Shown in pieces: positions 1-64,000 of a DNA stretch of 64,000 bases. How positions within the stretch are numbered: the first letter of the stretch is position 1; every line of letters starts with the position of its first letter. The stretch lies in the NCBI GenBank assembly GCA_036395115.1, contig DASWDU010000005.1, positions 62,001 through 126,000 on the forward strand. Reading direction: 5' to 3'. The stretch comes from Thermoplasmata archaeon (GTDB lineage Archaea > Thermoplasmatota > Thermoplasmata > RBG-16-68-12). The notes beneath the pieces are model-generated. The model was not told the DNA's origin. It saw nothing but the letters and a program-made list of their open reading frames with translations, and searched no databases. The translations under genes and the position numbers were made by a program.

Positions 1-1
1 G

Positions 2-316
2 CTCCTCGGCCTCCTCGGGTTCGGCGTCGTCGAATCCGTGGCGCTTGCGTCAATTAGCTGGGCCATCCTCGCGGGCACATTCGCACCGCCCCTATCCGTC
101 GGGGAAATGGGTCTCCGGCAGGGAGGGATGATCTTCTCGCCGTGGGCACTCGTCATCGCGTTGTCAATCTCGATGGAGGGCTTTCCGCTGCTCGCCGTGT
201 GGGGCGACCCGTCGACCTTCCTGATCGGAGGCATCATCATTGGGTTGAACGGATTCCTCGCGGGAATCGCTCTCGCCGCGGCCGCGGCTCGATTCGCACG
301 GCCGCCACGCAAGTGA
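2..316 (+). CDS. C-terminal part of a membrane protein (partial)
   Basis: The reading frame is open from the first bases of the window and ends at TGA 314-316, so only the last 104 or so residues are visible and the start lies upstream. The visible part has about three hydrophobic stretches (near the beginning, around the WALVIALSISM segment, and the glycine-rich LIGGIIIGLNGFLAGIAL segment) and ends with a short basic tail, RFARPPRK, as expected for a cytoplasmic end of a polytopic membrane protein. No family is recognised. It lies in the same direction as purB, 67 bp before its start, but an A/T-rich stretch between them suggests purB has its own promoter. Confidence 0.6.
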   Translation, partial: LLGLLGFGVVESVALASISWAILAGTFAPPLSVGEMGLRQGGMIFSPWALVIALSISMEGFPLLAVWGDPSTFLIGGIIIGLNGFLAGIALAAAAARFARPPRK

Positions 317-383
317 CCATGGTCCGCAATCGGCCCCGCCAAAAGTTCCTTAATGATTCGGGTCCTTGCCCTCGTTGGTCCCC

Positions 384-1724
384 ATGTCCCTCCTGTGCCC
401 GATCGACTTTCGCTATGGGAGGCCGAAGATGCGGGGCATCTTCGAAGAAGACGCGCGGTTGCAGCGGCTCCTGTACGTCGAGGCGGCGCTCGCTCGGGCA
501 GAGGCGAAGGTTGGGCTGATCCCGAAAGAGGCAGCGGCGGAAATCGCGAAGAAGGCCACGACGAAGAACGTCACGGTGAAGCGCGTCGAGGAACTCGAGA
601 AGGATACCCGGCACGACCTCATGGCGGTCGTCCTCGCCCTCACGGAGGCTTGCGACGGCGACGCGCGGAAGTACGTCCACCTCGGCGCGACGAGCAGCGA
701 CATCCTCGATACCGCCACCGCGCTCCAGCTGGGCGACGCGATCCGACTCATCGACGACGACCTCGATGGCTTGATCGACGTCTTCGCATCGCTCGCCTCG
801 AAGCACAAGCGCACGATCATGCTCGGCCGCACACACGGTCAGGCCGCCGTGCCGATCACGTTCGGATTGAAGATGGCCGTGTTCGCTTCGGAAGTCGCGC
901 GGCAGCGCGAGCGGCTCCGGCAGGCGACCCCGCGGATCGTCGTGGGCAAGATGTCCGGGGCTGTCGGCACGGGCGCTGCGTTCGGGCCGCACGCCGCCGA
1001 GATCCAGAGGGCCGTCCTGGGCGACCTCGGCGTCGGCGTGGAGGACGCCGCGACCCAGGTCGTCGGCCGCGATCGCCACGCGGAGTTCGTCGGCGTGATT
1101 GCGAACCTCGCCGCCTCCCTGGAGAAGTTCTGCACGGAGGTGCGCAACCTCCAGCGCACGGAGATTGGGGAAGTCGCCGAGGCGTTCGAGGCGAAACAGG
1201 TCGGCAGCTCGACGATGGCGCAGAAGGAGAATCCGGTCGCCTCGGAGAACGTGTGCAGTCTCGCCCGGATCGTCCGCTCGCTCGTGACGCCGGCCCTCGA
1301 GAACGTGCCGCTGTGGCACGAGCGGGACCTGACGAACAGCGCGGCGGAACGAATCCTCCTGCCGCACGCCTGCGTCCTGATCGACGAGATGCTCGCGCGC
1401 ACGACGGAGATCTTTCGCACGCTGCGCGCCTATCCGGACCGCATGAAGACGAACCTCGAGGCGACGAAAGGACAAGTCATGGCGGAGTCGGTGATGATCG
1501 CCCTCGTGGGTAAGGGGCTCGGACGGCAAGAGGCCCACAAGCTCGTCCGCGAGACGGCGCAGATGGCGCGATCGAAGGGAATCGATCTGCGGGACGCGCT
1601 CCTCGCGGAGCCGAAGGCGACGAAGCTACTCTCGAAGAAGGAGATCGATGTGGCAATGGACCCGGCCGCATACCTCGGGGACAGCGTGGCGATCGTTGAC
1701 GCGGTCGTGAAGCGAGTGCACTAG
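384..1724 (+). CDS. purB: Adenylosuccinate lyase
   Basis: Catalyses fumarate release from SAICAR in purine synthesis and from adenylosuccinate in AMP formation; cytoplasmic homotetramer. The 446-aa product has the fumarase/aspartase superfamily features: the TSSDILDT segment, LGRTHGQAAVPITFG carrying a catalytic histidine, and the signature loop GSSTMAQKENP beginning near residue 274. The usual family loop has Met-Pro-x-Lys; here it is Met-Ala-Gln-Lys. A TTG lies in frame at 366, but the ATG at 384 gives the family-typical opening MSLLCPIDFRYG and is preferred. The AMP-branch partner purA is at 9513, not adjacent. Confidence 0.96.
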   Translation: MSLLCPIDFRYGRPKMRGIFEEDARLQRLLYVEAALARAEAKVGLIPKEAAAEIAKKATTKNVTVKRVEELEKDTRHDLMAVVLALTEACDGDARKYVHLGATSSDILDTATALQLGDAIRLIDDDLDGLIDVFASLASKHKRTIMLGRTHGQAAVPITFGLKMAVFASEVARQRERLRQATPRIVVGKMSGAVGTGAAFGPHAAEIQRAVLGDLGVGVEDAATQVVGRDRHAEFVGVIANLAASLEKFCTEVRNLQRTEIGEVAEAFEAKQVGSSTMAQKENPVASENVCSLARIVRSLVTPALENVPLWHERDLTNSAAERILLPHACVLIDEMLARTTEIFRTLRAYPDRMKTNLEATKGQVMAESVMIALVGKGLGRQEAHKLVRETAQMARSKGIDLRDALLAEPKATKLLSKKEIDVAMDPAAYLGDSVAIVDAVVKRVH

Positions 1725-1835
1725 TCCGTTCAAGGACGGAGCCACGCAATCCGCACTGGGCTAGGGATTGCCGCGGGATCCCCAATCGCGGTTGTCCCGC
1801 GAACCCTTAAGAATCATCCGAGGCTTTCGAACGCG

Positions 1836-3596
1836 ATGCAGTTCGCCCGTGTCGTCGAAGCGTACGAGAAGATCGAGGCGACGACGAAACGGCTCGAGAT
1901 GACGGACCTCCTCGTCGGTCTCTTGCGGGAGATCCCGAAGGAGGATCTCGACAAGGTCGTGTATCTCACGCAAGGGCGGATCCATCCCGACTACGAAGGC
2001 ATCGAACTCGGCCTCGCGGAGAAGATGGTGATCCGGGTCCTCGTGCTTGCGACGGGGCTCGACGACGCCCGCGTGCAGAGGCTGTGGAAGGAAAAGGGGG
2101 ACCTCGGTCTCGTCGCGGAAGAGGCGCTCGCCGCGCGTCGGCAGAAGCCGCTCGAGTCCACGCCGCTCACGACCGCGAAAGTGTACGCGAACTTGGACGC
2201 AATCGCCCGGGAATCGGGCGAAGGGAGTCAGGATCGGAAGATTCGTTTGCTGTCCGACCTGCTCGGCAACGCCACGCCAGGGGAGGCGAAGTACATCGTC
2301 CGCATGGTCGTCGGGCAGATGCGACTCGGCGTCGCGGACATGACGATCGTGGACGCGCTCGCCTCCGCCTACGCGACAAAGGCGGATCGAGACCGCGTCG
2401 AGCGCGCCTACAACGTGTCATCGGACCTCGGCGAGGTCGCGCGCGCGATCGCGGCGAAGGGTCTCGGCGGCCTGGAAGAAATCCATCTGAAACTGTTCCG
2501 CCCCATCCGCGCGATGCTCGCAGAACGGCTCGAGACGCTCGAGGAGATCTTCGAGCGGATGGGTGAGGCGGCCCTCGAGTACAAGTACGACGGCCTCCGG
2601 GTCCAGGCGCACGTCTCGCCGAACGAGATCAAGCTGTTCTCCCGCCACCTGGAGAACATCACGGGACAGTTTCCCGAGATCGTCGCAGGGCTGAAGGCCG
2701 CGATCCGAGGGAACGGGGCAATCGTGGAAGGCGAGGCCGTGCCGGTCGACCCGAACACGGGCGAGTTCCTCCCGTTCCAGGAGGTGAGCCGCCGGCGCGG
2801 GAGGAAGACGGAGGTCGAACGGATGGCGAAGGAGTTCCCGGTCACCCTGTTCGCCTTCGACTGTCTCCTCCGCGGGGACGAGGACTTGACCGCTCGGCCG
2901 TACACGGAGCGCCGCAAGGCGCTGGAAGCCGCGCTCACGCCGAATGAGGGGATCCGGCACTCGACGGTCCGCGTGACGGACGACGTCAAGCAGGCCGAAG
3001 CGTTCTTCGACGAGGCGCTCCAAGCGGGCTGCGAGGGGCTCATGGCGAAGGCGCTCGACTCGACCTACGACGCAGGCGCTCGCGGGTATCAGTGGATCAA
3101 GTTTAAGCGGGAGTACAGCGCCGCCTTGAGCGATACAATCGACCTCGTGATCGTCGGGGCGTTCGCGGGGCGCGGCAAGCGCGCCGGCTCCTATGGCGCA
3201 CTCCTGATGGGGGCCTACGACGATCAGGCGGATACATTCCGGACGACGTGCAAGCTCGGCACGGGATTCGCCGACGAGACCTTGCTCGCGTTGCCCGAGA
3301 AACTCAAGGCCGCCAAGAGGGATCGCAAGCCCGCGCGGGTCGACTCGAAACTCGAGGCCGACGTCTGGTTCGAGCCGCAAACCGTCCTCGAAGTGCGGGG
3401 CGCAGAAATCACCGTGAGCCCTGTCCACACGTGCGCGTGGGGTGCAGTCCGCGAGGGCGCAGGACTCGCCGTGCGGTTCCCCCGGTTCACGGGGCGGTGG
3501 CGAGACGACAAGGGACCGGAAGACGCGACGACCGCGAAGGAACTCCTCGAGATGTATCGCCAGCAGCTCAAGCAGGCGAAGAAGCCGTCCGGATGA
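1836..3596 (+). CDS. lig: ATP-dependent DNA ligase (archaeal LigI type)
   Basis: Seals nicks in replication and repair using ATP. The 586-aa length is typical for archaeal ligase I. An N-terminal helical DNA-binding domain (about residues 1-210) precedes the nucleotidyltransferase core with motif I EYKYDG, whose lysine 250 is the adenylated residue. Further motifs are the FSRHLENITGQFPE strand region (motif III area), VEGEAVP, and the lysine-rich WIKFKREY (motif V). The C-terminal OB-fold includes LEVRGAEITVSP and RFPRFTGRWRDDK. The ATG at 1836 follows an A/T-rich promoter-like CTTAAGAATC at about 1805-1814. It converges with the HAD gene, whose stop begins at the next base. Confidence 0.96.
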   Translation: MQFARVVEAYEKIEATTKRLEMTDLLVGLLREIPKEDLDKVVYLTQGRIHPDYEGIELGLAEKMVIRVLVLATGLDDARVQRLWKEKGDLGLVAEEALAARRQKPLESTPLTTAKVYANLDAIARESGEGSQDRKIRLLSDLLGNATPGEAKYIVRMVVGQMRLGVADMTIVDALASAYATKADRDRVERAYNVSSDLGEVARAIAAKGLGGLEEIHLKLFRPIRAMLAERLETLEEIFERMGEAALEYKYDGLRVQAHVSPNEIKLFSRHLENITGQFPEIVAGLKAAIRGNGAIVEGEAVPVDPNTGEFLPFQEVSRRRGRKTEVERMAKEFPVTLFAFDCLLRGDEDLTARPYTERRKALEAALTPNEGIRHSTVRVTDDVKQAEAFFDEALQAGCEGLMAKALDSTYDAGARGYQWIKFKREYSAALSDTIDLVIVGAFAGRGKRAGSYGALLMGAYDDQADTFRTTCKLGTGFADETLLALPEKLKAAKRDRKPARVDSKLEADVWFEPQTVLEVRGAEITVSPVHTCAWGAVREGAGLAVRFPRFTGRWRDDKGPEDATTAKELLEMYRQQLKQAKKPSG

Positions 3597-4322
3597 CTAC
3601 GGCATCCCGAACCGACCGGTCGTCGCCCGTCGGTGGAGGACCGTCTCCAGATCCGTGAGACGCGCGAGACGGATGAACCCAGGCGGCCCTACCGCAGTGT
3701 CGTAGAAAAGACCGCGATCAATCAGGGCCGTCGACAACCCGAGTGCGTCGGCGCCTCCCAAGTCGACCGGGGAGTCGGAGACGAAGATGCTTTCGCCGGG
3801 CGAAGCCTTCAATTCCTTCATCGCGGCTCGATAGATTTTCGGGTTCGGCTTGTACGCCCGCACCTTTTCGGAGATAATCGCGGCATCGAAAAGAGGCCGC
3901 AGGCCGAGGCGCTCCACCACGGGCGTGACGGCGTCGGTGTCGCCGTCCGTCACGAGCGCGAGGCCATCGGAGCGAGACCGGAGGGACCGAATCCAGTCGA
4001 CCGAGGCGTCGTCGTGGAGGACGCACGTTTGGGCGAAGTCCGCCCATGCGCCGCTCACCAAGCGGCCAGAGTCGAAGGAAATGGCCCTTCCCGTGAGGAG
4101 TTCGGCGAGCGCCTCCGCCGCGAGGTCGCGCTGGGGGCGAAACTTTCGACCTTGCGCGCGCGGCAGTCGGTCCGCCGTCCGCCGCGCCCACTCTAGCGCG
4201 AGTCCGTCCGCCTGATCAGGAGCGATCCCCAGATCCACTTGGAGACGCTCCGACATCGAGGAACCGATGCCCCGAAGGTCAACCAAAGTCCCGCCGAGGT
4301 CAAAGAGGACGAATGATCTCGT
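3597..4322 (-). CDS. HAD-superfamily hydrolase (phosphatase-like), non-standard start
   Basis: Predicted phosphatase or haloacid-dehalogenase-like hydrolase. The first in-frame ATG/GTG/TTG is a TTG at 4286, but starting there would remove the catalytic motif I. The frame stays open upstream to a TAG at 4346-4344 and encodes FVLFDLGGTLVDL, where the first Asp is the expected nucleophile (the usual second Asp is Gly). Motif II is in LVTDGD, motif III in EKVRAYKPNP, motif IV in FVSDSPVDLGGA. No standard start codon lies between the stop and motif I. An ACG at 4322 would give MRSFVLFDLGG and lies about 25 nt downstream of a TATA-like CCTATAG (4350-4344); a CTG at 4328 is the alternative. Substrate unknown. 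Confidence 0.8.
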   Translation of the reverse strand, partial: TRSFVLFDLGGTLVDLRGIGSSMSERLQVDLGIAPDQADGLALEWARRTADRLPRAQGRKFRPQRDLAAEALAELLTGRAISFDSGRLVSGAWADFAQTCVLHDDASVDWIRSLRSRSDGLALVTDGDTDAVTPVVERLGLRPLFDAAIISEKVRAYKPNPKIYRAAMKELKASPGESIFVSDSPVDLGGADALGLSTALIDRGLFYDTAVGPPGFIRLARLTDLETVLHRRATTGRFGMP

Positions 4323-4433
4323 TGTCAGTTCGGTCCCACCCGTCTATAGGTCATCCCGGAGACCGGAAAGAACACGGGTATTTATTTGGCGTTTCTTATA
4401 TCGCAGACGACGTAGGGACGTCTGGATCGGACG

Positions 4434-5570
4434 ATGGCGGACTGGATCAGCACGGTCCTCAAGAGCGCGCCCCTGGTCTCTGCGGCGGCGTGGCTGCTCC
4501 TAGCCGCCCTGCAGGTCTACCGTGACCGGTGGCACACCTGGACTGAGAGATTCTTCTTGCTCTCCTGTTTTTTCGCAGGTTTCTACGCGGTCGGCGACTG
4601 GCTTTTCTTTAACGCGGATCCAAACAGTCTGCGGGCGCTGGAAACCGCCGCCACGATCAGTCTCACGGGGCTCGTCCTCGCCGTGAACTTCTTCCTGCTT
4701 TTCACGCTCGTCTACGTGGATCGGATGAGACGTAGGTATTGGGCTTTCGTCTTCTTGACCGTGGCGGTGCTGATCATGGTGTGGACCACTTCGATTGAGA
4801 GCGTGGTCCCTCCGTCGGGCGGAGGCGTCCCGATCGCCATCTTCGCGCCGATCCCGTTCGCGCTTCTGCTCGTGTACGTCCTCGTGTACGCAATCATCGG
4901 AATCTGGAATCTGTACCGGCTCTACCGCATCGTCCGCGAGAGCAGCAAGATGCTCGCCAGGCGGGCCGCCGGGCTCATGGTCACGTTCACCCTCGTCTTG
5001 GTCTTGGGACTCGGGACGAACGGGCTCTTAGGCGTCATGCAGAACCATGATTTCCCGCCCCCTCTGTCGACGCTCCTCATCTTTGTGGCCGGGAGCGCCT
5101 ACTACACGCTCTATCCCGTCGGCAGGCAACGGATCTCGGAAGCGATTCGTCTCTTTCAGGCCCGCCGGTACGCGATCAAGGCCGTCTTCCTCACCTATGG
5201 GGACGGCACCTTAATCGGCTCGAAAGTGCGGCCCGGGGAAAAGGTGGTCGACCAGGATTTGTTCGGTGCGACGCTCGACGTCATCCAGAATTTCATGCGC
5301 ACTTCGTTCCCGATCCTCCGCGGGAAGAGCCTCAGTGCGATCACCCACGGGAGCTACACGCTGATCATGGAGCGCGGACGATACGCATACATCACCGTCG
5401 TCCTCGAGGGCGAGGAGTCGGACCAACTGCGACGCCAGATGAGGGACTTACTCCTCAATTTCGAGGCAGAGAACCGACAGGTCCTCATGAAGTGGCAAGG
5501 TGTACCGAGCGACGCGAAGGGGACGGAAGAGATGATGACCCAATTCTTCATCGAGTCGCCGCTCGTCTAA
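4434..5570 (+). CDS. 7TM sensor-like membrane protein with C-terminal roadblock/longin-like domain
   Basis: 378 aa. The first 240 residues hold about seven transmembrane helices resembling the N-terminal 7TM module of archaeal histidine kinases and DUF835 proteins. The last 130 residues (AVFLTYGDGTLIGS ... LFGATLDVIQNFMRTSF ... YTLIMERGRYAYITVVLEG) look like an alpha/beta roadblock- or longin-type domain seen in archaeal membrane proteins. No kinase core is present, so it is more likely a sensor or scaffold, perhaps working with small GTPases or the roadblock protein at 25599; this role is inference. A TATA-like TTATAT lies near 4397-4402. It converges with the next gene, overlapping it by 4 bp. 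Confidence 0.7.
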   Translation: MADWISTVLKSAPLVSAAAWLLLAALQVYRDRWHTWTERFFLLSCFFAGFYAVGDWLFFNADPNSLRALETAATISLTGLVLAVNFFLLFTLVYVDRMRRRYWAFVFLTVAVLIMVWTTSIESVVPPSGGGVPIAIFAPIPFALLLVYVLVYAIIGIWNLYRLYRIVRESSKMLARRAAGLMVTFTLVLVLGLGTNGLLGVMQNHDFPPPLSTLLIFVAGSAYYTLYPVGRQRISEAIRLFQARRYAIKAVFLTYGDGTLIGSKVRPGEKVVDQDLFGATLDVIQNFMRTSFPILRGKSLSAITHGSYTLIMERGRYAYITVVLEGEESDQLRRQMRDLLLNFEAENRQVLMKWQGVPSDAKGTEEMMTQFFIESPLV

Positions 5571-6667
5571 GCGTACACTTGGATGAGGCCGATCGGGGAA
5601 CCGAGGACGAACAGTTTGCGGGGCTTCGGCGTGAGACGCACGATCTTCTGACGCAGCTTCAGCTCCCGTTCGCGGTAGCGCGCCTTGATCTCGTCGATCG
5701 ACGCGTACTTCTTCGAGAGCGCCTCGCCTTGGTGCAGGAGCTTCGCCAGATACGTGACCGCGACCATCGCGGCGTACTCGTCGAAGTTCCAGTTGCTGTG
5801 CACGGTGCCGTTCTGCGAGTAGACGTACGCGGATTTTCGCATCCGGATCGGGATCCATCCACCCGCGATACCGAGCTTCGTGTGCCGCACCACGACGTCG
5901 ATGGTCGGGAGGACCTCGAGCAACTTTCGTCCTTCCGCAGTGAGAAACCACTCCTCCTCGTAGTCCATCAGGAAGTGCGCGTCGAACTTCGGCTCCCTCG
6001 GCGGCGGGAATGCGCGGCGGAAGGTGTCTTCGAGCTCGTATCCTGGGTGGATCCCCTCGAGGCGGATCGCGAGGCCGTGGCGGCGCGCGTATTCGCGGAA
6101 CGGCTCGATGCCCTTCGCCAGGATCTCCAGGAACCGCTTCGTGTCCTCCGGGCCGCGCTCGCGGTTGTACACGGTGTGTGTCAGGATCACGTTCGTCCGC
6201 GCGCCGAGGCTCGCGAGCGTGTGCACGAGGGCGAGGCAGTACAGGCCCGCGTCCGCCTCGACGTCGTACGCCACGGGGACGGACAGCGTCGACCGCGTGC
6301 CGTCGGGGATGTCGTACATCACAAGGTCCTGGATCCCCAGCAGCGCCTTCTCCGGCTCGATGCCGAGCCCGAGGGAATGGGAGAGGTTGTCCCACGAATC
6401 CGCGAACGCACCTCGAATCGCCTCGGGCGTGGCCAGTTGCAACGCCCCTCCACTCCGGGCCGGGAGTGGTGTTCGTCCGTCGACGTAGTCCGCCGACTCC
6501 ACGAGGCTCTGAAACAACTCCTCATGGAGGCGGTGTTCCACGGCGTCGGGTTCGATGGAATCAGGGGGTTCCAGTCCTGGTTCTTCGGGGGGCGCAGGGC
6601 GCGCCTTCGACGAGATACTAGCGGTCACGGGCCACCCTCTCCCACTGTTACCAGAACTGATTACCAC
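5567..6667 (-). CDS. Conserved protein of unknown function, possibly distantly cis-prenyltransferase-like
   Basis: 366 aa, soluble, not confidently recognised. The first 50 residues are low-complexity and acidic/proline-rich; the folded part runs from about residue 70. It contains LEGIHPGYELED, DYEEEWFLTAEGRKLLEVLP and VVVRHTKLGIAGGWIPIRM followed by a tyrosine-rich stretch. The order of a charged arginine-containing strand, a glycine turn and aromatic residues near the C-terminus recalls undecaprenyl diphosphate synthase-like proteins, but the classical N-terminal motif of that family is not evident, so this is only a suggestion. The GTG at 6667 is the first start. Divergent from the small RHH gene. 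Confidence 0.6.
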   Translation of the reverse strand: MVISSGNSGRGWPVTASISSKARPAPPEEPGLEPPDSIEPDAVEHRLHEELFQSLVESADYVDGRTPLPARSGGALQLATPEAIRGAFADSWDNLSHSLGLGIEPEKALLGIQDLVMYDIPDGTRSTLSVPVAYDVEADAGLYCLALVHTLASLGARTNVILTHTVYNRERGPEDTKRFLEILAKGIEPFREYARRHGLAIRLEGIHPGYELEDTFRRAFPPPREPKFDAHFLMDYEEEWFLTAEGRKLLEVLPTIDVVVRHTKLGIAGGWIPIRMRKSAYVYSQNGTVHSNWNFDEYAAMVAVTYLAKLLHQGEALSKKYASIDEIKARYRERELKLRQKIVRLTPKPRKLFVLGSPIGLIQVYA

Positions 6668-6755
6668 CTATTTAGATGCTACGGTTGATACCGAAAGATA
6701 GGATATGTTAAGAGTTATAGGAACCATCAAATACCGCCACGGCGTTCCCGGATCG

Positions 6756-6950
6756 ATGTCCGGGACGGGGGACAAGGTGCAGTTCAACATCCGCGTGGAC
6801 CGCACGGTCCTCGATCGGTTCCGGGAGTACTGCCGACGGAACGGCTTGGACCCGCACGGCCAGATCGTCCTCTTCATGAGGCGGGTCCTCGAGACGGAAT
6901 TCGACTTTCAGGAACGGCTGTGGTCGGCGTTGAAGGAAGAGGGCTCGTGA
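6756..6950 (+). CDS. Small ribbon-helix-helix DNA-binding protein
   Basis: 64 aa from the ATG at 6756. The core VQFNIRVDRTVLDRFREYC followed by helix-rich HGQIVLFMRRVLETEFDFQERL is the beta-alpha-alpha pattern of ribbon-helix-helix (MetJ/Arc/CopG) repressors, which bind DNA as dimers. An in-frame ATG at 6705 would add 17 residues, but a TATA-like GTTATAGG (6714-6721) overlaps that extension and sits at the right distance upstream of 6756. The last 77 bp overlap the 3' end of the DUF835 gene on the opposite strand. Its target is unknown; the divergent gene at 6667 and its own promoter are candidates. Confidence 0.7.
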   Translation: MSGTGDKVQFNIRVDRTVLDRFREYCRRNGLDPHGQIVLFMRRVLETEFDFQERLWSALKEEGS

Positions 6951-8652
6951 AGAGCGAGGCCGGCAGCGGAGCGTCGAAGCGGCGCGCGAGGATCGCGAGG
7001 TCCCGACGCCCGATCGCCTCCGGGGCCGCCGTGAGGAAGAACCGGCATCCGTGGAGGCTCGCGATGTCGAGGCAGTCCTTCACGAACGGGAGCCACGTCT
7101 TCAGGTCGACGTAGAGGGCGACCTGTTCGAGCCCGACGAGGACGAGGTCGCTGCCTGGATGCGAGGAGGCGAAGTTCGTGAGGGTGCGCCGCGCCTCCGT
7201 GTCGAGCGCTTTCGGGCGCACGCACACGACGCCGGGCTGCGGGTGTTCCGTAATCCAGACGATTTCGAATCTCTCGCCATAGCGCACGCGCGCCTTCGAC
7301 GGATGTTCCGTCGTGAAGAGCAGCCCGTGCCTCGCGCCGACGAGGGGCAACGCCACGGGGACGTCCTCGGCCGGGATCGTCAGGAGGACGGGATCCGTGG
7401 GGCCGCTCGACGCCGGCCCGGGCGCCTCGACGATCTCGAGGAACCGGTCGACGGACCCTCGGAGGATCGCGATCTGCTCCGGCGTGAAGGTCCCGACCCC
7501 CGCCGCCACGATCACGGTGCCCCGCGAAGCGCTCGCCTGGTTCGTCACGCGCTTCAGGAATCGCGCGACCGCGTCGAAGCCGGCGAAGGTCGCGAGGTAG
7601 TCGAGGTCGTCGAGGACGACCACCGTCCCCGGATTTTCGCGGAGGAACTTCAGGACCGTGTGGACGAGCTCGAAGTCGAGGCCGTTCGGGCGCACGGTCC
7701 GCTCTTCGCTCGACGCCGTCGTGACCCAGAGGATCGGCGTGCGCTCGAGCCCGAAGCGGGATGCGACGCGGCTCGGCGCGAGGCCGGTGACGCACAGGCC
7801 CGGCGTCGTCGAGACGATCTCCCGGAACGCGCCCATCGCGGCGGTCCGGCCGTTCTCGACGACGAGGTAGTTGAGGCCGCGCTCCAGGCGGTGCTTCGCG
7901 GCACTCGGGGCTTTCGCTTCGACGACCGGCGGAATTTCGAGATACTGATATCGCGCAACCGCGAAGGCGATGAAGACCGACCACATCATCGTGTACACGG
8001 ATCCGAGGCCGAGCCGGGTGCCGCCCGCCGTCAGGAGAGGCCAGAAGAGCTCCGTCACCGCGGCCGGGACCGTCCCGAGCAGCAGGCCGAGGAGCACGAC
8101 GCCTTGCACCCGACGACTCGGCGTCTTGCGGACCCGCCACCACGAACCAACGAAGAGCATGACGGAGGTGAACATCCACACGAAGAAGAGCGGCGCGAAG
8201 TACACGTACGTCGGCGCGACCCGGGCGCTCGGGCCCAGCCAATTCGAGGACATCCCGGCGATGATCAGGTCCGTCCCTACGACCAGGTAGGCCCAGGCGA
8301 CGAACGGGAGATAGATCGCGAGCAGGACCCACGGTCGCCGGAAGCGAGGGGGCCGGGCCGGATACGTGACCGCGAGGTGGTACAACGCCGCCGGCACGAG
8401 GGTGATCGCCGTCCACACGACACGGGCCCAGACGAACAGGGCGTCGGGAGACATGGACGCGAACGAACGCAGCACCGCTTCGCCGAGGTCCCACGTGACG
8501 AAGGCGATCATCACGACGACCACGGCCCGGTTCGCGGGACCGCGCGGGTTCAGCCCGAAGACGTACGCGCCGAGGAACCCGCTCACGGCGAGGGCCGCGA
8601 GGGATAACACCCCGCCGCCGGTCAGCGTGAAAACGTCGGACGTCGTGGTCAT
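6874..8652 (-). CDS. 7TM sensor protein with two DUF835 domains
   Basis: 592 aa. About seven transmembrane helices occupy residues 1-240, similar to the histidine-kinase N-terminal 7TM region. Two DUF835-type cytoplasmic domains follow: the first around LERGLNYLVVENGRTAAMG ... TPILWVTTAS ... GTVVVLDDLDYL, the second around ARHGLLFTTEHPSKAR ... FEIVWITEHP ... SDLVLVGLEQVALY. DUF835 is largely archaeal and has a RecA/KaiC-like beta pattern without a P-loop here. The ATG at 8652 overlaps the stop of the KaiC-like gene by 4 bases (ATGA), so the two are almost certainly co-translated and may form a membrane sensing complex (inference). The C-terminal tail is Ser/Pro-rich. Confidence 0.78.
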   Translation of the reverse strand: MTTTSDVFTLTGGGVLSLAALAVSGFLGAYVFGLNPRGPANRAVVVVMIAFVTWDLGEAVLRSFASMSPDALFVWARVVWTAITLVPAALYHLAVTYPARPPRFRRPWVLLAIYLPFVAWAYLVVGTDLIIAGMSSNWLGPSARVAPTYVYFAPLFFVWMFTSVMLFVGSWWRVRKTPSRRVQGVVLLGLLLGTVPAAVTELFWPLLTAGGTRLGLGSVYTMMWSVFIAFAVARYQYLEIPPVVEAKAPSAAKHRLERGLNYLVVENGRTAAMGAFREIVSTTPGLCVTGLAPSRVASRFGLERTPILWVTTASSEERTVRPNGLDFELVHTVLKFLRENPGTVVVLDDLDYLATFAGFDAVARFLKRVTNQASASRGTVIVAAGVGTFTPEQIAILRGSVDRFLEIVEAPGPASSGPTDPVLLTIPAEDVPVALPLVGARHGLLFTTEHPSKARVRYGERFEIVWITEHPQPGVVCVRPKALDTEARRTLTNFASSHPGSDLVLVGLEQVALYVDLKTWLPFVKDCLDIASLHGCRFFLTAAPEAIGRRDLAILARRFDAPLPASLFTSPLPSTPTTAVPESRIPSRGPAS

Positions 8653-9371
8653 TCGGACACGATCTCGAAGGTCCCGCGCTCGACGAGGAGCGGGTAGTAG
8701 TCCAAGTCGTGCTCGACCCCGCGCATCTTCACGACGCCGATGTACCGTCGCACGGAGGTGCTCATGCCGACGTCGACCTCGCGCATGCGCAGGTGGATGA
8801 TCGTATCCGCGAGGAACTCCTCGACGCCGAAGTGCGCGAAGTTCACGCTGTCCCGGGGCATCTCCGAGACGAGGAACGTCGTCGCGTTCAGATCCCGCAA
8901 CTCCTCGAAGAATTGGAAGATCTCGTTCCGCGGGCTCTCGAACGGGGCGAGGGCGTAAAGCGCATCAAGGCTGTCCAAACAGATGAGGTCGCAGCCCATC
9001 TCCTCTTTGTACCGTGCGAGCTGGCGACGTAGGCCGAGGAGCCACCGCGGCTGCTCCCGGACCTCCTCGATCTCCCGCCGCAGGCCGCGGACGTCGATGA
9101 TGTGCACGCCTTTCGCGTGGCCCGGGTCCATGCCGAGGGACGTCATCTGCGACATCAGCGAGGCGCGGCTCTGCTCCATCGACAGGTAGAGCCCCGAGGC
9201 GCCGTGCTCCTTCGCCTCGTTGAAGAGGATGCGGTACACGAAGGACGACTTGAGGGATCCCGGCGGGCCCGCGACGAGGGCGATGTGCCCGCGCGGGATG
9301 CCGCCGCTGAGACGGTCGTCGAGGCCGACGACGTACGTCGATATCCGATCTGGAGTAGCCTCGGACAGCAC
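8649..9371 (-). CDS. KaiC-like RecA-superfamily ATPase
   Basis: 240 aa from the GTG at 9371. The frame is open further upstream but that part is low-complexity and overlaps the purA region, so it is rejected. The opening STYVVGLDDRLSGGIPRGH is the classic KaiC/RadA-like entry; Walker A GPPGSLKS is at residues 35-42; Walker B is in LICLDSLDAL. A single KaiC domain of this size is common in archaea, where such proteins often act with signal-transduction or motility systems. It is the first gene of a two-gene operon with the DUF835 protein (4-bp ATGA overlap). A conserved phosphorylation site as in cyanobacterial KaiC cannot be claimed. Confidence 0.85.
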   Translation of the reverse strand: MLSEATPDRISTYVVGLDDRLSGGIPRGHIALVAGPPGSLKSSFVYRILFNEAKEHGASGLYLSMEQSRASLMSQMTSLGMDPGHAKGVHIIDVRGLRREIEEVREQPRWLLGLRRQLARYKEEMGCDLICLDSLDALYALAPFESPRNEIFQFFEELRDLNATTFLVSEMPRDSVNFAHFGVEEFLADTIIHLRMREVDVGMSTSVRRYIGVVKMRGVEHDLDYYPLLVERGTFEIVSE

Positions 9372-9512
9372 AGAACCCCCTCCCGACCCGGACGGGCTGT
9401 ACGGACATCGGTGTAGGCGAATAAAACGGTATCGCGCGTGTGCCCGGCGAGCCGATCCTCGGGGACGCCGCGGAACCATTAAGGCGACGTCGTTGTTCCT
9501 TCGGAGAATCCG

Positions 9513-10805
9513 ATGCCCGCCACCGTGGCCGTCGGCACGCAGTTCGGGGACGAGGGCAAGGGCAAGATCATCGACTTCCTCGCGGACCGGGCGGACGTCG
9601 TCGTGCGGTTCCAGGGCGGGGCGAACGCTGGGCACACGGTCCAGGTGGGCGAGGAACTGTACGCCTTCCACCTCCTGCCATCAGGCGTGCTTCGCACGCG
9701 GACGATGAACGTCATCGGGAACGGCGTCGTCGTCGAACCCGCGCAGCTCCTCAAGGAGATCGACGAGACGCGCGAGCGCGGCCATCCCGTGAAGAACCTC
9801 CGCATCAGCGACCGTGCGCACGTCGTCATGCCGTACCACAAGATCCTCGATGCGCTCGAGGAGAAGCTGAAAGGAAACCTCGGGGCGGGCACGACCTTGC
9901 GCGGCATCGGACCCGCCTTCGAAGACAAGGTCGGACGCTTCGGCATCCGGATGGCCGACCTGATCGACCCCGAGACTCTACGGGCGAAACTCCGGACGAT
10001 CGTGCCGATCAAGCAGCGGGTCATCGAGGCGTACGGCGGCGACGACCGCCTCGACCCCGAGTCGATGTTGGCGGAATCCACCGCATACGGGGAGCGGCTC
10101 GCGCCGTTCGTGATCGACACGTCCGCTTGGCTCGATGCGGCCCTGCACCGTGGGAAGCGCATCCTGTTCGAGGGCGCGCAAGGCACGCACCTCTGCATCG
10201 ACCACGGCGTCTACCCGTACGGCACGTCGAGCGACTGCGTGGCGGGCGCCGCCTCGGTCGGCGCGGGCGTTGGGCCGCAATTCCTCACGGACATCCTCGG
10301 GGTCGCCAAGGCCTTCACGTCGAGGGTCGGCACGGGTCCGTTCCCGACGGAACTCGAGGGCCCGGTGGCGGAGCATCTCCGGGAGCGCGGGGGCGGGGAG
10401 TACGGCACGACGACCCGCCGGCCCCGACGGGTCGGATGGGTCGACCTCGTCATGCTCCGGATGTCCGTCCGCGTGAACGGGCTGACGGGCCTCGCCCTGA
10501 CGAAGCTCGACGTCCTCGGAGGGCTCGACCGCGTCCGAGCGTGTATCGGCTACCGCCACGCGGGCGCGACCCTCAAGGAGTTCCCCGCGAGCATGCGCGT
10601 CCTGTCGGAGTGCGGCCCGATCTACCGCGACTTCGAGGGATGGCCCGAGTTCTCCGAGGCCGACTGGATCGGGATCGCGAAGAAGGGCCGGCGCGCGCTC
10701 CCGGAAGCGACGCGCAAGTTCGTCGCGTTCATCGAATCGCATCTGAAGGTCCCCGTCCGGATCGTGTCCGTCGGGCGGTCGCGCGCCGCGACGATCGGTC
10801 GGTGA
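9513..10805 (+). CDS. purA: Adenylosuccinate synthetase
   Basis: GTP-dependent ligation of aspartate to IMP, first step of AMP synthesis. 430 aa, the long (bacterial-length) form rather than the roughly 340-aa form of some archaea. Visible motifs: the N-terminal P-loop-like GTQFGDEGKGK (residues 8-18), QGGANAGHTV, GTTLRGIGPAFEDKVGR for IMP binding, EGAQGTHLCIDHGVYPYGTSS, and TTRRPRRVGWVDL. The ATG at 9513 lies 33 nt after a TATA-like CATTAAGG at 9477-9484. The gene is divergent from the KaiC/DUF835 operon with about 140 bp between starts. Confidence 0.96.
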   Translation: MPATVAVGTQFGDEGKGKIIDFLADRADVVVRFQGGANAGHTVQVGEELYAFHLLPSGVLRTRTMNVIGNGVVVEPAQLLKEIDETRERGHPVKNLRISDRAHVVMPYHKILDALEEKLKGNLGAGTTLRGIGPAFEDKVGRFGIRMADLIDPETLRAKLRTIVPIKQRVIEAYGGDDRLDPESMLAESTAYGERLAPFVIDTSAWLDAALHRGKRILFEGAQGTHLCIDHGVYPYGTSSDCVAGAASVGAGVGPQFLTDILGVAKAFTSRVGTGPFPTELEGPVAEHLRERGGGEYGTTTRRPRRVGWVDLVMLRMSVRVNGLTGLALTKLDVLGGLDRVRACIGYRHAGATLKEFPASMRVLSECGPIYRDFEGWPEFSEADWIGIAKKGRRALPEATRKFVAFIESHLKVPVRIVSVGRSRAATIGR

Positions 10806-10811
10806 CCGACG

Positions 10812-11756
10812 TCACGGGATCGGCTCGGCGATGTCTGCGCCCACGATGCGCGCAAGACGCTCGCGCAACTCGCACGCCTTGCACACGGCGTGGACCGTCG
10901 GCTCACCGCACCGGGCGCACGCGTTGAGCGTCGCCGGCGGGTACTTCCCCTGGAGGAGCGGTCGCATCTCATCGTATCCGCGGAGGATCGCGTGGCGGGT
11001 CCCCGGGCTCTCCTCCTCGAGCCGGTGCACGATCTCCCGGAAGCGGCCGCGTTGCGCGCGCTCCGCGTACGGGCACGTCGCATCGTGGAACTCGATCCCC
11101 CGCAACATCGCGTACAGGTAGACCTCCTTCTCCGGGATCATCCGGAGCGGCTGGATCCGCGGCACGAGTCCCGGCTGGCGGACTTCATGGGGCCCGAGGC
11201 GCGCGAGCCTCTCGACGTCCCCCCGGGCGACGTTCATCAGGATCGACTGCGCGGTGTCGTCGAGGTTCAGGCCCGTCGCGACGTAGTCGGCGTCGAGCCC
11301 GCGGGCCGCGCGGTTCAGGGCATGCCGGCGGAAGGGACCGCAGTAGCTGCACGGGATCGCCCCCGGGTCGAGCGCGACGACGTCGTCCATCTCTCGGCCG
11401 ACCGTGTCGGCATACGCGAGGACGCGGTGCTCGATCCCGAGCTTCGCGCAGAGGCGGCGTGCGTGCTCGATCCCTCCCGGCCGGTAGGAGGCGATCCCCT
11501 CGTCGATCGTGATCCCGATCAGTTCGACGTCGCGACGGTTCGCGAGGAACTTCGCGAGCAGGAACGCGGTCGCGCTCGAGTCCTTCCCGCCGCTCATCCC
11601 GATGGCGACGCGCTCGCCGCCGCGGAACTCGACTTGGGAGCGCACCTCCCGCTTCACGCGCCGTTCGACGAACCCGAGGAAGTGATCGCGACACAGGTGC
11701 TCGCCGCTGTACCGAATCCACTCGACGGAAGGCGCGTCGCAGCGGTCGCACGTCAC
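10812..11756 (-). CDS. tRNA 2-thiolation adenylyltransferase (NcsA/TtuA family)
   Basis: 314-aa PP-loop ATPase of the TtcA/TtuA/Ncs6 group, which activates tRNA uridines for sulfur transfer. It has an N-terminal zinc finger (Cys 3 and 6 plus Cys 22 and His), the PP-loop SGGKDS at residues 55-60, a central CSYCG motif, the FHDATCPYAE region, and a C-terminal zinc finger CARCGEP ... CKAC. The central cysteines plus one further Cys can hold a 4Fe-4S cluster in TtuA-like members, but the sequence alone does not decide between NcsA (wobble U34) and TtuA (U54). It converges with purA with 6 bp between stops. Confidence 0.9.
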   Translation of the reverse strand: MTCDRCDAPSVEWIRYSGEHLCRDHFLGFVERRVKREVRSQVEFRGGERVAIGMSGGKDSSATAFLLAKFLANRRDVELIGITIDEGIASYRPGGIEHARRLCAKLGIEHRVLAYADTVGREMDDVVALDPGAIPCSYCGPFRRHALNRAARGLDADYVATGLNLDDTAQSILMNVARGDVERLARLGPHEVRQPGLVPRIQPLRMIPEKEVYLYAMLRGIEFHDATCPYAERAQRGRFREIVHRLEEESPGTRHAILRGYDEMRPLLQGKYPPATLNACARCGEPTVHAVCKACELRERLARIVGADIAEPIP

Positions 11757-11788
11757 GCGGCGTCGAAAGGGCGGCGGGGCTTAAGCCT

Positions 11789-12976
11789 TCACGGACCGGG
11801 CTGCCTCGGCGGCGCCGGTGGCATCGGAGCCGTCGGCGGGGCCGGCCCGGGGGGCGGGGTCACGGGAACGGCGGGCGGTGCCGTCCCCATGGACGGGAAC
11901 GGGCGGACGATGAGGTCGTAGGCGACCGCCGCGAGGATGACGCCCCAAGGCGCCACGATCGCGCTCGCGAGGGCGGCGGCGACGAGCGAGACGGCCGGGT
12001 TGCGGAGGATGCCCGCAGGGGCGGCGATGGCGGTGGCGACGACGGCCCCAAGGAGAACCACGGCGAGGATCGCGCCGAACAGGGAGAGCCGATGGCCCTT
12101 CGTGATCGCCCAGCTCCGGCCCAACCCTCCGACCGCACCGACGCCTTCCATCATGACCACAGGCGCGTACAGGCTCATGCCCACGGATACGTAGAGCGCG
12201 ATGATGCCGCCGACGACGAGGGCGATGAGAAGGCCGCAGACCAGGGTGAGGGTGGCATTCGTGGGCCCCCCGACCGCGCCGAACGAACCGACGACGAGCC
12301 CGAGGAGGAGAATCAGCGGCACGACGACGAGGGCGAGGACGATCAGCGCCAGGAGGAGGTTGGCGCCGAGGATGCTCAGGAACCGCTGGATGCCTCGACG
12401 GATCGCATCCTCGACGTTCATCGATTCGCCACGGAACCGGCGCACCGCGAATTCGGTCATCCCTCCCAGGACCACGCTGCTCAGGATCGTGGAGGCGACG
12501 ACCCCGGCCACCGCAAGGAGGAGGAGGGAAAGCAAGGTCGTGCCGCTCGGAATCTCGGACGGAGTCCCGGGGACGAATCCGGTGCCGGTCCCGAATCTGT
12601 TGAGCACGGCGAGGGACAACGCGCCGCCGATCACCCCCGAGATCGCCGCGAGCACGAGGTATACGACGAAATACGGGACGAAGTTCTTCGACCAGACCTC
12701 GAAGGTCCCGGAGAGCATGTCGCCCGCCCCGCTGCCGCGCATCGGGGGACCCCACGCATAGGGCGGGTAGCCGCCCGGGTACGCCGGCGGGACGGGCATC
12801 GGATATGCGGGCGGCGGCGAATACGCCGGGGGATACGCAGGCGGATATGCGGGCGGATACGAGGGCGGCAGAGGAGCGGGACCCGTCGGAGACAGCCGCG
12901 TCCCACACGTGAGGCAGAAGTTGTTCGACGGCGCATTGGGGGCCCCGCAGGTCGGACACGCGATCGGCGCGGACAC
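11789..12976 (-). CDS. Zinc-ribbon, Pro/Tyr-rich linker, polytopic membrane protein
   Basis: 395 aa from the GTG at 12976. The N-terminus is a zinc ribbon, CPTCGAPN ... FCLTCG. It is followed by about 50 residues of repeated Pro-Pro-Ala-Tyr units, then a membrane domain with five or six helices (residues about 95-360), and a proline-rich C-terminus. The membrane part resembles the glycerophosphodiester-phosphodiesterase-associated membrane domain found in many prokaryotic proteins of unknown role. The PPAY repeats could be flexible or interaction tails. No catalytic residues are evident. The gene ends 32 bp from the thiolase start and is on the same strand, so it could be upstream in the same transcript. 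Confidence 0.7.
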   Translation of the reverse strand: MSAPIACPTCGAPNAPSNNFCLTCGTRLSPTGPAPLPPSYPPAYPPAYPPAYSPPPAYPMPVPPAYPGGYPPYAWGPPMRGSGAGDMLSGTFEVWSKNFVPYFVVYLVLAAISGVIGGALSLAVLNRFGTGTGFVPGTPSEIPSGTTLLSLLLLAVAGVVASTILSSVVLGGMTEFAVRRFRGESMNVEDAIRRGIQRFLSILGANLLLALIVLALVVVPLILLLGLVVGSFGAVGGPTNATLTLVCGLLIALVVGGIIALYVSVGMSLYAPVVMMEGVGAVGGLGRSWAITKGHRLSLFGAILAVVLLGAVVATAIAAPAGILRNPAVSLVAAALASAIVAPWGVILAAVAYDLIVRPFPSMGTAPPAVPVTPPPGPAPPTAPMPPAPPRQPGP

Positions 12977-13130
12977 CGCGATTCCCCTCTTCGCCCGGCA
13001 TCGGGCCGCGGGGTAGTTGAGCCTTTTGGCGGCGTGTCGTCGGCGTCCTGATTATGCCGCGTGAGAACCGCCGCGGTTCCTTTATTTGCGACGGCCGGGA
13101 TTCGGTCCCTCTTCCCGCGGAGGGAACGCG

Positions 13131-13424
13131 ACGGACATCAACCAGCTCGGGCTCCTGCTCATGGGCGTCGTCCTCGGATGGTTCCTCCTGTTCGCGGTCC
13201 GCCGGTACCGGGTGCAGTGGGGCGCCTTCGCCGCTTTCATCGCGGTCGTTTTCGGCGTCGGCATGCTCTCGTTCCTGTACCTACGCGAGCTGCTCGGGTA
13301 CTACGGAATCGGCATCTTCCTCGGCTTCGTCTCGAACATGGTCGTCCGGGTCGCCGGCACGACGGCGGGCGGGAAGCTCGGCGAAGGCCTCCTCGAAATC
13401 AGCGCGTTCGAGCGGAAGGAGTGA
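13131..13424 (+). CDS. Small membrane protein, two to three TM helices; start uncertain
   Basis: 97 aa if begun at ACG 13131. Hydrophobic helices are LGLLLMGVVLGWFLLFAV, a second around AAFIAVVFGVGMLSFLYL and a third around GIGIFLGFVSNMVV; the C-terminal tail is charged. The only standard start in frame is a TTG at 13086 that sits inside the TATA-like CCTTTATTTG. A GCGGAGGG sequence at 13117-13124 is correctly spaced for ribosome binding to the ACG, which would give MDINQLGLLL. The protein family is not recognised. The trypsin-like protease gene starts 4 bp after its stop, so the two are an operon. Confidence 0.6.
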   Translation, partial: TDINQLGLLLMGVVLGWFLLFAVRRYRVQWGAFAAFIAVVFGVGMLSFLYLRELLGYYGIGIFLGFVSNMVVRVAGTTAGGKLGEGLLEISAFERKE

Positions 13425-13427
13425 GGC

Positions 13428-14426
13428 ATGCCGCAGGACGGCGTGCAGGCGGCGAAATCGATCCATGAGGGGGCCCTCTTCGCCCGGGCGAACGTCGTCG
13501 GTGTGGCGGTCGGGACCAAGGTCATCGGGGGCCAGGAGACGACGGAGCGGTGCGTCGTGGTCTTCGTCGAGCGGAAGCGGCGGGAAGACGAGCTCCGGAG
13601 GCGGGACATCGTCCCACGCGACCTCGGAGGCGTCCGGACGGATGTCGTCGAGACGGGACGGTTCCGGGCGCTGCGGATCCTCGAGCCGGAGGCCGTGGAC
13701 CGCACCCGAGCCGTCCGCCCCGCGCCGGGCGGCGTGAGCATCGGCCACGTCCTCATCACGGCCGGAACGCTCGGGGTCGCGGCCCACCGTCGGGGGCGTC
13801 CGATCATCCTATCGAACAACCACGTCCTGGCGAACGCGAACGACGCGCGTCCGGGCGACCTGATCCTGCAACCCGGCCCCGCGGACGGAGGGCGCACGCA
13901 AGACGCGATCGGACGCCTGACGGACTTCGTGCCCATCCAGTTCAACGAGGGGCGCCTCGGGGCGATCGGTCGGCTCCTCGAACGGGCGCTCCGCCCGGCC
14001 CTGGCCGCCGCCGGACTCGGACTGAAGCGGCTCCCGAGCGGGAGGACGAACCTGATCGACGCCGCCATCGCGGACCCGATCTCGGCGGACCTCCTGGACC
14101 CGGAGATCCTCGGCATCGGCCGCGTCGCCGGGGCGGCTGAGGCGTCGATCGGCATGCGCGTCCGGAAGAGCGGTCGGACGACGTCGACGACGGAGGGCCG
14201 GATCTCGGCGCTCGACGCGGTCGTCGAGGTCGATTACGGCGGGAAGACCGCGGTCTTCCGTCAGCAACTCGTGAGCAATCTCCTGTCGCGAGGCGGGGAC
14301 AGCGGCTCGCTCGTCGTGGACGACCGGAACCGCGGCGTGGGACTGCTCTTCGCGGGCGGCTCGACGACGACGCTGATGAACCCGATCGGCGCGGTCTTGC
14401 AGTTTCTCGAGCTCTCGCTGTCGTAG
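13428..14426 (+). CDS. Trypsin-like serine protease family protein, apparently cytoplasmic
   Basis: 332 aa. It has no signal peptide. The N-terminal region VVGVAVGTKVIGG ... CVVVFVERK and the VRTDVVETG segment are typical of a prokaryotic chymotrypsin-fold family. The catalytic histidine is in ILSNNHVLAN and the serine in RGGDSGSLVV. The aspartate of the triad is not assigned with confidence; Asp in LIDAAIADP is a candidate. Chymotrypsin-fold enzymes cleave peptide bonds, but the target is unknown. It follows the small membrane protein at 13131 by 3 bp, so that protein may be a partner or anchor (inference). Confidence 0.78.
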   Translation: MPQDGVQAAKSIHEGALFARANVVGVAVGTKVIGGQETTERCVVVFVERKRREDELRRRDIVPRDLGGVRTDVVETGRFRALRILEPEAVDRTRAVRPAPGGVSIGHVLITAGTLGVAAHRRGRPIILSNNHVLANANDARPGDLILQPGPADGGRTQDAIGRLTDFVPIQFNEGRLGAIGRLLERALRPALAAAGLGLKRLPSGRTNLIDAAIADPISADLLDPEILGIGRVAGAAEASIGMRVRKSGRTTSTTEGRISALDAVVEVDYGGKTAVFRQQLVSNLLSRGGDSGSLVVDDRNRGVGLLFAGGSTTTLMNPIGAVLQFLELSLS

Positions 14427-14488
14427 GTTCCGCGACCCCCGCCAAAGCCTTATTACGCATGCGCCGGATTCCGCGCGTCGGGGGAGCG

Positions 14489-15454
14489 ATGAAGGAAATC
14501 TGGGTCGAGAGGTATCGACCGAAGACCCTGGGCGAAGTCGTCGGCCAGGACGACATCGTCGAGCGCCTTCAATCGTACGCCAAGGCGGCGAACCTGCCGC
14601 ACCTCCTCTTCGCCGGTCCCGCAGGCACGGGCAAGACGACGTGCGCAATCGCCCTCGCGCGCGACATGTACGGCGAGGACTGGAAACAGAATTACTACGA
14701 GCTAAACAGCAGCGACGAGCGCGGCATCGATGTGGTCCGATCGAAAATCAAGGAGATCGCGCGCATCGCACCGTTCGGCGGCACGGAGTTCAAGATCATC
14801 TTCCTCGACGAGGCGGACAACTTGACCGCGGACGCGCAGGCCGCCCTGCGCCGGACGATGGAGACATACTCGAAGACGTCGCGGTTCATCTTGTCCGCGA
14901 ACTATTCGTCGCGGCTCATCGAGCCGATCCAGTCGCGCACCGCCGTGTTCCGATTCCGGCCGCTTCGGCCGGAGGCGATCCGCGAATACCTCGGCCGCAT
15001 TGCGAAGGCGGAGAAGCTCAAGATCACGGACGATGGGATGGACGCGCTCATCTACATCGCGGAGGGAGACATGCGCCGCGCGGTGAATTCCCTCCAGGTC
15101 GCCGCATCGCTCGGTTCGACGATCGACGCAGACGTGCTGTACAAGGTCGCGAGCACGATCAAGCCGGAAGAAGTCAAGGGACTCATCGAGAAGGCCCTGA
15201 CCGGCGACTTCCTCCGGGCCCGCGAGGTGCTCGACCGCCTGCTGATCGAATACGGCGTCTCGGGAGAGGACATCCTCCGGCAACTCCATCGTTCCGTGTT
15301 CGACATGAACGTCCCGGACGAGTACAAGGTCCGCCTGCTCGATCGGATCGGAGAGACGGACTTCCGCCTCATCGAAGGCAGCAACGAACGCATCCAGCTC
15401 GAGGCGCTCCTCGCCCACTTCGCGCTCATCGGACAGGAACTGAACAAGAAGTGA
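14489..15454 (+). CDS. rfcS: Replication factor C small subunit (clamp loader)
   Basis: 321 aa from ATG 14489 (MKEIWVERYRP); an upstream ATG at 14459 would add ten residues without homology. AAA+ ATPase that loads PCNA. Visible motifs: RFC box II-like EIWVERYRPKTLGEVVGQ, Walker A GPAGTGKTT, Walker B IIFLDEADNL, sensor 1 FILSANYSS, and the arginine-finger region IEPIQSRTAVFRF, where the usual Ser-Arg-Cys is Ser-Arg-Thr. The C-terminal collar domain follows from about residue 225. A TATA-like CCTTATTACG lies at 14447-14456. The large subunit is not in this window. Confidence 0.95.
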   Translation: MKEIWVERYRPKTLGEVVGQDDIVERLQSYAKAANLPHLLFAGPAGTGKTTCAIALARDMYGEDWKQNYYELNSSDERGIDVVRSKIKEIARIAPFGGTEFKIIFLDEADNLTADAQAALRRTMETYSKTSRFILSANYSSRLIEPIQSRTAVFRFRPLRPEAIREYLGRIAKAEKLKITDDGMDALIYIAEGDMRRAVNSLQVAASLGSTIDADVLYKVASTIKPEEVKGLIEKALTGDFLRAREVLDRLLIEYGVSGEDILRQLHRSVFDMNVPDEYKVRLLDRIGETDFRLIEGSNERIQLEALLAHFALIGQELNKK

Positions 15455-16780
15455 TCACGCCGCGAGGACGGGCGTCCAGGCGGCGTACGCGGCCTGGTCT
15501 TTCGGCGAGGCGGCGATCATCTTCGCGAGCGCCATCGCGACCTCCGGCGGCCTCGTCGCGAGGAACTCCGTCGCGCAGACGTCCGCGAAGATCAGGTTAA
15601 TCCCGTCGTTCGTGATCGCAGAGTCGCGCGCGGCGTAATTCGCGAGGACGTCCGTCAGCCGGGAAGCGGAATATCCGTGCGCCACGTACGACCGGGTTCG
15701 CGCCACCGCCTCCATGGGCTTGCGCGCATCGAAATCGCCCGCGAGGTGGCAGAGCGCCTCGCCTTCCCCCGGCGGATCCGATCCCGACGTCGGCGCGATC
15801 GGCGGCTCCGGAGAGCGGACCCGCAAGCCCGCCTGGAAGAGGGCGTAGAGTCGCTCCGAGGTGCGGCTGAACCCGAGGACGAACCGGGCCGCGTGGACGA
15901 ACATCAAGGCTCGCGCCGTTCCGAGGTCGTAGCCGCCCGAAGCGATGACGCGATTCGCCGCTTCGACCACCAAGCCTTCCGCGATCGACGTGGCCGCGTA
16001 CCCGTCGTGAAGGGTCGCGAGCGATGCTTTGACGCAGGTGGTGGGGTCTTGGGCGGACGCGATCGCGCGCACGCGAGCCCGACCGGTCTCATCGAGCGGA
16101 CGGCCGCCGGCCGCAAGCGTCTCAAGATCGACCCAGTCCTTTCCGAGGACGGACATGATCAGATCGTACGACGTACGGTCGCGGGGACCCTTCACGAGGT
16201 ATTGCACGGCCGGCCGCAGGATCGCCCGCGCCTCGTCGAAGCCGAGCGAGCGGGCGAGCTGCCACGCCTTCACCGCGAGGAAGAACTTCCGGCCGGCCTC
16301 GCCCATGTCTTCGACCGCCGCGCGGAACAGCATGTCGCCCGCCATCCTCCGTTCCCACCCTTCGTCGATCATCCCGAGGAAGATCGATTCCGCTTCGACG
16401 GGATCGCCCGCCCGGACCGCGAACAGGAAGGACCGACCGAGGTGCGTGACTTCCCCGGAGACGACGAGGGGCGGCTTCGCCGCCACGGGGGCTTTCTTCT
16501 CCGACGCGATGAAGGCGATCCCCTGAAGCGTCGGAAGCGGGTGGAAGTGCGGTTGCATCCGAGCGAGCAGATTCGCCGCGGCGGCGAGCACGGCGAGGCC
16601 GCGGGGCGCGACGCCGTCGTAGCGCGGGGCCGCTCCGCGGGCTGCGGCGCGGATCACCTCGAGAGGGGGCGTCTTCGCGGCGAGCGCCTTCACCGCCGCG
16701 TCGACGGCCTCCCGCTCCCGGGACGAGCGGACCGCGGATTCGATCTTCTCCAGGAGGGACGAGGCGTCCGCCGCCGCCAT
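15455..16780 (-). CDS. Helical protein with conserved histidines, unknown function
   Basis: 441 aa, predicted mostly alpha-helical and soluble. It carries several His clusters placed like metal ligands: MQPHFHPLPTLQG, THLGRSFLFAV, LHDGYAATS, MFVHAARFV, LCHLAGDF and YVAHGYS. This general arrangement, with an HxH near the front and repeated Ala-rich helices, recalls questin-oxidase-like proteins and helical proteins found with Rieske domains, but I cannot assign it. No signal peptide or membrane segment. Its stop abuts the rfcS stop (convergent). Upstream, the VIT1/CCC1 metal transporter is divergently transcribed, which fits a metal-related role loosely. Confidence 0.6.
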   Translation of the reverse strand: MAAADASSLLEKIESAVRSSREREAVDAAVKALAAKTPPLEVIRAAARGAAPRYDGVAPRGLAVLAAAANLLARMQPHFHPLPTLQGIAFIASEKKAPVAAKPPLVVSGEVTHLGRSFLFAVRAGDPVEAESIFLGMIDEGWERRMAGDMLFRAAVEDMGEAGRKFFLAVKAWQLARSLGFDEARAILRPAVQYLVKGPRDRTSYDLIMSVLGKDWVDLETLAAGGRPLDETGRARVRAIASAQDPTTCVKASLATLHDGYAATSIAEGLVVEAANRVIASGGYDLGTARALMFVHAARFVLGFSRTSERLYALFQAGLRVRSPEPPIAPTSGSDPPGEGEALCHLAGDFDARKPMEAVARTRSYVAHGYSASRLTDVLANYAARDSAITNDGINLIFADVCATEFLATRPPEVAMALAKMIAASPKDQAAYAAWTPVLAA

Positions 16781-16936
16781 CGAGCGCGACGCATCTCGGG
16801 TGGCTTAGAAATACCTTCGCGCGCGCCGCGACGAACCCGCAGGACGTGCGGTCTCTGACGCCAGACGCGCGCCTCCGATCGACCGAGCGCAACGGTCAAA
16901 TCCAACCGGCTCTTAGGGGCCGCGCGGGCGAGGCGC

Positions 16937-17695
16937 TTGGCGACGCGGTTCGCGTTCTGGCGGAAGATCGAGGAGGACGCGCTCGCGGAGAAACACGCCC
17001 AGCCCGGCCTCTTGTCCGACTTCATCCTCGGCAGCCAGGACGGACTCGTGAACGTGCTCGGCGTGATCCTCGGCGTCGCGGTCTCCGCGCGGACCCTCGG
17101 CGTCTCCGACCCGCTGACGATCATCCTCGCCGGCGGACTCGCGGCGACGTTCGCCGAGTCGATCTCGATGGGCGCGGTCGCGTATACGTCGACGCTCGCG
17201 CGGCGGGATCACTACCTCAGCGAGGTCGAGCGGGAGAAGCGGGAGATGGTGGAGCTCCCGGACCTGGAGCGGCAGGAGGTCCGCGAAATCCTGGAGCGTT
17301 GGGACTTCCACGGACCGGAACTCGACGACATGCTCGAGCGGATCGTGTCGAAGCCGAAAGCGTGGCTCGAGCTGATGATGTCCCACGAGCTCAACCTCGC
17401 GCCGGTGGACCCGACGCAGGCCCGGAAGAGCGCGGTCCTCGTCGGGTTCGCCGCGATCGTGGGCTCGCTCATCCCGCTCCTCCCGTTCGTCGTGATCGGG
17501 TCGGACATCCTCCTGGGGATCGCCGTCTCCCTGGTCGTCAGCACCCTCGCGCTGTTCGCGATCGGTTGGTGGAAGGCGCGGACGACGGTCGGACGACCGG
17601 GACGCAGCGGCGCGCAGATGGCGGTCATCGGGATCGCCTCCGCGATCGCGGGCTTCGGGATCGCCTATCTCGTGAGCGGCGGCCGCGGTATCTAG
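16937..17695 (+). CDS. VIT1/CCC1-family iron/manganese transporter
   Basis: 252 aa from TTG 16937. Family members move Fe2+ or Mn2+ out of the cytoplasm. The first helix pair DFILGSQDGLVNVLGVILGVA contains the family-typical Asp and Gly residues; the second region FAESISMGAVAY has the conserved Glu and Met; a soluble Glu-rich linker (about residues 85-150: EVEREKREM, LERQEVREIL, ELDDMLERI) corresponds to the metal-binding domain between TM2 and TM3. Three C-terminal helices complete the five-TM fold. It is followed by tRNA-Gly on the opposite strand. Confidence 0.88.
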   Translation: MATRFAFWRKIEEDALAEKHAQPGLLSDFILGSQDGLVNVLGVILGVAVSARTLGVSDPLTIILAGGLAATFAESISMGAVAYTSTLARRDHYLSEVEREKREMVELPDLERQEVREILERWDFHGPELDDMLERIVSKPKAWLELMMSHELNLAPVDPTQARKSAVLVGFAAIVGSLIPLLPFVVIGSDILLGIAVSLVVSTLALFAIGWWKARTTVGRPGRSGAQMAVIGIASAIAGFGIAYLVSGGRGI

Positions 17696-17704
17696 GGAGG
17701 CGAG

Positions 17705-17778
17705 TGCGGTGCGCGGGATTTGAACCCGCCTTATAGCCTTGGCAAGGCTATGTCCTAACCAGACTAGACTAGCACCGC
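17705..17778 (-). tRNA. tRNA-Gly (anticodon GCC)
   Basis: Read on the minus strand, the acceptor stem GCGGTGC (17778-17772) pairs perfectly with GCACCGC (17712-17706), with discriminator A at 17705. The anticodon arm is TAGCC-TTGCCAA-GGCTA, giving anticodon GCC. The T arm is GCGGG-TTCAAAT-CCCGC. The D arm, with stem GTCT/GGAC, fits a cloverleaf of 74 nt. The 3' CCA is not encoded. No intron is visible. Confidence 0.95.
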
Positions 17779-18117
17779 GTGAAGGGGGACGAAGGCGAAA
17801 GGCTTTGAAAAGATTGCGGGACCGCGTCCGAGGAGGGGTCCCCTCCGCGGAGACGACGGCCACGCGTACGCACTCGGCCCCCCTCGCGCGCTCGCGCGGA
17901 AGCGAATCCGTCCGGGCAAGATCACCGTGACCCCGGATCAATGGCGCGTCCCCTCCTCATGCGGGGCTCCGCGAGCGGAGGAAGGAGTGCGGATGGCCAC
18001 CGGCAGGGAAAGTGGAAGTGCGGCCTATTGCGCCTGTGCCGCTGTCAAGGTGATTTTTGCACCGATGCCTTTATTTGAGCAAAACCGGGTGTCGCCGCCA
18101 CCCGGGATGGGATTCAA
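17779..18117 (+). other. Gene-free spacer before the cupredoxin-like gene
   Basis: About 340 bp without a convincing gene. A 64-codon open frame exists (17927-18121) but has no domain and runs through the promoter of the next gene. Near the end, CCTTTATTTGAG at 18067-18078 looks like the TATA box for the gene at 18118. The middle contains GC-rich inverted pieces such as CTCCGC/GCGGAG near 17967-17982. Nothing else is recognised. Confidence 0.5.
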
Positions 18118-18687
18118 ATGACACACGCCCGAATGACAATCGTCCTCGTCGTGAGCTTGGCCTTTGCCCTCTTGGCAGCCGCCGCTTTCGCGCCTCCCGT
18201 GGCGGCGACAACCGTGAATTACACTCTCTACGGCGGCCGCGGGGCCGCGGCTCCGGGCACCGGATGGAGCTTCAACGACACGCTCCTGAGCATCCCCGGA
18301 CCGAACCTCACCGCGACGGTGGGCGAGACCGTCGTCATCACGGTGAACGCCACCGACGGACGGGCACACAGTTGGTACCTCGACTACAACAACAGCGGCA
18401 CGTGGGACACCGCGGTCGAACCCGGCGCGGACTTCCCCAACGCCACGGGAGCAGCTGTCACGTTCAGCTTCGCGGCGGATCGGAACGGCACGTTCCAGTA
18501 CCGGTCTAGCCACAAAGGCGATGTCGCGATGGTGGGCACGTTCATCATCTCGCCGGCCAGCGGCCTGCTCGGCGACAACACCGTGCTGGTGATCGCGGGC
18601 TCCGTCGTCATCATCGTCGCGGTCCTCGCCTTCGCCGCGTTCTTCTGGCGCCGGATGAAGACCCCGCCTCCGCCGAAGAAAGAGTGA
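18118..18687 (+). CDS. Secreted, membrane-anchored cupredoxin-like protein
   Basis: 189 aa. Residues 1-30 form a signal peptide (VVSLAFALLAAAAFAPPVAA). The middle is a cupredoxin-like beta sandwich: GPNLTATVGETVVITVNATDG, a possible first copper ligand His in GRAHSWYLD, and a C-terminal loop QYRSSHKGDVAMVG where blue-copper proteins have Cys...His...Met. His and Met are present, but Ser replaces the expected Cys, so a classical type-1 site is not supported. A C-terminal helix (VLVIAGSVVIIVAVLAFAAF) and basic tail anchor it. The face outside the cell may bind copper by another geometry, or not at all. Confidence 0.72.
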   Translation: MTHARMTIVLVVSLAFALLAAAAFAPPVAATTVNYTLYGGRGAAAPGTGWSFNDTLLSIPGPNLTATVGETVVITVNATDGRAHSWYLDYNNSGTWDTAVEPGADFPNATGAAVTFSFAADRNGTFQYRSSHKGDVAMVGTFIISPASGLLGDNTVLVIAGSVVIIVAVLAFAAFFWRRMKTPPPPKKE

Positions 18688-18736
18688 AGTCGGGCGCGGC
18701 ACCCCCGCGCCCATCGCCTTCTTTAGTCCCCGCCGC

Positions 18737-19738
18737 ATGGCGGACGGCGTGGCGAAGCTCTCCGACATCGGCGAGCGCGCAGCGATCGAGGTGCTCGCGC
18801 GCATCTACGACCGAGGCCAGCCGATCGGCCTGGGCCACGACTGCGGGGCGGTCGAGTGGGGCGACGACTACCTCGTCGTCACGACGGACGTCGTGAACGC
18901 GAAGACGCACATCCCGCCGGGCGCGACGCCGCAGCAGATCGGCTGGTACGCGACCGCCGTCAACCTGAGCGACATCGCCGCCGCGGGCGCTCGGCCTCTC
19001 GGCTTCGTTGCGGCGCTCTCGATGCCCCCCTCGACCGACGTCGAGTTTCTCCGGGGCCTGGGGCAGGGCATGGAGGAGTGCGTCCGGGAGTTCGGCATCG
19101 CGGTGCTCGGCGGGGACACGAAGGAGGCGGACACGGTCTCGATCGCGGGCACGGCGTTCGGTCGCGTGCGGAAAGACCGCATCCTCTTGAGGACCGGCGC
19201 GCGGCCGGGGGACGCGATCGTCGTCACGGGGGACCTGGGCCGCGCGGGCCACGCGATGCGGATCCTCCGGGACCCGTCCGCCGGCCGGACGGAGGCGCTC
19301 AACCAGCTCCTCCGGCCGTATCCGCGGATCTTTGACGGCATGTTCTTCTCCGAGTGCGGCGCCGTGACGAGTTGCATGGACATCTCCGACGGCCTCGGGG
19401 CGAGCCTTGCGCAGATGGCGGCGATGACGCACCTCGCGTACCAGGTCGACGAGGCGTCCCTCCCGGCCTACCGCGGCCTCGGGTCCCTTCCTCCCGCGGT
19501 CGCGAGGGACCTGCTCCTGTACTACGGCGGGGACTACGAGCTCATCGCGACGGTCCGCGCGGACGGCATCCAGACCGTCCTCGAACGGTACGCTCAGGCG
19601 AAGCCCTCCGAGCGAAATCGGCTCACGGTGATCGGCAAGGTCGCCGCCTCCGGCGGGAACGTCCTCGTCACGAAATCGGGGGTGGAACCGCTCCTGAACA
19701 AAGGCTGGGAGCACTTCCGTCCCTCTGCGATTCGGTAA
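18737..19738 (+). CDS. thiL: Thiamine-monophosphate kinase
   Basis: Phosphorylates thiamine monophosphate to the diphosphate cofactor, last step of thiamine biosynthesis. 333 aa. PurM/ThiL-fold motifs in order: GHDCGAV (the usual GDDAA-type metal site), LVVTTDVVN, AVNLSDIAAAGARP, GGDTKEAD, VTGDLGRAG, SCMDISDGL and GGDYELIATV. These agree well with ThiL, apart from a Cys in the first loop. The ATG at 18737 is 22 nt after CTTTAG (18719-18724). The radical SAM gene follows 44 bp downstream on the same strand; a TTTTAACC at 19753-19760 may be its own promoter. Confidence 0.9.
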   Translation: MADGVAKLSDIGERAAIEVLARIYDRGQPIGLGHDCGAVEWGDDYLVVTTDVVNAKTHIPPGATPQQIGWYATAVNLSDIAAAGARPLGFVAALSMPPSTDVEFLRGLGQGMEECVREFGIAVLGGDTKEADTVSIAGTAFGRVRKDRILLRTGARPGDAIVVTGDLGRAGHAMRILRDPSAGRTEALNQLLRPYPRIFDGMFFSECGAVTSCMDISDGLGASLAQMAAMTHLAYQVDEASLPAYRGLGSLPPAVARDLLLYYGGDYELIATVRADGIQTVLERYAQAKPSERNRLTVIGKVAASGGNVLVTKSGVEPLLNKGWEHFRPSAIR

Positions 19739-19782
19739 CGCCTGCCAAAGGATTTTAACCCGAAACGGCCCGTGTATGGTGG

Positions 19783-22638
19783 ATGATTTCGGAGCGGGAG
19801 ATCCTCGATGTCCGCGAGCCGCCGGGCAAGGCGATGGGCAAGGTCGCCGAACTCTGGAGGTCGGTCGAGGGCACGAACAAGATCATGTGCACCGCGTGCG
19901 CGCGGTACTGCAAGATTGGCGAAGGCCAGGTCGGACTCTGCGGGATCCGCGGCGTGCACGAGGGGAAGCTCTGGCTCTATGTGTATGGGCGCGTCATCAC
20001 GGGCCACGTCGATCCGATCGAGAAGAAACCCGTGTCACACTGGCGGCCGGGATCGAAGATCTTCAGCATCGCGACGACCGGGTGTAATTGGCTCTGCCAC
20101 CCGGCGGGAACCCCGATTTCGCTCCTCGACGGAGACACGAAACCAGTCGAGGAGGTCGTCGCGGGAGACATCCTCAAGTCGTTGGACACCCGTGATCGGG
20201 TCACGCTGCCGGCCGTTGTCACTGCGGCGGGCAAACGGAAGGCCGCCTCTTTTCGTGTGTCGGTGAATGGCCTTCAGGACCCTTTCTTCGCCACCCGAGA
20301 GCATCCTGTCCTAACGCCGATCGGATGGCGGCCCGTGGAGAGTCTGAAGCCAGGTGACGCAGTCCTCATCTCCCGAGGGACGACAACTCGGATTGCCCCT
20401 CCCGCTAAGTCAATCCCGATCCCTGATCATTCTACTTCAATTCACCCTGAGGCAACCTCGCGGTTCTTGAGGGAGTGGCACGGTTTCTCCGGTAGTGCAA
20501 CTCGGTATGACTGGGCGACCGTCCGCTCGGTCCGGTCAGAAGCCCCCCTGGAGCAAGTGTATAGTTTCGAGTGCGTTCCCTTCCATAACTACGTCGCTGG
20601 ACACGTCGTCGCCCACAATTGCCGCTATTGCTTCCTCCCGGGAACTCGTGTATTGACCGACGAGGGCCACGTCGAGATTGATCAGCTCTTTCGCGAGGCG
20701 CGGCCTACGGACGATCCTGAAATCCGAATCGTTTCCGAGCGACTCGCCCTGACCCATCGGGGACGCTGGCGACAGATCCGGAAGGCCTTTGAGCATCTGT
20801 ATTCCGGTCCGGTTCTCCGGATCCGGCCATTCTACCTACCCGGATTCGAGTGCACGCCCGATCATTCGGTGTTTGCGTCGATCGGAGGTGGCCGTGTAAC
20901 CAAGGTAGAGGCGCAAAAACTCCGGGTGGGCGATTTCCTCGCTGTACCTCTGCCGAAATCGAGCCGAGAGGATCCTCTGGATGTCGAGAAGCTTCTGCGT
21001 AGCGAGAATCAGCCCTCGTATCGCAGGGGTGGCGACTTACAGAGGGTCCATGGCCGTGTCCGGCGTTCGGCGGAGCGTGGACTCGGGGTGCCCGCTCTTC
21101 TCCATATCACGCCACGCGTGGCACGCCTGTTCGGGTACTACTGCGCCGAGGGATCGCTCGCTTGGGCGCAGAGAAGGCCGAACAGCGGATCCGTGTGGTT
21201 CAGTTTTGGCGCAAGCGAGGAAACTCGAATTCGCGAAGTGGAGAAAATCCTGAGAGAGGTCTTTGGAGTTCGTCCACGTCGGGTTCGACAGAAGAACCGG
21301 ATCGCGGTCATCGCTCCCGGGGCCGGCCTCGCGAAGATTTTTCACCGTTCTTGCGGCGACTCAAGCGCGACCAAACGAGTGCCCGATTTCATCCTTCAAT
21401 CCACGAACCGGCGAGTTCTGAAGGCCTTTCTCGCGGGGTATCTCAATGGGGACGGCTACGTTACCAAAGGCAAAGGTGGATTCGTCCTCGGCAGTACTTC
21501 CGTTTCTCCGGTCCTCACCTATGGAATCGCGCAGATTCTCTTGACGCTGGGCGAAGTACCACGAGTCTATCGCTCCCACAATGACCCACACTACGAGATC
21601 GAGGGTCGGACAGTCAACCGCTCGGACGACTATATGATGCGGCTCCTTGTTGACGAGGTAGAGGTGACTCCACAGGAAATCGAATGGCAAGCGTCGGAAG
21701 CGCGTGTCGTGCGACGGAAGGGCCATCTGCTCATTCCGATCCGAGAGATATCCCGCTTCGACTACGTCGGCCCGGTCTACAACATCGAAGTGGATGACGA
21801 CCACAGTTACACCTCGAACTTCATGGCTGTCGCCAATTGCCAGAACGCGGATATCTCCCAACGTCGCAAGGTCGAGGGCATCGAGGTCGAGCCGCAAGAC
21901 GTCGTCCGCATGACGCTCGAGCAAGGCTGCCAAGGCCTCGCGTACACCTACAACCAGCCGACGATCTTCATCGAGTTCGCGCGGGACATCGGCATGATGG
22001 CCCGGAAGGCAGGGCTCATCAACATTTTCGTGTCGAACGGGTACGACACCCCGGAGACTGTCGCGGAGATGCCGAAGTTCCTCGACTGCGTGACGGTGGA
22101 CTTCAAGGGATCCGGCGAGACGAACTTCGTCCGCAAGTACATCAACATCCCGAACGCGGACCCGATCTTCCAGACGCTCCTCGACACGCGAGACACGAAG
22201 AAGATCCACATCGAGATCACGGACCTCATCGTACCGCAAGTCGGCGACAACCTCGATGCTGCCCGCCACCTGTCGAAATGGGTGTACGACAACCTCGGTC
22301 CCGACACCCCGATCCACTTCTTGCGGTTCCACCCGGACTACAAGATGATGGAGTTCCCCTGGACGCCCGTCGAAACGCTCGAGAAGCACTGCGCGGTCGC
22401 GAAGGAGGAAGGCCTGAAGTACGTCTACATCGGGAACATGTCGGGCCATCGGCTCGAGAACACGTACTGCCCGGGCTGTGGTGCGGTCGCGATCAAGCGG
22501 TACGGGTTCGACATCACCGGCTGGTACCTCGACAAGGACAACAAGTGCAAGAAGTGCGGGTACCAACTCGCGATCTTCGGCCGGCTCGAGCGCACCGCGA
22601 AAGAGAACCGCTTCTACAGCGTGCTGTACCACCGCTGA
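19783..22638 (+). CDS. AmmeMemoRadiSam-type radical SAM enzyme carrying two inteins
   Basis: 951 aa precursor; about 373 aa after removal of two inteins, matching the family length. Host segments: N-terminal zinc/cysteine module MCTACARYCKIGEGQVGLCG (residues about 35-55), DPIEKKPVSHWRPGSK, then the radical SAM cluster motif spread over Cys101, Cys280 and Cys686. The C-terminal part has CPGCGAVAIKRYGFDITGW and CKKCG, the family zinc ribbon. The enzyme should bind a 4Fe-4S cluster and SAM; its substrate in the AMMECR1/Memo/radical SAM system is unknown. No Memo or AMMECR1 gene is nearby. The host CxxxCxxC motif is assembled only when both inteins leave. Start ATG 19783. Confidence 0.93.
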   Translation: MISEREILDVREPPGKAMGKVAELWRSVEGTNKIMCTACARYCKIGEGQVGLCGIRGVHEGKLWLYVYGRVITGHVDPIEKKPVSHWRPGSKIFSIATTGCNWLCHPAGTPISLLDGDTKPVEEVVAGDILKSLDTRDRVTLPAVVTAAGKRKAASFRVSVNGLQDPFFATREHPVLTPIGWRPVESLKPGDAVLISRGTTTRIAPPAKSIPIPDHSTSIHPEATSRFLREWHGFSGSATRYDWATVRSVRSEAPLEQVYSFECVPFHNYVAGHVVAHNCRYCFLPGTRVLTDEGHVEIDQLFREARPTDDPEIRIVSERLALTHRGRWRQIRKAFEHLYSGPVLRIRPFYLPGFECTPDHSVFASIGGGRVTKVEAQKLRVGDFLAVPLPKSSREDPLDVEKLLRSENQPSYRRGGDLQRVHGRVRRSAERGLGVPALLHITPRVARLFGYYCAEGSLAWAQRRPNSGSVWFSFGASEETRIREVEKILREVFGVRPRRVRQKNRIAVIAPGAGLAKIFHRSCGDSSATKRVPDFILQSTNRRVLKAFLAGYLNGDGYVTKGKGGFVLGSTSVSPVLTYGIAQILLTLGEVPRVYRSHNDPHYEIEGRTVNRSDDYMMRLLVDEVEVTPQEIEWQASEARVVRRKGHLLIPIREISRFDYVGPVYNIEVDDDHSYTSNFMAVANCQNADISQRRKVEGIEVEPQDVVRMTLEQGCQGLAYTYNQPTIFIEFARDIGMMARKAGLINIFVSNGYDTPETVAEMPKFLDCVTVDFKGSGETNFVRKYINIPNADPIFQTLLDTRDTKKIHIEITDLIVPQVGDNLDAARHLSKWVYDNLGPDTPIHFLRFHPDYKMMEFPWTPVETLEKHCAVAKEEGLKYVYIGNMSGHRLENTYCPGCGAVAIKRYGFDITGWYLDKDNKCKKCGYQLAIFGRLERTAKENRFYSVLYHR
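20095..20619 (+). mobile_element. Intein 1: mini-intein without endonuclease, inserted before cluster Cys 2
   Basis: Precursor residues 105-279 (175 aa). It begins with Cys105, block A CHPAGTPISLLDG; block B FATREHPVLT has the conserved Thr-x-x-His; the C-terminal block F EQVYSFECVPFHNYVAGH leads to block G VVAHN, with the canonical penultimate His and final Asn279. The next residue is Cys280, the second cysteine of the radical SAM cluster, which also serves as the +1 nucleophile. There is no LAGLIDADG pair and no room for one. The DNA is visibly richer in A/T than its neighbours. Confidence 0.93.
20629..21837 (+). mobile_element. Intein 2: full intein with LAGLIDADG endonuclease, inserted before cluster Cys 3
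   Basis: Precursor residues 283-685 (403 aa). It begins CFLPGTRVLTDEGHVEIDQL; block B is FECTPDHSVFA with Thr-x-x-His. The homing endonuclease has LFGYYCAEG (residues 449-457) and FLAGYLNGDG (549-558), with acidic residues Glu456 and Asp557 in the expected positions, so it may still be active. Block F is GPVYNIEVDDDHSYTSNFM, ending AVAN with Asn685 and +1 Cys686. The penultimate residue is Ala instead of the usual His. Only Cys280-Arg281-Tyr282 lie between the two inteins. Confidence 0.93.
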
Positions 22639-22667
22639 CGAGCAAGGAAAACGTTGGTCCGTCGCGC

Positions 22668-25439
22668 CTAGGCCACTCGTCTCCGCTTTCGCATCACTAC
22701 GAAGCCGCTGACGACCGCGACGGTGATCACGGCCAGGACGATCGCGTAGAGGGGCGCCGCGCCGTACGGGCCCGACGAGCTGAGCGGGTTCGTGTCGACC
22801 CGCACCGTGAATGCCGTGGACGCTTCGTTCCCCGCCCGATCGATCGCCCGAATCACGATCGTGTGCAATCCGTCCGCCAGCTGGAACGAAGCCAATCGAT
22901 GAGTTCCGACGGACTCGAAGGTGCCGCCATCCACCCGGACCTCGTAATGATCGATTCCCGATCCCGCGTCGGTCCCGGTCCACGAGAAGGTCACCTGGGA
23001 CGTCGTGACGAGACGAGCCGGCGGGGCCGAGACGACCGGTGCGATCGTGTCGATGCGCACGAATGTCGATTGGATCGACCCTCGGTGCCCGGCCGAATCG
23101 ACCGCGACGTACTCGAGCGTGTGGTCCCCCTCTGCCGTGAGCAGGAAGGATCCGGCGTACGTCTGCCACGCGCCGCCGTCGATCCGATAGAATATGGAGG
23201 CGACGCCGCTCAACGCGTCCGAGGCGGTGATCTCTATTGGAATCGGCGAGGTGTACCAGCCGGAGGCCGCAGGCGGAGGAAGCGACGCGCTCACCGTCGG
23301 AGCCGCGGAGTCGATGGAAACCGTCTGCGTCTGGACCTCCTCTTGAAGGCCCGAGTCATCAACGGCGTAGTAGTCGAACATGTGCACGCCGGTATCGAAG
23401 AGGAGCGGGCTTGTGTACCTCGTCCAGCTGCCGCCATCCACGCGAACCCAGATCGTCGGCGTTCCGAGCGCGTCGGTCGCCGCGAGCGTCACTTGCACGG
23501 CGCCGACGTACCATCCGTTCTCTCCCGGCGGTCCCGCGATTTCCGCGGTCGTGATCGGGGGCGTCGTGTCGATCCCGAACGACCTCGAGACCACCCAGCC
23601 GCTCGTTCCCGCAACGTCGACCGCGTACGCATCCACGGTGTGCTCGCCCTCGCCGACATCGAAAGGTGCGGAATACGTCGCCCAAGTGCCGCCGTCGAGA
23701 CGATACTGGATCGAGTCGACGCCGCTCCCTGCGTCCGTTGCGGCGATGTCGACCGTCACGATTGAATGGAACCAGTAGTCGTCACCCGCGGCGCCGTCGA
23801 GGGAGATCGTGGTCAGCGGGGCCGTCGTGTCGATCCGGAATCCGACTCTGTGCGACCCCTCGACGTTCCCCGCGTTGTCGGTCGAGTAGAAGTCGACCGT
23901 GTGCTCGCCGGTGCCGCGGACCGCTATCCGCGACCCGTACGTCTGCCAGGCGCCCCCGTCCACACGGAACGAGGTCGACGCCACGCCGCTGTTGTCGTCC
24001 GAGGCCGTGAGCGTGACGTAGACGGTGGACAGCCACCAGCCCTCGTTCCCGAGGTGCCCCGAGAGGGAGGCGCTCGTCACCGGAGGCGTCCCGTCGGGCT
24101 CGGCGAAAACCGCGCCCGAACGGGGCCCCTCGCCGTACGCGTTGATCGCACTCAGCTGGTAGTAGTACGTCTCGCCGTTCGTCACGTTCGAGTCGGTCCA
24201 CGTGTCGACGTTGCCGACCTCTGCGAACAGCGCCTCCTGTCCCGGGGCCGTGGAGCGGTAGATGCGGTAGCCGGTGATCGGGGACATGCCGTCGTCCGGA
24301 GGAGCCCGCCAGTGAAGCTCGAGAGTTCCGTTGCCCGGCCGGATCCAGATGTCGTCCGGCGCCGAGGGGGGGCCGGGCGCGGTGGCGAGCGCCCACGTGT
24401 CGTTGTAGTCATCCCCGCTGCCGCCGCCGAACATGATCGTCCGCGCGGACTGCGAATCGTACGCCATCCCCTGGAACGCATGGTCGGGCGGAGAGTGGTG
24501 CGGGCGCAGGAGGCTCCAGGTGTTGTTCGCGGAATCGTACGCCCACGTGTAAGTATCGCCGCCCGGCGCCCCTCCGAAGAGGATGCATCGATCGACCCCG
24601 GAATCGTAGGAGAAGCCCATCCCCCATTTTCCGGACGGCGATTCGGGCGGGCTCACGTTCGTCCACGTGTTCGTGTCGAAGTCGTACGCCCAGGTGTCGT
24701 TGTAGGGTGAGTCGAGCCCCGGTCCTTGAACGCCGCCGAACAGGATGATCCGGTCCGCCTTCGAATCGTACGCCATGCCGGGCGATCGCCGCCCGGGCGG
24801 CGCGACGGCAGGCGTCATGTTCGTCCACCGGTTCTGGGTCGCGTCGTACGCCCATGTCTCGTTATCGTATCGGTTTTCGATTGTGTGGCCACCGAAAAGG
24901 ATCGTTCGGGCCGACTGCGCATCGTACGCCATGCCCTGCCTCGATCGCGCGGACGGATGCTCGGCCGGGCTGAGGTTCGTCCAGGTATTCGATGAGAAAT
25001 CGTACGCCCACGTCTCGTTCGAGTACGTTCCATCGCTCACGGTCCCCACCCATCCTCCGAACAGGATCGTCTGCCGGGATCCGCTGTCGTACGCGGCGCG
25101 GTCGAGCCAGCCCGCGGGGGGATGCGCGTCCGGGTTCCGGTCCGTCCACGTGTTCGTGTCGAAGTCGTACGCCCACGTCTCATCGGTCCCGTGATCGCCG
25201 CCGACGTAGCCGCCGAACACGATCATGCGATGGGCGTCGGAGTCGTAGACCATTGCCATGTTCGCAAACGCGGCCGGCGCATCGCTCGGGTCCATGTTCG
25301 TCCAATCGGTCTCGGACCCGAACGGCAGCGAGTTCGGCAGCACGGCGCCTCGGGCCGACGCGGTCCCGTAGAAGTCGCCCGCGAGCGTGCCGACTGAGAG
25401 CAGTACGGCAACCGTCGCGACGGGGAAGAGTCCCCGCAA
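22668..25439 (-). CDS. Large surface protein: kelch propeller, FN3 and Ig-like repeats, membrane anchor
   Basis: 923 aa from TTG 25439, preceded by GGGAGAGAGG. The open frame continues about 1 kb further upstream but that part is antisense to the roadblock and PAP2 genes and is not coding. Signal peptide FPVATVAVLLSVGTLAG; then six kelch motifs, recognisable by repeated ILFGG/IVFGG plus NDTWAYDFDTNTW, forming a beta-propeller (about residues 30-410); an FN3 domain (PSAPDDIWIRPGNG ... YYYQLSAINAYGEG); four full and one shorter Ig-like OmpL47-type repeats each opening with a DxxxPxT/V pattern and ending in a DNAGN-like turn; and a C-terminal helix with RKRRR tail. Probably an extracellular binding or adhesion protein. 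Confidence 0.88.
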   Translation of the reverse strand: MRGLFPVATVAVLLSVGTLAGDFYGTASARGAVLPNSLPFGSETDWTNMDPSDAPAAFANMAMVYDSDAHRMIVFGGYVGGDHGTDETWAYDFDTNTWTDRNPDAHPPAGWLDRAAYDSGSRQTILFGGWVGTVSDGTYSNETWAYDFSSNTWTNLSPAEHPSARSRQGMAYDAQSARTILFGGHTIENRYDNETWAYDATQNRWTNMTPAVAPPGRRSPGMAYDSKADRIILFGGVQGPGLDSPYNDTWAYDFDTNTWTNVSPPESPSGKWGMGFSYDSGVDRCILFGGAPGGDTYTWAYDSANNTWSLLRPHHSPPDHAFQGMAYDSQSARTIMFGGGSGDDYNDTWALATAPGPPSAPDDIWIRPGNGTLELHWRAPPDDGMSPITGYRIYRSTAPGQEALFAEVGNVDTWTDSNVTNGETYYYQLSAINAYGEGPRSGAVFAEPDGTPPVTSASLSGHLGNEGWWLSTVYVTLTASDDNSGVASTSFRVDGGAWQTYGSRIAVRGTGEHTVDFYSTDNAGNVEGSHRVGFRIDTTAPLTTISLDGAAGDDYWFHSIVTVDIAATDAGSGVDSIQYRLDGGTWATYSAPFDVGEGEHTVDAYAVDVAGTSGWVVSRSFGIDTTPPITTAEIAGPPGENGWYVGAVQVTLAATDALGTPTIWVRVDGGSWTRYTSPLLFDTGVHMFDYYAVDDSGLQEEVQTQTVSIDSAAPTVSASLPPPAASGWYTSPIPIEITASDALSGVASIFYRIDGGAWQTYAGSFLLTAEGDHTLEYVAVDSAGHRGSIQSTFVRIDTIAPVVSAPPARLVTTSQVTFSWTGTDAGSGIDHYEVRVDGGTFESVGTHRLASFQLADGLHTIVIRAIDRAGNEASTAFTVRVDTNPLSSSGPYGAAPLYAIVLAVITVAVVSGFVVMRKRRRVA

Positions 25440-25553
25440 ATCCCTCTCTCCCGATCCCCATCGGCCTCCAGCTACTTGGCGTTTCCTCAGGGACGGCACG
25501 GGGCGGCCCACGCGGCCCGCTCCACGTCCTCGCGGCCGCCGCGGAACAAGAGC

Positions 25554-25560
25554 TATATAA
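25554..25560 (+). promoter_or_regulatory. TATA box of the roadblock gene
   Basis: TATATAA, 39-45 nt before the TTG at 25599, with a GGAGGGG ribosome-binding sequence at 25587-25593. The spacing supports the TTG rather than upstream ATGs. Confidence 0.6.
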
Positions 25561-25598
25561 CGAAGGGCGCATCGGCCCGGCATTCGGAGGGGCCCTCC

Positions 25599-25967
25599 TT
25601 GCCCGTCGCGGTGGAAGCATTGCGGAAGATGCTCCGGGAGTTCAACGGCCGGACGGGCGCTCGCATGTCCGCGGTCGTCTCGCGCTCCGGCGTGCCGGTC
25701 GCATCCTCGATGCCCGAGGACGTCCAGGTCGACAACTTCGCGACGATGGCGGCGACTCTTCTCGGCGCGCTCGAGGTGATCTACTCGACGCTCGACGTGG
25801 ACGCGCCGAACAACGTCACGGTCGAGGCGGAAGGCGGCATCCTCACGGTCCGCGAGGTGACGGGGAAGATGTTCTTCGTCGCGCTCGCGGAGGAGCGCAC
25901 CGCCGCGGACGCGAAGGCGATCGACGAGGCGATCGCTAAGGCGAAAGGACTCCTCGGAGAGGCCTAG
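25599..25967 (+). CDS. Roadblock/LC7-domain protein
   Basis: 122 aa from TTG 25599. The roadblock fold is suggested by VEALRKMLREFNGRTG, the strand pair MSAVVSRSGVPVASSMP, the helix VDNFATMAATLLGALEVI and the late strands TVEAEGGILTVREV and KMFFVALAEE. Prokaryotic roadblock proteins often regulate small Ras-like GTPases, but no such GTPase is in this window. The frame is open upstream from 25476; that part is rejected because the TATA box and ribosome-binding site lie inside it. The stop overlaps the stop of the convergent PAP2 gene by 4 bp. Confidence 0.85.
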   Translation: MPVAVEALRKMLREFNGRTGARMSAVVSRSGVPVASSMPEDVQVDNFATMAATLLGALEVIYSTLDVDAPNNVTVEAEGGILTVREVTGKMFFVALAEERTAADAKAIDEAIAKAKGLLGEA

Positions 25968-26572
25968 GGACTCGCGCGATGTTGGTGGGGGATCTTCGAG
26001 AGGACCCCCGACCGCAGCCGACGATAGCGGTCCGAGCGGCGGCTCATCCACTCCATCGCGGCGGCGAGGGCGATTCCGAGCACGGCGCCCGCGATGACGT
26101 CGGACGGCCAGTGCACGCCGAGGTAAATCCGGCTCAGGCCGACGAGGAACGCGAAGGCGAACGCGGCTCCGCCCGCGCGCCGGCGGAACCGAGAGGCGAC
26201 GAACGTCGCCAAGGCGAACGCGCGGGATGCGTGACCGCTCGGGAACGAGGGATCGATCTCGGTGTCGCAACCGAAGCCCGCGATCCACCGGACGTTGCTC
26301 AGGACCTCGCATGGCCGCGGGCGCCCGATCGCGAACTTCAGCGCTTCGGTCACGACGATCGCGATTCCGAGGAGGACGAGGAGATCGAAGGCGGCCTCGC
26401 GATGACCCCGCCACCACAGCGGGACGACGAGGAGCGCGACGACGTACCCCGCGCCGAGGATCGTGAAGGCCACCATGGCGGCGTCCGCGATTGCGTTCGT
26501 CCCGGCGAGGTTCAGCGCGCGGAACCATCGCTCGTCCGGACCGACCGAGACGGTCGCGAGGAGAGGTTGCAC
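25964..26572 (-). CDS. PAP2-superfamily membrane phosphatase
   Basis: 202 aa, about five to six transmembrane helices. All three motifs of the phosphatidic-acid phosphatase superfamily are present: KFAIGRPRP, FPSGHAS and SRIYLGVHWPSD, with the catalytic His in motif 3 and the proton-donor His in motif 2. It likely removes phosphate from a lipid phosphate, or a polyprenyl diphosphate, at the outer face of the membrane. Which substrate is used cannot be told. The ATG at 26572 gives a short hydrophilic N-terminus before the first helix. Confidence 0.9.
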   Translation of the reverse strand: MQPLLATVSVGPDERWFRALNLAGTNAIADAAMVAFTILGAGYVVALLVVPLWWRGHREAAFDLLVLLGIAIVVTEALKFAIGRPRPCEVLSNVRWIAGFGCDTEIDPSFPSGHASRAFALATFVASRFRRRAGGAAFAFAFLVGLSRIYLGVHWPSDVIAGAVLGIALAAAMEWMSRRSDRYRRLRSGVLSKIPHQHRASP

Positions 26573-26655
26573 GCGCGCCCGGATGGTCCGTCTCCCTTAA
26601 AGCCGCGGGGCATCGGCAATCCTCAAAGGCCCGGTCCGTCTTCGCGGCCGACTTG

Positions 26656-27327
26656 ATGGACCGGACACGCGAGGTCTACGAGCGACTCCTCGAGCACTAC
26701 GGTCCGCAGGGGTGGTGGCCCGCCGACACGCCGTTCGAGGTGATCGTCGGCGCGCTCCTGATGCCGCAGACTGCATGGCGGAACGCCGAGGCGGCAATCC
26801 GGAACCTCAAGGCGGCGGGCCTCTTCGATCCGTCGACGATCGCGGGTGCGCCGATCCCGATCCTCCGGAGGCACGTGCGCGTCGCGGGCCTCTACCACAC
26901 GAAACCGGCGAGGCTGAAGGCGTTCTGCCGCCACCTCCTCGAGCGGTCCGACGGCGATCTGGACCGCTACTTCGGTCGCCCCACGGAGGTCGTGCGGGCG
27001 GACCTCCTGGCGCAAGACGGCGTCGGACCGGAGACCGCGGACTCGATCCTGCTCTATGCGGGCGGCCATCCGGTGTTCGTCGTCGACGCGTATACCGTGC
27101 GGATCGGACACCGGATCGGATGGTTCGACGCGGACGCGTACGACACGGTGCAGCGGCACTTCGAGGCCCGGCTGCCTCGCGACCTCGCGATGTACCGGGA
27201 GTACCACGCCCTCCTCGTCGCCCACGCGAAGTCCCTGTGCCGGCCGACGCCGCGATGCGGCGAATGCCCGCTCCGCACCCGATGCGAGTTCGGCCGACGA
27301 CGGGCGCGAGGACGCGCGCACGATTAA
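26656..27327 (+). CDS. Endonuclease III-like DNA glycosylase (HhH-GPD, 4Fe-4S)
   Basis: 223 aa from ATG 26656. Base-excision repair glycosylase. The HhH motif is DGVGPETADSILLYA, followed by the catalytic aspartate region VFVVDAYTVRI. The C-terminal cluster loop has Cys spacing C-x6-C-x2-C-x5-C (CRPTPRCGECPL and a final Cys), binding a 4Fe-4S cluster. The lysine of EndoIII that makes it a bifunctional lyase is not seen at the usual place in the HhH motif, so this may be a monofunctional enzyme of the archaeal EndoIII-like group. Base specificity is unknown. The upstream open frame from 26491 is antisense to PAP2 and rejected. Confidence 0.88.
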   Translation: MDRTREVYERLLEHYGPQGWWPADTPFEVIVGALLMPQTAWRNAEAAIRNLKAAGLFDPSTIAGAPIPILRRHVRVAGLYHTKPARLKAFCRHLLERSDGDLDRYFGRPTEVVRADLLAQDGVGPETADSILLYAGGHPVFVVDAYTVRIGHRIGWFDADAYDTVQRHFEARLPRDLAMYREYHALLVAHAKSLCRPTPRCGECPLRTRCEFGRRRARGRAHD

Positions 27328-27331
27328 GTAG
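27321..27331 (+). promoter_or_regulatory. Promoter element CGATTAAGTAG (copy 1)
   Basis: An 11-bp TATA-like element at the end of the glycosylase gene, in front of the STAND ATPase gene. The identical 11 bases recur at 29895-29905 before the next gene, suggesting shared basal or regulated promoters. Confidence 0.5.
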
Positions 27332-27457
27332 CGACATCGCGATACCTACACAGCGGAGGGGGCGGAGGGAGTCTCGGGAGTCACCGTCGGAGAGCGGGTA
27401 ATCGTCCACCTGTCCGGGTTCCTCCGCCACGCGGATGCGTACGAGTGCCCCGCCGAG

Positions 27458-29842
27458 ATGACCCAAGACGGGATCGCGGCGGCGCTCGCGATCAGCCGCG
27501 CGCACGTCGCATTGGAGTTGAAGCGGCTCACGTCGACGGGCAAGGTCGCTCAGCGGATGGCGCACGTGGCCAACGCCCGCTCCCGCCGCAAGGTGTACGA
27601 GCTCACACCGGCCGGGCAGGAGATCGCCCGGCGGATGCGGGAGCACGCGAAAGCGCGCGCGGTCGTCCTCCTCACGCCCGACGGACGTCGGGAAGTGGCG
27701 GGACATGAGGCGATCGAGGCGCTCCGTCGCGCCGGCCTCCGGGAGTCGGAGGCGGTCCAGCGGATCCTGTCGTCCGACGTCGTGGACCTCCCGCGTCCCG
27801 AGTCGAAGGTGGCGGCCGTCCCGAGCCGCACGTTCTTCGGCCGCGCCGCCGAGCGGCGGATCCTCGAGGATTGGCTCGCGTCCGGGCCCGCGCCGGTCGC
27901 GGTCGTGATCGGCGTCGCGGGCATCGGCAAGTCGGCCCTCGTCGCGAACGTCCTCGCAGCCGAGGCCCGGCCGACGTATCTCCGGCGGGTGTACGCCCAC
28001 GACGACGGGCACGGCGTCCTGTCGTCCCTCGCGGACTTCCTCGCGCGCCAAGGCCGGCGTCGCCTGAAGGCGGTGCTCGTCCGGCCCGCCTACGATCCGG
28101 CGGACGCGATCGCAATCCTCCGGGAAGACCTCGCGGGCACCGTCGTCGCGTTCGACGACGTGCACGCGTCCCCCGCGGCGGACGGCGTCCTGCGGTCCTT
28201 GTTCGAACGCGGCTTGGACGCGAAGATCCTCGTCGCGAGCCGCACGCAGCCGTCGTTCTACGAACGGCCCGACGTCGTGCGGGGCCGCGTCCTCGAGGTG
28301 CGACTCGAGGGGCTCGACGAACCCGCGGCCACGGAGCTGCTCGCCGCCCGAGGGGCGACGATGGATCGGGCCGACCTGGATCGCGTCGTCGCGGCGACCC
28401 ACGGCCATCCGCTCGCGCTCGAGCTGTTCGCGGCGAGCGGCCTCGATGCGGGTGCGGTCGAGACGGAACGATACGTGCTCGAGACGGTCCTCGAGGGCCT
28501 GGACGACGCCTCCGAGGCGATCTTGCGGACGTTCGCGATCCTGCGGCGGCCGGCGCGATCCCCGGAGGCGCTCGGCGCCACGGCCGCGCAACTGCGCCGA
28601 CTCGCCCGACGCGCCCTGCTCCATCACCGCGCGGACGGGTACCAGCTCCACGATCTCGTGAAGGAGTTCTTCTTGCGGCGCATGACGACGGAGAGCCGAC
28701 GGGACGCCAACGCCCGTGCCGCGGCGTACTGGACGACGCGGGACGACGGCCTCGAGGAAGCGTATCACCGGCTCGAAGCGGGCGATCCGGACGGCGCGGC
28801 GGCGCGACTTGTCGAGATCGGTCCCGCGTTCGCGGAGAGCGCCCGCGCGGGCGACCTGGAGTCCTGCCTGCTGCGGCTGCCGCGGGACGTCCGGCTCGAC
28901 GAGATCCTCGCGGAGACGCAGATGTTCCTCGGGAAGTTCGCCGACGCGCGGCGCGTGCTCGAGGGGATCGCGGCCCGCGGATCGGCGGACGCCCGCCTCC
29001 GGGCGCGCATCCAGACCGGGCGGATCGCCACGCGCCTCGGATCGTACGCGGAGGCGCGGGCCCTCCTAGAGGCCGCGGCGGCCGAGGCGTCCGCGATGGG
29101 CGCACGCGGGCTCGAGGGCGAGGCGCTCCGGTCGCTCGGCGGGGTCGAGCGGCGACTCGGCGATCTCCCGGCGGCGCTCGGTCACCTCGCAGGGGCGGCG
29201 GACCTCCTGGCCGACGGCTCGACAGAGAAGGTCCGAGCCCTCACGGAACTCGGCGCGGCGTTGATCGCGCGGGGCGATCTGGCCCGCGCACGCGACCGCC
29301 TCACGGAAGCCGCGCGCATCGTGCGCCCGGGGACGCGGGACGACGCGACGATCCAAAACAACCTCGCCATCGTGCAGAGCCGGGAGGGGGACGCCCGCGG
29401 CGCGGCGGATTCGTTCGATCGATCCGCGGACGTCGCGATGCGGACCGGCGACGTGCGGTTCGCCTCGTACGCGCTCGCGAACGCGGCGGACAACCTGCTC
29501 CGGCTCGGCGACACGGAAGGGGCGGGGGCGAAGGCGGAGCGGGCGCTCGACCTGGCGCGCACGATCGGCGACCCGGTCGCGATGTCGGCCGCGCGGGCGA
29601 ACCTCGGGCTCGTCTCCGCGAAGCGCGGGGAGTGGGCGAAGGCCGAAGAGCACCTCCTCGAGTCCGTCGAGATGATCGCGCGCCTCGACAACCCGTACTC
29701 CCTCGCGACGCGCTTCGAGGAACTCGCGCGGCTGTACGAAGCCCAGGGCCGGGCGACCGACGCGGCGCCGTGGCGGGAACGCGCAGATGGCCTCTTCGCG
29801 CAGCTCCGGGACGGGAGCCCCGCGAGGCCCGGGACTCCGTGA
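27458..29842 (+). CDS. STAND-type ATPase with N-terminal winged helix and TPR repeats
   Basis: 794 aa from ATG 27458, the first standard start. Residues 1-60 are a MarR/ArsR-like winged helix (TQDGIAAALAISRAHVALELKRLTSTGKV ... YELTPAGQ). The P-loop GVAGIGKS has its lysine at residue 158; Walker B is VVAFDDVH; a STAND-like helical domain ends in the LHDLVKEFF segment. About 400 residues of tetratricopeptide-like helix pairs follow. This is the layout of large MalT-like transcription regulators, here with the DNA-binding domain at the N-terminus. The frame is open to 27332 and the upstream codons GERVIVHLSGFLRHADAYECP look like the missing first helix of the winged helix, but no standard start codon exists there. 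Confidence 0.83.
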   Translation: MTQDGIAAALAISRAHVALELKRLTSTGKVAQRMAHVANARSRRKVYELTPAGQEIARRMREHAKARAVVLLTPDGRREVAGHEAIEALRRAGLRESEAVQRILSSDVVDLPRPESKVAAVPSRTFFGRAAERRILEDWLASGPAPVAVVIGVAGIGKSALVANVLAAEARPTYLRRVYAHDDGHGVLSSLADFLARQGRRRLKAVLVRPAYDPADAIAILREDLAGTVVAFDDVHASPAADGVLRSLFERGLDAKILVASRTQPSFYERPDVVRGRVLEVRLEGLDEPAATELLAARGATMDRADLDRVVAATHGHPLALELFAASGLDAGAVETERYVLETVLEGLDDASEAILRTFAILRRPARSPEALGATAAQLRRLARRALLHHRADGYQLHDLVKEFFLRRMTTESRRDANARAAAYWTTRDDGLEEAYHRLEAGDPDGAAARLVEIGPAFAESARAGDLESCLLRLPRDVRLDEILAETQMFLGKFADARRVLEGIAARGSADARLRARIQTGRIATRLGSYAEARALLEAAAAEASAMGARGLEGEALRSLGGVERRLGDLPAALGHLAGAADLLADGSTEKVRALTELGAALIARGDLARARDRLTEAARIVRPGTRDDATIQNNLAIVQSREGDARGAADSFDRSADVAMRTGDVRFASYALANAADNLLRLGDTEGAGAKAERALDLARTIGDPVAMSAARANLGLVSAKRGEWAKAEEHLLESVEMIARLDNPYSLATRFEELARLYEAQGRATDAAPWRERADGLFAQLRDGSPARPGTP

Positions 29843-29894
29843 CGGCGCGGCATCGCGGACGTCAAGGGCACCGTCGGACAACAAGCCGACCAAA

Positions 29895-29905
29895 CGATTA
29901 AGTAG
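29895..29905 (+). promoter_or_regulatory. Promoter element CGATTAAGTAG (copy 2)
   Basis: Identical to 27321-27331. It lies 65-75 nt before the preferred ATG 29970. An ATG at 29916 would be too close to be downstream of a start site driven by this TATA box. Confidence 0.5.
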
Positions 29906-29969
29906 GTCAGACATAATGACGCCCCGTCCGCGGGGCCTCGTCCCCGCGCGCCGATGGGATGGGACGCCG

Positions 29970-31244
29970 ATGAGGTCCGCCGCACGAGCGAGGAGCAACG
30001 CGCCTCGCGCCTTCGCCTTGGGAATCGCGATCGCGATCTTGACCGCCGCCTTCGTCCTCGCCGCGCCGACGGCCCGGTCCGAGGGCGGAATGGTCCCGGC
30101 GGACGTCCTGAGCGTCACGCTCGTCCTCGGGAAGACGTCGTACGTGAGCGGCGACAACGCGACCGCCACGGCGATCGTCTACCGGACGCCGGGCCCGGCG
30201 AACTACACATACGACTGGATGGTCCGCGACGGGTTCTTCGGCACGGTCCTCGCGACGCTTTCGAACGGCCCGTCGACGTACACGTACGCGATCCCCGCAG
30301 ACTACCAGGGCACGCTCTATTTCTGGCTCACCGTCAACGACGACACGAGCCTGTCGCAGACGACGACCGCCCACGCCGAGGTCGCGGCCGGGTACGTCGC
30401 GCTCACGCTCGATCGATCGGAGTTCAACCCGGGGGACCGGATCACGGCATACTACGGCCTTCGCTCGAACGTGATTACAAGCCCCTCGTGGACGTACACC
30501 GTGGTCGACTTCGAAGGGACGACCGTCCTGTCGGGCGCGACGAACGGCACGACGTTCTCGTACCTCACGCCGAACCCCGCGAGCCGTTGGTACACGTTCA
30601 CCGTCACGGCATCGGGGACCGGCGGGTCCGCAACGGCGTCGCTCACGACCTCCCAGGCGGGCGGGTACGTGCTGAGCATCTCCCTCGATCGCGCCTCGTA
30701 CGCGCCGGGCGACACGGTCCGCGTGCACGTCAGCCTCGCGGCGCGCGGGACCTCGAGCCTGCCCTCTCAGTTCCGCTTCGGCGCGACCCTGCTCGGCGTC
30801 GGCAGCGCGTCAGCAATCACGACGTACCAGGAAGCCTACGTCTCCCTCACCGTGCCCCGGAGCCTCAGCTCGGGGGACCTCTTGCTCATCGTCAACGAGT
30901 TGAACACAGGGGCGAGCGGCTTCGCGATGGTCCACGTCGGGGCCGGCGGCTCCTTCTGGTCCACGGACATCGGAGGCGTGCCGGCGTACGCCGTCGCGCT
31001 CTCGCTCCTCGTCATCGTCCTGCTCATCGCCGTCCTGACGATGTGGCGCCGGGCCGGTGGCGGCATGCTCGGAGCCCCGCGCGGTCCGCCGGCGCCGCCC
31101 CCGGAGGGGCCCGTCCGCGCGCCCGCGGCGTCGCCGATGACCGTGATGTGCCGCCGATGCGGCAAGCCGATCGACATCACGACGAGCAAGCGGCCGATCG
31201 AGGTCATGTGCCCGTCGTGCGGCGAGACGCAGGTCGTGGCGTGA
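29970..31244 (+). CDS. Surface protein with Ig-like domains, membrane anchor and cytoplasmic zinc ribbon
   Basis: 424 aa from ATG 29970 (an in-frame ATG at 29916 would add 18 residues). Signal peptide FALGIAIAILTAAFVLAAP. The exterior part holds three beta-sandwich domains beginning SVTLVLGKTSYVSGDNAT, ALTLDRSEFNPGDRITAY and LSISLDRASYAPGDTVRV, a macroglobulin-MG2-like pattern. A helix (AYAVALSLLVIVLLIAVL) crosses the membrane, followed by a proline-rich linker and a C-terminal zinc ribbon MCRRCGKPIDI ... VMCPSCGE inside the cell. It shares the CGATTAAGTAG promoter element with the STAND ATPase gene, so the two may be co-expressed. Confidence 0.78.
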   Translation: MRSAARARSNAPRAFALGIAIAILTAAFVLAAPTARSEGGMVPADVLSVTLVLGKTSYVSGDNATATAIVYRTPGPANYTYDWMVRDGFFGTVLATLSNGPSTYTYAIPADYQGTLYFWLTVNDDTSLSQTTTAHAEVAAGYVALTLDRSEFNPGDRITAYYGLRSNVITSPSWTYTVVDFEGTTVLSGATNGTTFSYLTPNPASRWYTFTVTASGTGGSATASLTTSQAGGYVLSISLDRASYAPGDTVRVHVSLAARGTSSLPSQFRFGATLLGVGSASAITTYQEAYVSLTVPRSLSSGDLLLIVNELNTGASGFAMVHVGAGGSFWSTDIGGVPAYAVALSLLVIVLLIAVLTMWRRAGGGMLGAPRGPPAPPPEGPVRAPAASPMTVMCRRCGKPIDITTSKRPIEVMCPSCGETQVVA

Positions 31245-31307
31245 CCGGAGCGAAGCAAGGTTCATGGCGTCGGGGCCGCATCCGTCTCCTTCTCGAGGAG
31301 AAGGACG

Positions 31308-31982
31308 ATGACGGACGAAGAGGCGCTCCTGGCGGCGGTCCAGAAGAACGATGCGACGGGGGTTCGGACGATCCTGGACCGCAATCCCCTAGTCCTGCGG
31401 ACGCGCACGCCGAACGGGACGCTCGTCCTCACGGCCGCGTTCTACGGCGCCACGGACGCGCTGAAGATCCTCCTGGAGCGTACGCCGGAGGACGCGCTGA
31501 ACCTGTACGAGGCCGCGACCGTCGGAAACGAGCGGCGGCTCAAGACGATCCTCGGGCAGTCGAGGACTCGGATCGACGACGCGACGAAGGAGGAGGGCTT
31601 CTCGCCCCTCGGCCTCGCGGCGTTCTTCGGCCACGTCGAGGCGGTGAAGGTGCTCCTGGAGAACGGCGCCGATGTGAACGCGAAGCCGCCGAGCCGTTTC
31701 CAGAACACCGCGGTCGATAGCGCGGTTTCGGGTGACCACGCCGAGGTCGTCCGCGTGCTCCTGGCCGCGGGCGCGGACCCGAACGTGCGGAGCGAGGCGA
31801 ACTACACGACGCTGCACAAGGCTGCGGCGCACGGGAACCTCGAGATCGTCCGCATGCTCCTCGATCACGGGGCGGACCCGAAGGCGACCCGCGACGGCGG
31901 GAACACGCCGCTCGACGACGCACGCGAGAAAGGCAACGCCGCCGTCGTGGAGTTCCTCGAGGCCCGCGGCGCGGAGGCCTAG
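31308..31982 (+). CDS. Ankyrin-repeat protein
   Basis: 224 aa made of about six ankyrin repeats; the clearest are GFSPLGLAAFFGHVEAVKVL, the following ENGADVNAK, HAEVVRVLLAAGADPNVR and YTTLHKAAAHGNLEIVRML followed by DHGADPKA. No signal, membrane segment or catalytic domain. Ankyrin stacks bind protein partners; the partner is unknown. A GAGGAGAAGGACG ribosome-binding sequence precedes ATG 31308. It lies alone between the zinc-ribbon surface protein and the convergent aminotransferase. A second, shorter ankyrin protein is at 59938. Confidence 0.88.
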   Translation: MTDEEALLAAVQKNDATGVRTILDRNPLVLRTRTPNGTLVLTAAFYGATDALKILLERTPEDALNLYEAATVGNERRLKTILGQSRTRIDDATKEEGFSPLGLAAFFGHVEAVKVLLENGADVNAKPPSRFQNTAVDSAVSGDHAEVVRVLLAAGADPNVRSEANYTTLHKAAAHGNLEIVRMLLDHGADPKATRDGGNTPLDDAREKGNAAVVEFLEARGAEA

Positions 31983-32022
31983 GCCCGCCGCTTATGCCCG
32001 GTTGGGCATAATGGCGCGGGCG

Positions 32023-33183
32023 TCACAGTTTCGCGAGGACCTCGCCAATCCCGCGCACGCCCTCTTGGATCGTCTCGCGCGACGCCGCATACGACAGGCG
32101 GATGTGACCTTCGCCCGCTCCGCCGAACGCCGTGCCCGGCGTCACGGCGACGGAGGCCTCCTTCAGGACGCGTTCGCACAGGGTCGCGCTGTCGACGCGC
32201 GCGTCGATCCGCGGGAACACGTAGAACGCCCCGGCCGGCCGCTCCGCCGAGAGACGGTCGATTTTCTCGAGCTCCCGCAGCACGAGATCGCGCCGCGCGC
32301 GGAACTCCGCCACCATCGCCTCGAGGGGCGCGGTCGGCCCCCGGAGGGCGGCGACGCCGGCCTTCTGCGCAAACGCCGTGGCGCACGTGATCGTGTGCTC
32401 CTGGACCTTGACGATTTCCCTGAAGAGGGGCGTCGGCGCGACGAGCCATCCGAGCCGCCAGCCCGTCATCGCGTACGTCTTCGAGAAGCCGTGCACCGTC
32501 ACCGTGCGCTCGAACATGCCGTCCAGGGACGCCGGCGAGACGTGCTCGCCCTCGTAGAGGATCTTCTCGTAGATCTCGTCGCTCACGACGATGAGGTCGT
32601 GGTCCGCTGCGAGGTCGGCGAGGGCCCGCACCGCGTCGCGCGAGTACACCGAGCCGCCGGGGTTCGACGGGGAGTTGAGCATCAGGAGGCGCGTGTGCGG
32701 CGTGATCGCCTGCGCGACCGTTTCCGCCGACGGCACGAAGCCGTCCTCGTCCGCGGCGCCCACGGGCACGGGCTTCGCCCCTGCGAGGGTGACCATCGGC
32801 CCGTACGAGACCCAGCCGGGATCCGGGATCAGCGCCTCGTCGCCGCGGTCCAGCAGGGCCATGCACGTGAGGAAGAGCGTGTGCTTCGTCGGCGCGACGA
32901 TCACGTTCTCCGCCTTCGCGGGGATCTTGTTGTCCGTTCTGGATTTCTCCGCGATCGCCTCCCGCAATTCTCGGATCCCGGGTGCTGGCGTGTACTTGGT
33001 GTAGCCGTCGTCGAGGGCCTTCTTCGCCGCCTCGATGATATGCGCGGGTGTCGGGAAGTCCGGCTCGCCGATCGCCAGCGAGACGACCTTCTCGCCGCGC
33101 GCTTTCATCTCCGTGACGAGCTCGCTGATGCGGACCGTTGGAGACGACTCGATGGAAAGGACGCGCTTCGCGAATCGGGCCAT
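32023..33183 (-). CDS. PLP-dependent aminotransferase, aspartate aminotransferase type (class I/II)
   Basis: 386 aa from ATG 33183; an ATG at 33198 would add five residues. Fold-type I features: LAIGEPDFPTP near the N-terminus, the PSNPGG substrate/cofactor loop, DLIVVSDEIYE, and the PLP lysine in HGFSKTYAMTGWRLGW. The final domain holds the YAASRE arginine that binds the substrate carboxylate. Likely transfers the amino group of aspartate or a similar amino acid to 2-oxoglutarate. A palindromic operator candidate (33227-33244) sits just upstream of the T-rich promoter region, so expression is probably regulated. Confidence 0.92.
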   Translation of the reverse strand: MARFAKRVLSIESSPTVRISELVTEMKARGEKVVSLAIGEPDFPTPAHIIEAAKKALDDGYTKYTPAPGIRELREAIAEKSRTDNKIPAKAENVIVAPTKHTLFLTCMALLDRGDEALIPDPGWVSYGPMVTLAGAKPVPVGAADEDGFVPSAETVAQAITPHTRLLMLNSPSNPGGSVYSRDAVRALADLAADHDLIVVSDEIYEKILYEGEHVSPASLDGMFERTVTVHGFSKTYAMTGWRLGWLVAPTPLFREIVKVQEHTITCATAFAQKAGVAALRGPTAPLEAMVAEFRARRDLVLRELEKIDRLSAERPAGAFYVFPRIDARVDSATLCERVLKEASVAVTPGTAFGGAGEGHIRLSYAASRETIQEGVRGIGEVLAKL

Positions 33184-33226
33184 GCATGAAGGCAACATGG
33201 AGGACTAGAAAAGGGTTCACCCAGGG

Positions 33227-33244
33227 TATGAGTAATTGCTCATA
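33227..33244. promoter_or_regulatory. Palindromic operator candidate, site 1
   Basis: TATGAGTAATTGCTCATA: 6-bp inverted arms TATGAG/CTCATA around an A/T-rich hexamer. It is about 45 bp upstream of the aminotransferase start, just behind its TATA-like TTTTCTA. Confidence 0.65.
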
Positions 33245-33306
33245 CGGGCGGAGCGCCACGCCGGGCCGCGGTCCGCTGCCGTTTGCCGAAAGCGACATGT
33301 GGTGAT

Positions 33307-33324
33307 TATGAGTAGTTACTCATA
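33307..33324. promoter_or_regulatory. Palindromic operator candidate, site 2
   Basis: TATGAGTAGTTACTCATA. Exactly the same arms as site 1 and 80 bp away from it, so the two could be bound on one face of the DNA or by a looping dimer pair. Confidence 0.6.
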
Positions 33325-33359
33325 CAGACGCAACCGACCTCTTCGGTGGGAGCTCCCGT

Positions 33360-33734
33360 TTATCCGTCGGGGGCTGAGGCGTGCCTCCGAACGGGATCGT
33401 ATCCCAGCGACGCGAAAATCGTCTCTCCCAAGGAGGCGTTCGTCGTCACATGCTCGACGCCTTGGGCTCGGAGGAATCCGCGGAGGTCCTCGAGCCTCTC
33501 GGGGATTACGAATAGCACGGATTGGCCGAGATAGCGGACGCCTTCCCGCTCGACAAAGCCCGGGTACCCATATTTCCTTCCACTCTTCTCGAGGACGTAA
33601 CCGAAGACGAATCGGTGAAGGCGCGCACAGAGCGAGCGGTCACGGCTGTCGACGTCCCAAGTCACGATGAACCCGGTCTGGCGAACGCCTTTCTGCCTAC
33701 GAGCTCTCCTTACCGACGCGGATCTTCGGGCCAT
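33360..33734 (-). CDS. Stand-alone Cas2-like small protein
   Basis: 124 aa from ATG 33734. After a basic N-terminus comes FIVTWDVDSRDRSLCARLHR, matching the first strand and helix of the Cas2/VapD ferredoxin-like fold with its conserved Asp after beta-1, then VRYLGQSVLFVIPERLEDLRG, similar to the later beta-alpha part. There is no CRISPR array or other cas gene here. Possible roles are a VapD-like endoribonuclease or toxin; the sequence alone does not prove either. The 18-bp palindrome (site 3) ends 2 bp upstream of its start codon, over the predicted transcription start, which suggests tight repression. Confidence 0.7.
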   Translation of the reverse strand: MARRSASVRRARRQKGVRQTGFIVTWDVDSRDRSLCARLHRFVFGYVLEKSGRKYGYPGFVEREGVRYLGQSVLFVIPERLEDLRGFLRAQGVEHVTTNASLGETIFASLGYDPVRRHASAPDG

Positions 33735-33736
33735 GG

Positions 33737-33754
33737 TATGACCAATTGCTCATA
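33737..33754. promoter_or_regulatory. Palindromic operator candidate, site 3
   Basis: TATGACCAATTGCTCATA, one mismatch in the left arm relative to sites 1 and 2. It lies directly before the Cas2-like start codon (33734). A TATA-like CTTATT (minus strand, about 33772-33767) places transcription start inside this site. Confidence 0.65.
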
Positions 33755-33822
33755 CCCGGAGAGGAATAAGTAGGCGGACTGGGGAGAGGGCAGTGAACGT
33801 GAATGCCTTCGGGACGACAGAT

Positions 33823-35511
33823 TCATCGGTGGGCGAAGTACGCTCGGACCTCGGCCGTGCTCACGTGGTCGATCCGCGCGAATCCGACCCGCTCGAACTG
33901 CACCACGTCATCGACCTTGAGGGTCGCGATTAGGGGTTCGCCGAGGCCCCGTCTTGCCTCCGGTGTCGGCGAATCGGACGCGTCCGGCAGGACCATATGG
34001 ACATTCACCCCGTGCGTGACCCACTGGATCTTGGGAATCTCCTTGTTCTCCATCGAGACGAATCGTGCGCGGTGGTCCAAGACGACGTTGCAGAAGTCCT
34101 TCAGACGCACCTCCTTCCCGCGGAACTTCTCGAAGTCCTCGCGGGCGACCTGGACCTTCGGACCCGCGGGAATCTCTCGCACGCCGCGGGCCGGGAAATC
34201 GGGGTGGAGCGGCGCCTTCACCCGCTCGATCGGCGGCAGTCCGGCGATCTGGACCGCAGTGGGATCGGGGACGAAGAAGTAGCGGTTCGCGTCCTTGTCG
34301 ATCAACTTGCGGTTCTCTGCGTACAGCGTCTCGGCGGGCACCTCGATGTCGTTCAGACTCAGGCCGAAAGAGAGCACGAACTCTCGGAGGGCCGCCGGCC
34401 GGATGCCCCGTCGGCGCAACGACTGCAAAGACCAGGTGCGAGGGTCGTCGATCCCGGTCAGGCGGCCGGCCGCGATTTCCTTTCGGTACCGCGACTTCGA
34501 GAGCTCGATGTCCTTGAACCGCAAGATGCCGAAATGCACGAACGCCGGACGGCGGGCAATCTCGAGGACATCCCAGATCCGCGCTTCCATCATGTCCTCC
34601 ATGACCAGGTCCTTGCCGCGGATCACGTGCGTGATCCCGAGCAGATGGTCGTCGACGGCCCAGGAGAACTCGAGCATCGGCCACACGCGGTACCGCGTCC
34701 CGACCCGCGGGTGCTCCCGCTCCGCGATCCGGAACAGGACGCGGTCGCGGAACGCGGGATTCGGATGGGCCATGTCCGTCTTCAGGCGGACGACGGCTTC
34801 GCCCTCGCCGTACTCCCCGGCGAGCATCGCCTTCCACATCGCGATCGTCTCGTCGACGTCCTGCGTGCGGTGCACGCACGCCCGCATCCCCTCGCGATTC
34901 TTGCGGAGCGTATCGGCGTCGCACTCGCACACGTACGCCTCGCCCGTCGCGAGGAGCTTCTCCGCCCACTCGTAGTGCAGCGGGATGCGGTCGCTCTTGT
35001 ACAGCACCTGATCGTACTCGACGCCGGCCCAATCGAGGCCCTCCTTCACCTGGTCGAACGCCTCCGGCAGGAGCGGCTTCTCCTCCGAGCCGATCGTGTC
35101 GTCGAAGACGAGCAGCAGCCGTCCATGGTAGCGTTTCGCGTACGCGTCGTTCAGGACGAACGCCCGCGCATTCCCGATGTGGAGCGGCCCGCTCGGATAT
35201 GGCGCGAGTCGGAGGACGACCTTGCCGTCCACCGCCCCGGGCAGCGGCGGGAGTTCCTTCGGCCCGACGTCGGCGCGGGCCCTCTCGAGGAGCTCCGGCG
35301 CGATCGACGTCAGCTCGGCACGTTGGGCGTCCGGGGAGAGGCGGTTCACCTCCGCGACGACGCGCTCGACCTCGCGCGCGGCCTCCTTCGCGCGGCTCCG
35401 CAACGACGGATCCTCCGAGAGCAACCGGCCGAGGACCGCCCTCGCGTCGGCCTTGCCGTCGTGGAGGACCGCATTCTGCAACGCGAACTTCCGCGCCGAG
35501 TTCACGGCCAC
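33823..35511 (-). CDS. gltX: Glutamyl-tRNA synthetase, archaeal type
   Basis: 562 aa from GTG 35511. Charges tRNA-Glu (and tRNA-Gln where no GlnRS exists). Class I signatures: LRLAPYPSGPLHIGNAR (the HIGH motif as HIGN) and the KMSKS variant ELSKSRYR. The N-terminal helical region RKFALQNAVLHDGKADARAV and the beta-barrel C-terminus, rather than a helical anticodon domain, mark the archaeal/GlnRS-like group. An ATG at 35568 is in frame but lies upstream of the TATA-like TTCTTTAACC (about 35542-35533), which predicts transcription from about 35510, so GTG 35511 is preferred, as a leaderless start. Confidence 0.94.
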   Translation of the reverse strand: MAVNSARKFALQNAVLHDGKADARAVLGRLLSEDPSLRSRAKEAAREVERVVAEVNRLSPDAQRAELTSIAPELLERARADVGPKELPPLPGAVDGKVVLRLAPYPSGPLHIGNARAFVLNDAYAKRYHGRLLLVFDDTIGSEEKPLLPEAFDQVKEGLDWAGVEYDQVLYKSDRIPLHYEWAEKLLATGEAYVCECDADTLRKNREGMRACVHRTQDVDETIAMWKAMLAGEYGEGEAVVRLKTDMAHPNPAFRDRVLFRIAEREHPRVGTRYRVWPMLEFSWAVDDHLLGITHVIRGKDLVMEDMMEARIWDVLEIARRPAFVHFGILRFKDIELSKSRYRKEIAAGRLTGIDDPRTWSLQSLRRRGIRPAALREFVLSFGLSLNDIEVPAETLYAENRKLIDKDANRYFFVPDPTAVQIAGLPPIERVKAPLHPDFPARGVREIPAGPKVQVAREDFEKFRGKEVRLKDFCNVVLDHRARFVSMENKEIPKIQWVTHGVNVHMVLPDASDSPTPEARRGLGEPLIATLKVDDVVQFERVGFARIDHVSTAEVRAYFAHR

Positions 35512-35642
35512 GTGCGTCCGGAGCGGCGGGGCGGTTAAAGAATCTTCGACCGAGGGGCCGTATCGCAACCCCGGCGTGGGCCGCCGTGTTCCCGCGGCTG
35601 AGACCGTCCCCGCCCGCCGACTCTCGGGAATTCGCCTAAGGA

Positions 35643-36614
35643 ATGTTTATGGTCCACGGGACGCACGTCTTCCTCGTGGGTCGATGGTGGGGTCGCCTCT
35701 CCCCACGGGAACGCGCGGGGGTCGCGTTCGCGGTGTGGGCGTTCGCCTTCTTCGCCCTCTCCGTCGCGGCCGCGACCCCGGGCGGGCCTCTCGCTGCGCT
35801 TACCGCGGACGACCTCCATCCGATCGTCGGGCAGACCGTGCACTTCGACGCGTCCGCGAGCGTGTCGCACGACGAAGGCCTTGGGCGGATCGTCTCGTAC
35901 CGATTCGACTTCGGCGACGGCGCGGGCACGGCGGGGCAGATTCCCGCGACGGCGGGCCACGCCTATGCGGACGTCGGCCCGAGGCGGGCGATCGTCATCG
36001 TGCGCGACGCCCGGGACAACGTCGGCACGGCGTCCGTGACGATCGACGTGCGGCCGAGGCCCACGCCGACCGGACCCGAGCCGGACCTCACGCCGAGCGC
36101 CGCGTCGACGGATCCCGGGAGCCCGCTCGAAGGCCAGGTGGTCAGCGTCGGGATCACGATCGTGAACCACGGCGGTGCGACGGCGGATTCCGCGACGATC
36201 GACGTCTACGACGCGCGGCCGGACGGCACGACGGTCGCGATCGGCCAGATCGCGCTGCCCCAGCCCCTTGCCGCCGGCTCGTCGGCCACGGTCTACTCGC
36301 AGTCGTTCCTCGCCGTCGGTGTAGGGGACCACGCGATCCGGATCGTCGTCGGCAACGTGACGCCGACGGAATCGAACACAAGCGACAACGCGCGGGAAAT
36401 CCCGATGACCGTACGCGCATCGACCGGATCGCCTCCGAACGGCGGCGAGATCCCGCTCGGCAACGTGGCGGTCATCGTCGGCTTGCTCGCAGCCGCCATC
36501 GCCGCACTCGTCGGGGCCGCCATCCTGCTCACGCGTCCGCGCAAGCGGAGACCGCTCGAACCGCCACCCGCCGAGCCGCCGGACGAGTCGCCGCCGCCGA
36601 TCTGGCCCCCCTAG
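35643..36614 (+). CDS. Membrane-anchored PKD/CARDB-domain surface protein
   Basis: 323 aa. N-terminal signal or anchor helix AGVAFAVWAFAFFALSVAAA; a PKD-like domain (VGQTVHFDASASVSHDEG ... YRFDFGDGAG ... HAYADVG); a CARDB-like domain (DLTPSAASTDP ... SVGITIVNHGGATADSATID); a C-terminal helix (VAVIVGLLAAAIAALVGAAIL) and a proline-rich cytoplasmic tail. PKD and CARDB domains mediate adhesion or binding on archaeal and bacterial surfaces. Starts at ATG 35643; a second in-frame ATG is at 35649. Divergent from gltX. Confidence 0.8.
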   Translation: MFMVHGTHVFLVGRWWGRLSPRERAGVAFAVWAFAFFALSVAAATPGGPLAALTADDLHPIVGQTVHFDASASVSHDEGLGRIVSYRFDFGDGAGTAGQIPATAGHAYADVGPRRAIVIVRDARDNVGTASVTIDVRPRPTPTGPEPDLTPSAASTDPGSPLEGQVVSVGITIVNHGGATADSATIDVYDARPDGTTVAIGQIALPQPLAAGSSATVYSQSFLAVGVGDHAIRIVVGNVTPTESNTSDNAREIPMTVRASTGSPPNGGEIPLGNVAVIVGLLAAAIAALVGAAILLTRPRKRRPLEPPPAEPPDESPPPIWPP

Positions 36615-36696
36615 TGGGACCGGCGCGGAACCGCTTCCGTCGAGGGCCCCGCAACGCCTAAAGAGCCGGACCGGTTTCGCGGGCGAGAGGACTTGC

Positions 36697-37971
36697 ATGA
36701 CGCTGCGCGAGTGGCTGGAACGGTTCTCCGACGACGTCATCCGGATCGAGGCGGACACGAGCCGCGATCTCGCAGCGACCCGCGTCCTGTTGCGAGAGCC
36801 CCGCAGGCCCGTCCACTTTCGATCGATCGACGGATCCGAGGCCGTCGGGAACCTGTGGTCGACCCGGGCGCGCGTGGCCGCGGCGCTCCGTACGCCGGTC
36901 GAGTCGCTGCTCCCCCGGCTCATGGAAGCACAAGCCCATCCGGGCGACACGCGGATCGTCGATCGCGGGGGCTTCTTCGACCACGCGTCGACCGACGTGA
37001 ACCTGCTCGATCTCCCGGTGCCGAAGCTGTTCCCGCGAGATGCGGGTCGATACATTACCGCCGGTGTCTGGGTCGCGGAATGGCAAGGAGTCCGCAACCT
37101 CTCGTTCCATCGGGTTCTCCTGCTCGACGAGACCCGGGGAGCGTGCCGCATCGTCCCGCGTCATCTGCGGCACATGTACAACGAGGCCATGAAGACGGGC
37201 GAGGAGCTCAAGGTCGCCGTCTGCATCGGCCTCGATCCGTGGAACCTCCTCGCGGGCGGGACCTCCGTCGAGTACGGGGTCGATGAAAGTCGAATCGCAT
37301 CTGCACTGACGCAATCCTGCCTCGCCAAGCCTGTCGACATGGTCCGCATCAAAAACGGACTCACCGTGCCGGCGGAGGCGGAGTACGTCCTCGAGGGTCG
37401 CCTGATCAACGAGACGCATGACGAGGGCCCATTCGTCGATGCAGTCCGGACGTACGACCGCGTCCGCAAGGAGCCCGTCCTCGTCGTCGAGCGCATCTAT
37501 CACCGGAACGACCCGATCTTTCACATCATCGTCGGCGGCCTCGACGAGCACTTCATGTTCATGGGCATGCCGCGCGAACCTGTTATCTATCAAGCGGTCT
37601 CCCGTGCGGTACCGCACGTGAAGGCGGTCCGCTTGACGGAGGGCGGGTGCGCCTGGCTGCACGGCATCGTGTCGATCCGCAAGCAGCACCAGGGGGACGG
37701 CAAGAACGCCATAATGGCGGCGTTCGGCGCGCACACGTCGATGAAACAGGTCGTCATCGTCGACGAGGACATCGACGTCTTCGACGACCGCGACGTCGAG
37801 TGGGCGATCGCCACGCGGTTCCAGGCGGACCGCGGCCTCGTCGTGCTGCATGGGGTCCGTGGCTCGTCGATCGACCCGAGCGCCCACGACGGCTTCACGT
37901 CGAAGGTCGGCATCGACGCGACGAAGCCCATCGGCGCGGATGCGGCGATGTTCGACAAGGCGACCCTGTGA
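36697..37971 (+). CDS. UbiD-family decarboxylase (prenylated-FMN dependent)
   Basis: 424 aa. UbiD enzymes add or remove CO2 on unsaturated acids using prenyl-FMN. Features: VNLLDLPVPKLFPRDAGRYI, SFHRVLLLDE, the VPAEAEYVLEGRL strand followed by THDEGPF, and a C-terminal KVGIDATKPIG segment. In many archaea the UbiD homologue decarboxylates trans-anhydromevalonate 5-phosphate in the modified mevalonate pathway, which is a sensible guess because this lineage must make isoprenoid lipids. The UbiX flavin prenyltransferase and other pathway genes are not in the window. A TATA-like GCCTAAAG lies at 36656-36663. Confidence 0.86.
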   Translation: MTLREWLERFSDDVIRIEADTSRDLAATRVLLREPRRPVHFRSIDGSEAVGNLWSTRARVAAALRTPVESLLPRLMEAQAHPGDTRIVDRGGFFDHASTDVNLLDLPVPKLFPRDAGRYITAGVWVAEWQGVRNLSFHRVLLLDETRGACRIVPRHLRHMYNEAMKTGEELKVAVCIGLDPWNLLAGGTSVEYGVDESRIASALTQSCLAKPVDMVRIKNGLTVPAEAEYVLEGRLINETHDEGPFVDAVRTYDRVRKEPVLVVERIYHRNDPIFHIIVGGLDEHFMFMGMPREPVIYQAVSRAVPHVKAVRLTEGGCAWLHGIVSIRKQHQGDGKNAIMAAFGAHTSMKQVVIVDEDIDVFDDRDVEWAIATRFQADRGLVVLHGVRGSSIDPSAHDGFTSKVGIDATKPIGADAAMFDKATL

Positions 37972-38014
37972 TGCGCCTCGACCCCTCGGTGATAACCCCA
38001 ATCGCCGAGCCGGT

Positions 38015-38048
38015 GCATTCCACTACATGTAATGCGAGGATGTAATAG
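38015..38048. promoter_or_regulatory. Promoter/operator region of vapBC
   Basis: An imperfect palindrome, GCATT...AATGC (38015-38035) with the self-complementary core TACATGTA (38024-38031), precedes a TATA-like TGTAATAGG (38041-38049). The ATG of the antitoxin is 15 nt further on. Such sites are typically bound by the VapBC complex itself. Confidence 0.5.
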
Positions 38049-38063
38049 GCCTTCAGACATTGC

Positions 38064-38315
38064 ATGTTCGTGACCATCACTAAGAGAGTCATCCAGACAG
38101 AGGTTGATTCCGCATTGTACGACTTCGTCGTCAAGGCAGCGAAGGCCAAGGGAATCACGCTCAAGGAGGCCACCCGCGAAGCGCTTCGTCGATGGGCCGC
38201 GATAGAAGGAGACCTCTCTTGGGATCCCCTCTTCGACCTCACGAAGACGGTCAAGTCGAAGAAGGCGACCGATTCGTCGAAGGTCGACGAAATTCTCTAC
38301 GGCAAGAGACGATGA
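38064..38315 (+). CDS. vapB: VapB-type antitoxin
   Basis: 83 aa. The N-terminus ITKRVIQTEVDSALYDFVVKAAKAKGITLKEATREALRRW is a ribbon-helix-helix-like DNA-binding unit; the C-terminal half (LSWDPLFDLTKTVKSKK) is likely the toxin-wrapping tail. It overlaps the toxin gene by 4 bp (ATGA), the usual antitoxin-first arrangement. The pair should repress its own promoter (38015-38048). Confidence 0.85.
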   Translation: MFVTITKRVIQTEVDSALYDFVVKAAKAKGITLKEATREALRRWAAIEGDLSWDPLFDLTKTVKSKKATDSSKVDEILYGKRR

Positions 38316-38725
38316 AGTTATTTCTCGACTCCGGTGCGCTCATCGCGCGGGCGATCAAGAACGACACAAACCACGAAGCCGCCAAGCAGGTATTTCACCG
38401 GCTTTCGCGGCGGAAGCTACCCTACCGCCTCCTTTATACTTCGAACTTCGTGATTGACGAGACGTTGACGTTTCTGCTCTACCGGGCCGGCGCGCGCACG
38501 GCGCTCGCCGTCGTGACCTGGATAAGGGAGTCCCCCAATGTCCGCGTGCTTCATGTATCCGAGGAAATCGAGCCCATCGTCGATCGGGAGTTTCGTCGCC
38601 ACGCCCCGTCGGGGGTCTCGTATACGGATTGCGCCACGAAGGTGCTCATGGAGCGGGAGTCGATCGATACCGCGTTCGGATTCGATCGAGACCTCGAGGC
38701 CCTCGGTTTCCATCGGCTCCCGTAG
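38312..38725 (+). CDS. vapC: VapC-type PIN-domain toxin
   Basis: 137 aa from ATG 38312. PIN-domain ribonuclease: first Asp in MKLFLDSGALI, conserved Glu in NFVIDETLTFL, third acidic residue in SYTDCATKV and a final Asp in FGFDRDLEALG. These four acidic residues form the metal site. VapC toxins cleave tRNA or rRNA, stopping translation; the target here is unknown. All catalytic residues are intact, so it should be active. Confidence 0.9.
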   Translation: MKLFLDSGALIARAIKNDTNHEAAKQVFHRLSRRKLPYRLLYTSNFVIDETLTFLLYRAGARTALAVVTWIRESPNVRVLHVSEEIEPIVDREFRRHAPSGVSYTDCATKVLMERESIDTAFGFDRDLEALGFHRLP

Positions 38726-38890
38726 TCGAACCCATAACGGTTCCCGGCGAGCGAGGCACTCGATACAACCCCGGTGTCCCTCGCGGACTCCGCGATGATC
38801 GAGGAATCGACCCCGGGAACGCGGGGCGATGTGCGCCCGCCGAAAATCGCGGGTCAAGGTTCATATGAACCTCCCTTATCGCGAACGACG

Positions 38891-41533
38891 ATGCGGGCGG
38901 CGGTCTCCCTCCTCCTCGCCGTGCTCCTCGTCGGGCCCATCCCCCTCGCGTTCGCGCGCGATGCGCCGGCGCACGTGGACCCGCCGCGGGACGCGCGCCC
39001 CCACCTGATGCCGCCGCGGCCCGGCGTGCAGACGTGGCCGAGCGGCACGCGCCAAGGCAATCCGATCTTGCCGCCGTCTCCCGTTCAGACGACCGGCACG
39101 GTCCGCGTCCTCGTGCTGCTCGTCGACTTCACGGACGTCGCGCCGTTGTACACCGGCGCGTACTTCACCGCATTCTTCAACGATGCCTCGCCGGGAGCCC
39201 GTTCCCTCCAGGCATACTACCAGGAGGTCTCCCTCGGCGCGCTGACGGTCCAGGCGACCGTCATCACGACGTGGTTCGACAGCGTGCACCCGATGGCGGA
39301 CTACGGCGCGGACAGCGCGAAGCCCCCCGACGATGCGAACGGTGACATCTACCGTCTCGTCACGGAGACGGTGCGGCTCGCCGACCCGATCGTCGACTTC
39401 GCGCCGTTCGACACGGACGGCGACGGCGTCGTGGACCACCTCGTCATCGTGCACGCCGGCGACGGCCAGGAGGCCGGGGGCAGCTCCGATCTGATCTGGT
39501 CCCACCGATGGGCCGTGTACGACGCGGACCCGGCCCTCCCCGGCACGCAGACGCTGATCGCCGACGGCGTCCAGATCTTCGGATACACGATGGTGGCCGA
39601 ATCGTCCCCGGTCGGGGTCGTGGCGCACGAGTTCGGCCACGACCTTGGCCTCCCGGACCTATACGACACGGACGGCTCCTCGGACGGCGCCGGCCTGTGG
39701 GACATCATGGCCGGCGGCTCCTGGAACGGCGTGCCCGCCGGCACGTCGCCCGCGGACATGAGCGCCTGGTCCCGCATCCGCCTCGGCTGGATCACGCCGA
39801 CCTCCGTGACGACGGCGCTCATCGGCACGTCGATCGCGCAGGCCGAGACCTCCGGGGCGGGGGTCTTTCGGCTCTCGATCCCCGGCGCGTCGCCCCTCGA
39901 ATACTTCCTGGTCGAGAACCGCGAACCGTACGGCTTCGACGCGGCCCTGCCGGGCAGCGGGCTCCTGATCTGGCACGTCGACGACGCGCTTAGTTCGAAC
40001 GAGGTCGACACGCATCGGCTCCTCGACCTCCTCGAGGCGGACGAGGGCCTCACTGGGGATCGCCCGACGGACGCCGGAGATCCGTGGCACGACACGGCGA
40101 ACGGCTGGGGCCCGGACACGAACCCGGACAGCCGCGCGTATTCCGGGTCGGACACCGGCTGGCGGGTCCGGGACGTCTCCGCGAGCGGCGCGACAATGAC
40201 CGCGACGATCGCGAGCGGGGTGACGCGGGACTTGGCGGTCTCGGCGATCCGCGTGCCGCTCCTCGAGGCCGTCGGGACGAGGGTGAACGTCTGGGTCGAC
40301 GTGCGCAACGACGGGGCGCAGGCCTCGGATGTGCGGGTGGACATCGGCGTGTACCTCGACTCCGTCGCGACGGCGTCGCTCATCGTGCGGCAGACCTTCT
40401 TCCGCCCCGCCGTCGCCGCGCAGACGACGACCGCCTTCTCCCTGAACTTCACCCCGACCGTCGCCGGCCGATACCTCGTGATCGCGTCCCTCGTCGGCGC
40501 GGCCGACGATATCCCGACGAACGACGAGCGCGCCGCCCACGTCCTCGTGGCGGCGACGATCCCCTTCCGCGACGCCGTCGAGGCGGGCGCGGGCGGATGG
40601 ACGCTCGACGGCTCCTCGACGGACGCGCACCGCTGGCAGATCGTGAACGACACGGACCCCGACGGCGCGGCGCACAGCCGCACCCACGCGTGGCGGTTCG
40701 GGTACGTCAACACGCTCTTCCCGAACCTCTTCCCTCCGGAGTGGCACACGCTCACGTCGCCCTCGATCAACGTGACCGCCGGTCCCACGTTCCTGATCTT
40801 CTTCGGCCGGTACGACCTGACGGGCCGGACGGTGCCCGTCCTCCCGATCGGATCGAACGACACGGACGATGCGTACGTCGAGGTGAGCGTCGCCGGCGGG
40901 CCGTGGATCGCCCTCGTCCACTACAGCGGGCGCGACCTCACGTGGCGGGGGATCTCGTTCGACCTGACGGCAAACATTACCGGCCCGACGACCCTCCGGA
41001 TTCGGTTCCGGGTCAGCGCGAACGTGCTGGCGAATGCGGGCGGGTGGTGGATCGACGACGTCACCGTGGCGTCCTCGGGACTCGGACGCGCGGTCCTCCT
41101 CCTCGGGGCGTCGGGCCCCTACCAGGGCGCCGCGAGCGGGACCGTCCGGGTCGGCGTGAAGGTGGCCAACGTCGGCGATGTCGAGACGGTCTTCCGCCTC
41201 GACGCGGCGCTGCCGGCGGGCTGGACCGCCACCCTTGCGGGCGAGCCTCCGGGACCGCTCTCGGGCCATCTCGTCCGGCTCGCGCCGGACAACGACGCCT
41301 CGCTCCGGGTCGACATCGTGCTCCCGTGGAACGCGGCTTCGGGCGCGCTCGTCTCGGTCCCGATCAACGCGACGGCCGTCGGCGACGCGAACGCGAATGC
41401 GTCGCTCGTCGTGCAGGTGCGCCTCGCTGGCTTTTCGATCGAGCTGCTCCTCGCCGCCGGCTCCATCGCGGCCATCGCCCTCGCAACCGTCGTGATCTTC
41501 GGCCTGAGGCGCCTGAGGCGTCCGCCGGTCTAG
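38891..41533 (+). CDS. M6-family secreted metalloprotease with Ig-like domains and membrane anchor
   Basis: 880 aa from ATG 38891; the open frame from 38774 upstream has no signal peptide logic. Signal peptide AAVSLLLAVLLVGPIPLAFA. The zinc site VGVVAHEFGHDLGLPDLYD has HEFGH at residues 246-250 and the Asp of HxxGLPD as third ligand, the M6 (immune-inhibitor-A-like) pattern. The C-terminal half has a CARDB-like domain (LAVSAIRVPLLEAVGTRVN), a MAM/jelly-roll-like domain with paired Trp (GGWTLDGSSTDAHRW), and a further Ig-like domain, then an anchoring helix (ELLLAAGSIAAIALATVVIFG) with basic tail. A peptide-scavenging enzyme kept at the cell surface. Confidence 0.92.
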   Translation: MRAAVSLLLAVLLVGPIPLAFARDAPAHVDPPRDARPHLMPPRPGVQTWPSGTRQGNPILPPSPVQTTGTVRVLVLLVDFTDVAPLYTGAYFTAFFNDASPGARSLQAYYQEVSLGALTVQATVITTWFDSVHPMADYGADSAKPPDDANGDIYRLVTETVRLADPIVDFAPFDTDGDGVVDHLVIVHAGDGQEAGGSSDLIWSHRWAVYDADPALPGTQTLIADGVQIFGYTMVAESSPVGVVAHEFGHDLGLPDLYDTDGSSDGAGLWDIMAGGSWNGVPAGTSPADMSAWSRIRLGWITPTSVTTALIGTSIAQAETSGAGVFRLSIPGASPLEYFLVENREPYGFDAALPGSGLLIWHVDDALSSNEVDTHRLLDLLEADEGLTGDRPTDAGDPWHDTANGWGPDTNPDSRAYSGSDTGWRVRDVSASGATMTATIASGVTRDLAVSAIRVPLLEAVGTRVNVWVDVRNDGAQASDVRVDIGVYLDSVATASLIVRQTFFRPAVAAQTTTAFSLNFTPTVAGRYLVIASLVGAADDIPTNDERAAHVLVAATIPFRDAVEAGAGGWTLDGSSTDAHRWQIVNDTDPDGAAHSRTHAWRFGYVNTLFPNLFPPEWHTLTSPSINVTAGPTFLIFFGRYDLTGRTVPVLPIGSNDTDDAYVEVSVAGGPWIALVHYSGRDLTWRGISFDLTANITGPTTLRIRFRVSANVLANAGGWWIDDVTVASSGLGRAVLLLGASGPYQGAASGTVRVGVKVANVGDVETVFRLDAALPAGWTATLAGEPPGPLSGHLVRLAPDNDASLRVDIVLPWNAASGALVSVPINATAVGDANANASLVVQVRLAGFSIELLLAAGSIAAIALATVVIFGLRRLRRPPV

Positions 41534-41571
41534 TCGAAAAGGTTATTCGCGCCCCCCGTCGTCGGGCGGAC

Positions 41572-43272
41572 GTGTTCGTGACGCACGCGCTCCTCCGGCG
41601 GGGGGCCGTCGAGGAGCGCGCGTACCAGGTGAACATCGCCCGCGCGTGCCTCGAGCGGTCCACGCTCGTCGTCCTCCCGACGGGCATGGGGAAGACGGTG
41701 GTCGCCGCGATGGTCATCGCGGAGGTCCTCCGTAGCAAGGGCGGCAAGATCCTCTTCCTCGCGCCGACGAAGCCGCTCGTCGAGCAGCACGCGGCCTCGC
41801 TCCGCGAGATGCTCGTCATCGACCGGATCGAGCTGTTCACCGGCGAAGCGACCGCGCCGGAAGATCGCGAGCTCATGTGGCGGGAAGACAAGATCGTCGT
41901 CTCGACGCCGCAGGTCATCCGGAACGATCTCCGGGCCGAGCGCATATCCCTGGACGACGTCTCCCTGATCGTCTTCGACGAGGCCCACCGGGCGGTCGGC
42001 GACTACGCCTACGTCGACGTCGCGGCCGCGTACAAGGAGGTCCCGGGACGCCTCGTCCTCGGGATGACCGCCTCGCCGGGCGCGAGCGCGGAGAAGATCC
42101 TGGAGGTGTGCGGGAACCTCGGCATCACGGCCGTCGAGATCCGCACGGAATACGACGCGGACGTCGTGCCGTACCAGCATGCACTCGCGTTCGAGCGCGT
42201 GGAGGTCGACGCCCCGGACGTCTCGAAGGAGATCCGCGGACTCCTGGAGACCGTGTACGAGGAGCAGGTCGGACGCCTCAAGAAACTCGGTTTTCTCGCG
42301 GGCAAGCCGAAGGTCACGCTCAAGGACTTGCTCGCGGTCGGGGACGAGGCCCGCCGCAAACTCGACTCCGGTATTAAGGACGGCCGGCTGTACGGCGCGA
42401 TGACGGCGCAGGCGATCGCGATGAAGGCGAACCATGCGATTGAGCTCGCGGAGACGCAAGGGCTCGGCTCCCTCCGGTCGTACTTCGAGAAGATGGAGGC
42501 CGAGTCCAAATCGAAGGCGGACGTCCAGTTCTTGAAACACGCGAAAGTGCAGGAAGCGATCAAGCTCGCCCGCGAGACGGACGTCGAGCACCCGAAGCTC
42601 GCGAAGACGGCGTGGGTCGTGCGCGAGCAGTTCATGAAGAAAGCGGATTCGAAGATCATCGTCTTCGCGCACTACCGCGAGACCGCGGATCGGGTGACGC
42701 AGGACCTCGCTCGCATCCCCGGCGTGCGACCGATGCGGTTCGTCGGGCAAGCCTCGCGCGGCGAGGACGTCGGGCTGTCGCAGAAGCAACAGGTCGATAT
42801 CCTCGAGAAGTTCCGGGCCGGCGAGGTGAACGTGATCGTCGCGACGTCGATCGGGGAGGAGGGCCTCGACATCCCGCAAGTCGATCTCGTCGTCTTCTAC
42901 GAGCCGGTGCCGTCGGAGATCCGGACGATCCAGCGGCGCGGGCGCACCGGGCGGAGCGCGGCGGGTCGCGTCGTGATGCTCGTGACGAGGGACACGCGGG
43001 ACGAGGCGTACTTCTACAGCGCCCGCCGCAAGGAGCGGCGGATGCACCAGGAACTCGACCGACTTCGGCGTGAGCTGAAACAGAAGATCTTCGTCGGCGA
43101 GCCCGGCGGCGAGACGTTCGCGGTGGCGTCGCCGGAGGCCCGCATCGAGGCGCTCCGGGAAGCGACGCGGGAGGACGCCGCCCCGCCGCCGTCTCCGCCG
43201 CCTCCGCCTCCCGCGCGCGAGCGCAGGACCTCCCGCGAGAAGAAAGGCCAGACCACCGTCGAGGAGTTTTGA
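41572..43272 (+). CDS. Hef-type superfamily 2 helicase lacking the nuclease domain
   Basis: 566 aa from GTG 41572. It has helicase motifs I (LPTGMGKTVVA), Ia (FLAPTKPLVEQHA), II (FDEAHRA), III (GMTASPG), and in the second RecA domain V (VIVATSIGEEGLD) and VI (QRRGRTGRS), with a helical insert between domains as in Hef/FANCM. These enzymes remodel stalled forks and recombination branches. The C-terminal XPF nuclease and HhH domains of full Hef are missing. The last residues GQTTVEEF resemble a PCNA-interaction motif. A TATA-like GGTTATTC (41541-41548) predicts a leaderless GTG start. The much longer open frame upstream is antisense-like noise over the protease gene. Confidence 0.92.
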   Translation: MFVTHALLRRGAVEERAYQVNIARACLERSTLVVLPTGMGKTVVAAMVIAEVLRSKGGKILFLAPTKPLVEQHAASLREMLVIDRIELFTGEATAPEDRELMWREDKIVVSTPQVIRNDLRAERISLDDVSLIVFDEAHRAVGDYAYVDVAAAYKEVPGRLVLGMTASPGASAEKILEVCGNLGITAVEIRTEYDADVVPYQHALAFERVEVDAPDVSKEIRGLLETVYEEQVGRLKKLGFLAGKPKVTLKDLLAVGDEARRKLDSGIKDGRLYGAMTAQAIAMKANHAIELAETQGLGSLRSYFEKMEAESKSKADVQFLKHAKVQEAIKLARETDVEHPKLAKTAWVVREQFMKKADSKIIVFAHYRETADRVTQDLARIPGVRPMRFVGQASRGEDVGLSQKQQVDILEKFRAGEVNVIVATSIGEEGLDIPQVDLVVFYEPVPSEIRTIQRRGRTGRSAAGRVVMLVTRDTRDEAYFYSARRKERRMHQELDRLRRELKQKIFVGEPGGETFAVASPEARIEALREATREDAAPPPSPPPPPPARERRTSREKKGQTTVEEF

Positions 43273-43321
43273 CCCGTTCGATTTATACTCCTCACGCTCC
43301 TACGAGGCCGCAAGGCCCGCG

Positions 43322-43432
43322 ATGGTCCGCTGCCCCGAATGCGGATGGGAGATCGATCCGGACGACGAGATGTGCCCGAACTGCGGCGCGTACCTCGCCG
43401 ACTATGAGGACCTCGAGCCGAAGAACGAGTGA
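43322..43432 (+). CDS. Tiny zinc-ribbon protein (36 aa)
   Basis: Too short for routine gene calling but convincing: MVRCPECGWEIDPDDEMCPN begins it and a second CxxC (CPNCG) completes a four-Cys zinc ribbon, followed by an acidic tail ending PKNE. A TATA-like TTTATA at 43282-43287 lies 35-40 nt upstream, so it may have its own promoter. It sits between the helicase and the convergent zinc-ribbon gene, 6 bp from the latter's stop. Role unknown. Confidence 0.7.
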   Translation: MVRCPECGWEIDPDDEMCPNCGAYLADYEDLEPKNE

Positions 43433-43438
43433 GACGCC

Positions 43439-44233
43439 TCAAGGGCCGAACGCGTCGCGAGCCGCCCCTCGGAGGAACTCGCCAAATCCGCCCGTCGGCG
43501 GGGGGATCTCCCCGCGGACGACCTCGCCCGATGCGCCGTCGAGGACGATCGCGTACGACCGCCCGCGATATTCGTACGTCGAGAACCAGATCGGCGCATG
43601 CAGGAACTCGGCGTCCTTCACGTCGACCTGAGTCGTCGCGTCCTCGACGAGGTCGACGAGGTCCTTCAGCAGGTCGCGCTGGTGCGCATCGACGTCCTCC
43701 CGGGCGAGCCGCTCCGCCTCGTCCTCGTCGACCTCCGCGTTCAGGAAGCGGGAATCCCGCACCATGCCGGTCGTGGTGAAGGGCACCTTCAATGCGAGGG
43801 GCAGCTTGTACTCCCGCGTCGGGAAATCCCCCGAACGGCGGCCGAGGACCTTCCAGAAGTAGTCCCGCCGCAGGCTCCCGCTCCGACGCTCGTTCGTGCC
43901 CGTCCGCGTGAGGACGCCGGCGTAGGCGGTCGTCGCATCGACCTCGAAGACGTAGAACGGGAGGTAGACGCACTCGAGGGACGTGACCCGCGACGCGCGT
44001 CGCAGGTCGTCCGGCTTCATCACGCCGCCCTCCAGCCAGCCGGCGATCGTCCGCGTCGCGCCGTCCCTGTCCAACCGGGCGGCGAGCATCGAGTGCCTCA
44101 GGAGGAACGGCTTCTCCCCCTCGATCCGCGACGCGGTGCCGCAGTACGGGCACGTCACGATGACCTCGCCCGTCGTCAGGTTCAGCGGACCGCCGCATTT
44201 CGGACAATTGATCGACTCGACGAGCTCCGGCAT
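43439..44233 (-). CDS. Zinc-ribbon protein related to YdjG-type membrane-stress proteins
   Basis: 264 aa from ATG 44233. The N-terminus has a TFIIB-like zinc ribbon (INCPKCGGPLNL ... VTCPYCGTASRIEG). The C-terminal domain ends with FLHAPIWFSTYEYRGRSYA, then LDGASGEVVRGEIPP, a pattern repeated in the paralogue at 47589 (LLHAPVWFMEYQHKGKAM, then DGHSGQVMDGERP). The TATA-like CCTATTAT (minus, 44268-44261) supports this start; the longer open frame to 45334 is antisense to htpX and is rejected. Divergent from htpX with 15 bp between starts, so the two genes may be regulated together. Confidence 0.72.
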   Translation of the reverse strand: MPELVESINCPKCGGPLNLTTGEVIVTCPYCGTASRIEGEKPFLLRHSMLAARLDRDGATRTIAGWLEGGVMKPDDLRRASRVTSLECVYLPFYVFEVDATTAYAGVLTRTGTNERRSGSLRRDYFWKVLGRRSGDFPTREYKLPLALKVPFTTTGMVRDSRFLNAEVDEDEAERLAREDVDAHQRDLLKDLVDLVEDATTQVDVKDAEFLHAPIWFSTYEYRGRSYAIVLDGASGEVVRGEIPPPTGGFGEFLRGAARDAFGP

Positions 44234-44248
44234 GCTTGCGCAATCCTC

Positions 44249-45343
44249 ATGCGGAGGCCCATAATAGGCCTTCCCGTGGGTTCCCTCACGGCCTTGCGTC
44301 GGGGCAGCGTCTTCACCGTCGTCCTCGTCTTCGCGTTCCTCTCGATCCTGCTGCTCCTGATCCTCGCGGCCGCGGACTACGTCCTCCAGGCGCGGGCGTT
44401 CCCGGGGGCGTTCGGGATCGTCGTCGGGCTCGCGCTGTTCTTCATCTTCCTGCAGTGGCTCATCTCGCCGGTGATCGTCCGCTGGGCGATCCGCGGACGC
44501 CGGCCGATCACGGCGCAATCGAACCCGTGGCTCTATCAGGCCGTCGCGCAGCTGGCCGGCCAGGCCGGCGTGCCGCCGCCGACGATCTGGGAGAGCGGCG
44601 ATGCCGCGCCGAACGCCTTCGTCTTCGGGCGGACGGTCGGGTCGTCGGAACTCGTCGTGACGCGCGGCCTGCTCGAGCGGCTGAACCAGGACGAGATCCG
44701 CGCGGTCCTCGCGCACGAGATCGGACACCTGCGCCACCGCGACGTGATCATCATGACGTTCGTCTCGGCGGTGCCGCTCCTGGCCTACATCGTCGCGCGA
44801 TTCGGCTTCGAGGTCATGCGGAGCGGCGCGCGGTCCCGCGGCAAGGACGCGGGCCAGGCGATCCTCCTCCTCATCCTTTCCGCGGTCGTCTCGTACGCCG
44901 TGTACTTGGTGACGCAGCTCCTCGTCCTCCACCTGTCCCGGACCCGCGAGTACTACGCGGACGCGTACAGCGGCGCGGCGACGAGAGACCCGCACCTCCT
45001 CGCCTCCGCCCTGACGAAGATCACGTACGGCCTGTCGCTCGCCCGCGAGGACTCGGAGCCGTCCGGCCTGCGGGCGTTCATGATCGGCGATCCGGTCAAG
45101 GCCGCGGAAGACTACGACGAACTGAGGGAGAAGATGAACCAATACGACCTCGACCGAGACGGACAGATCGACGCCTACGAGCTCCAGCGGGCGATCGAGA
45201 TGGAGCGGAAGAGCCACTGGCGCCGCGCGAACGAGCTGTTCGGGACGCACCCGCCGACCTACCAGCGGATCCTGATGCTCGAGGAGATGGAGGAGGAAAT
45301 CAAGAAGGGCGGCCTCCCTCCGAACATCTACCACTTGGTCTGA
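44249..45343 (+). CDS. htpX: HtpX-type membrane metalloprotease (M48)
   Basis: 364 aa from ATG 44249 (GTG 44276 is an alternative). HtpX degrades misfolded membrane proteins. Two N-terminal helices (TVVLVFAFLSILLLLILAA and GIVVGLALFFIFLQWL), the zinc motif HEIGH at residues 156-160 in RAVLAHEIGHLRHRD, two more helices, and the third ligand Glu in TREYYADAYSG. The C-terminal part contains DLDRDGQIDAYELQ, which resembles an EF-hand loop. The end HPPTYQRILMLEEM is family-typical. Unusual features: the EF-hand-like insert and placement next to two zinc-ribbon stress-like genes. Confidence 0.93.
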   Translation: MRRPIIGLPVGSLTALRRGSVFTVVLVFAFLSILLLLILAAADYVLQARAFPGAFGIVVGLALFFIFLQWLISPVIVRWAIRGRRPITAQSNPWLYQAVAQLAGQAGVPPPTIWESGDAAPNAFVFGRTVGSSELVVTRGLLERLNQDEIRAVLAHEIGHLRHRDVIIMTFVSAVPLLAYIVARFGFEVMRSGARSRGKDAGQAILLLILSAVVSYAVYLVTQLLVLHLSRTREYYADAYSGAATRDPHLLASALTKITYGLSLAREDSEPSGLRAFMIGDPVKAAEDYDELREKMNQYDLDRDGQIDAYELQRAIEMERKSHWRRANELFGTHPPTYQRILMLEEMEEEIKKGGLPPNIYHLV

Positions 45344-45355
45344 CGACCGATCGGC

Positions 45356-45799
45356 TCAGGGGATGTGTCGGCGCTGCGCGCGACGGACCGCGTCGTGCTC
45401 GGCGTCCCGCGCCATGACGAAGATCGCCCCGAGGACGATGATCACGAGGACGGACAGCAGGATGAGGTACAGCAGCTTCGCGAGGTCGCCCGAGCCTCCC
45501 GTGAAGATTGAGCCGTAGAAGCTGCCCGCGCCGATGACGAAGAACCCTCCGGCCAGGGGGCGCGCGATCTTGCGGTCGTGCGTCGCGGCGAAGAGCATGT
45601 AGAACCCGAGCGCGAAGATCATCGAGCAAAGTCCGGTCCACCAGAGCCGTTCGTCGAGCCGCATCGTCGCGACGAACAGGATGAACCCGAAGATGCTCGC
45701 TAGGACGATCGTGCCGATCGCGCCGATCGCCATGAGGACCGTCGTCGAGAGGTGGGGCACCGCGGGCCCGCCCGGTGCGGGGGCCGGAACCGGTTCCAT
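45356..45799 (-). CDS. Four-helix membrane protein
   Basis: 147 aa with about four transmembrane helices (VLMAIGAIGTIVLASIFGFI, LCSMIFALGFYMLFAA, LAGGFFVIGAGSFYGSIF, LLYLILLSVLVIIVLGAI) and a basic cytoplasmic tail. No family recognised. It begins 4 bp after the stop of the SPFH/zinc-ribbon gene (45804), so it is the last gene of a four-gene operon and may be the membrane partner of that protein. Confidence 0.72.
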   Translation of the reverse strand: MEPVPAPAPGGPAVPHLSTTVLMAIGAIGTIVLASIFGFILFVATMRLDERLWWTGLCSMIFALGFYMLFAATHDRKIARPLAGGFFVIGAGSFYGSIFTGGSGDLAKLLYLILLSVLVIIVLGAIFVMARDAEHDAVRRAQRRHIP

Positions 45800-45803
45800 C
45801 GGA

Positions 45804-46976
45804 TCAGCCCTGGACGGCCTTGCCGCATTCCGGGCAGAACTTCATGTTGCCCGGGACCTCGTGGCCGTCCGGACACTTCCGGAACTGGGGCGCGCCGCAT
45901 TCCCCGCAGAACTTCAGTCCCGGGGGCACGGGCTTGCCGCACTTCACGCACGGCTTGCTGCCCGCGGCGACGGTCGTGTCGGCCCCGCAGTTCCCGCAGA
46001 ACTTCGTCGTCAAAGGGTTCATCGTGCCGCACTTCGGACACGGTTTCTGCGGGGGTTGCCCCTGGGCGATCATCCCCGGCACCTGCGACGCCATCCCGTA
46101 TCCGAGGCCGATCCCGGCCCCGAGCCCGATGCCCGTGCCGGCGCCGCCGGAGGGGTTCGCCGCCGCGGATTTCATCGAATCCGCGAGGGCGAATTGCTGG
46201 TACGCCTGCGCGTTCGTCCGGCCGAGCACCTTCGCCGAGGCCATCTTCTCGAGGGCCTCCTTGATCGTGTCCGGGAGCGGGATGTTCAGCCCGCTGATCT
46301 GGATGATCTCCATTCCGAGGGTCACGAAGTGCGGCTTCGAGTTCGCAAGCGTGCCTTGCTCGATGTCGTTCAGGCTCATGGCGAAGTCGACGACCTTCAA
46401 TCCGTTCGACTTCATCTTGCCGAGCGTGACGTTCAGCTGCTTGACGAGCTCCTGCTTGATCCGCTCCTCGACGTCCGCCGAGGTCGCGGCGCCGAACGTC
46501 CCGACGAACTGGTTGATGAACGTCTCCGGATCCTTGATCCGGTACCGGAAGTCCCCGAACGCCCGGAGCTGGACCATGTCGAAGTCCGGGTCCTGGAAGA
46601 GGAACGCGTCCTGCGTTCCGAATTTGCCGTCGAAGATGCGCTTCTGGAGGTAGTACACCTCCGCCTGCTGGACGACGCCGGACAGGGCCTTAATCAAGTT
46701 GCCCAGGATCGGCGCGTTCTGCGACGTGAGCGCGTACCGGTCCGGCCGGTCGAGGTAGGCGAGGACCTTCCCGTCGCGGTAGAACACCGCGATCTCGTCC
46801 TCCCGGACGACGATGTTGTCGTTCATCCGGATGTTGCGGGGGACCTTCCACATGATGTTGCTGCGCTTGAACTGGTCGTCCCACGCGATCGTCATGCTGC
46901 CGGTGAAGCCTTCCGTCCGGCCCGCCGTCTGATCCGTCCGTCGCCCGCCGCCGAAGAAGAACGCAATGGGGATCAT
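45804..46976 (-). CDS. SPFH-domain protein with C-terminal zinc ribbons (YdjI-like)
   Basis: 390 aa from ATG 46976 with GGTGAT before it. The SPFH/prohibitin-like core (KVPRNIRMNDNIVVREDEIAV ... YRIKDPETFINQFV ... VDFAMSLNDIEQGT) is followed by a Gly/Ala-rich stretch and at least three zinc-ribbon units (CPKCGTMNPL ... CGNCGA; CVKCGKPVPP ... CGECGAP; KCPDGHEV ... CPECGK). This is the architecture of the so-called virion-core-like YdjI family; in Bacillus, YdjI and YdjG help recruit PspA to stressed membranes. A similar role here is inferred from the family and the neighbours. Confidence 0.83.
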   Translation of the reverse strand: MIPIAFFFGGGRRTDQTAGRTEGFTGSMTIAWDDQFKRSNIMWKVPRNIRMNDNIVVREDEIAVFYRDGKVLAYLDRPDRYALTSQNAPILGNLIKALSGVVQQAEVYYLQKRIFDGKFGTQDAFLFQDPDFDMVQLRAFGDFRYRIKDPETFINQFVGTFGAATSADVEERIKQELVKQLNVTLGKMKSNGLKVVDFAMSLNDIEQGTLANSKPHFVTLGMEIIQISGLNIPLPDTIKEALEKMASAKVLGRTNAQAYQQFALADSMKSAAANPSGGAGTGIGLGAGIGLGYGMASQVPGMIAQGQPPQKPCPKCGTMNPLTTKFCGNCGADTTVAAGSKPCVKCGKPVPPGLKFCGECGAPQFRKCPDGHEVPGNMKFCPECGKAVQG

Positions 46977-46981
46977 CGATA

Positions 46982-47503
46982 TCACCTCACTTGGATGCCA
47001 GTGACCGCGTTGGTCCGGGACTTCCAAGTCGACTCGAACCCCGCGATCGCCTCGCGGAGCCCCTTGACGGCCGCCTCGAGGCTCTTCGGGTCGCCGGCAT
47101 CCCGGACCATCGGGACGACCGCGGCGGCCTTGTCGAGCGACTCGATCATCGCGTAGTCGTACTCGTACAGCCGGTCGAGCTCCGTCTCTTTGATCTGGAT
47201 CGTCGCGCTGAGGCCGGAGTACCCGCCCTCCGCGTGCCGGATCTTCGCTTCGAGGCCTTCGATCGTGAAGATGACGTTCCCGATCCCCTGGAGGCCCAGT
47301 TTGCCGTCCATCGCCATGCCGTCGCGGATGTCCTCGAGGTCCCCGCGGACGCCCTTCAGCTGGTTCGCCAGCTGGATGCGCAGCAGGTTGTCCGCCGCGC
47401 GGATGTCCTCGCGCCGACGGTACCCGGCGTACCCCGGGATGACGAGCTGGATCTTCTTCAGGAGTCCTCGGTCTTGTTCGACGCGGTCACGGATGTCGGG
47501 CAT
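46982..47503 (-). CDS. Helical protein of the SPFH operon, PspA-like in position
   Basis: 173 aa from ATG 47503; an in-frame GTG at 47527 would add eight residues. Predicted almost entirely helical: IRDRVEQDRGLLKKIQLVIPG, RREDIRAADNLLRIQLANQLK, IRDGMAMDGKLG and KGLREAIAGFESTW. No known domain is certain. It lies between the YdjG-like gene and the YdjI-like gene with only 5 bp to the latter, the place where PspA (YdjF) or another helical scaffold would be expected. A TATA-like CTAAATAC (minus strand, 47553-47546) precedes it. Confidence 0.75.
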   Translation of the reverse strand: MPDIRDRVEQDRGLLKKIQLVIPGYAGYRRREDIRAADNLLRIQLANQLKGVRGDLEDIRDGMAMDGKLGLQGIGNVIFTIEGLEAKIRHAEGGYSGLSATIQIKETELDRLYEYDYAMIESLDKAAAVVPMVRDAGDPKSLEAAVKGLREAIAGFESTWKSRTNAVTGIQVR

Positions 47504-47588
47504 GGTGTTGTTCTCCCGGCGCTTCACGCACTACGAGCTTCCGTCTGTATTTAGGGTTGTGGATGGAACTCCACGGGTCTCCCGCGTC

Positions 47589-48671
47589 TCACCATAGGGC
47601 GAAGGACGGCCTCTCGCCATCCATCACCTGTCCGGAGTGTCCGTCGATGAGGATGAACATCGCCTTGCCCTTGTGCTGGTACTCCATGAACCAGACGGGG
47701 GCGTGCAGCAACTCGCCGTCGTACGTCGTCGGATATACCTGGATCGACTCGAGCGTGTCGACGCGCTTCTTCGCTTCCTTCTCGATGAACTTGTGCGCGA
47801 GCGCTTGCGCCTGGGCTTTCGCCTCCGGCTCCCCGACATCGCCGCTCTGGACGTCGACGCCGCCCGTCGAGCGCTTGTCGAAGTTCAACTTGTTCTGCAG
47901 TTGGAACTGGAAGCCGTCGTCCGGCTGGTACTTCGAGTACCCGCGGACCGCGACGACCGGGATGTTGTACTGCATCTGGATCCGGTCCCGGACGCGGACG
48001 ACCTGCGGCTGGGTCTGCACCGAATGCTGCTGCCGGTTCTGCGCGCCCGCGGCGGCCGCGGCGATCGTGAGGGCGAACAGCGCGGCGCCCGCGGCTTTCT
48101 TCGTGCCCGTGTCGCCGTGGGCCATCATGCCGACGCCCGCGCCCCCACCGACGTTCTTCGTCCCCTGGAAGTCCGCGACGACGGAGGTCGGGACGACCCA
48201 GTACGGGACGTATTTCAGGGTGACCTGACCGAGCTCCGAGCGCTCCGCGACCTTTCGGCGGAACACGCCTTTGTTCAGCCACTTGCCGCCCGCCTCGAGC
48301 GCCTGCTCGTTCGAGATGCGGCTGTCGAGCATGAAGTGCTTCTGGATGATCTCCGCGGCACCGCCCGCGCCCATCGTCGTCACCGCGCCGCAGTACTCGC
48401 ACACGACGAGCGCGAGGCCTCCGGACGGCTTCATCGGGCCGCCGCACGAACTGCATTTCAGGCTCTGCGGCATCGGCGGCGCCGCCATCGGCTGCACGGC
48501 GACGGTCGGGTTGTACGCCGGGCCCATCGGAGCCGCGCTCGGGTATCCCGGGGCCACCGGCGGCACGCCGGGGGCTGCCTGAGCCGGAGCGACGACGCCT
48601 TGCTTGGCGCCGCAAACGTTGCAGAATACCGATCCGTCCGCGATCCGTCCGCCGCACTGATTGCAGAACAG
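47589..48671 (-). CDS. YdjG-like double-zinc-ribbon protein with CTG start
   Basis: 360 aa if begun at CTG 48671. Starting at the first standard codon (GTG 48566) would cut off an obvious N-terminal zinc ribbon LFCNQCGGRI...SVFCNVCGAK. A strong Shine-Dalgarno AGGAGG (48684-48679) lies 7 nt before the CTG. A Pro/Ala-rich linker leads to a second zinc ribbon (LKCSSCGGPMKP ... CEYCGAV), a glycine/alanine-rich possible membrane segment (AAGAALFALTIAAAAAG) and the C-terminal domain shared with 43439-44233. It is first in a likely four-gene operon with the helical, SPFH and 4TM genes. Probably membrane-associated. Confidence 0.75.
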   Translation of the reverse strand: MFCNQCGGRIADGSVFCNVCGAKQGVVAPAQAAPGVPPVAPGYPSAAPMGPAYNPTVAVQPMAAPPMPQSLKCSSCGGPMKPSGGLALVVCEYCGAVTTMGAGGAAEIIQKHFMLDSRISNEQALEAGGKWLNKGVFRRKVAERSELGQVTLKYVPYWVVPTSVVADFQGTKNVGGGAGVGMMAHGDTGTKKAAGAALFALTIAAAAAGAQNRQQHSVQTQPQVVRVRDRIQMQYNIPVVAVRGYSKYQPDDGFQFQLQNKLNFDKRSTGGVDVQSGDVGEPEAKAQAQALAHKFIEKEAKKRVDTLESIQVYPTTYDGELLHAPVWFMEYQHKGKAMFILIDGHSGQVMDGERPSFALW

Positions 48672-48678
48672 GGAGAAG

Positions 48679-48684
48679 CCTCCT
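48679..48684 (-). promoter_or_regulatory. Shine-Dalgarno AGGAGG deciding a CTG start
   Basis: The perfect six-base site has a 7-nt spacer to CTG 48671. There is no ATG, GTG or TTG in frame between it and GTG 48566, and the intervening codons encode an intact zinc ribbon. Confidence 0.7.
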
Positions 48685-48840
48685 ATTCGACGGCCTAGGC
48701 AACTTCGCCTTACTTAAGAATTTCTCCCTGAGTTTCGTTGCGCGTAGTTCACATCCGAGCCGCCGGCCCGCCTCAATGACCGGGGATAGCAAACCTATAA
48801 CGTCGGGAGGCGTCTGCGCAGACCGGATCGGGAGGACGCC

Positions 48841-50160
48841 GTGACGGGTTTCATGAGCCGCACCCTTGCGACATTCTTCGCGCTCGGCCCCGCGGACCTT
48901 CGGAATCTCGCCTTCCTCTACTTCGCGACGTTCATCATGCGGGCTGCCGCGTTCGCGGGAGTGGCGGTGATGCAAGACGTGAGCGCCCGGACCCTCGATG
49001 CGTTCGGGCGCGGGCTCCTCTTCGCCGTCTATCCGCTCGCAGAGATCGCGACGGTCGGCTATCTCGGCACGCAGTGCGACCGCGTCGGGCGGAAGCGGAT
49101 CCTCGTCTTCGCACATCTCGTCACCGCCGCGGCCGTGTTCCTGTTCATCCCGAGCATCAGTCCCGTCGTCGCTCCGGGCGTCCAACCGCTACTCATCGCG
49201 GCGTTTTTCGCGATGTTCGGGATCGGCGCGGCGGCGAAGGTCGCGTCGACGCTCGCGATGATCAACGACCACTCGAGCCGCGCGAACCGGGCGCAGCTCA
49301 TGGCGTTCTTCGACCTCGTGACGTTCGGCGGCCTCGTCGGGGGCTTCGGCTCGGCGTTCCTCGCCCTCAACGCGTTCCACGTCTCGGATGAGGCCGTCCT
49401 CGCGGTCAGTGGCTTCGGCGTGACGGCGAGCGTCATCATGGTCCAGTTCCTCGTCCGGGAGACCCCCTTCACCCCGGAGACGCAGCGCGGGACCGTCGAG
49501 CTCCTCCGCACGGTCTTGCGGAACCGAGACATTCAGCGGCTCCTCCCGGTCTACGTGCCCGTGGTCGCCCTGTACGGCTACGTCCTCACCTTCACGGACA
49601 ACCTCCTCGGAACAGGGAGCGAGGGTTCGGCGACGGCGGGACAACTCCTCGTCATCGTGGCGTCCCTCGGGATCCCGCTCGGCGCCTCGCTCGCGGTGAG
49701 CGGGCGGATCTCCGATCGCGCGCGGCTGCGCCGCCCGTTCATGGCCCTCGGCCTCGCGTGTTTCGGCGCCCTCGCGATCCTGCTGGCCCTGGCGACGCGG
49801 CCCGGAGGCGGCACGGACACGGCGCAGCTGGTATCCCGATGGCCCCTGATCGCAATCTTCGCGGCGGGCGCCGGGACGTTCCCGCCCGCGGCGCTCGCCT
49901 ACCTGGGGGACGTCGTCGGCCACGCCGTCACCGGCACGGCGTTCGGAATCTACTCGGTCATCTTCGGATCCGGGCTGATCGTCGGGCCCGTCCTGGGCGG
50001 CGCGTTGACGCAGGCCCTCGGGCCCCTCGCGTTCGCCGTGATCGCCCTCGGCCTCATCGGTATCTCGGCCGCCGGCATCGTGTTCATCCGCGAGCCGCTG
50101 AAATTCCCGCGGACGCCGATGGGCCCGGAGACCGTCGCGCCGCCCCCGGGCAAGCGCTGA
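48841..50160 (+). CDS. Major facilitator superfamily transporter
   Basis: 439 aa, about twelve transmembrane helices. The loop GTQCDRVGRKRILVF after helix 2 is the MFS signature (D-R-x-G-R-K/R), repeated as SGRISDRARLRRPFM in the second half. The C-terminus is short and proline-rich. The GTG start at 48841 follows a TATA-like CCTATAACG (48796-48804). The substrate cannot be predicted; the neighbours do not suggest one. Confidence 0.88.
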   Translation: MTGFMSRTLATFFALGPADLRNLAFLYFATFIMRAAAFAGVAVMQDVSARTLDAFGRGLLFAVYPLAEIATVGYLGTQCDRVGRKRILVFAHLVTAAAVFLFIPSISPVVAPGVQPLLIAAFFAMFGIGAAAKVASTLAMINDHSSRANRAQLMAFFDLVTFGGLVGGFGSAFLALNAFHVSDEAVLAVSGFGVTASVIMVQFLVRETPFTPETQRGTVELLRTVLRNRDIQRLLPVYVPVVALYGYVLTFTDNLLGTGSEGSATAGQLLVIVASLGIPLGASLAVSGRISDRARLRRPFMALGLACFGALAILLALATRPGGGTDTAQLVSRWPLIAIFAAGAGTFPPAALAYLGDVVGHAVTGTAFGIYSVIFGSGLIVGPVLGGALTQALGPLAFAVIALGLIGISAAGIVFIREPLKFPRTPMGPETVAPPPGKR

Positions 50161-50231
50161 TCCGCCGTCCGTGGGCGCACCTGATTCTGGCGTCGCCGGA
50201 TTGAAGTACCCACGGCCTCGTCGCACGGGAC

Positions 50232-50738
50232 GTGGCGTCGAGCACGTCGAGCCTCCTGGACCTCGACCCGATCGCCTACTTCGCGATGGGCGGATTCGCG
50301 CTGTTCTTCGGACTGTTCTTCCTCGTGTTCCTCTGGGACATCCCCCTCTTCCTGTACCTATGCGGGCCGATCACGTTCATCCCGGGCGTCATCGCGCTCA
50401 CAATCGGCATCGCCCAGTGGCGGCGCGAGCGTGCCGTCCTCGAGTTCGCGGAGTGGGTCAAGTCGCAACGGCGCGTCAAGATGGACCTCATGGCCCAGCG
50501 GATCGGCAAGACGCGGTACGAGACGGAGAAGTTGCTCGGCAAGGCGCTGAACGAGGGCCTTGTGAAAGGAGCGATCGACCGCACGACCGACGAGTTCGTC
50601 CTTGAAGAGGCCGGGAGGGAGGAACACTTCGTTGGGCAGTGCTCGCATTGCGGCGGGAACGTGGACACGTGGTACTTCCCGGAGGAGCGGGTCACCTGCC
50701 CGTACTGCCAGCGTGCCGTCACGGTCGTTTCGGGCTGA
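50232..50738 (+). CDS. Membrane protein with winged-helix and zinc-ribbon domains (paralogue A)
   Basis: 168 aa. Two transmembrane helices (AMGGFALFFGLFFLVFLWDI and TFIPGVIALTIGI), then a PCI/winged-helix-like unit (VKSQRRVKMDLMAQRIGKTRYETEKLLGKALNEGLVKGAI), the phrase DRTTDEFV, and a C-terminal zinc ribbon (CSHCGGNVDTWYFPEERVTCPYCQ). The downstream gene at 50803 has the same plan and the same phrases, so the pair arose by duplication. The wHTH region could bind nucleic acid or protein at the membrane surface. Function unknown. Confidence 0.75.
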   Translation: MASSTSSLLDLDPIAYFAMGGFALFFGLFFLVFLWDIPLFLYLCGPITFIPGVIALTIGIAQWRRERAVLEFAEWVKSQRRVKMDLMAQRIGKTRYETEKLLGKALNEGLVKGAIDRTTDEFVLEEAGREEHFVGQCSHCGGNVDTWYFPEERVTCPYCQRAVTVVSG

Positions 50739-50802
50739 CGCGACCATCCGCGGACGGCCCGCCGCGTGATTCAAGTAGGATCCGCGGCCCTATCCCGGAG
50801 GG

Positions 50803-51378
50803 ATGTCCTCGGAACCCTCGGAGCCGGTGCTGCCGCCGAGGTCTTCCTCGTGGCGGTACAAGGACACCACGTATTTCATCGTGGGTGCCCTCCTGCTCAT
50901 GGGTGGCATCACCGGCATCACCGCGGAGCTCGTCGGGGAGCCGTCGGAGTCGACCCGGCTCTTCGCCTTTGTCATGTGTTCGGCCGTGGGCCTGTTCCCG
51001 GGCGCCCTCCTCGTCCTCTTTGGCTGGAGAGCGCACAAGGAGGAAACGAGCCTCATCGAGTTCTCCGCGTGGATCAGGACGTATCGCCGCATCCCGCTGA
51101 ACGACCTCGCGCGGAATCTCGGGAAGACGCGGTTCGAGACGGAGAAGGTCCTCGCGAAGGCCGTGGACCGAGGGCTCGTCTACGGGGTCGTCGATCGGAC
51201 GACGGACGAGTTCGTCGTCCAGACGATGCTCGGGCAGCAGATCTTCGTCGAGGTGTGCCCCCATTGCGGCGCACGCGTCAACCGATGGTTTCTGCCGGAA
51301 GACCGGTTCGTGTGTTCTTATTGCAACCAAGCGATCCTGGCGTCCGACGTCGGCTCTCCCTCGGGAACTGCGAGGTGA
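50803..51378 (+). CDS. Membrane protein with winged-helix and zinc-ribbon domains (paralogue B)
   Basis: 191 aa. Same layout as paralogue A: two helices (YFIVGALLLMGGITGITAEL and FAFVMCSAVGLFPGALLVLFG), the winged-helix-like stretch PLNDLARNLGKTRFETEKVLAKAVDRGLVYGVV, DRTTDEFVV and a zinc ribbon (CPHCGARVNRWFLPEDRFVCSYCN). It lies just before the translation cluster, where archaea often have rpo, L30e and nusA genes. A link to translation is not shown. Confidence 0.75.
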   Translation: MSSEPSEPVLPPRSSSWRYKDTTYFIVGALLLMGGITGITAELVGEPSESTRLFAFVMCSAVGLFPGALLVLFGWRAHKEETSLIEFSAWIRTYRRIPLNDLARNLGKTRFETEKVLAKAVDRGLVYGVVDRTTDEFVVQTMLGQQIFVEVCPHCGARVNRWFLPEDRFVCSYCNQAILASDVGSPSGTAR

Positions 51379-51391
51379 GAGGTCACCATTC

Positions 51392-51399
51392 TTAAATAT
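51392..51399 (+). promoter_or_regulatory. TATA box of the S12 gene
   Basis: TTAAATAT about 42-49 nt before the GTG at 51441; likely drives the S12-S7 pair. Confidence 0.6.
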
Positions 51400-51440
51400 C
51401 ACATGCCGGTTAGGACGATCTCCTCCCGTCGGGGTGCATC

Positions 51441-51869
51441 GTGGCTCGCGGATTGTTCGCAGCGCGGAAGCTCAAGGGCGAACGCCAGACGCGACGCTGG
51501 TCCGACCGGTACTACAAGAGGCGCGTGCAGCACCTTAAGGAGAAATCGGACCCGCTCGAGGGATCGCCTCAGGGGAAGGGCATCGTCCTCGAGAAGGTCG
51601 CGATCGAGGCGAAGCAGCCGAACTCCGCGCTGCGGAAGTGCGTGAAGGTCCAGCTGATCAAGAACGGCCGCCAGGTGACCGCGTTCGCGGTCGGCGACGG
51701 CGCGATCAACTTCATCGACGAGCACGACGAGGTCCTCGTCGAAGGGATCGGCGGCCGCATGGGGCGCTCGTACGGCGACATCCCGGGCGTCCGGTACAAG
51801 GTCATCCAGGTAAACGGCGTCTCGCTCGACGAGCTCGTCCGCGGGCGGAAAGAGAAGCCCGTGAGGTGA
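51441..51869 (+). CDS. rpsL: 30S ribosomal protein S12
   Basis: 142 aa, archaeal length. Part of the decoding centre. The conserved loop [15 protein letters not shown] and [21 protein letters not shown] are characteristic; the C-terminus [22 protein letters not shown] is archaeal/eukaryal-like. The GTG start gives [16 protein letters not shown]. It is 4 bp from the S7 start, so the two are co-transcribed. Confidence 0.97.
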
Positions 51870-51873
51870 AGGG

Positions 51874-52638
51874 TTGGAACCCGAGCCGACGCCCCCTCCG
51901 GAGACGACGCCACCGCTGCCTCCCGAGGCGCCTCCTCCGCCGCCCGAGGCCGTCCCGGCCATCGAGCCCGCGGAGACCACGGAAGTTCCTCCCGAAGCTC
52001 CCGCAGAAGGCGAGCCCGCTCCGGTGGTCGAGAAGCCGAAGCGCGAGCCGAAGAAACCCAAGAAACGGCCCAGCTACGAAATGAAGCTCTTCGAGAAGTA
52101 CGACCTGACCGAGGTCGTCGTGCACGACGCCGGCCTCGCGAAGTACATGAATCTCTCGCCAATCGTCATCCCGCACACGGGTGGGCGGTACGCGAACAAG
52201 CCGTTCGGCAAGGCCAAATCGAACCTCGTGGAGCGGCTGATCAACGGCATGATGCGCACGGAGGATTTCACCGGGAAGAAGGCGAAGTCCTACCGGGTCG
52301 TGCGCACGGCGTTCGAGATCATCGCGAAGAAGACCGGGAAGAACCCGGTGCAGATCCTCGTCGATGCGCTCGAGAAGGCCGCGCCGCGCGAGGAGATCAC
52401 GCGCCTCCGGTTCGGCGGCATCAGCGTGCCCCGCGCCGTCGACGTCGCCCCCTCCCGACGGCTCGACCTCGCGCTCCGCAGCATCACGACCGGCGCGGTC
52501 TCGGCGACGTTCAAGAACCGCAAGCCCGTCGAGGAGTGCCTCGCGGACGAGATCCTGATGGCGGCACGCGGCGACATGCAGAGCTCCGCGATCGCGAAGA
52601 AAGAGGAGCTCGAGCGGGTCGCGTCGTCCGCGCGATGA
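51874..52638 (+). CDS. rps7: 30S ribosomal protein S7 with long Pro/Glu-rich N-terminus
   Basis: 254 aa from TTG 51874. The S7 core starts around residue 66 (SYEMKLFEKYDLTEVVVHDAGLAKYMNLSP) and contains VERLINGMMRT, KKAKSYRVVRTAFEIIAKKTGKNPVQILVDALE, and the C-terminal IAKKEELERVASSAR typical of archaeal S7. The first 65 residues are almost only Pro, Glu, Ala, Thr and Val, which is unusual. No better start codon lies between 51874 and the core, though GTG/TTG codons inside the tail cannot be excluded. Confidence 0.95.
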   Translation: MEPEPTPPPETTPPLPPEAPPPPPEAVPAIEPAETTEVPPEAPAEGEPAPVVEKPKREPKKPKKRPSYEMKLFEKYDLTEVVVHDAGLAKYMNLSPIVIPHTGGRYANKPFGKAKSNLVERLINGMMRTEDFTGKKAKSYRVVRTAFEIIAKKTGKNPVQILVDALEKAAPREEITRLRFGGISVPRAVDVAPSRRLDLALRSITTGAVSATFKNRKPVEECLADEILMAARGDMQSSAIAKKEELERVASSAR

Positions 52639-52661
52639 TTCGCCTCACCTTCACCGAAGGC

Positions 52662-52669
52662 TTAATTAG
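52662..52669 (+). promoter_or_regulatory. TATA box of the EF-2 gene
   Basis: TTAATTAG 45-52 nt before ATG 52714, so EF-2 probably has its own promoter in addition to read-through from S7. Confidence 0.55.
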
Positions 52670-52713
52670 TCTCGGCTATCTGCGACTCGCGTTCGCGTTC
52701 AGGAGCCCGAGAG

Positions 52714-54912
52714 ATGGGACGAAAGGAAGAGAACATCAAGAAAGCCCAGGCGTTGCTCCATCTCAAGGACCGCATCCGCAACATCGGCACCGCGGCACAC
52801 ATCGATCACGGGAAAACGACGTTGTCGGATTCGCTAATCGCGGGCGCGGGGATGATTTCCGAGGAGCTCGCGGGCCAGCAGCTCTTTATGGACTACGACG
52901 AACAGGAGCAAGCGCGCGGCATCACGATCAACGCCGCGATCGCGTCGATGGTCCATGACTTCGAAGGCGGCCAGTACCTGATCAATCTGATCGACACGCC
53001 GGGCCACGTCGACTTCGGCGGGGACGTAACCCGTGCGATGCGCGCCATCGATGGCGTGATCATCCTCGACGACTCCGTCGAAGGGATCATGCCGCAGACG
53101 GAGACGGTCATCCGCCAGGCGCTCAAGGAGCGGGTGAGGCCGGTCCTCTTCATCAACAAGGTGGACCGCCTCGTGAACGAGTTGAAAATCAGCCCGGAGC
53201 AGATGCAGCAGCGATTCCAGAAGATCATCACGGAGGTCAACAATCGCATCCGGAAATGGCTGCCCGAGGACCTCGGAGAGAAGTGGATGGTGAACGTCGA
53301 GGCGGGCAGCGTCGCGTTCGGGAGCGCGTACCACAAGTGGGCCGTGAGCGCCCCCTTCACGAAGCGGACGGGCATCGGGTTCAAGGACATCTACAAGCAC
53401 TGTCAAGAGGGGACGATGAAGGAGCTCGCGAAGAAGGCGCCTCTCCACAGCGTCGTGCTGAACATGGTCATCCGCCACCTGCCGAATCCGCTCGAAGCAC
53501 AGAAGATCCGGATCCCGATCATCTGGAAGGGAGACCCGCAGTCGCCCATCGGCAAAGCGATGATGACCGTCGACGAGAACGGCCCGGTCGGGTTCATGGT
53601 GACGAAAATCATCGTCGATCCCCAGGCGGGCGAAGTCGCCGCCGGTCGCCTCTATTCGGGCAAGATTCGCCGGGGCCAAGAGCTGTGGGTCAGCGGGATG
53701 CCGAAGCCCCAGCGCGCGCAGACCGTCGCGATGATCGTCGGCCCGGACCGCATCCCCGTCGACGAGATCGATGCGGGGAACGTCGTCGCGGTCGTCGGGC
53801 TGCGGGACGCGGTCGCCGGCTCGACCGTGAGCGACGACAAGGAGATGCAGCCGTTCGAGAAAATCGTCCACTATTCGGACCCTGTCGTGACAATCGCCGT
53901 CGAAGCGAAGTCAACGTCGGACCTCCCAAAGCTCGTCGAGGCGCTCCGCCTCTTGGCGAAAGCGGACCCGAGCATCCAGGTGGAGATCAACCAGGAGACC
54001 GGGGAGCACCTGATCTCCGGGATGGGGGAACTCCACCTCGAGATCACGATCTACCGGGTCCAGAACGACTACAAGATCCCCGTCACGACGAGCACTCCCA
54101 TCGTCGTCTACCGGGAGGGCGTGGGCGGCAGGGGCGGGCCGTTCGAAGGCAAGTCGCCGAACAAGCACAACCGCTTCTACATGGAGGTCGAACCGCTCGA
54201 GGAGAAGGTCGTCGCCGCGATCCGCGCCGGCGAGATCGCGTCCGGGCAGCGCATCAAGGATTCGAAGGTGCTCGCGAAGAAACTCGAGGAGCTCGGGATG
54301 GACCGGAACGACGCGAAGAACGTCGTCTGGATTCAAGACACGAACATGCTGCTGGACGCGACGAAGGGGATCCAGTATCTCCACGAGACGATGGAGCTGA
54401 TCAAGGAGGCGTACATCGAGGCGATGAACCGCGGCCCGCTCGCGGCGGAGAAAGGTATGGCCCTGAAGGTGAGCCTCGTCGACGCAAAGCTCCACGAGGA
54501 CTCCGTCCACCGCGGGCCGGCACAGGTCATCCCCGCCGCCCGATCGTCGATCTACGGCGCGATGGTCCAAGCGGGGCGGAGCCTCCTCGAGCCGATCCAG
54601 AAGGTCTTCATCAACGTGCCACAGGACTTCATGGGCTCCGCGATCGGGGACGTCCAGAGCCGCCGCGGTGTAATCGAGGACATCACCCAGGAAGGCGAGA
54701 TCACGGTCATCCACGCGAAGGCGCCGGTCGCAGAGATGTTCGGCTTCGCATCGGCGATCCGCTCGGCGACGCAGGGACGCGCCCTGTGGTCGACGGAGAA
54801 CAGCGGCTTCGAGCCCGTGCCGGGGAACCTTCAGGACGAGGTCGTCCGGGCGATCCGCACCCGGAAGGGACTGCCGCCGGAGCCGTACGACGAAGCCTAC
54901 TACGCGGCGTGA
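52714..54912 (+). CDS. fusA: Translation elongation factor 2
   Basis: 732 aa GTPase that moves tRNA and mRNA during elongation. G1 is AHIDHGKTTLSD, G2 RGITINAAI, G3 DTPGHVDFGG, G4 NKVD. The diphthamide target histidine is His599 in EDSVHRGPAQVIPA, so modification by the Dph enzymes is expected. Length and the C-terminal domains IV-V (MFGFASAIRSATQGRALWS) are archaeal-typical. Start ATG 52714. Confidence 0.98.
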   Translation: MGRKEENIKKAQALLHLKDRIRNIGTAAHIDHGKTTLSDSLIAGAGMISEELAGQQLFMDYDEQEQARGITINAAIASMVHDFEGGQYLINLIDTPGHVDFGGDVTRAMRAIDGVIILDDSVEGIMPQTETVIRQALKERVRPVLFINKVDRLVNELKISPEQMQQRFQKIITEVNNRIRKWLPEDLGEKWMVNVEAGSVAFGSAYHKWAVSAPFTKRTGIGFKDIYKHCQEGTMKELAKKAPLHSVVLNMVIRHLPNPLEAQKIRIPIIWKGDPQSPIGKAMMTVDENGPVGFMVTKIIVDPQAGEVAAGRLYSGKIRRGQELWVSGMPKPQRAQTVAMIVGPDRIPVDEIDAGNVVAVVGLRDAVAGSTVSDDKEMQPFEKIVHYSDPVVTIAVEAKSTSDLPKLVEALRLLAKADPSIQVEINQETGEHLISGMGELHLEITIYRVQNDYKIPVTTSTPIVVYREGVGGRGGPFEGKSPNKHNRFYMEVEPLEEKVVAAIRAGEIASGQRIKDSKVLAKKLEELGMDRNDAKNVVWIQDTNMLLDATKGIQYLHETMELIKEAYIEAMNRGPLAAEKGMALKVSLVDAKLHEDSVHRGPAQVIPAARSSIYGAMVQAGRSLLEPIQKVFINVPQDFMGSAIGDVQSRRGVIEDITQEGEITVIHAKAPVAEMFGFASAIRSATQGRALWSTENSGFEPVPGNLQDEVVRAIRTRKGLPPEPYDEAYYAA

Positions 54913-54987
54913 TGTCCGGCGAAGGGTTCCCTCACCGCCATTCGCAATCCTGAAGTCTCCTCACGACGATCGACTGCCCTGAGCACC

Positions 54988-55542
54988 ATGACCACGGACC
55001 GACGTTTCAGCCGCTTCAGCAAATCTCGGGACACCGCCGCCTTCAGCCTCACGGAGATTCCGGACGGCGGCGTCTGCCTGTCCGCGTTCCTGATCCTCAC
55101 GGAAGCCGGACAACCGTCGCGCATCCTGATGGGCCACATGAATCCCGAGGCGCGGTGGGACCACATCGGGGCGCTCGATCCGAAGCGGGTCGAAGTGCAC
55201 TCGCGCGCCTGGATGCTTCCGTCGTCCCACCTCATCTATCTCGAATCGCCCCAAGGCGCCGCTCGACGGATCGCGCGGGAACAGCTGAATCTCCCGAACG
55301 TCGAGCTCTCGGGGCCGCTGGTCGTCTCGGAGGCATACACGCCGAAGCGCTTCCCCGGAACACAGCATCACTGGGACGTCGAATTCCTGTTCCGCGGAGA
55401 GCTCGCGGGCCCGGACGTCCCGCGCGCCGCCGCGTGGAAGGAGCTGGCGTTCGTCGACCTGCGCCGCACGCCGAAAGCCGAGATTGCACGTTCCCACGAA
55501 GACATCATCGAGTCCGCCGGCCTGCGGTTCGGGACGGACTGA
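54988..55542 (+). CDS. Nudix-like protein with degenerate motif
   Basis: 184 aa. The fold appears Nudix-like: CLSAFLILTEAGQPSRILMGHM, then a position where the Nudix box (Gly, Glu, then Arg-Glu-x-x-Glu-Glu) should be reads GAARRIAREQLNL, keeping Arg-Glu but losing the following Glu pair. It may therefore lack hydrolase activity. Strand VEFLFRGELAG and the acidic C-terminus fit the fold. It sits in the translation cluster between EF-2 and EF-1 alpha, all in one direction, which is unusual. Role unknown. Confidence 0.6.
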   Translation: MTTDRRFSRFSKSRDTAAFSLTEIPDGGVCLSAFLILTEAGQPSRILMGHMNPEARWDHIGALDPKRVEVHSRAWMLPSSHLIYLESPQGAARRIAREQLNLPNVELSGPLVVSEAYTPKRFPGTQHHWDVEFLFRGELAGPDVPRAAAWKELAFVDLRRTPKAEIARSHEDIIESAGLRFGTD

Positions 55543-55611
55543 GCGGGCCTCCTCGCGGCCCGTTCCTATGGAGAAAATCGGGCGGGAGAATCAAGCGTGC
55601 GGGTGGGAAAG

Positions 55612-55619
55612 CATAAATA
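55612..55619 (+). promoter_or_regulatory. TATA box of the EF-1 alpha gene
   Basis: CATAAATA about 39-46 nt before ATG 55658. Confidence 0.6.
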
Positions 55620-55657
55620 CAGCAGGATGATTAGGCGCGTCCCACGGAGCGAAAAGC

Positions 55658-56932
55658 ATGCCCGCGAAGCCCCACCTGAACCTCGTGTTCATCGGCCACG
55701 TCGACCACGGGAAGTCGACGACGGTCGGCCGGATCCTCTACGACACGGGAAACATCGACCCGCACGAACTCGAGAACCTGAAGAAGCTCGCCGAGCAGAT
55801 GGGCAAGGCGACCTTCGAGTTCGCGTTCGTGATGGACCAGGTCAAGGAGGAGCGGGAGCGCGGCCTGACGATCGACGTCGCGCACAAGCGCTTCGACACG
55901 GACAAGTACTATTTCACGATCATCGACGCCCCGGGCCACCGGGACTTCGTCAAGAACATGATCACGGGCACGTCCCAGGCGGACGCCGCCGTCCTCGTCG
56001 TCGGCGCGGCGGAGGGCGTTCAGACGCAGACCAAGGAGCACATCTACCTCGCGAAGGTCCTCGGGGTCGAGCAGATGATCGTCGCGATCAACAAGATGGA
56101 CGCGACGAAGCCCGAATACTCGGAGAAGCGCTTCACGGAGCTGAAGACGGAACTGAGCGGCCTCCTGAAGGTCTCCGGCTTCAAGGTCGACAAGATCCCC
56201 TTCATCCCGATCAGCTCGTACAAGGGCGAGAACATCGCGAAGGCGTCGACGAAGATGGGGTGGTACAAGGGCCCTGCCCTCGTCCCTGCGCTGAACGATC
56301 TCAGTGTGCCGCCGAAGCCGACGAACCTCCCGCTCCGGCTCCCCGTGCAGGACGTCTACTCGATCACCGGCGCCGGCACGGTGCCCGTCGGACGGGTCGA
56401 GACGGGCGTGCTGAAGGTCGGGATGAAGGTCCACTTCATGCCCGCCGACAAGGTGGGCGAGGTCAAGTCGATCGAGATGCACCACGAGCAGATCCCGCAG
56501 GCGGAGCCGGGCGACAACGTCGGATTCAACGTGCGCGGGGTCGACAAGAAGGACCTCCGCCGGGGCGACGTCGCCGGGCCGCCGGACAACCCGCCGACCG
56601 TCGCGAAGTCCTTCACGGCGCAGATCGTCGTCCTGAATCATCCAAGCGTCATCACGGCCGGGTACACGCCGGTCTTCCACGCGCACACGGCCCAGGTCGC
56701 CGGCACCTTCGAGGAGATCATCGCGGTGCTCGACCCGAAGACGGGCGCGCCGAAGCCCGAGAAACCCGACTTCCTCAAGACCGGCGACGCGGCCCGCGTC
56801 AAGATCCGACCGACGAAACCCCTCGTGATCGAGGCGTTCAAGGCGTTTCCCCAGATGGGGCGGTTCGCGGTCCGCGACATGGGGCAGACCGTCGCGGCGG
56901 GCCAGGTCATCGACGTCGAGAAGGCGAAGTGA
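55658..56932 (+). CDS. tuf: Translation elongation factor 1 alpha (EF-Tu type)
   Basis: 424 aa GTPase that delivers aminoacyl-tRNA to the ribosome. G1 [10 protein letters not shown]2 region [16 protein letters not shown]3 [13 protein letters not shown]4 NKMD. Two beta-barrel domains follow ([20 protein letters not shown] and [20 protein letters not shown]). The C-terminal [18 protein letters not shown] is canonical. Its own TATA box is at 55612-55619. S10 follows after 37 bp. Confidence 0.98.
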
Positions 56933-56969
56933 CCTCACGTCCGCGAGATCCGAATCCCCAGGTTGACGT

Positions 56970-57281
56970 ATGGCTCAGAAGGCACGGATCTCGCTCAGCG
57001 GAACGGACCCGAAGAAGGTCGACAACGTGTGCCAGCAGATCAAGCTGATCAGCGAGCGGACGGGCGTCGCGATGTCCGGGCCGATCCCGCTCCCGACGAA
57101 GCGGCTCCTCGTGCCCGTCCGCAAGTCGCCGGACGGCGAGGGCAGCGAGACGTGGGACCGCTGGGAGATGCGGATCCACAAGAGGCTCATCGACCTCGAC
57201 GCGGACGAGCGGGCGTTGCGGCAGCTCATGCGCATCCAGGTGCCGGACGGCGTGAACATCGAGATCGTCTTGCGATCGTGA
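56970..57281 (+). CDS. rps10: 30S ribosomal protein S10
   Basis: 103 aa, small head protein of the 30S subunit and usual partner of EF-1 alpha in archaea. [19 protein letters not shown] is the S10 loop and [22 protein letters not shown] the following helix. Start ATG 56970. It ends 3 bp before the convergent membrane-protein gene. Confidence 0.97.
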
Positions 57282-57284
57282 GCC

Positions 57285-57785
57285 TCAGCGCGGCTCGAGA
57301 TAGGTTCGGGAGAGCGCGAGCAAGGCGACGACGTCGACCACGAACAGGGCGAATCCCGATGCGACGATCGCGGTCGGGAGATTCGCGAGGACGAGCACGA
57401 TCGGCCCGAATCCGGCCGCGGACGCGAACGCCACGGGCCACGCCCAGAACCGGCGGCGCAGGAAGCCGATCCCCGTCGCGAGGGCGACGAGCGGGGCGTA
57501 GCCGCTGAGGAAGGCGTGGCCGAGCGGGTCGAGGTGTGCCCACAGGATCGCCAGGAGGACGGAGAGGATCCATCCCGCCGCGGGCGCCATCGCGGGCCAC
57601 GGCCTTTGATCCGCCACGATGCTCACGAGCGCCAGGACGACGGCCAGGGCGGCCGCGGAGACGACCGCCCACGGCGAGCCGGAAATCTGGCCGAACTCGA
57701 TCGCGCCCGTGAGGAGAGCGAGGCTCCCGCCGACGAGGCTCAGTCCGACGAACCAGCGCAACGCGGCTTCGGTCCGCGGCGTCAC
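57285..57785 (-). CDS. Small polytopic membrane protein
   Basis: 166 aa, five or six hydrophobic helices (WFVGLSLVGGSLALLTGAI, VVSAAALAVVLALVSIV, GWILSVLLAILWAH, GYAPLVALATGIGFL, FASAAGFGPIVLVLA, VVDVVALLALS). No catalytic or domain signature seen. The GTG start at 57785 lies 76 bp from the stop of the upstream Ig-repeat surface protein, so they may be co-transcribed. Confidence 0.62.
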   Translation of the reverse strand: MTPRTEAALRWFVGLSLVGGSLALLTGAIEFGQISGSPWAVVSAAALAVVLALVSIVADQRPWPAMAPAAGWILSVLLAILWAHLDPLGHAFLSGYAPLVALATGIGFLRRRFWAWPVAFASAAGFGPIVLVLANLPTAIVASGFALFVVDVVALLALSRTYLEPR

Positions 57786-57860
57786 GCCCCCGGCATCCGC
57801 GGCGGGCGGAAAAGCGTTCGGCCGTTCGTGGCGATGCCTTCGTCGGAAATCCGGGCGGCC

Positions 57861-59519
57861 TCAGTCGCCGCCGGTCTTCCGCCGCCTCCGCACCGCGACG
57901 TACGCCGAGACGACCACGATCGCCCCGAGGACGAGCATCAGGAACCAGAAGTCGATCGCCGGGACCCCTTGAGCCGAGGGCCCGCCGCCGCCGTACACGA
58001 ACGGAACGCTCGCCTCGGCGACGTTGCCTGCTCGGTCCGTCGCTCGGACGGTCACGAAGTGCGGACCGATCGTCGGCGAGGGTACGTCGTACGTCGTCGC
58101 GCCCGTAGCGACGACGGGCGAGCCGCCGTCGTAGGCGACCTCGACCCGCGCGATCCCCGACAAGTCGTCCGACGCGGTCCACGCCACCGTCACGCCGCCG
58201 TACACGGTCGAGCCGCCCGCGGGGCCGGTCAGCGAGAGGGAGGGAGGGGTCGCGTCCACCGTCACGGCGACCGTCGTCTCGGCGACGTTCCCCGCGCGGT
58301 CGAACGCCTTGAGGAGGACGGTCCGTGCGCCCTCCGGCACGTTCGGGAACGTGTAGCCGGCCGCCTCGGCCAGCCGCACAGCCGGTCCTCCGTCGAGGGA
58401 CAGCTCGTACCCGTCGATCCCGGAGATCGCGTCGGCGCCGAGCCAGAGCAGTTGCAGCTGCCTCGAGTTGACGTACGGTCCGGCGGGGGCGACGACGGTC
58501 ATGCTCGGAGGCGTCGTATCGACGGCGAACGGGACCGTCTGCGTCGCGACGTTGCCCGCGCCGTCAATCGCGACCACGCTGACCGCGTGTCCGCCTTCGG
58601 GGAGGTCCGCGAGGGGATAGGAGGTCGCGTCCGCCGCGAGCTCGACGGACGGGTTCGAGTCGACGGTCAGCCGGACGGCCGAGATTCCGGCCCCGGTGTC
58701 CCGCGCGGTCCAGCGAACGTCGACGGCCGTGGTGTTCACGAACGAGCCGCGCAGCGGCGCCGTGACCTGGAGCTCCGGCGCCTTCGGATCGAAGTGGAAG
58801 GGAATCCCCAGGCGGGCCTCGTTGCCCGCGCGGTCCGTCGCCGTGACGATGGCGGTGTGATCCCCTACCCCCTGGAGCGCCAGGTCCGTCTGGCCCGCCG
58901 CATCCGAGAAGGCGACGGGGGGCGCGGCGTCGAGCGACACGTCGACGGAAGCGACGCCGGAGACGGCGTCCTCGGCGACCCATTTCAGGACCGTGCGGCT
59001 GGTCCATTCGCCCGGAACGGGCGTCTCGACGAACAGGTCCGGCGGGTGCGTGTCGAGGATCGTCTCCGCCTTCGCGGCGTCCGGGCCCGGCTCCCGCCAG
59101 TGGCCGCGGTCCACCGCGATCGTCGAGAACTCGTAGGCGTCTTCGCCGCCCGTGTAGTACGTGTCGAAAGGAATCGTCCCGTTCGGGTCGTCCGTCCCGA
59201 AGCCGAGCGCACCGTACCATTCGCCGCTCGGGTTCCACGGGGGCGCGTAGCGCGTCCAGTTCGGCGTGTGAAGGCTCCGGTAGTACAGCTCGGTCCAGAA
59301 TACGCCGCTATTCCCGGAAGACCCGCGGGACGTGAAGTTCAGGCTCACGACCTGCTGGCTCGTGTACTCGGGGAGCGGCGCGATCTCCGATTCCGGCGCG
59401 CGGTCGGCGGCCACGACGGCAAGAGGCAAGCTCGGCACGATCCCGGCCGGGCCGAAATACGCCGCCAAGACGAGCGTTATCACGGAAACCGCGGCGAGAG
59501 CCGCCATCCTCCTCAACAT
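57861..59519 (-). CDS. Secreted Ig-repeat surface protein with membrane anchor
   Basis: 552 aa. Signal peptide [18 protein letters not shown]. An N-terminal beta domain ([20 protein letters not shown] ... [17 protein letters not shown]) precedes four Ig-like repeats of about 95 residues, each starting near DxxPP or DPKAPE and containing RAGNVA/DGAGNVA turns. The last helix ([21 protein letters not shown]) and basic RRRRK tail anchor it. The repeat type is the same as in the giant kelch protein at 22668-25439. ATG 59519 is the start; CCTATGAG in front is the promoter region. Confidence 0.82.
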
Positions 59520-59720
59520 ACCGAACCCTCATAGGATAGACTGGTGTGAAGGTACATAGCCCTTCCGTCGCGCCGGCCCGCCAGGGACCGCCGGGACCAA
59601 AGCTCAGAATGAACGAGGAAAGCCCGTGTCGCCCGAGGCCGCTCGAACGGAACGGCTTCCGATCGGCATCAGAGACCCGCGCGGAAAGTTTCATGTGAAC
59701 GGCGACGCTGTGCGCGCGTC

Positions 59721-59792
59721 GGGCCGGTAGATCAGCGGAAGATCGCCTGCTTTGCAAGCAGGAAGTCCTGGGTTCAAATCCCAGCCGGTCCA
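59721..59792 (+). tRNA. tRNA-Ala (anticodon UGC)
   Basis: Acceptor GGGCCGG (59721-59727) pairs with CCGGTCC (59785-59791) with a G3:U70 wobble, the identity pair for alanine. The anticodon arm CCTGC-TTTGCAA-GCAGG gives anticodon UGC. T arm CTGGG-TTCAAAT-CCCAG; discriminator A at 59792; no encoded CCA. The last 14 bases plus one (from 59780) recur downstream at 61046. Confidence 0.96.
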
Positions 59793-59793
59793 T
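59780..59793 (+). repeat. Direct repeat, left copy (tRNA-Ala 3' end), candidate attL
   Basis: CCCAGCCGGTCCAT, the last part of the tRNA T stem and acceptor stem plus the next base, repeated exactly at 61046-61059. This is the usual geometry of an integration site in a tRNA 3' end. Confidence 0.6.
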
Positions 59794-59937
59794 GCCCCAA
59801 TACATCGGAACTGGCGGATGCAATCAGGCAAGAAAGAGAAAGGGTGGAGGTTGCTCTTTGCTTTCACGGCTACGATCGTTGCCGAACGCCCCTGTATTCC
59901 GTGGGAATCTTATTTAGCCCAGTTCATAGTTGCCGCG

Positions 59938-60336
59938 ATGACGCCGCTTGACCGCGAAGGCCGCCAACCGCTGCACTATGCAGCCATGGCGAACGATTCG
60001 GCGAAGGTCGCTGAGCGCCTCGCTGCCGGCGATGACGCCAATCTTGGGGACCGGATGGGCATGACCCCGCTGCATCTGGCCTGCCAGGAAGGGGCCACCA
60101 CAGCCGCAGCTCTTCTTCTGGATGCGGGGGCGAACGTCAACCGGCCCAACAGGCACGGCAACACACCGCTGTTTGTTGCGGTGTTCAACTCACGCGGCCG
60201 CGGGGACCTGATTCGACTGCTCCGCTCAAGGGGCGCAAATCCGCTGTACGTGAACAAAGCTGGGCAGACCCCGCTCGGCCTCGCACGAATCATTGGCAAC
60301 CACGACGTGGCCCAGTTCTTCTCGGACTTGCCATGA
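59938..60336 (+). CDS. Short ankyrin-repeat protein
   Basis: 132 aa from ATG 59938. Four ankyrin repeats: GRQPLHYAAMANDSAKVAERL, MTPLHLACQEGATTAAALLL then DAGANVNR, NTPLFVAVFNSRGRGDLIRL, QTPLGLARIIGNHDVAQF. A TATA-like TATTTAG at 59911-59917 predicts a leaderless start at exactly this ATG. The frame is open through the tRNA but that part is not coding. It lies inside the segment bounded by the tRNA-Ala direct repeats, suggesting horizontal acquisition. Confidence 0.82.
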   Translation: MTPLDREGRQPLHYAAMANDSAKVAERLAAGDDANLGDRMGMTPLHLACQEGATTAAALLLDAGANVNRPNRHGNTPLFVAVFNSRGRGDLIRLLRSRGANPLYVNKAGQTPLGLARIIGNHDVAQFFSDLP

Positions 60337-60481
60337 AATCGAGTACGACGACCCCGCGGATTCCAACGTTGCGACAGCATGTCGTTGCGGGATGGCGCCG
60401 ACGATTTTCGCTCCGACATGAAGGAACGGACGCGCGTTGCGGCCAAAGACCTAAATCCAACCCTCACTCTTGTGCCGCCCT

Positions 60482-60922
60482 ATGCCGATGATTGACGTGT
60501 ACGCACCGCGAGATATTTTCCCTGCAGGGACCGAGGGCCTGCTGGGCAAGGAACTTACGATGGCAGTTCTCCGTGCCGAGGGTGTGGCAACCCCCGGGCC
60601 CTTCCATCTGAACAATACCGCGGCGTTCCTTCACCTCATGGAGCCGGGTCATATTCACACCGCGGCAACCCTCTCCGCCCGCACCGTCCGCGTCCAGGTC
60701 ATCACGCCGCCTGCGGCGTTAACGCGCGAAGGGCAGAAGCAACTCGTAAAAGAGATCACCGAGATCGTAACCAAGGTCTCCAACGACCCGACCCAATCCA
60801 GTCGCACGTGGGTGATTCTCACGGAGGCAGCCGAGGGCGGTTGGGGGCTCTCGGGCACCGCCTTTGGCCGGGAAGAATTCGCGGCGCTCGCAGCCAAGGC
60901 GGCTGCGGCACGCGCGAAGTAA
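60482..60922 (+). CDS. Tautomerase-family protein (4-oxalocrotonate tautomerase-like)
   Basis: 146 aa from ATG 60482, giving MPMIDVYAPRD; the Pro after the initiator Met would be the catalytic base after Met removal. The fold is a pair of beta-alpha-beta units (residues 1-70 and 70-146), the second being VRVQVITPPAALTREGQKQLVKEITEIV, as in longer tautomerases. TATA-like CTAAAT at 60452-60457 fits leaderless transcription. Substrate unknown. It is within the same island as the short ankyrin gene. Confidence 0.75.
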   Translation: MPMIDVYAPRDIFPAGTEGLLGKELTMAVLRAEGVATPGPFHLNNTAAFLHLMEPGHIHTAATLSARTVRVQVITPPAALTREGQKQLVKEITEIVTKVSNDPTQSSRTWVILTEAAEGGWGLSGTAFGREEFAALAAKAAAARAK

Positions 60923-61012
60923 GCGCACAATCAGTCTAGGAATCCGAGTCCCTATGGCGTGACTCCGGCCGAGTCCGGCGGCGGACCTCCTGGGCGTTCG
61001 GCGGCTTGTGAC

Positions 61013-61035
61013 GCCGAGAGGATTTGAACCTCGGC
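61013..61035 (-). pseudogene. tRNA T-arm remnant
   Basis: On the minus strand, GCCGAGG-TTCAAAT-CCTCTCGGC folds as a T arm with the conserved TTCAAAT loop, but no complete cloverleaf can be built: too few bases separate the neighbouring TCCAAA from the T stem, and no matching 5' acceptor is found. It looks like the 3' part of another tRNA left by recombination. Confidence 0.45.
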
Positions 61036-61045
61036 AAGTTTGGAG

Positions 61046-61059
61046 CCCAGCCGGTCCAT
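61046..61059 (+). repeat. Direct repeat, right copy, candidate attR
   Basis: CCCAGCCGGTCCAT, identical to 59780-59793, 1266 bp downstream. The bases just before it (TTGGAG) do not continue the tRNA, so this is a 3' fragment rather than a second gene. Confidence 0.6.
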
Positions 61060-61194
61060 CCTTCTCGGCCGCGCGACAGGTCGACCTCGGGGCGCGCGGG
61101 ACGAGGAACACAACCAGGCGGTCGCCCGGAGAGGTCGCCCGGGCACTGAGGCCCCAATGAAGGCGAACGAGATAGGTGCGGGGTCGGCCCGCGT

Positions 61195-61710
61195 TCACGC
61201 GATCTGTCCGAGGACCGGATCGAACTCCCAGGTGCCGTTCACCTGGCGGATGCACCGGCTCAGGGCGAAGTCCACGGTGACGGTCGTCGTCTGTCCGGAC
61301 GAGATCGTGAACTGCCCCGCGATCTTGGCCGTCGCGTTGTCGGGCGGCACCATGAAGGTGACGGACTGGCCCGTCGCCGCGTCCACGCCCGTGGCGCTCA
61401 CGACGGAAATCCGAATCTGCTCGTAGTGGCCCGGAGCCAACCGCGTGCTGCCGAGCAACTCGGAGACGTTCGTCAACGCGGCCAGATCGACCGTCTTGCT
61501 CCCGGAGAACACAGTGACCCAGGAGGCGTTGTCCTTCCCCGATTCATGAATCTGTACGCCCGAGAAGGTCACGTTCACGTGAGACCATGTGCTCATCGGG
61601 GCATCCTTGACGGAGACCGCCACGGCGCCCTCGTACAGAAAGTAGTACGCAGCGATTCCGCCGAGCACCACCACGACGACGAGCGCGAGCGCGGCGACGG
61701 CGCGAGGCAT
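61195..61710 (-). CDS. DUF4382-like surface protein with N-terminal anchor
   Basis: 171 aa from ATG 61710, preceded by GAGGAGGAA. A single N-terminal helix (ALALVVVVVLGGIAAYYFL) anchors it. The exterior domain GAVAVSVKDAPMSTWSHVNVTFSGVQIHES ... DLAALTNVSELLGSTRLAPGHYEQIRISV matches the DUF4382 pattern seen in secreted proteins of archaea and bacteria. The open frame continuing to 62826 is antisense to the methyltransferase and not coding. Function unknown. Divergent from the methyltransferase. Confidence 0.8.
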   Translation of the reverse strand: MPRAVAALALVVVVVLGGIAAYYFLYEGAVAVSVKDAPMSTWSHVNVTFSGVQIHESGKDNASWVTVFSGSKTVDLAALTNVSELLGSTRLAPGHYEQIRISVVSATGVDAATGQSVTFMVPPDNATAKIAGQFTISSGQTTTVTVDFALSRCIRQVNGTWEFDPVLGQIA

Positions 61711-61842
61711 TCGTTCCTCCTCGGATTCCATCGTGTCGGGGGCACCGATAAACTTTCTGGAACGCTCGTCGAAACGGCCAACCCCCGCACGCGTCGGATG
61801 GCGGTTCGCGGCTTTATCCACGGCGCACGCATGGGGGGGCGC

Positions 61843-62553
61843 ATGGCGACGGGCCGGGCCGCCCGCGCGTACGACGCCGGATATGTCGCGATCTACCGGA
61901 CGGGCGTCCGGTTCAGCGACACCGCCGAGGCGACAACGGCGTTCGTGCGGTTCGTGGACCGCACGCGCCCCCGAGGCCGGGCGCTCGAACTCGGATGCGG
62001 CGAAGGCCGGGACGCGATCTTCCTGGCGAAGCGCGGACTCGACGTCGTCGCGATCGACGCATCCGCCGCGGCCTTGTCGAGGGCCCGGGAACGGGCGCGA
62101 CAGGAAGGCGTCCGCGTCCGCTTTTCCCTCGGGAACATGACCGGCCGCCAGCCGTTCGGGGATGCGTCGTTCGACCTCGTCACCTGCATCGACGCCTTCC
62201 ACTATGCGATCGAGGCCCGCGACCGGATCCGGCACTTCCGGGAGGCGTACCGGGTGCTGAAGCCGGGCGGCCTGTACTTCTTCTGCAACCACACGGCGCG
62301 GTGGCCGCGGACGAGCCCGGGCGAAGGGACCGAGACGATCATCGTCGAGGCGCCCGCCGGCGCGCGAGAGATCCGCATCCCGCGCGTCCCGTACGCGGTC
62401 CTCACGAAAGCGGGGTACGCCAGGGCCGTCCGCGGAGCGGGCTTCGTGATCCGGATGGCGCGGCACACGCGCACGTTCCCCATCCGAGACGAGGTCGCGC
62501 TCATCGTCGGCGAGAAGCCGCCTCGGCGTAGGCAGGGTCAGACGCCCGCATAG
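61843..62553 (+). CDS. SAM-dependent methyltransferase (class I)
   Basis: 236 aa from ATG 61843; ATG 61831 is an alternative. Class I Rossmann methyltransferase: motif I ALELGCGEGRDAIFLA, motif II VVAIDASAAALS, motif IV FDLVTCIDAFHYA, post-motif VLKPGGLYFF. The substrate is not predictable; the fold is like small-molecule methyltransferases. TATA-like GCTTTATCC (61811-61819) predicts transcription start near 61840. Its last 16 bp overlap the convergent phosphoesterase gene. Confidence 0.87.
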   Translation: MATGRAARAYDAGYVAIYRTGVRFSDTAEATTAFVRFVDRTRPRGRALELGCGEGRDAIFLAKRGLDVVAIDASAAALSRARERARQEGVRVRFSLGNMTGRQPFGDASFDLVTCIDAFHYAIEARDRIRHFREAYRVLKPGGLYFFCNHTARWPRTSPGEGTETIIVEAPAGAREIRIPRVPYAVLTKAGYARAVRGAGFVIRMARHTRTFPIRDEVALIVGEKPPRRRQGQTPA

Positions 62554-63215
62554 AGCCGGTCCGCGAGTTCGGTCGGCAGGCCCGCCTTCCGGATCTCCGC
62601 CGCGACGGCGTCGATGTCGTACGACACCCGTCGCACCTCGAACGTCCGGCGGGTGAGGTCGAGCACGCCCCACGCGGCGCGCGGATCCCCGTCCCGGGGC
62701 TGGCCCACGCTCCCCGGGTTCACGACGAGGCCCGAGCGGAACGGGCACGTCATCGGGAGGTGCGTGTGCCCCAAGATCACGAACGGAGCGGCCGCCATCC
62801 GGACGATCCACTCGTCCGCGGACCACGGGAAGACGTACTCGTCGTCGTTCCGCGGGCTCCCATGGTACATGGCGACGACGCCCTCCGGCAACGCGGTGCG
62901 GGCGCGGTCCTCAAGGTCCTTCAGGTAGCCGACCGACGCGGGCGTGAGGTGGATCCGCGTCCATCGGACCGCGATGGACGCGAGCTCGTTGAACGCGAAC
63001 ACCTCACCGGCGAGGGCCGCACGGTCGTGGTTTCCGCGGATCGCCCGCACCTTCCGCGCGCGCAGGGCCTCCAGGACCTCGTTCGGCCATGGGTTGTATC
63101 CGATCAGGTCTCCCGCCACCCAGATGCCTTCCGGGGCGACTCGGTCGACGTCCGCGAGGACCGCCTCGAGAGCCGGCCGGTTCGAATGGACGTCGGATAG
63201 GACCGCCAGGCGCAT
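62538..63215 (-). CDS. Calcineurin-like metallophosphoesterase
   Basis: 225 aa, YfcE/MJ0936-type. Metal-binding motifs in order: LSDVHSN, VAGDLIGYNP, IRGNHDR, YHGSPRN and ILGHTHLPM. Family enzymes cleave phosphodiesters with Mn2+ or other metals; physiological substrate unknown. ATG 63215 follows a GCCGCTCG stretch with no obvious TATA. Complete and apparently active. Confidence 0.92.
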   Translation of the reverse strand: MRLAVLSDVHSNRPALEAVLADVDRVAPEGIWVAGDLIGYNPWPNEVLEALRARKVRAIRGNHDRAALAGEVFAFNELASIAVRWTRIHLTPASVGYLKDLEDRARTALPEGVVAMYHGSPRNDDEYVFPWSADEWIVRMAAAPFVILGHTHLPMTCPFRSGLVVNPGSVGQPRDGDPRAAWGVLDLTRRTFEVRRVSYDIDAVAAEIRKAGLPTELADRLYAGV

Positions 63216-63347
63216 CGAGCGGCCGTAGGGGCTCGGGCTATTTCAGGTTCTCAATCGCGCGCGACCGAGGAACCTACAGGGCCCTTCGTGCGACGGGGTC
63301 GGATCGGACTTCTCGGGGAGCCCGCGACACGCTCCATTCGCCTACCC

Positions 63348-63377
63348 TGGAATTACCCTTAAGTAAGGGTAATTCCA
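63348..63377. promoter_or_regulatory. Perfect 13-bp inverted repeat with 4-bp spacer
   Basis: Left arm TGGAATTACCCTT (63348-63360), spacer AAGT, right arm AAGGGTAATTCCA (63365-63377). It contains the TATA-like TTAAGTAA and ends 10 bp before ATG 63388, so it probably is both promoter and operator of the next gene. Confidence 0.7.
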
Positions 63378-63387
63378 TCCATCGCCG

Positions 63388-63630
63388 ATGCAAGTCGGCT
63401 GCGGCTTCCGGATCAAGGACGTCGGCGGACACCGATACGTCTACTTCTGGCACTACGAGGACCGAGCGGGTCGGTCGCGGCAGGTGTACGAATACGTCGG
63501 ACCGTGTCGCGCGGCCTCGACAGCCGATCGTCTTCAGCAGGCGCTCGACCGCTACTACGCGTCGGCCGAGGAAGATCTCCGCCGCCAGCGGGTCCGCGCC
63601 CGCGCTTCGATCGCCCGCCTCGGGGCCTGA
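63388..63630 (+). CDS. Small basic protein of unknown function
   Basis: 80 aa. GCGFRIKDVGGHRYVYFWHY, then RQVYEYVGP, looks like a small beta-rich unit, followed by a helix (DRLQQALDRYYASAEEDLRRQ). The aromatic-rich first half with a Gly-containing turn recalls short archaeal proteins with a YYYxxxxYR-like opening that occur near mobile or defence genes; identity unproven. It is preceded by the 63348-63377 palindrome and may repress itself. Confidence 0.6.
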   Translation: MQVGCGFRIKDVGGHRYVYFWHYEDRAGRSRQVYEYVGPCRAASTADRLQQALDRYYASAEEDLRRQRVRARASIARLGA

Positions 63631-63759
63631 CCAATTTCGCCGCACAGACCCCGGTTCGCGTCCATCCCCAGTGCGGTGCTCGAATGCACATCTTTAAGCC
63701 ATCCGGCCCCTCTGGCCTCTCCATCCGACTCCTGGAAGGAATCGGATAGTAGGTAGTGA

Positions 63760-63954
63760 ATGGACGAAGAGAGAGGCGGCAGACGAGGCGGCGGAGGCGG
63801 CGGCGGCGGCGGTTACGACCGAGGCCCGCGTACAATGTACGACGCGGTGTGCTCGGACTGCGGCCAAGCCACCCAGGTCCCGTTCAAACCGGACCCGGCC
63901 CGACCCGTCTACTGCCGAGATTGTTTCGCAAAGCGCCGGCCGCGACGGTTCTAG
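63760..63954 (+). CDS. RGG-tailed zinc-ribbon protein
   Basis: 64 aa. The N-terminus is an Arg/Gly-rich tail (GGRRGGGGGGGGGYDRG); the C-terminal half has the very conserved pattern MYDAVCSDCGQATQVPFKPD with a second CxxC in VYCRDCFAKRR, a zinc ribbon found as a short stand-alone protein in many archaea and some bacteria. RGG tails often bind RNA, so an RNA-related role is a reasonable guess. A TTTAAG at 63693-63698 may be part of its promoter. A T5 run at 63981-63985 may be a terminator. Confidence 0.8.
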   Translation: MDEERGGRRGGGGGGGGGYDRGPRTMYDAVCSDCGQATQVPFKPDPARPVYCRDCFAKRRPRRF

Positions 63955-63980
63955 ATCGAGAACGGCACAGCGTTCGAACC

Positions 63981-63985
63981 TTTTT
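63981..63985 (+). terminator. Possible oligo-T terminator
   Basis: TTTTT 27 bp after the stop of the zinc-ribbon gene. Archaeal terminators are often T runs. Weak evidence because the window ends soon after. Confidence 0.35.
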
Positions 63986-64000
63986 CCGTTCGGGCTCCCA

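Follow-up and report, generated by a model that had tools for sequence, protein, structure and literature searches.

Two inteins side by side in the cluster motif of an archaeal AmmeMemoRadiSam radical SAM enzyme

Anatomy of the gene and its inserts

The window, a stretch of 64,000 nucleotides from a Thermoplasmata archaeon, carries on its forward strand a gene for the AmmeMemoRadiSam radical SAM enzyme (AmrS, TIGR04337). The assignment is based on the TIGR04337 score, 289 bits for the precursor and 317 bits (316.7) with the inserts removed against a curated cut-off of 220, and on the CxxxCxxC motif that the protein has once spliced. Two partners of the enzyme are encoded in the same genome, Memo (PF01875) on contig 18 and AMMECR1 (PF01871) on contig 46. 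The original prediction placed in this gene two inteins separated by three residues, and re-reading the window sequence confirmed the coordinates, residue numbers, and junctions of both inserts. The gene and its parts are as follows.

19783 to 22638, plus strand: AmrS gene; precursor of 951 amino acids, 373 without both inteins
19783 to 20094, plus strand: N-extein, residues 1 to 104, ending in GCNWL; Cys101 (codon 20083 to 20085) is cluster ligand 1
20095 to 20619, plus strand: intein 1 (site a), C105 to N279, a mini-intein of 175 amino acids without an endonuclease
20290 to 20313, plus strand: block B of intein 1, ATREHPVL, with T171 and H174
20422 to 20478, plus strand: helical linker of intein 1; relatives have a DUF559-type endonuclease at this position
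20557 to 20619, plus strand: blocks F and G of intein 1, VYSFECVPFHNY...AHN
20620 to 20628, plus strand: three-residue extein Cys280-Arg-Tyr, the sole spacer between the inteins, 9 bp in DNA
20629 to 21837, plus strand: intein 2 (site b), C283 to N685, 403 amino acids, with a LAGLIDADG endonuclease
20851 to 20874, plus strand: block B of intein 2, CTPDHSVF, with T358 and H361
21127 to 21156, plus strand: first LAGLIDADG motif, LFGYYCAEGS
21427 to 21459, plus strand: second LAGLIDADG motif, FLAGYLNGDGY
21775 to 21837, plus strand: blocks F and G of intein 2, VYNIEVDDDHSYTSNFMAVAN, with Ala rather than His as the penultimate residue
21838 to 22635, plus strand: C-extein, beginning CQNADISQ; the TIM-barrel part of the enzyme

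Read across the junctions, the precursor runs from GCNWL (residue 104) into intein 1 (C105 to HN279), through C280-R-Y into intein 2 (C283 to AN685), and on to C686-QNADISQ. The mature cluster motif is Cys101-x3-Cys280-x2-Cys686. Cys280 is thus the +1 nucleophile of intein 1, the second cluster ligand, and position -3 of intein 2; in Cys686, the +1 nucleophile of intein 2 coincides with the third ligand. The dual role proposed for these two cysteines holds, and the claim that the motif needs the departure of both inteins follows from the anatomy. Third-position GC is 0.65-0.67 in the inteins versus 0.87-0.91 in the exteins, and relatives show the same direction.

The identification of both inserts as inteins is upheld by profile matches, a fold match, and orthologues with empty sites (that of G025 and those of many archaea), which read CNWLCRYCQN, the exact in-frame junction. 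Intein 1 matches the Hint_2 profile and, below the cut-off, Intein_splicing; single-sequence searches were weaker than for intein 2. An AlphaFold model of intein 1, with eleven site-a relatives as input, has a pLDDT of 87.5 and a pTM of 0.84. Compared with solved mini-inteins by Foldseek, it best matches NpuDnaB (4o1r; TM 0.89 by target, E 4e-9), and a Hint fold is predicted on this basis. The insert has the residues of an intein, namely C105, the TxxH residues T171 and H174, H278-N279, and the +1 residue C280, and the TxxH and HN of the site-a intein are invariant in 18 relatives. A class 3 intein at this site was considered from a conserved block F Cys and rejected, as the Cys is not at F:4 and the W and T of the WCT motif are absent; outside the window's order (L182) the block F Cys is not conserved. 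Sensing of zinc or iron by histidines of the linker was also rejected, since only one of the two is invariant across the 18 relatives.

Intein 2 matches Pfam Intein_splicing, the intein N- and C-terminal models, and, by sequence, PI-PkoII. It combines a Hint domain with C283 as Cys1, T358 and H361, N685, and the +1 residue C686; the penultimate His is absent. The LAGLIDADG_3 family (PF14528) is matched with 45.9 bits against a cut-off of 22.5, and both LAGLIDADG motifs retain acidic residues; site-specific DNA cleavage is a putative activity of this intein. In 15 relatives, Cys1, TxxH, and the final Asn of the site-b intein are conserved, and the intein ends in Ala-Asn or Ser-Asn, not His-Asn. 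The block F Asp is absent from both inteins. These departures, the penultimate His of intein 2 and the block F Asp of both, are site-wide among the relatives and thus look like variants, not damage. In an AlphaFold model of the whole precursor, the intein regions are confident, the extein regions are poor, and confidence is low at residues 280-282. By structure, this model comes closest to intein endonucleases (2cw7, TliVMA), to mini-inteins, and to pyruvate formate-lyase activating enzyme.

Distribution, gain, and loss among relatives

The original prediction proposed that inteins be sought at the same two sites in the AmmeMemoRadiSam proteins of other Thermoplasmatota. Such a search among relatives found them at both sites, patchily. 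The survey of the window's order comprised 37 genomes, among which G000 is the window's own. Nine species carry both inteins (G000, G001, G012, G014, G020, G021, G024, G028 on two contigs, and G029), five carry site a alone (G011, G013, G016, G017, and G030), and five carry site b alone (G015, G018, G019, G022, and G026). Both sites are empty in G025, G027, G003, G009, and G010; in G002, site a is occupied and the remainder of the gene is missing. The relatives include records named RBG_16_67_27 and DBS2-1.bin2 and several EA-series soil MAGs. Insertions at exactly these two points are seen in about thirty genomes, and insertion at the twin sites is far beyond chance. Across the phylum (390 genomes), no interruption of the motif was seen in full-length AmrS outside the window's order among the matches listed, and the partial matches examined are contig ends or fragments. 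A second archaeal order has the site-a intein in 7 genomes and the site-b intein in 3, with both together in none of those read; in the extein tree, two carriers from this order are placed beside Nitrososphaerota sequences.

Two occupied genes of the window's order are unusual. In G016 (L050), the site-a intein has Trp in place of Cys1 (codon TGG, which a single base separates from TGC), and the rest of the intein and the extein are intact. This could reflect a sequencing error, a dying intein, or a bypass mechanism or tolerated loss of splicing. In G021 (L047), in-frame deletions within both inteins leave them short (141 and 137 amino acids), which may be due to a collapse in assembly.

On the extein tree, the presence pattern requires at least 7 changes for site a and 8 for site b, and a single clade of site-b carriers is rejected (p-AU 1.3e-6). 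Neighbouring species have exteins that are 95-99% identical, and their same-site inteins are often only 40-60% identical. Between G000 and G018, the extein dS is 0.24 (131 codons), whereas synonymous differences in intein b reach 0.815 and are saturated; this gap argues for separate acquisition of intein b. The sequence comparisons thus indicate that site-b inteins move laterally. The pair G024 and G020 differs: the two genomes agree in both inteins, and the intein dS of 0.49 is close to the extein dS of 0.475, which points to vertical descent. The intein dN/dS in this pair is 0.15-0.18.

The inteins overall are under purifying selection (dN/dS 0.15-0.23), and the exteins are constrained more strongly, with a dN of 0.007 against a dS of 0.475 between two genes that carry both inteins. 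Since the exteins of intein-bearing relatives are 95-99% identical and strongly constrained, the precursor must mature. Selection on inteins and exteins alike thus suggests that splicing must work.

The nuclease regions differ by site. The full-length site-a inteins read all share one kind of nuclease region, which matches DUF559 or MTES_1575 in the 4 that were scanned. At site b, all full-length inteins belong to the LAGLIDADG type; Pfam shows this for the copy in the window, and alignment or motif shows it for the rest. Mini forms are known at both sites. Because the nuclease type is constant per site where present, the sites appear to be filled by unrelated, site-faithful lineages. LAGLIDADG enzymes are reported to recognise 14-40 bp (PMC8966425), and targets 9 bp apart should therefore overlap; each intein sits inside the expected recognition sequence of its neighbour. 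A search for phages as intein donors gave distant matches only (23-32% identity). Several archaeal AmrS first-site inteins (L039, L042, L182-L186, and L188) have an almost constant length of 353-355 amino acids and contain both a NUMOD-like stretch and an endonuclease of the DUF559/MTES_1575 type.

Origin of the arrangement and comparison with known inteins

It is highly probable that the gene hosts two unrelated, independently mobile inteins at adjacent cluster-cysteine codons, each lineage with its own nuclease and a history of repeated gain and loss, an account that needs no regulation. These sites would be used because their codons are almost invariant and provide the +1 Cys. Each site would have its own type of endonuclease (DUF559-type at a, LAGLIDADG at b); species with none, a, b, or both would result from recurrent gain and loss. 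Judged by residues and fold, each intein probably splices by an ordinary class 1-like route through Cys1, Asn, and the +1 Cys. The CRY spacer would keep the junction neighbours constant, with CRYC after intein 1 and CRY before intein 2 whether or not the other intein is present, so that either intein could leave first. The three cluster cysteines would be assembled solely after both inteins are gone, and the ligated peptide predicted after both splicings spans GCNWLCRYCQNADISQ.

An alternative is that the inteins travel together: cleavage of an empty allele by the endonuclease of either intein would lead to repair that copies both, and the mini-intein would hitch-hike. At a distance of 9 bp, a conversion tract from one site would take in the other. 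At most one intein has an endonuclease in the double carriers where this is readable, and the close pair G024 and G020 agrees in both inteins. Vertical descent, however, fully explains that pair, and once it is removed the similarities of intein a and intein b are not positively correlated (r = -0.65). Co-homing is also inefficient in Haloferax mcm (PMC10643990), and we consider joint transfer unlikely. A non-functional gene or an assembly artefact is scarcely credible. The Trp for Cys1 in G016 and the internal deletions in both inteins of G021 would fit it, but both inteins together appear in at least three separate records (RBG_16_67_27, DBS2-1.bin2, and EA_2), and the extein dN and dS between two doubles, given above, speak against a pseudogene. 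The original prediction had named a corrected assembly without the inserts as a possible refutation; this is rejected, because the same sites are occupied in separate records and species.

The original prediction also suggested that the arrangement couples enzyme activity to redox state, iron, or zinc. Developed into a mechanism, redox gating would act as a "two-key lock": under oxidising conditions, a Cys280-Cys283 disulfide would block both inteins, and the cluster of an oxygen-sensitive enzyme would wait for a reducing cell. A single bond could arrest both, since Cys280 serves intein 1 as +1 nucleophile and intein 2 as its partner at -3. By sequence, C280-R-Y-C283 supplies a Cys-3/Cys1 pair of the type found in MoaA, and redox control of the twin inteins is chemically plausible by this analogy. 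Yet the cysteines are dictated by the cluster motif, and this geometry comes free with site b. The disulfide is putative, the precursor model being weak at its residues 280-282, and close relatives manage without either intein. Redox gating thus seems improbable, and the proposal that the arrangement exists for such coupling is unsupported: enzymes that are 95-99% identical have none, one, or both inteins, which neutral or selfish elements fit better than an obligatory switch. The twin inteins look like two mobile elements settled side by side, not a proven control switch.

MoaA is a radical SAM protein. The P. abyssi enzyme is oxygen-labile, and its intein is reported to be controlled by a disulfide between extein Cys -3 and Cys1 (Callahan et al., 2011, as described in PMC10663303 and PMC3922620). 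The MoaA intein resembles the AmrS case in its radical SAM host and its Cys-3/Cys1 pair, which Cys280 and Cys283 could match; it differs in being a single intein in another enzyme with a demonstrated disulfide, whereas the AmrS pair is known from sequence alone. Like the AmrS inteins, MCM-a and MCM-d of Haloferax mcm are two independently mobile inteins with a patchy distribution and frequent transfer. However, they occupy separate sites in the helicase domain and both have LAGLIDADG nucleases, whereas the AmrS inteins are 3 residues apart with unrelated nucleases (PMC10643990). The double inteins of T. kodakarensis PolB and P. abyssi CDC21 lie 85 and 48 residues apart (PMC8966425), compared with 3 in AmrS. 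The families NF038136 (Rv2578c-type radical SAM) and NF045703 (Tes) include intein-containing radical SAM proteins whose intein parts match the AmrS inteins weakly; they are enzymes other than AmrS. Mycobacterial SufB and DnaB inteins also have Fe-S or essential hosts, with a response to oxidants proposed or shown, and differ in sites and mechanisms (PMC8891592; PMC6195587).

Among known inteins, those nearest to the AmrS pair are single ones in radical SAM enzymes and double ones with tens of residues between them. The open-access literature searched describes no intein pair as close as 3 residues and yielded no paper that treats inteins of AmmeMemoRadiSam proteins, which is not proof of absence. 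Relatives with none, a, b, or both in nearly identical enzymes form a natural set for asking if neighbouring inteins follow a set splicing order, if a single thiol pair can govern the two, and how two homing systems whose targets overlap hinder or assist each other.

Other inteins and Hint domains

Large, secreted-looking proteins of other Thermoplasmatota contain repeated Hint domains that start with C(C)FPAGTKI (L135, L136, and L140-L145). These tandem matches were rejected as twin inteins, being intein-like domains of multidomain proteins. In the window's own genome, further intein-like insertions lie on contigs 41, 12, 8, 47, 25, and 16, and their hosts, read by eye, are V-ATPase A, MCM, GyrA, ribonucleotide reductase (two), RpoA'', and RadA. 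Contig 46 encodes on its minus strand (L149) an ABCE1/Rli1-like protein with an intein of about 372 amino acids in its ferredoxin motif, inserted after CISCGI, beginning with Cys and ending in HN, and followed by CVRKCPF. The +1 Cys is again an Fe-S ligand, and this intein is present or absent across the relatives of the order.
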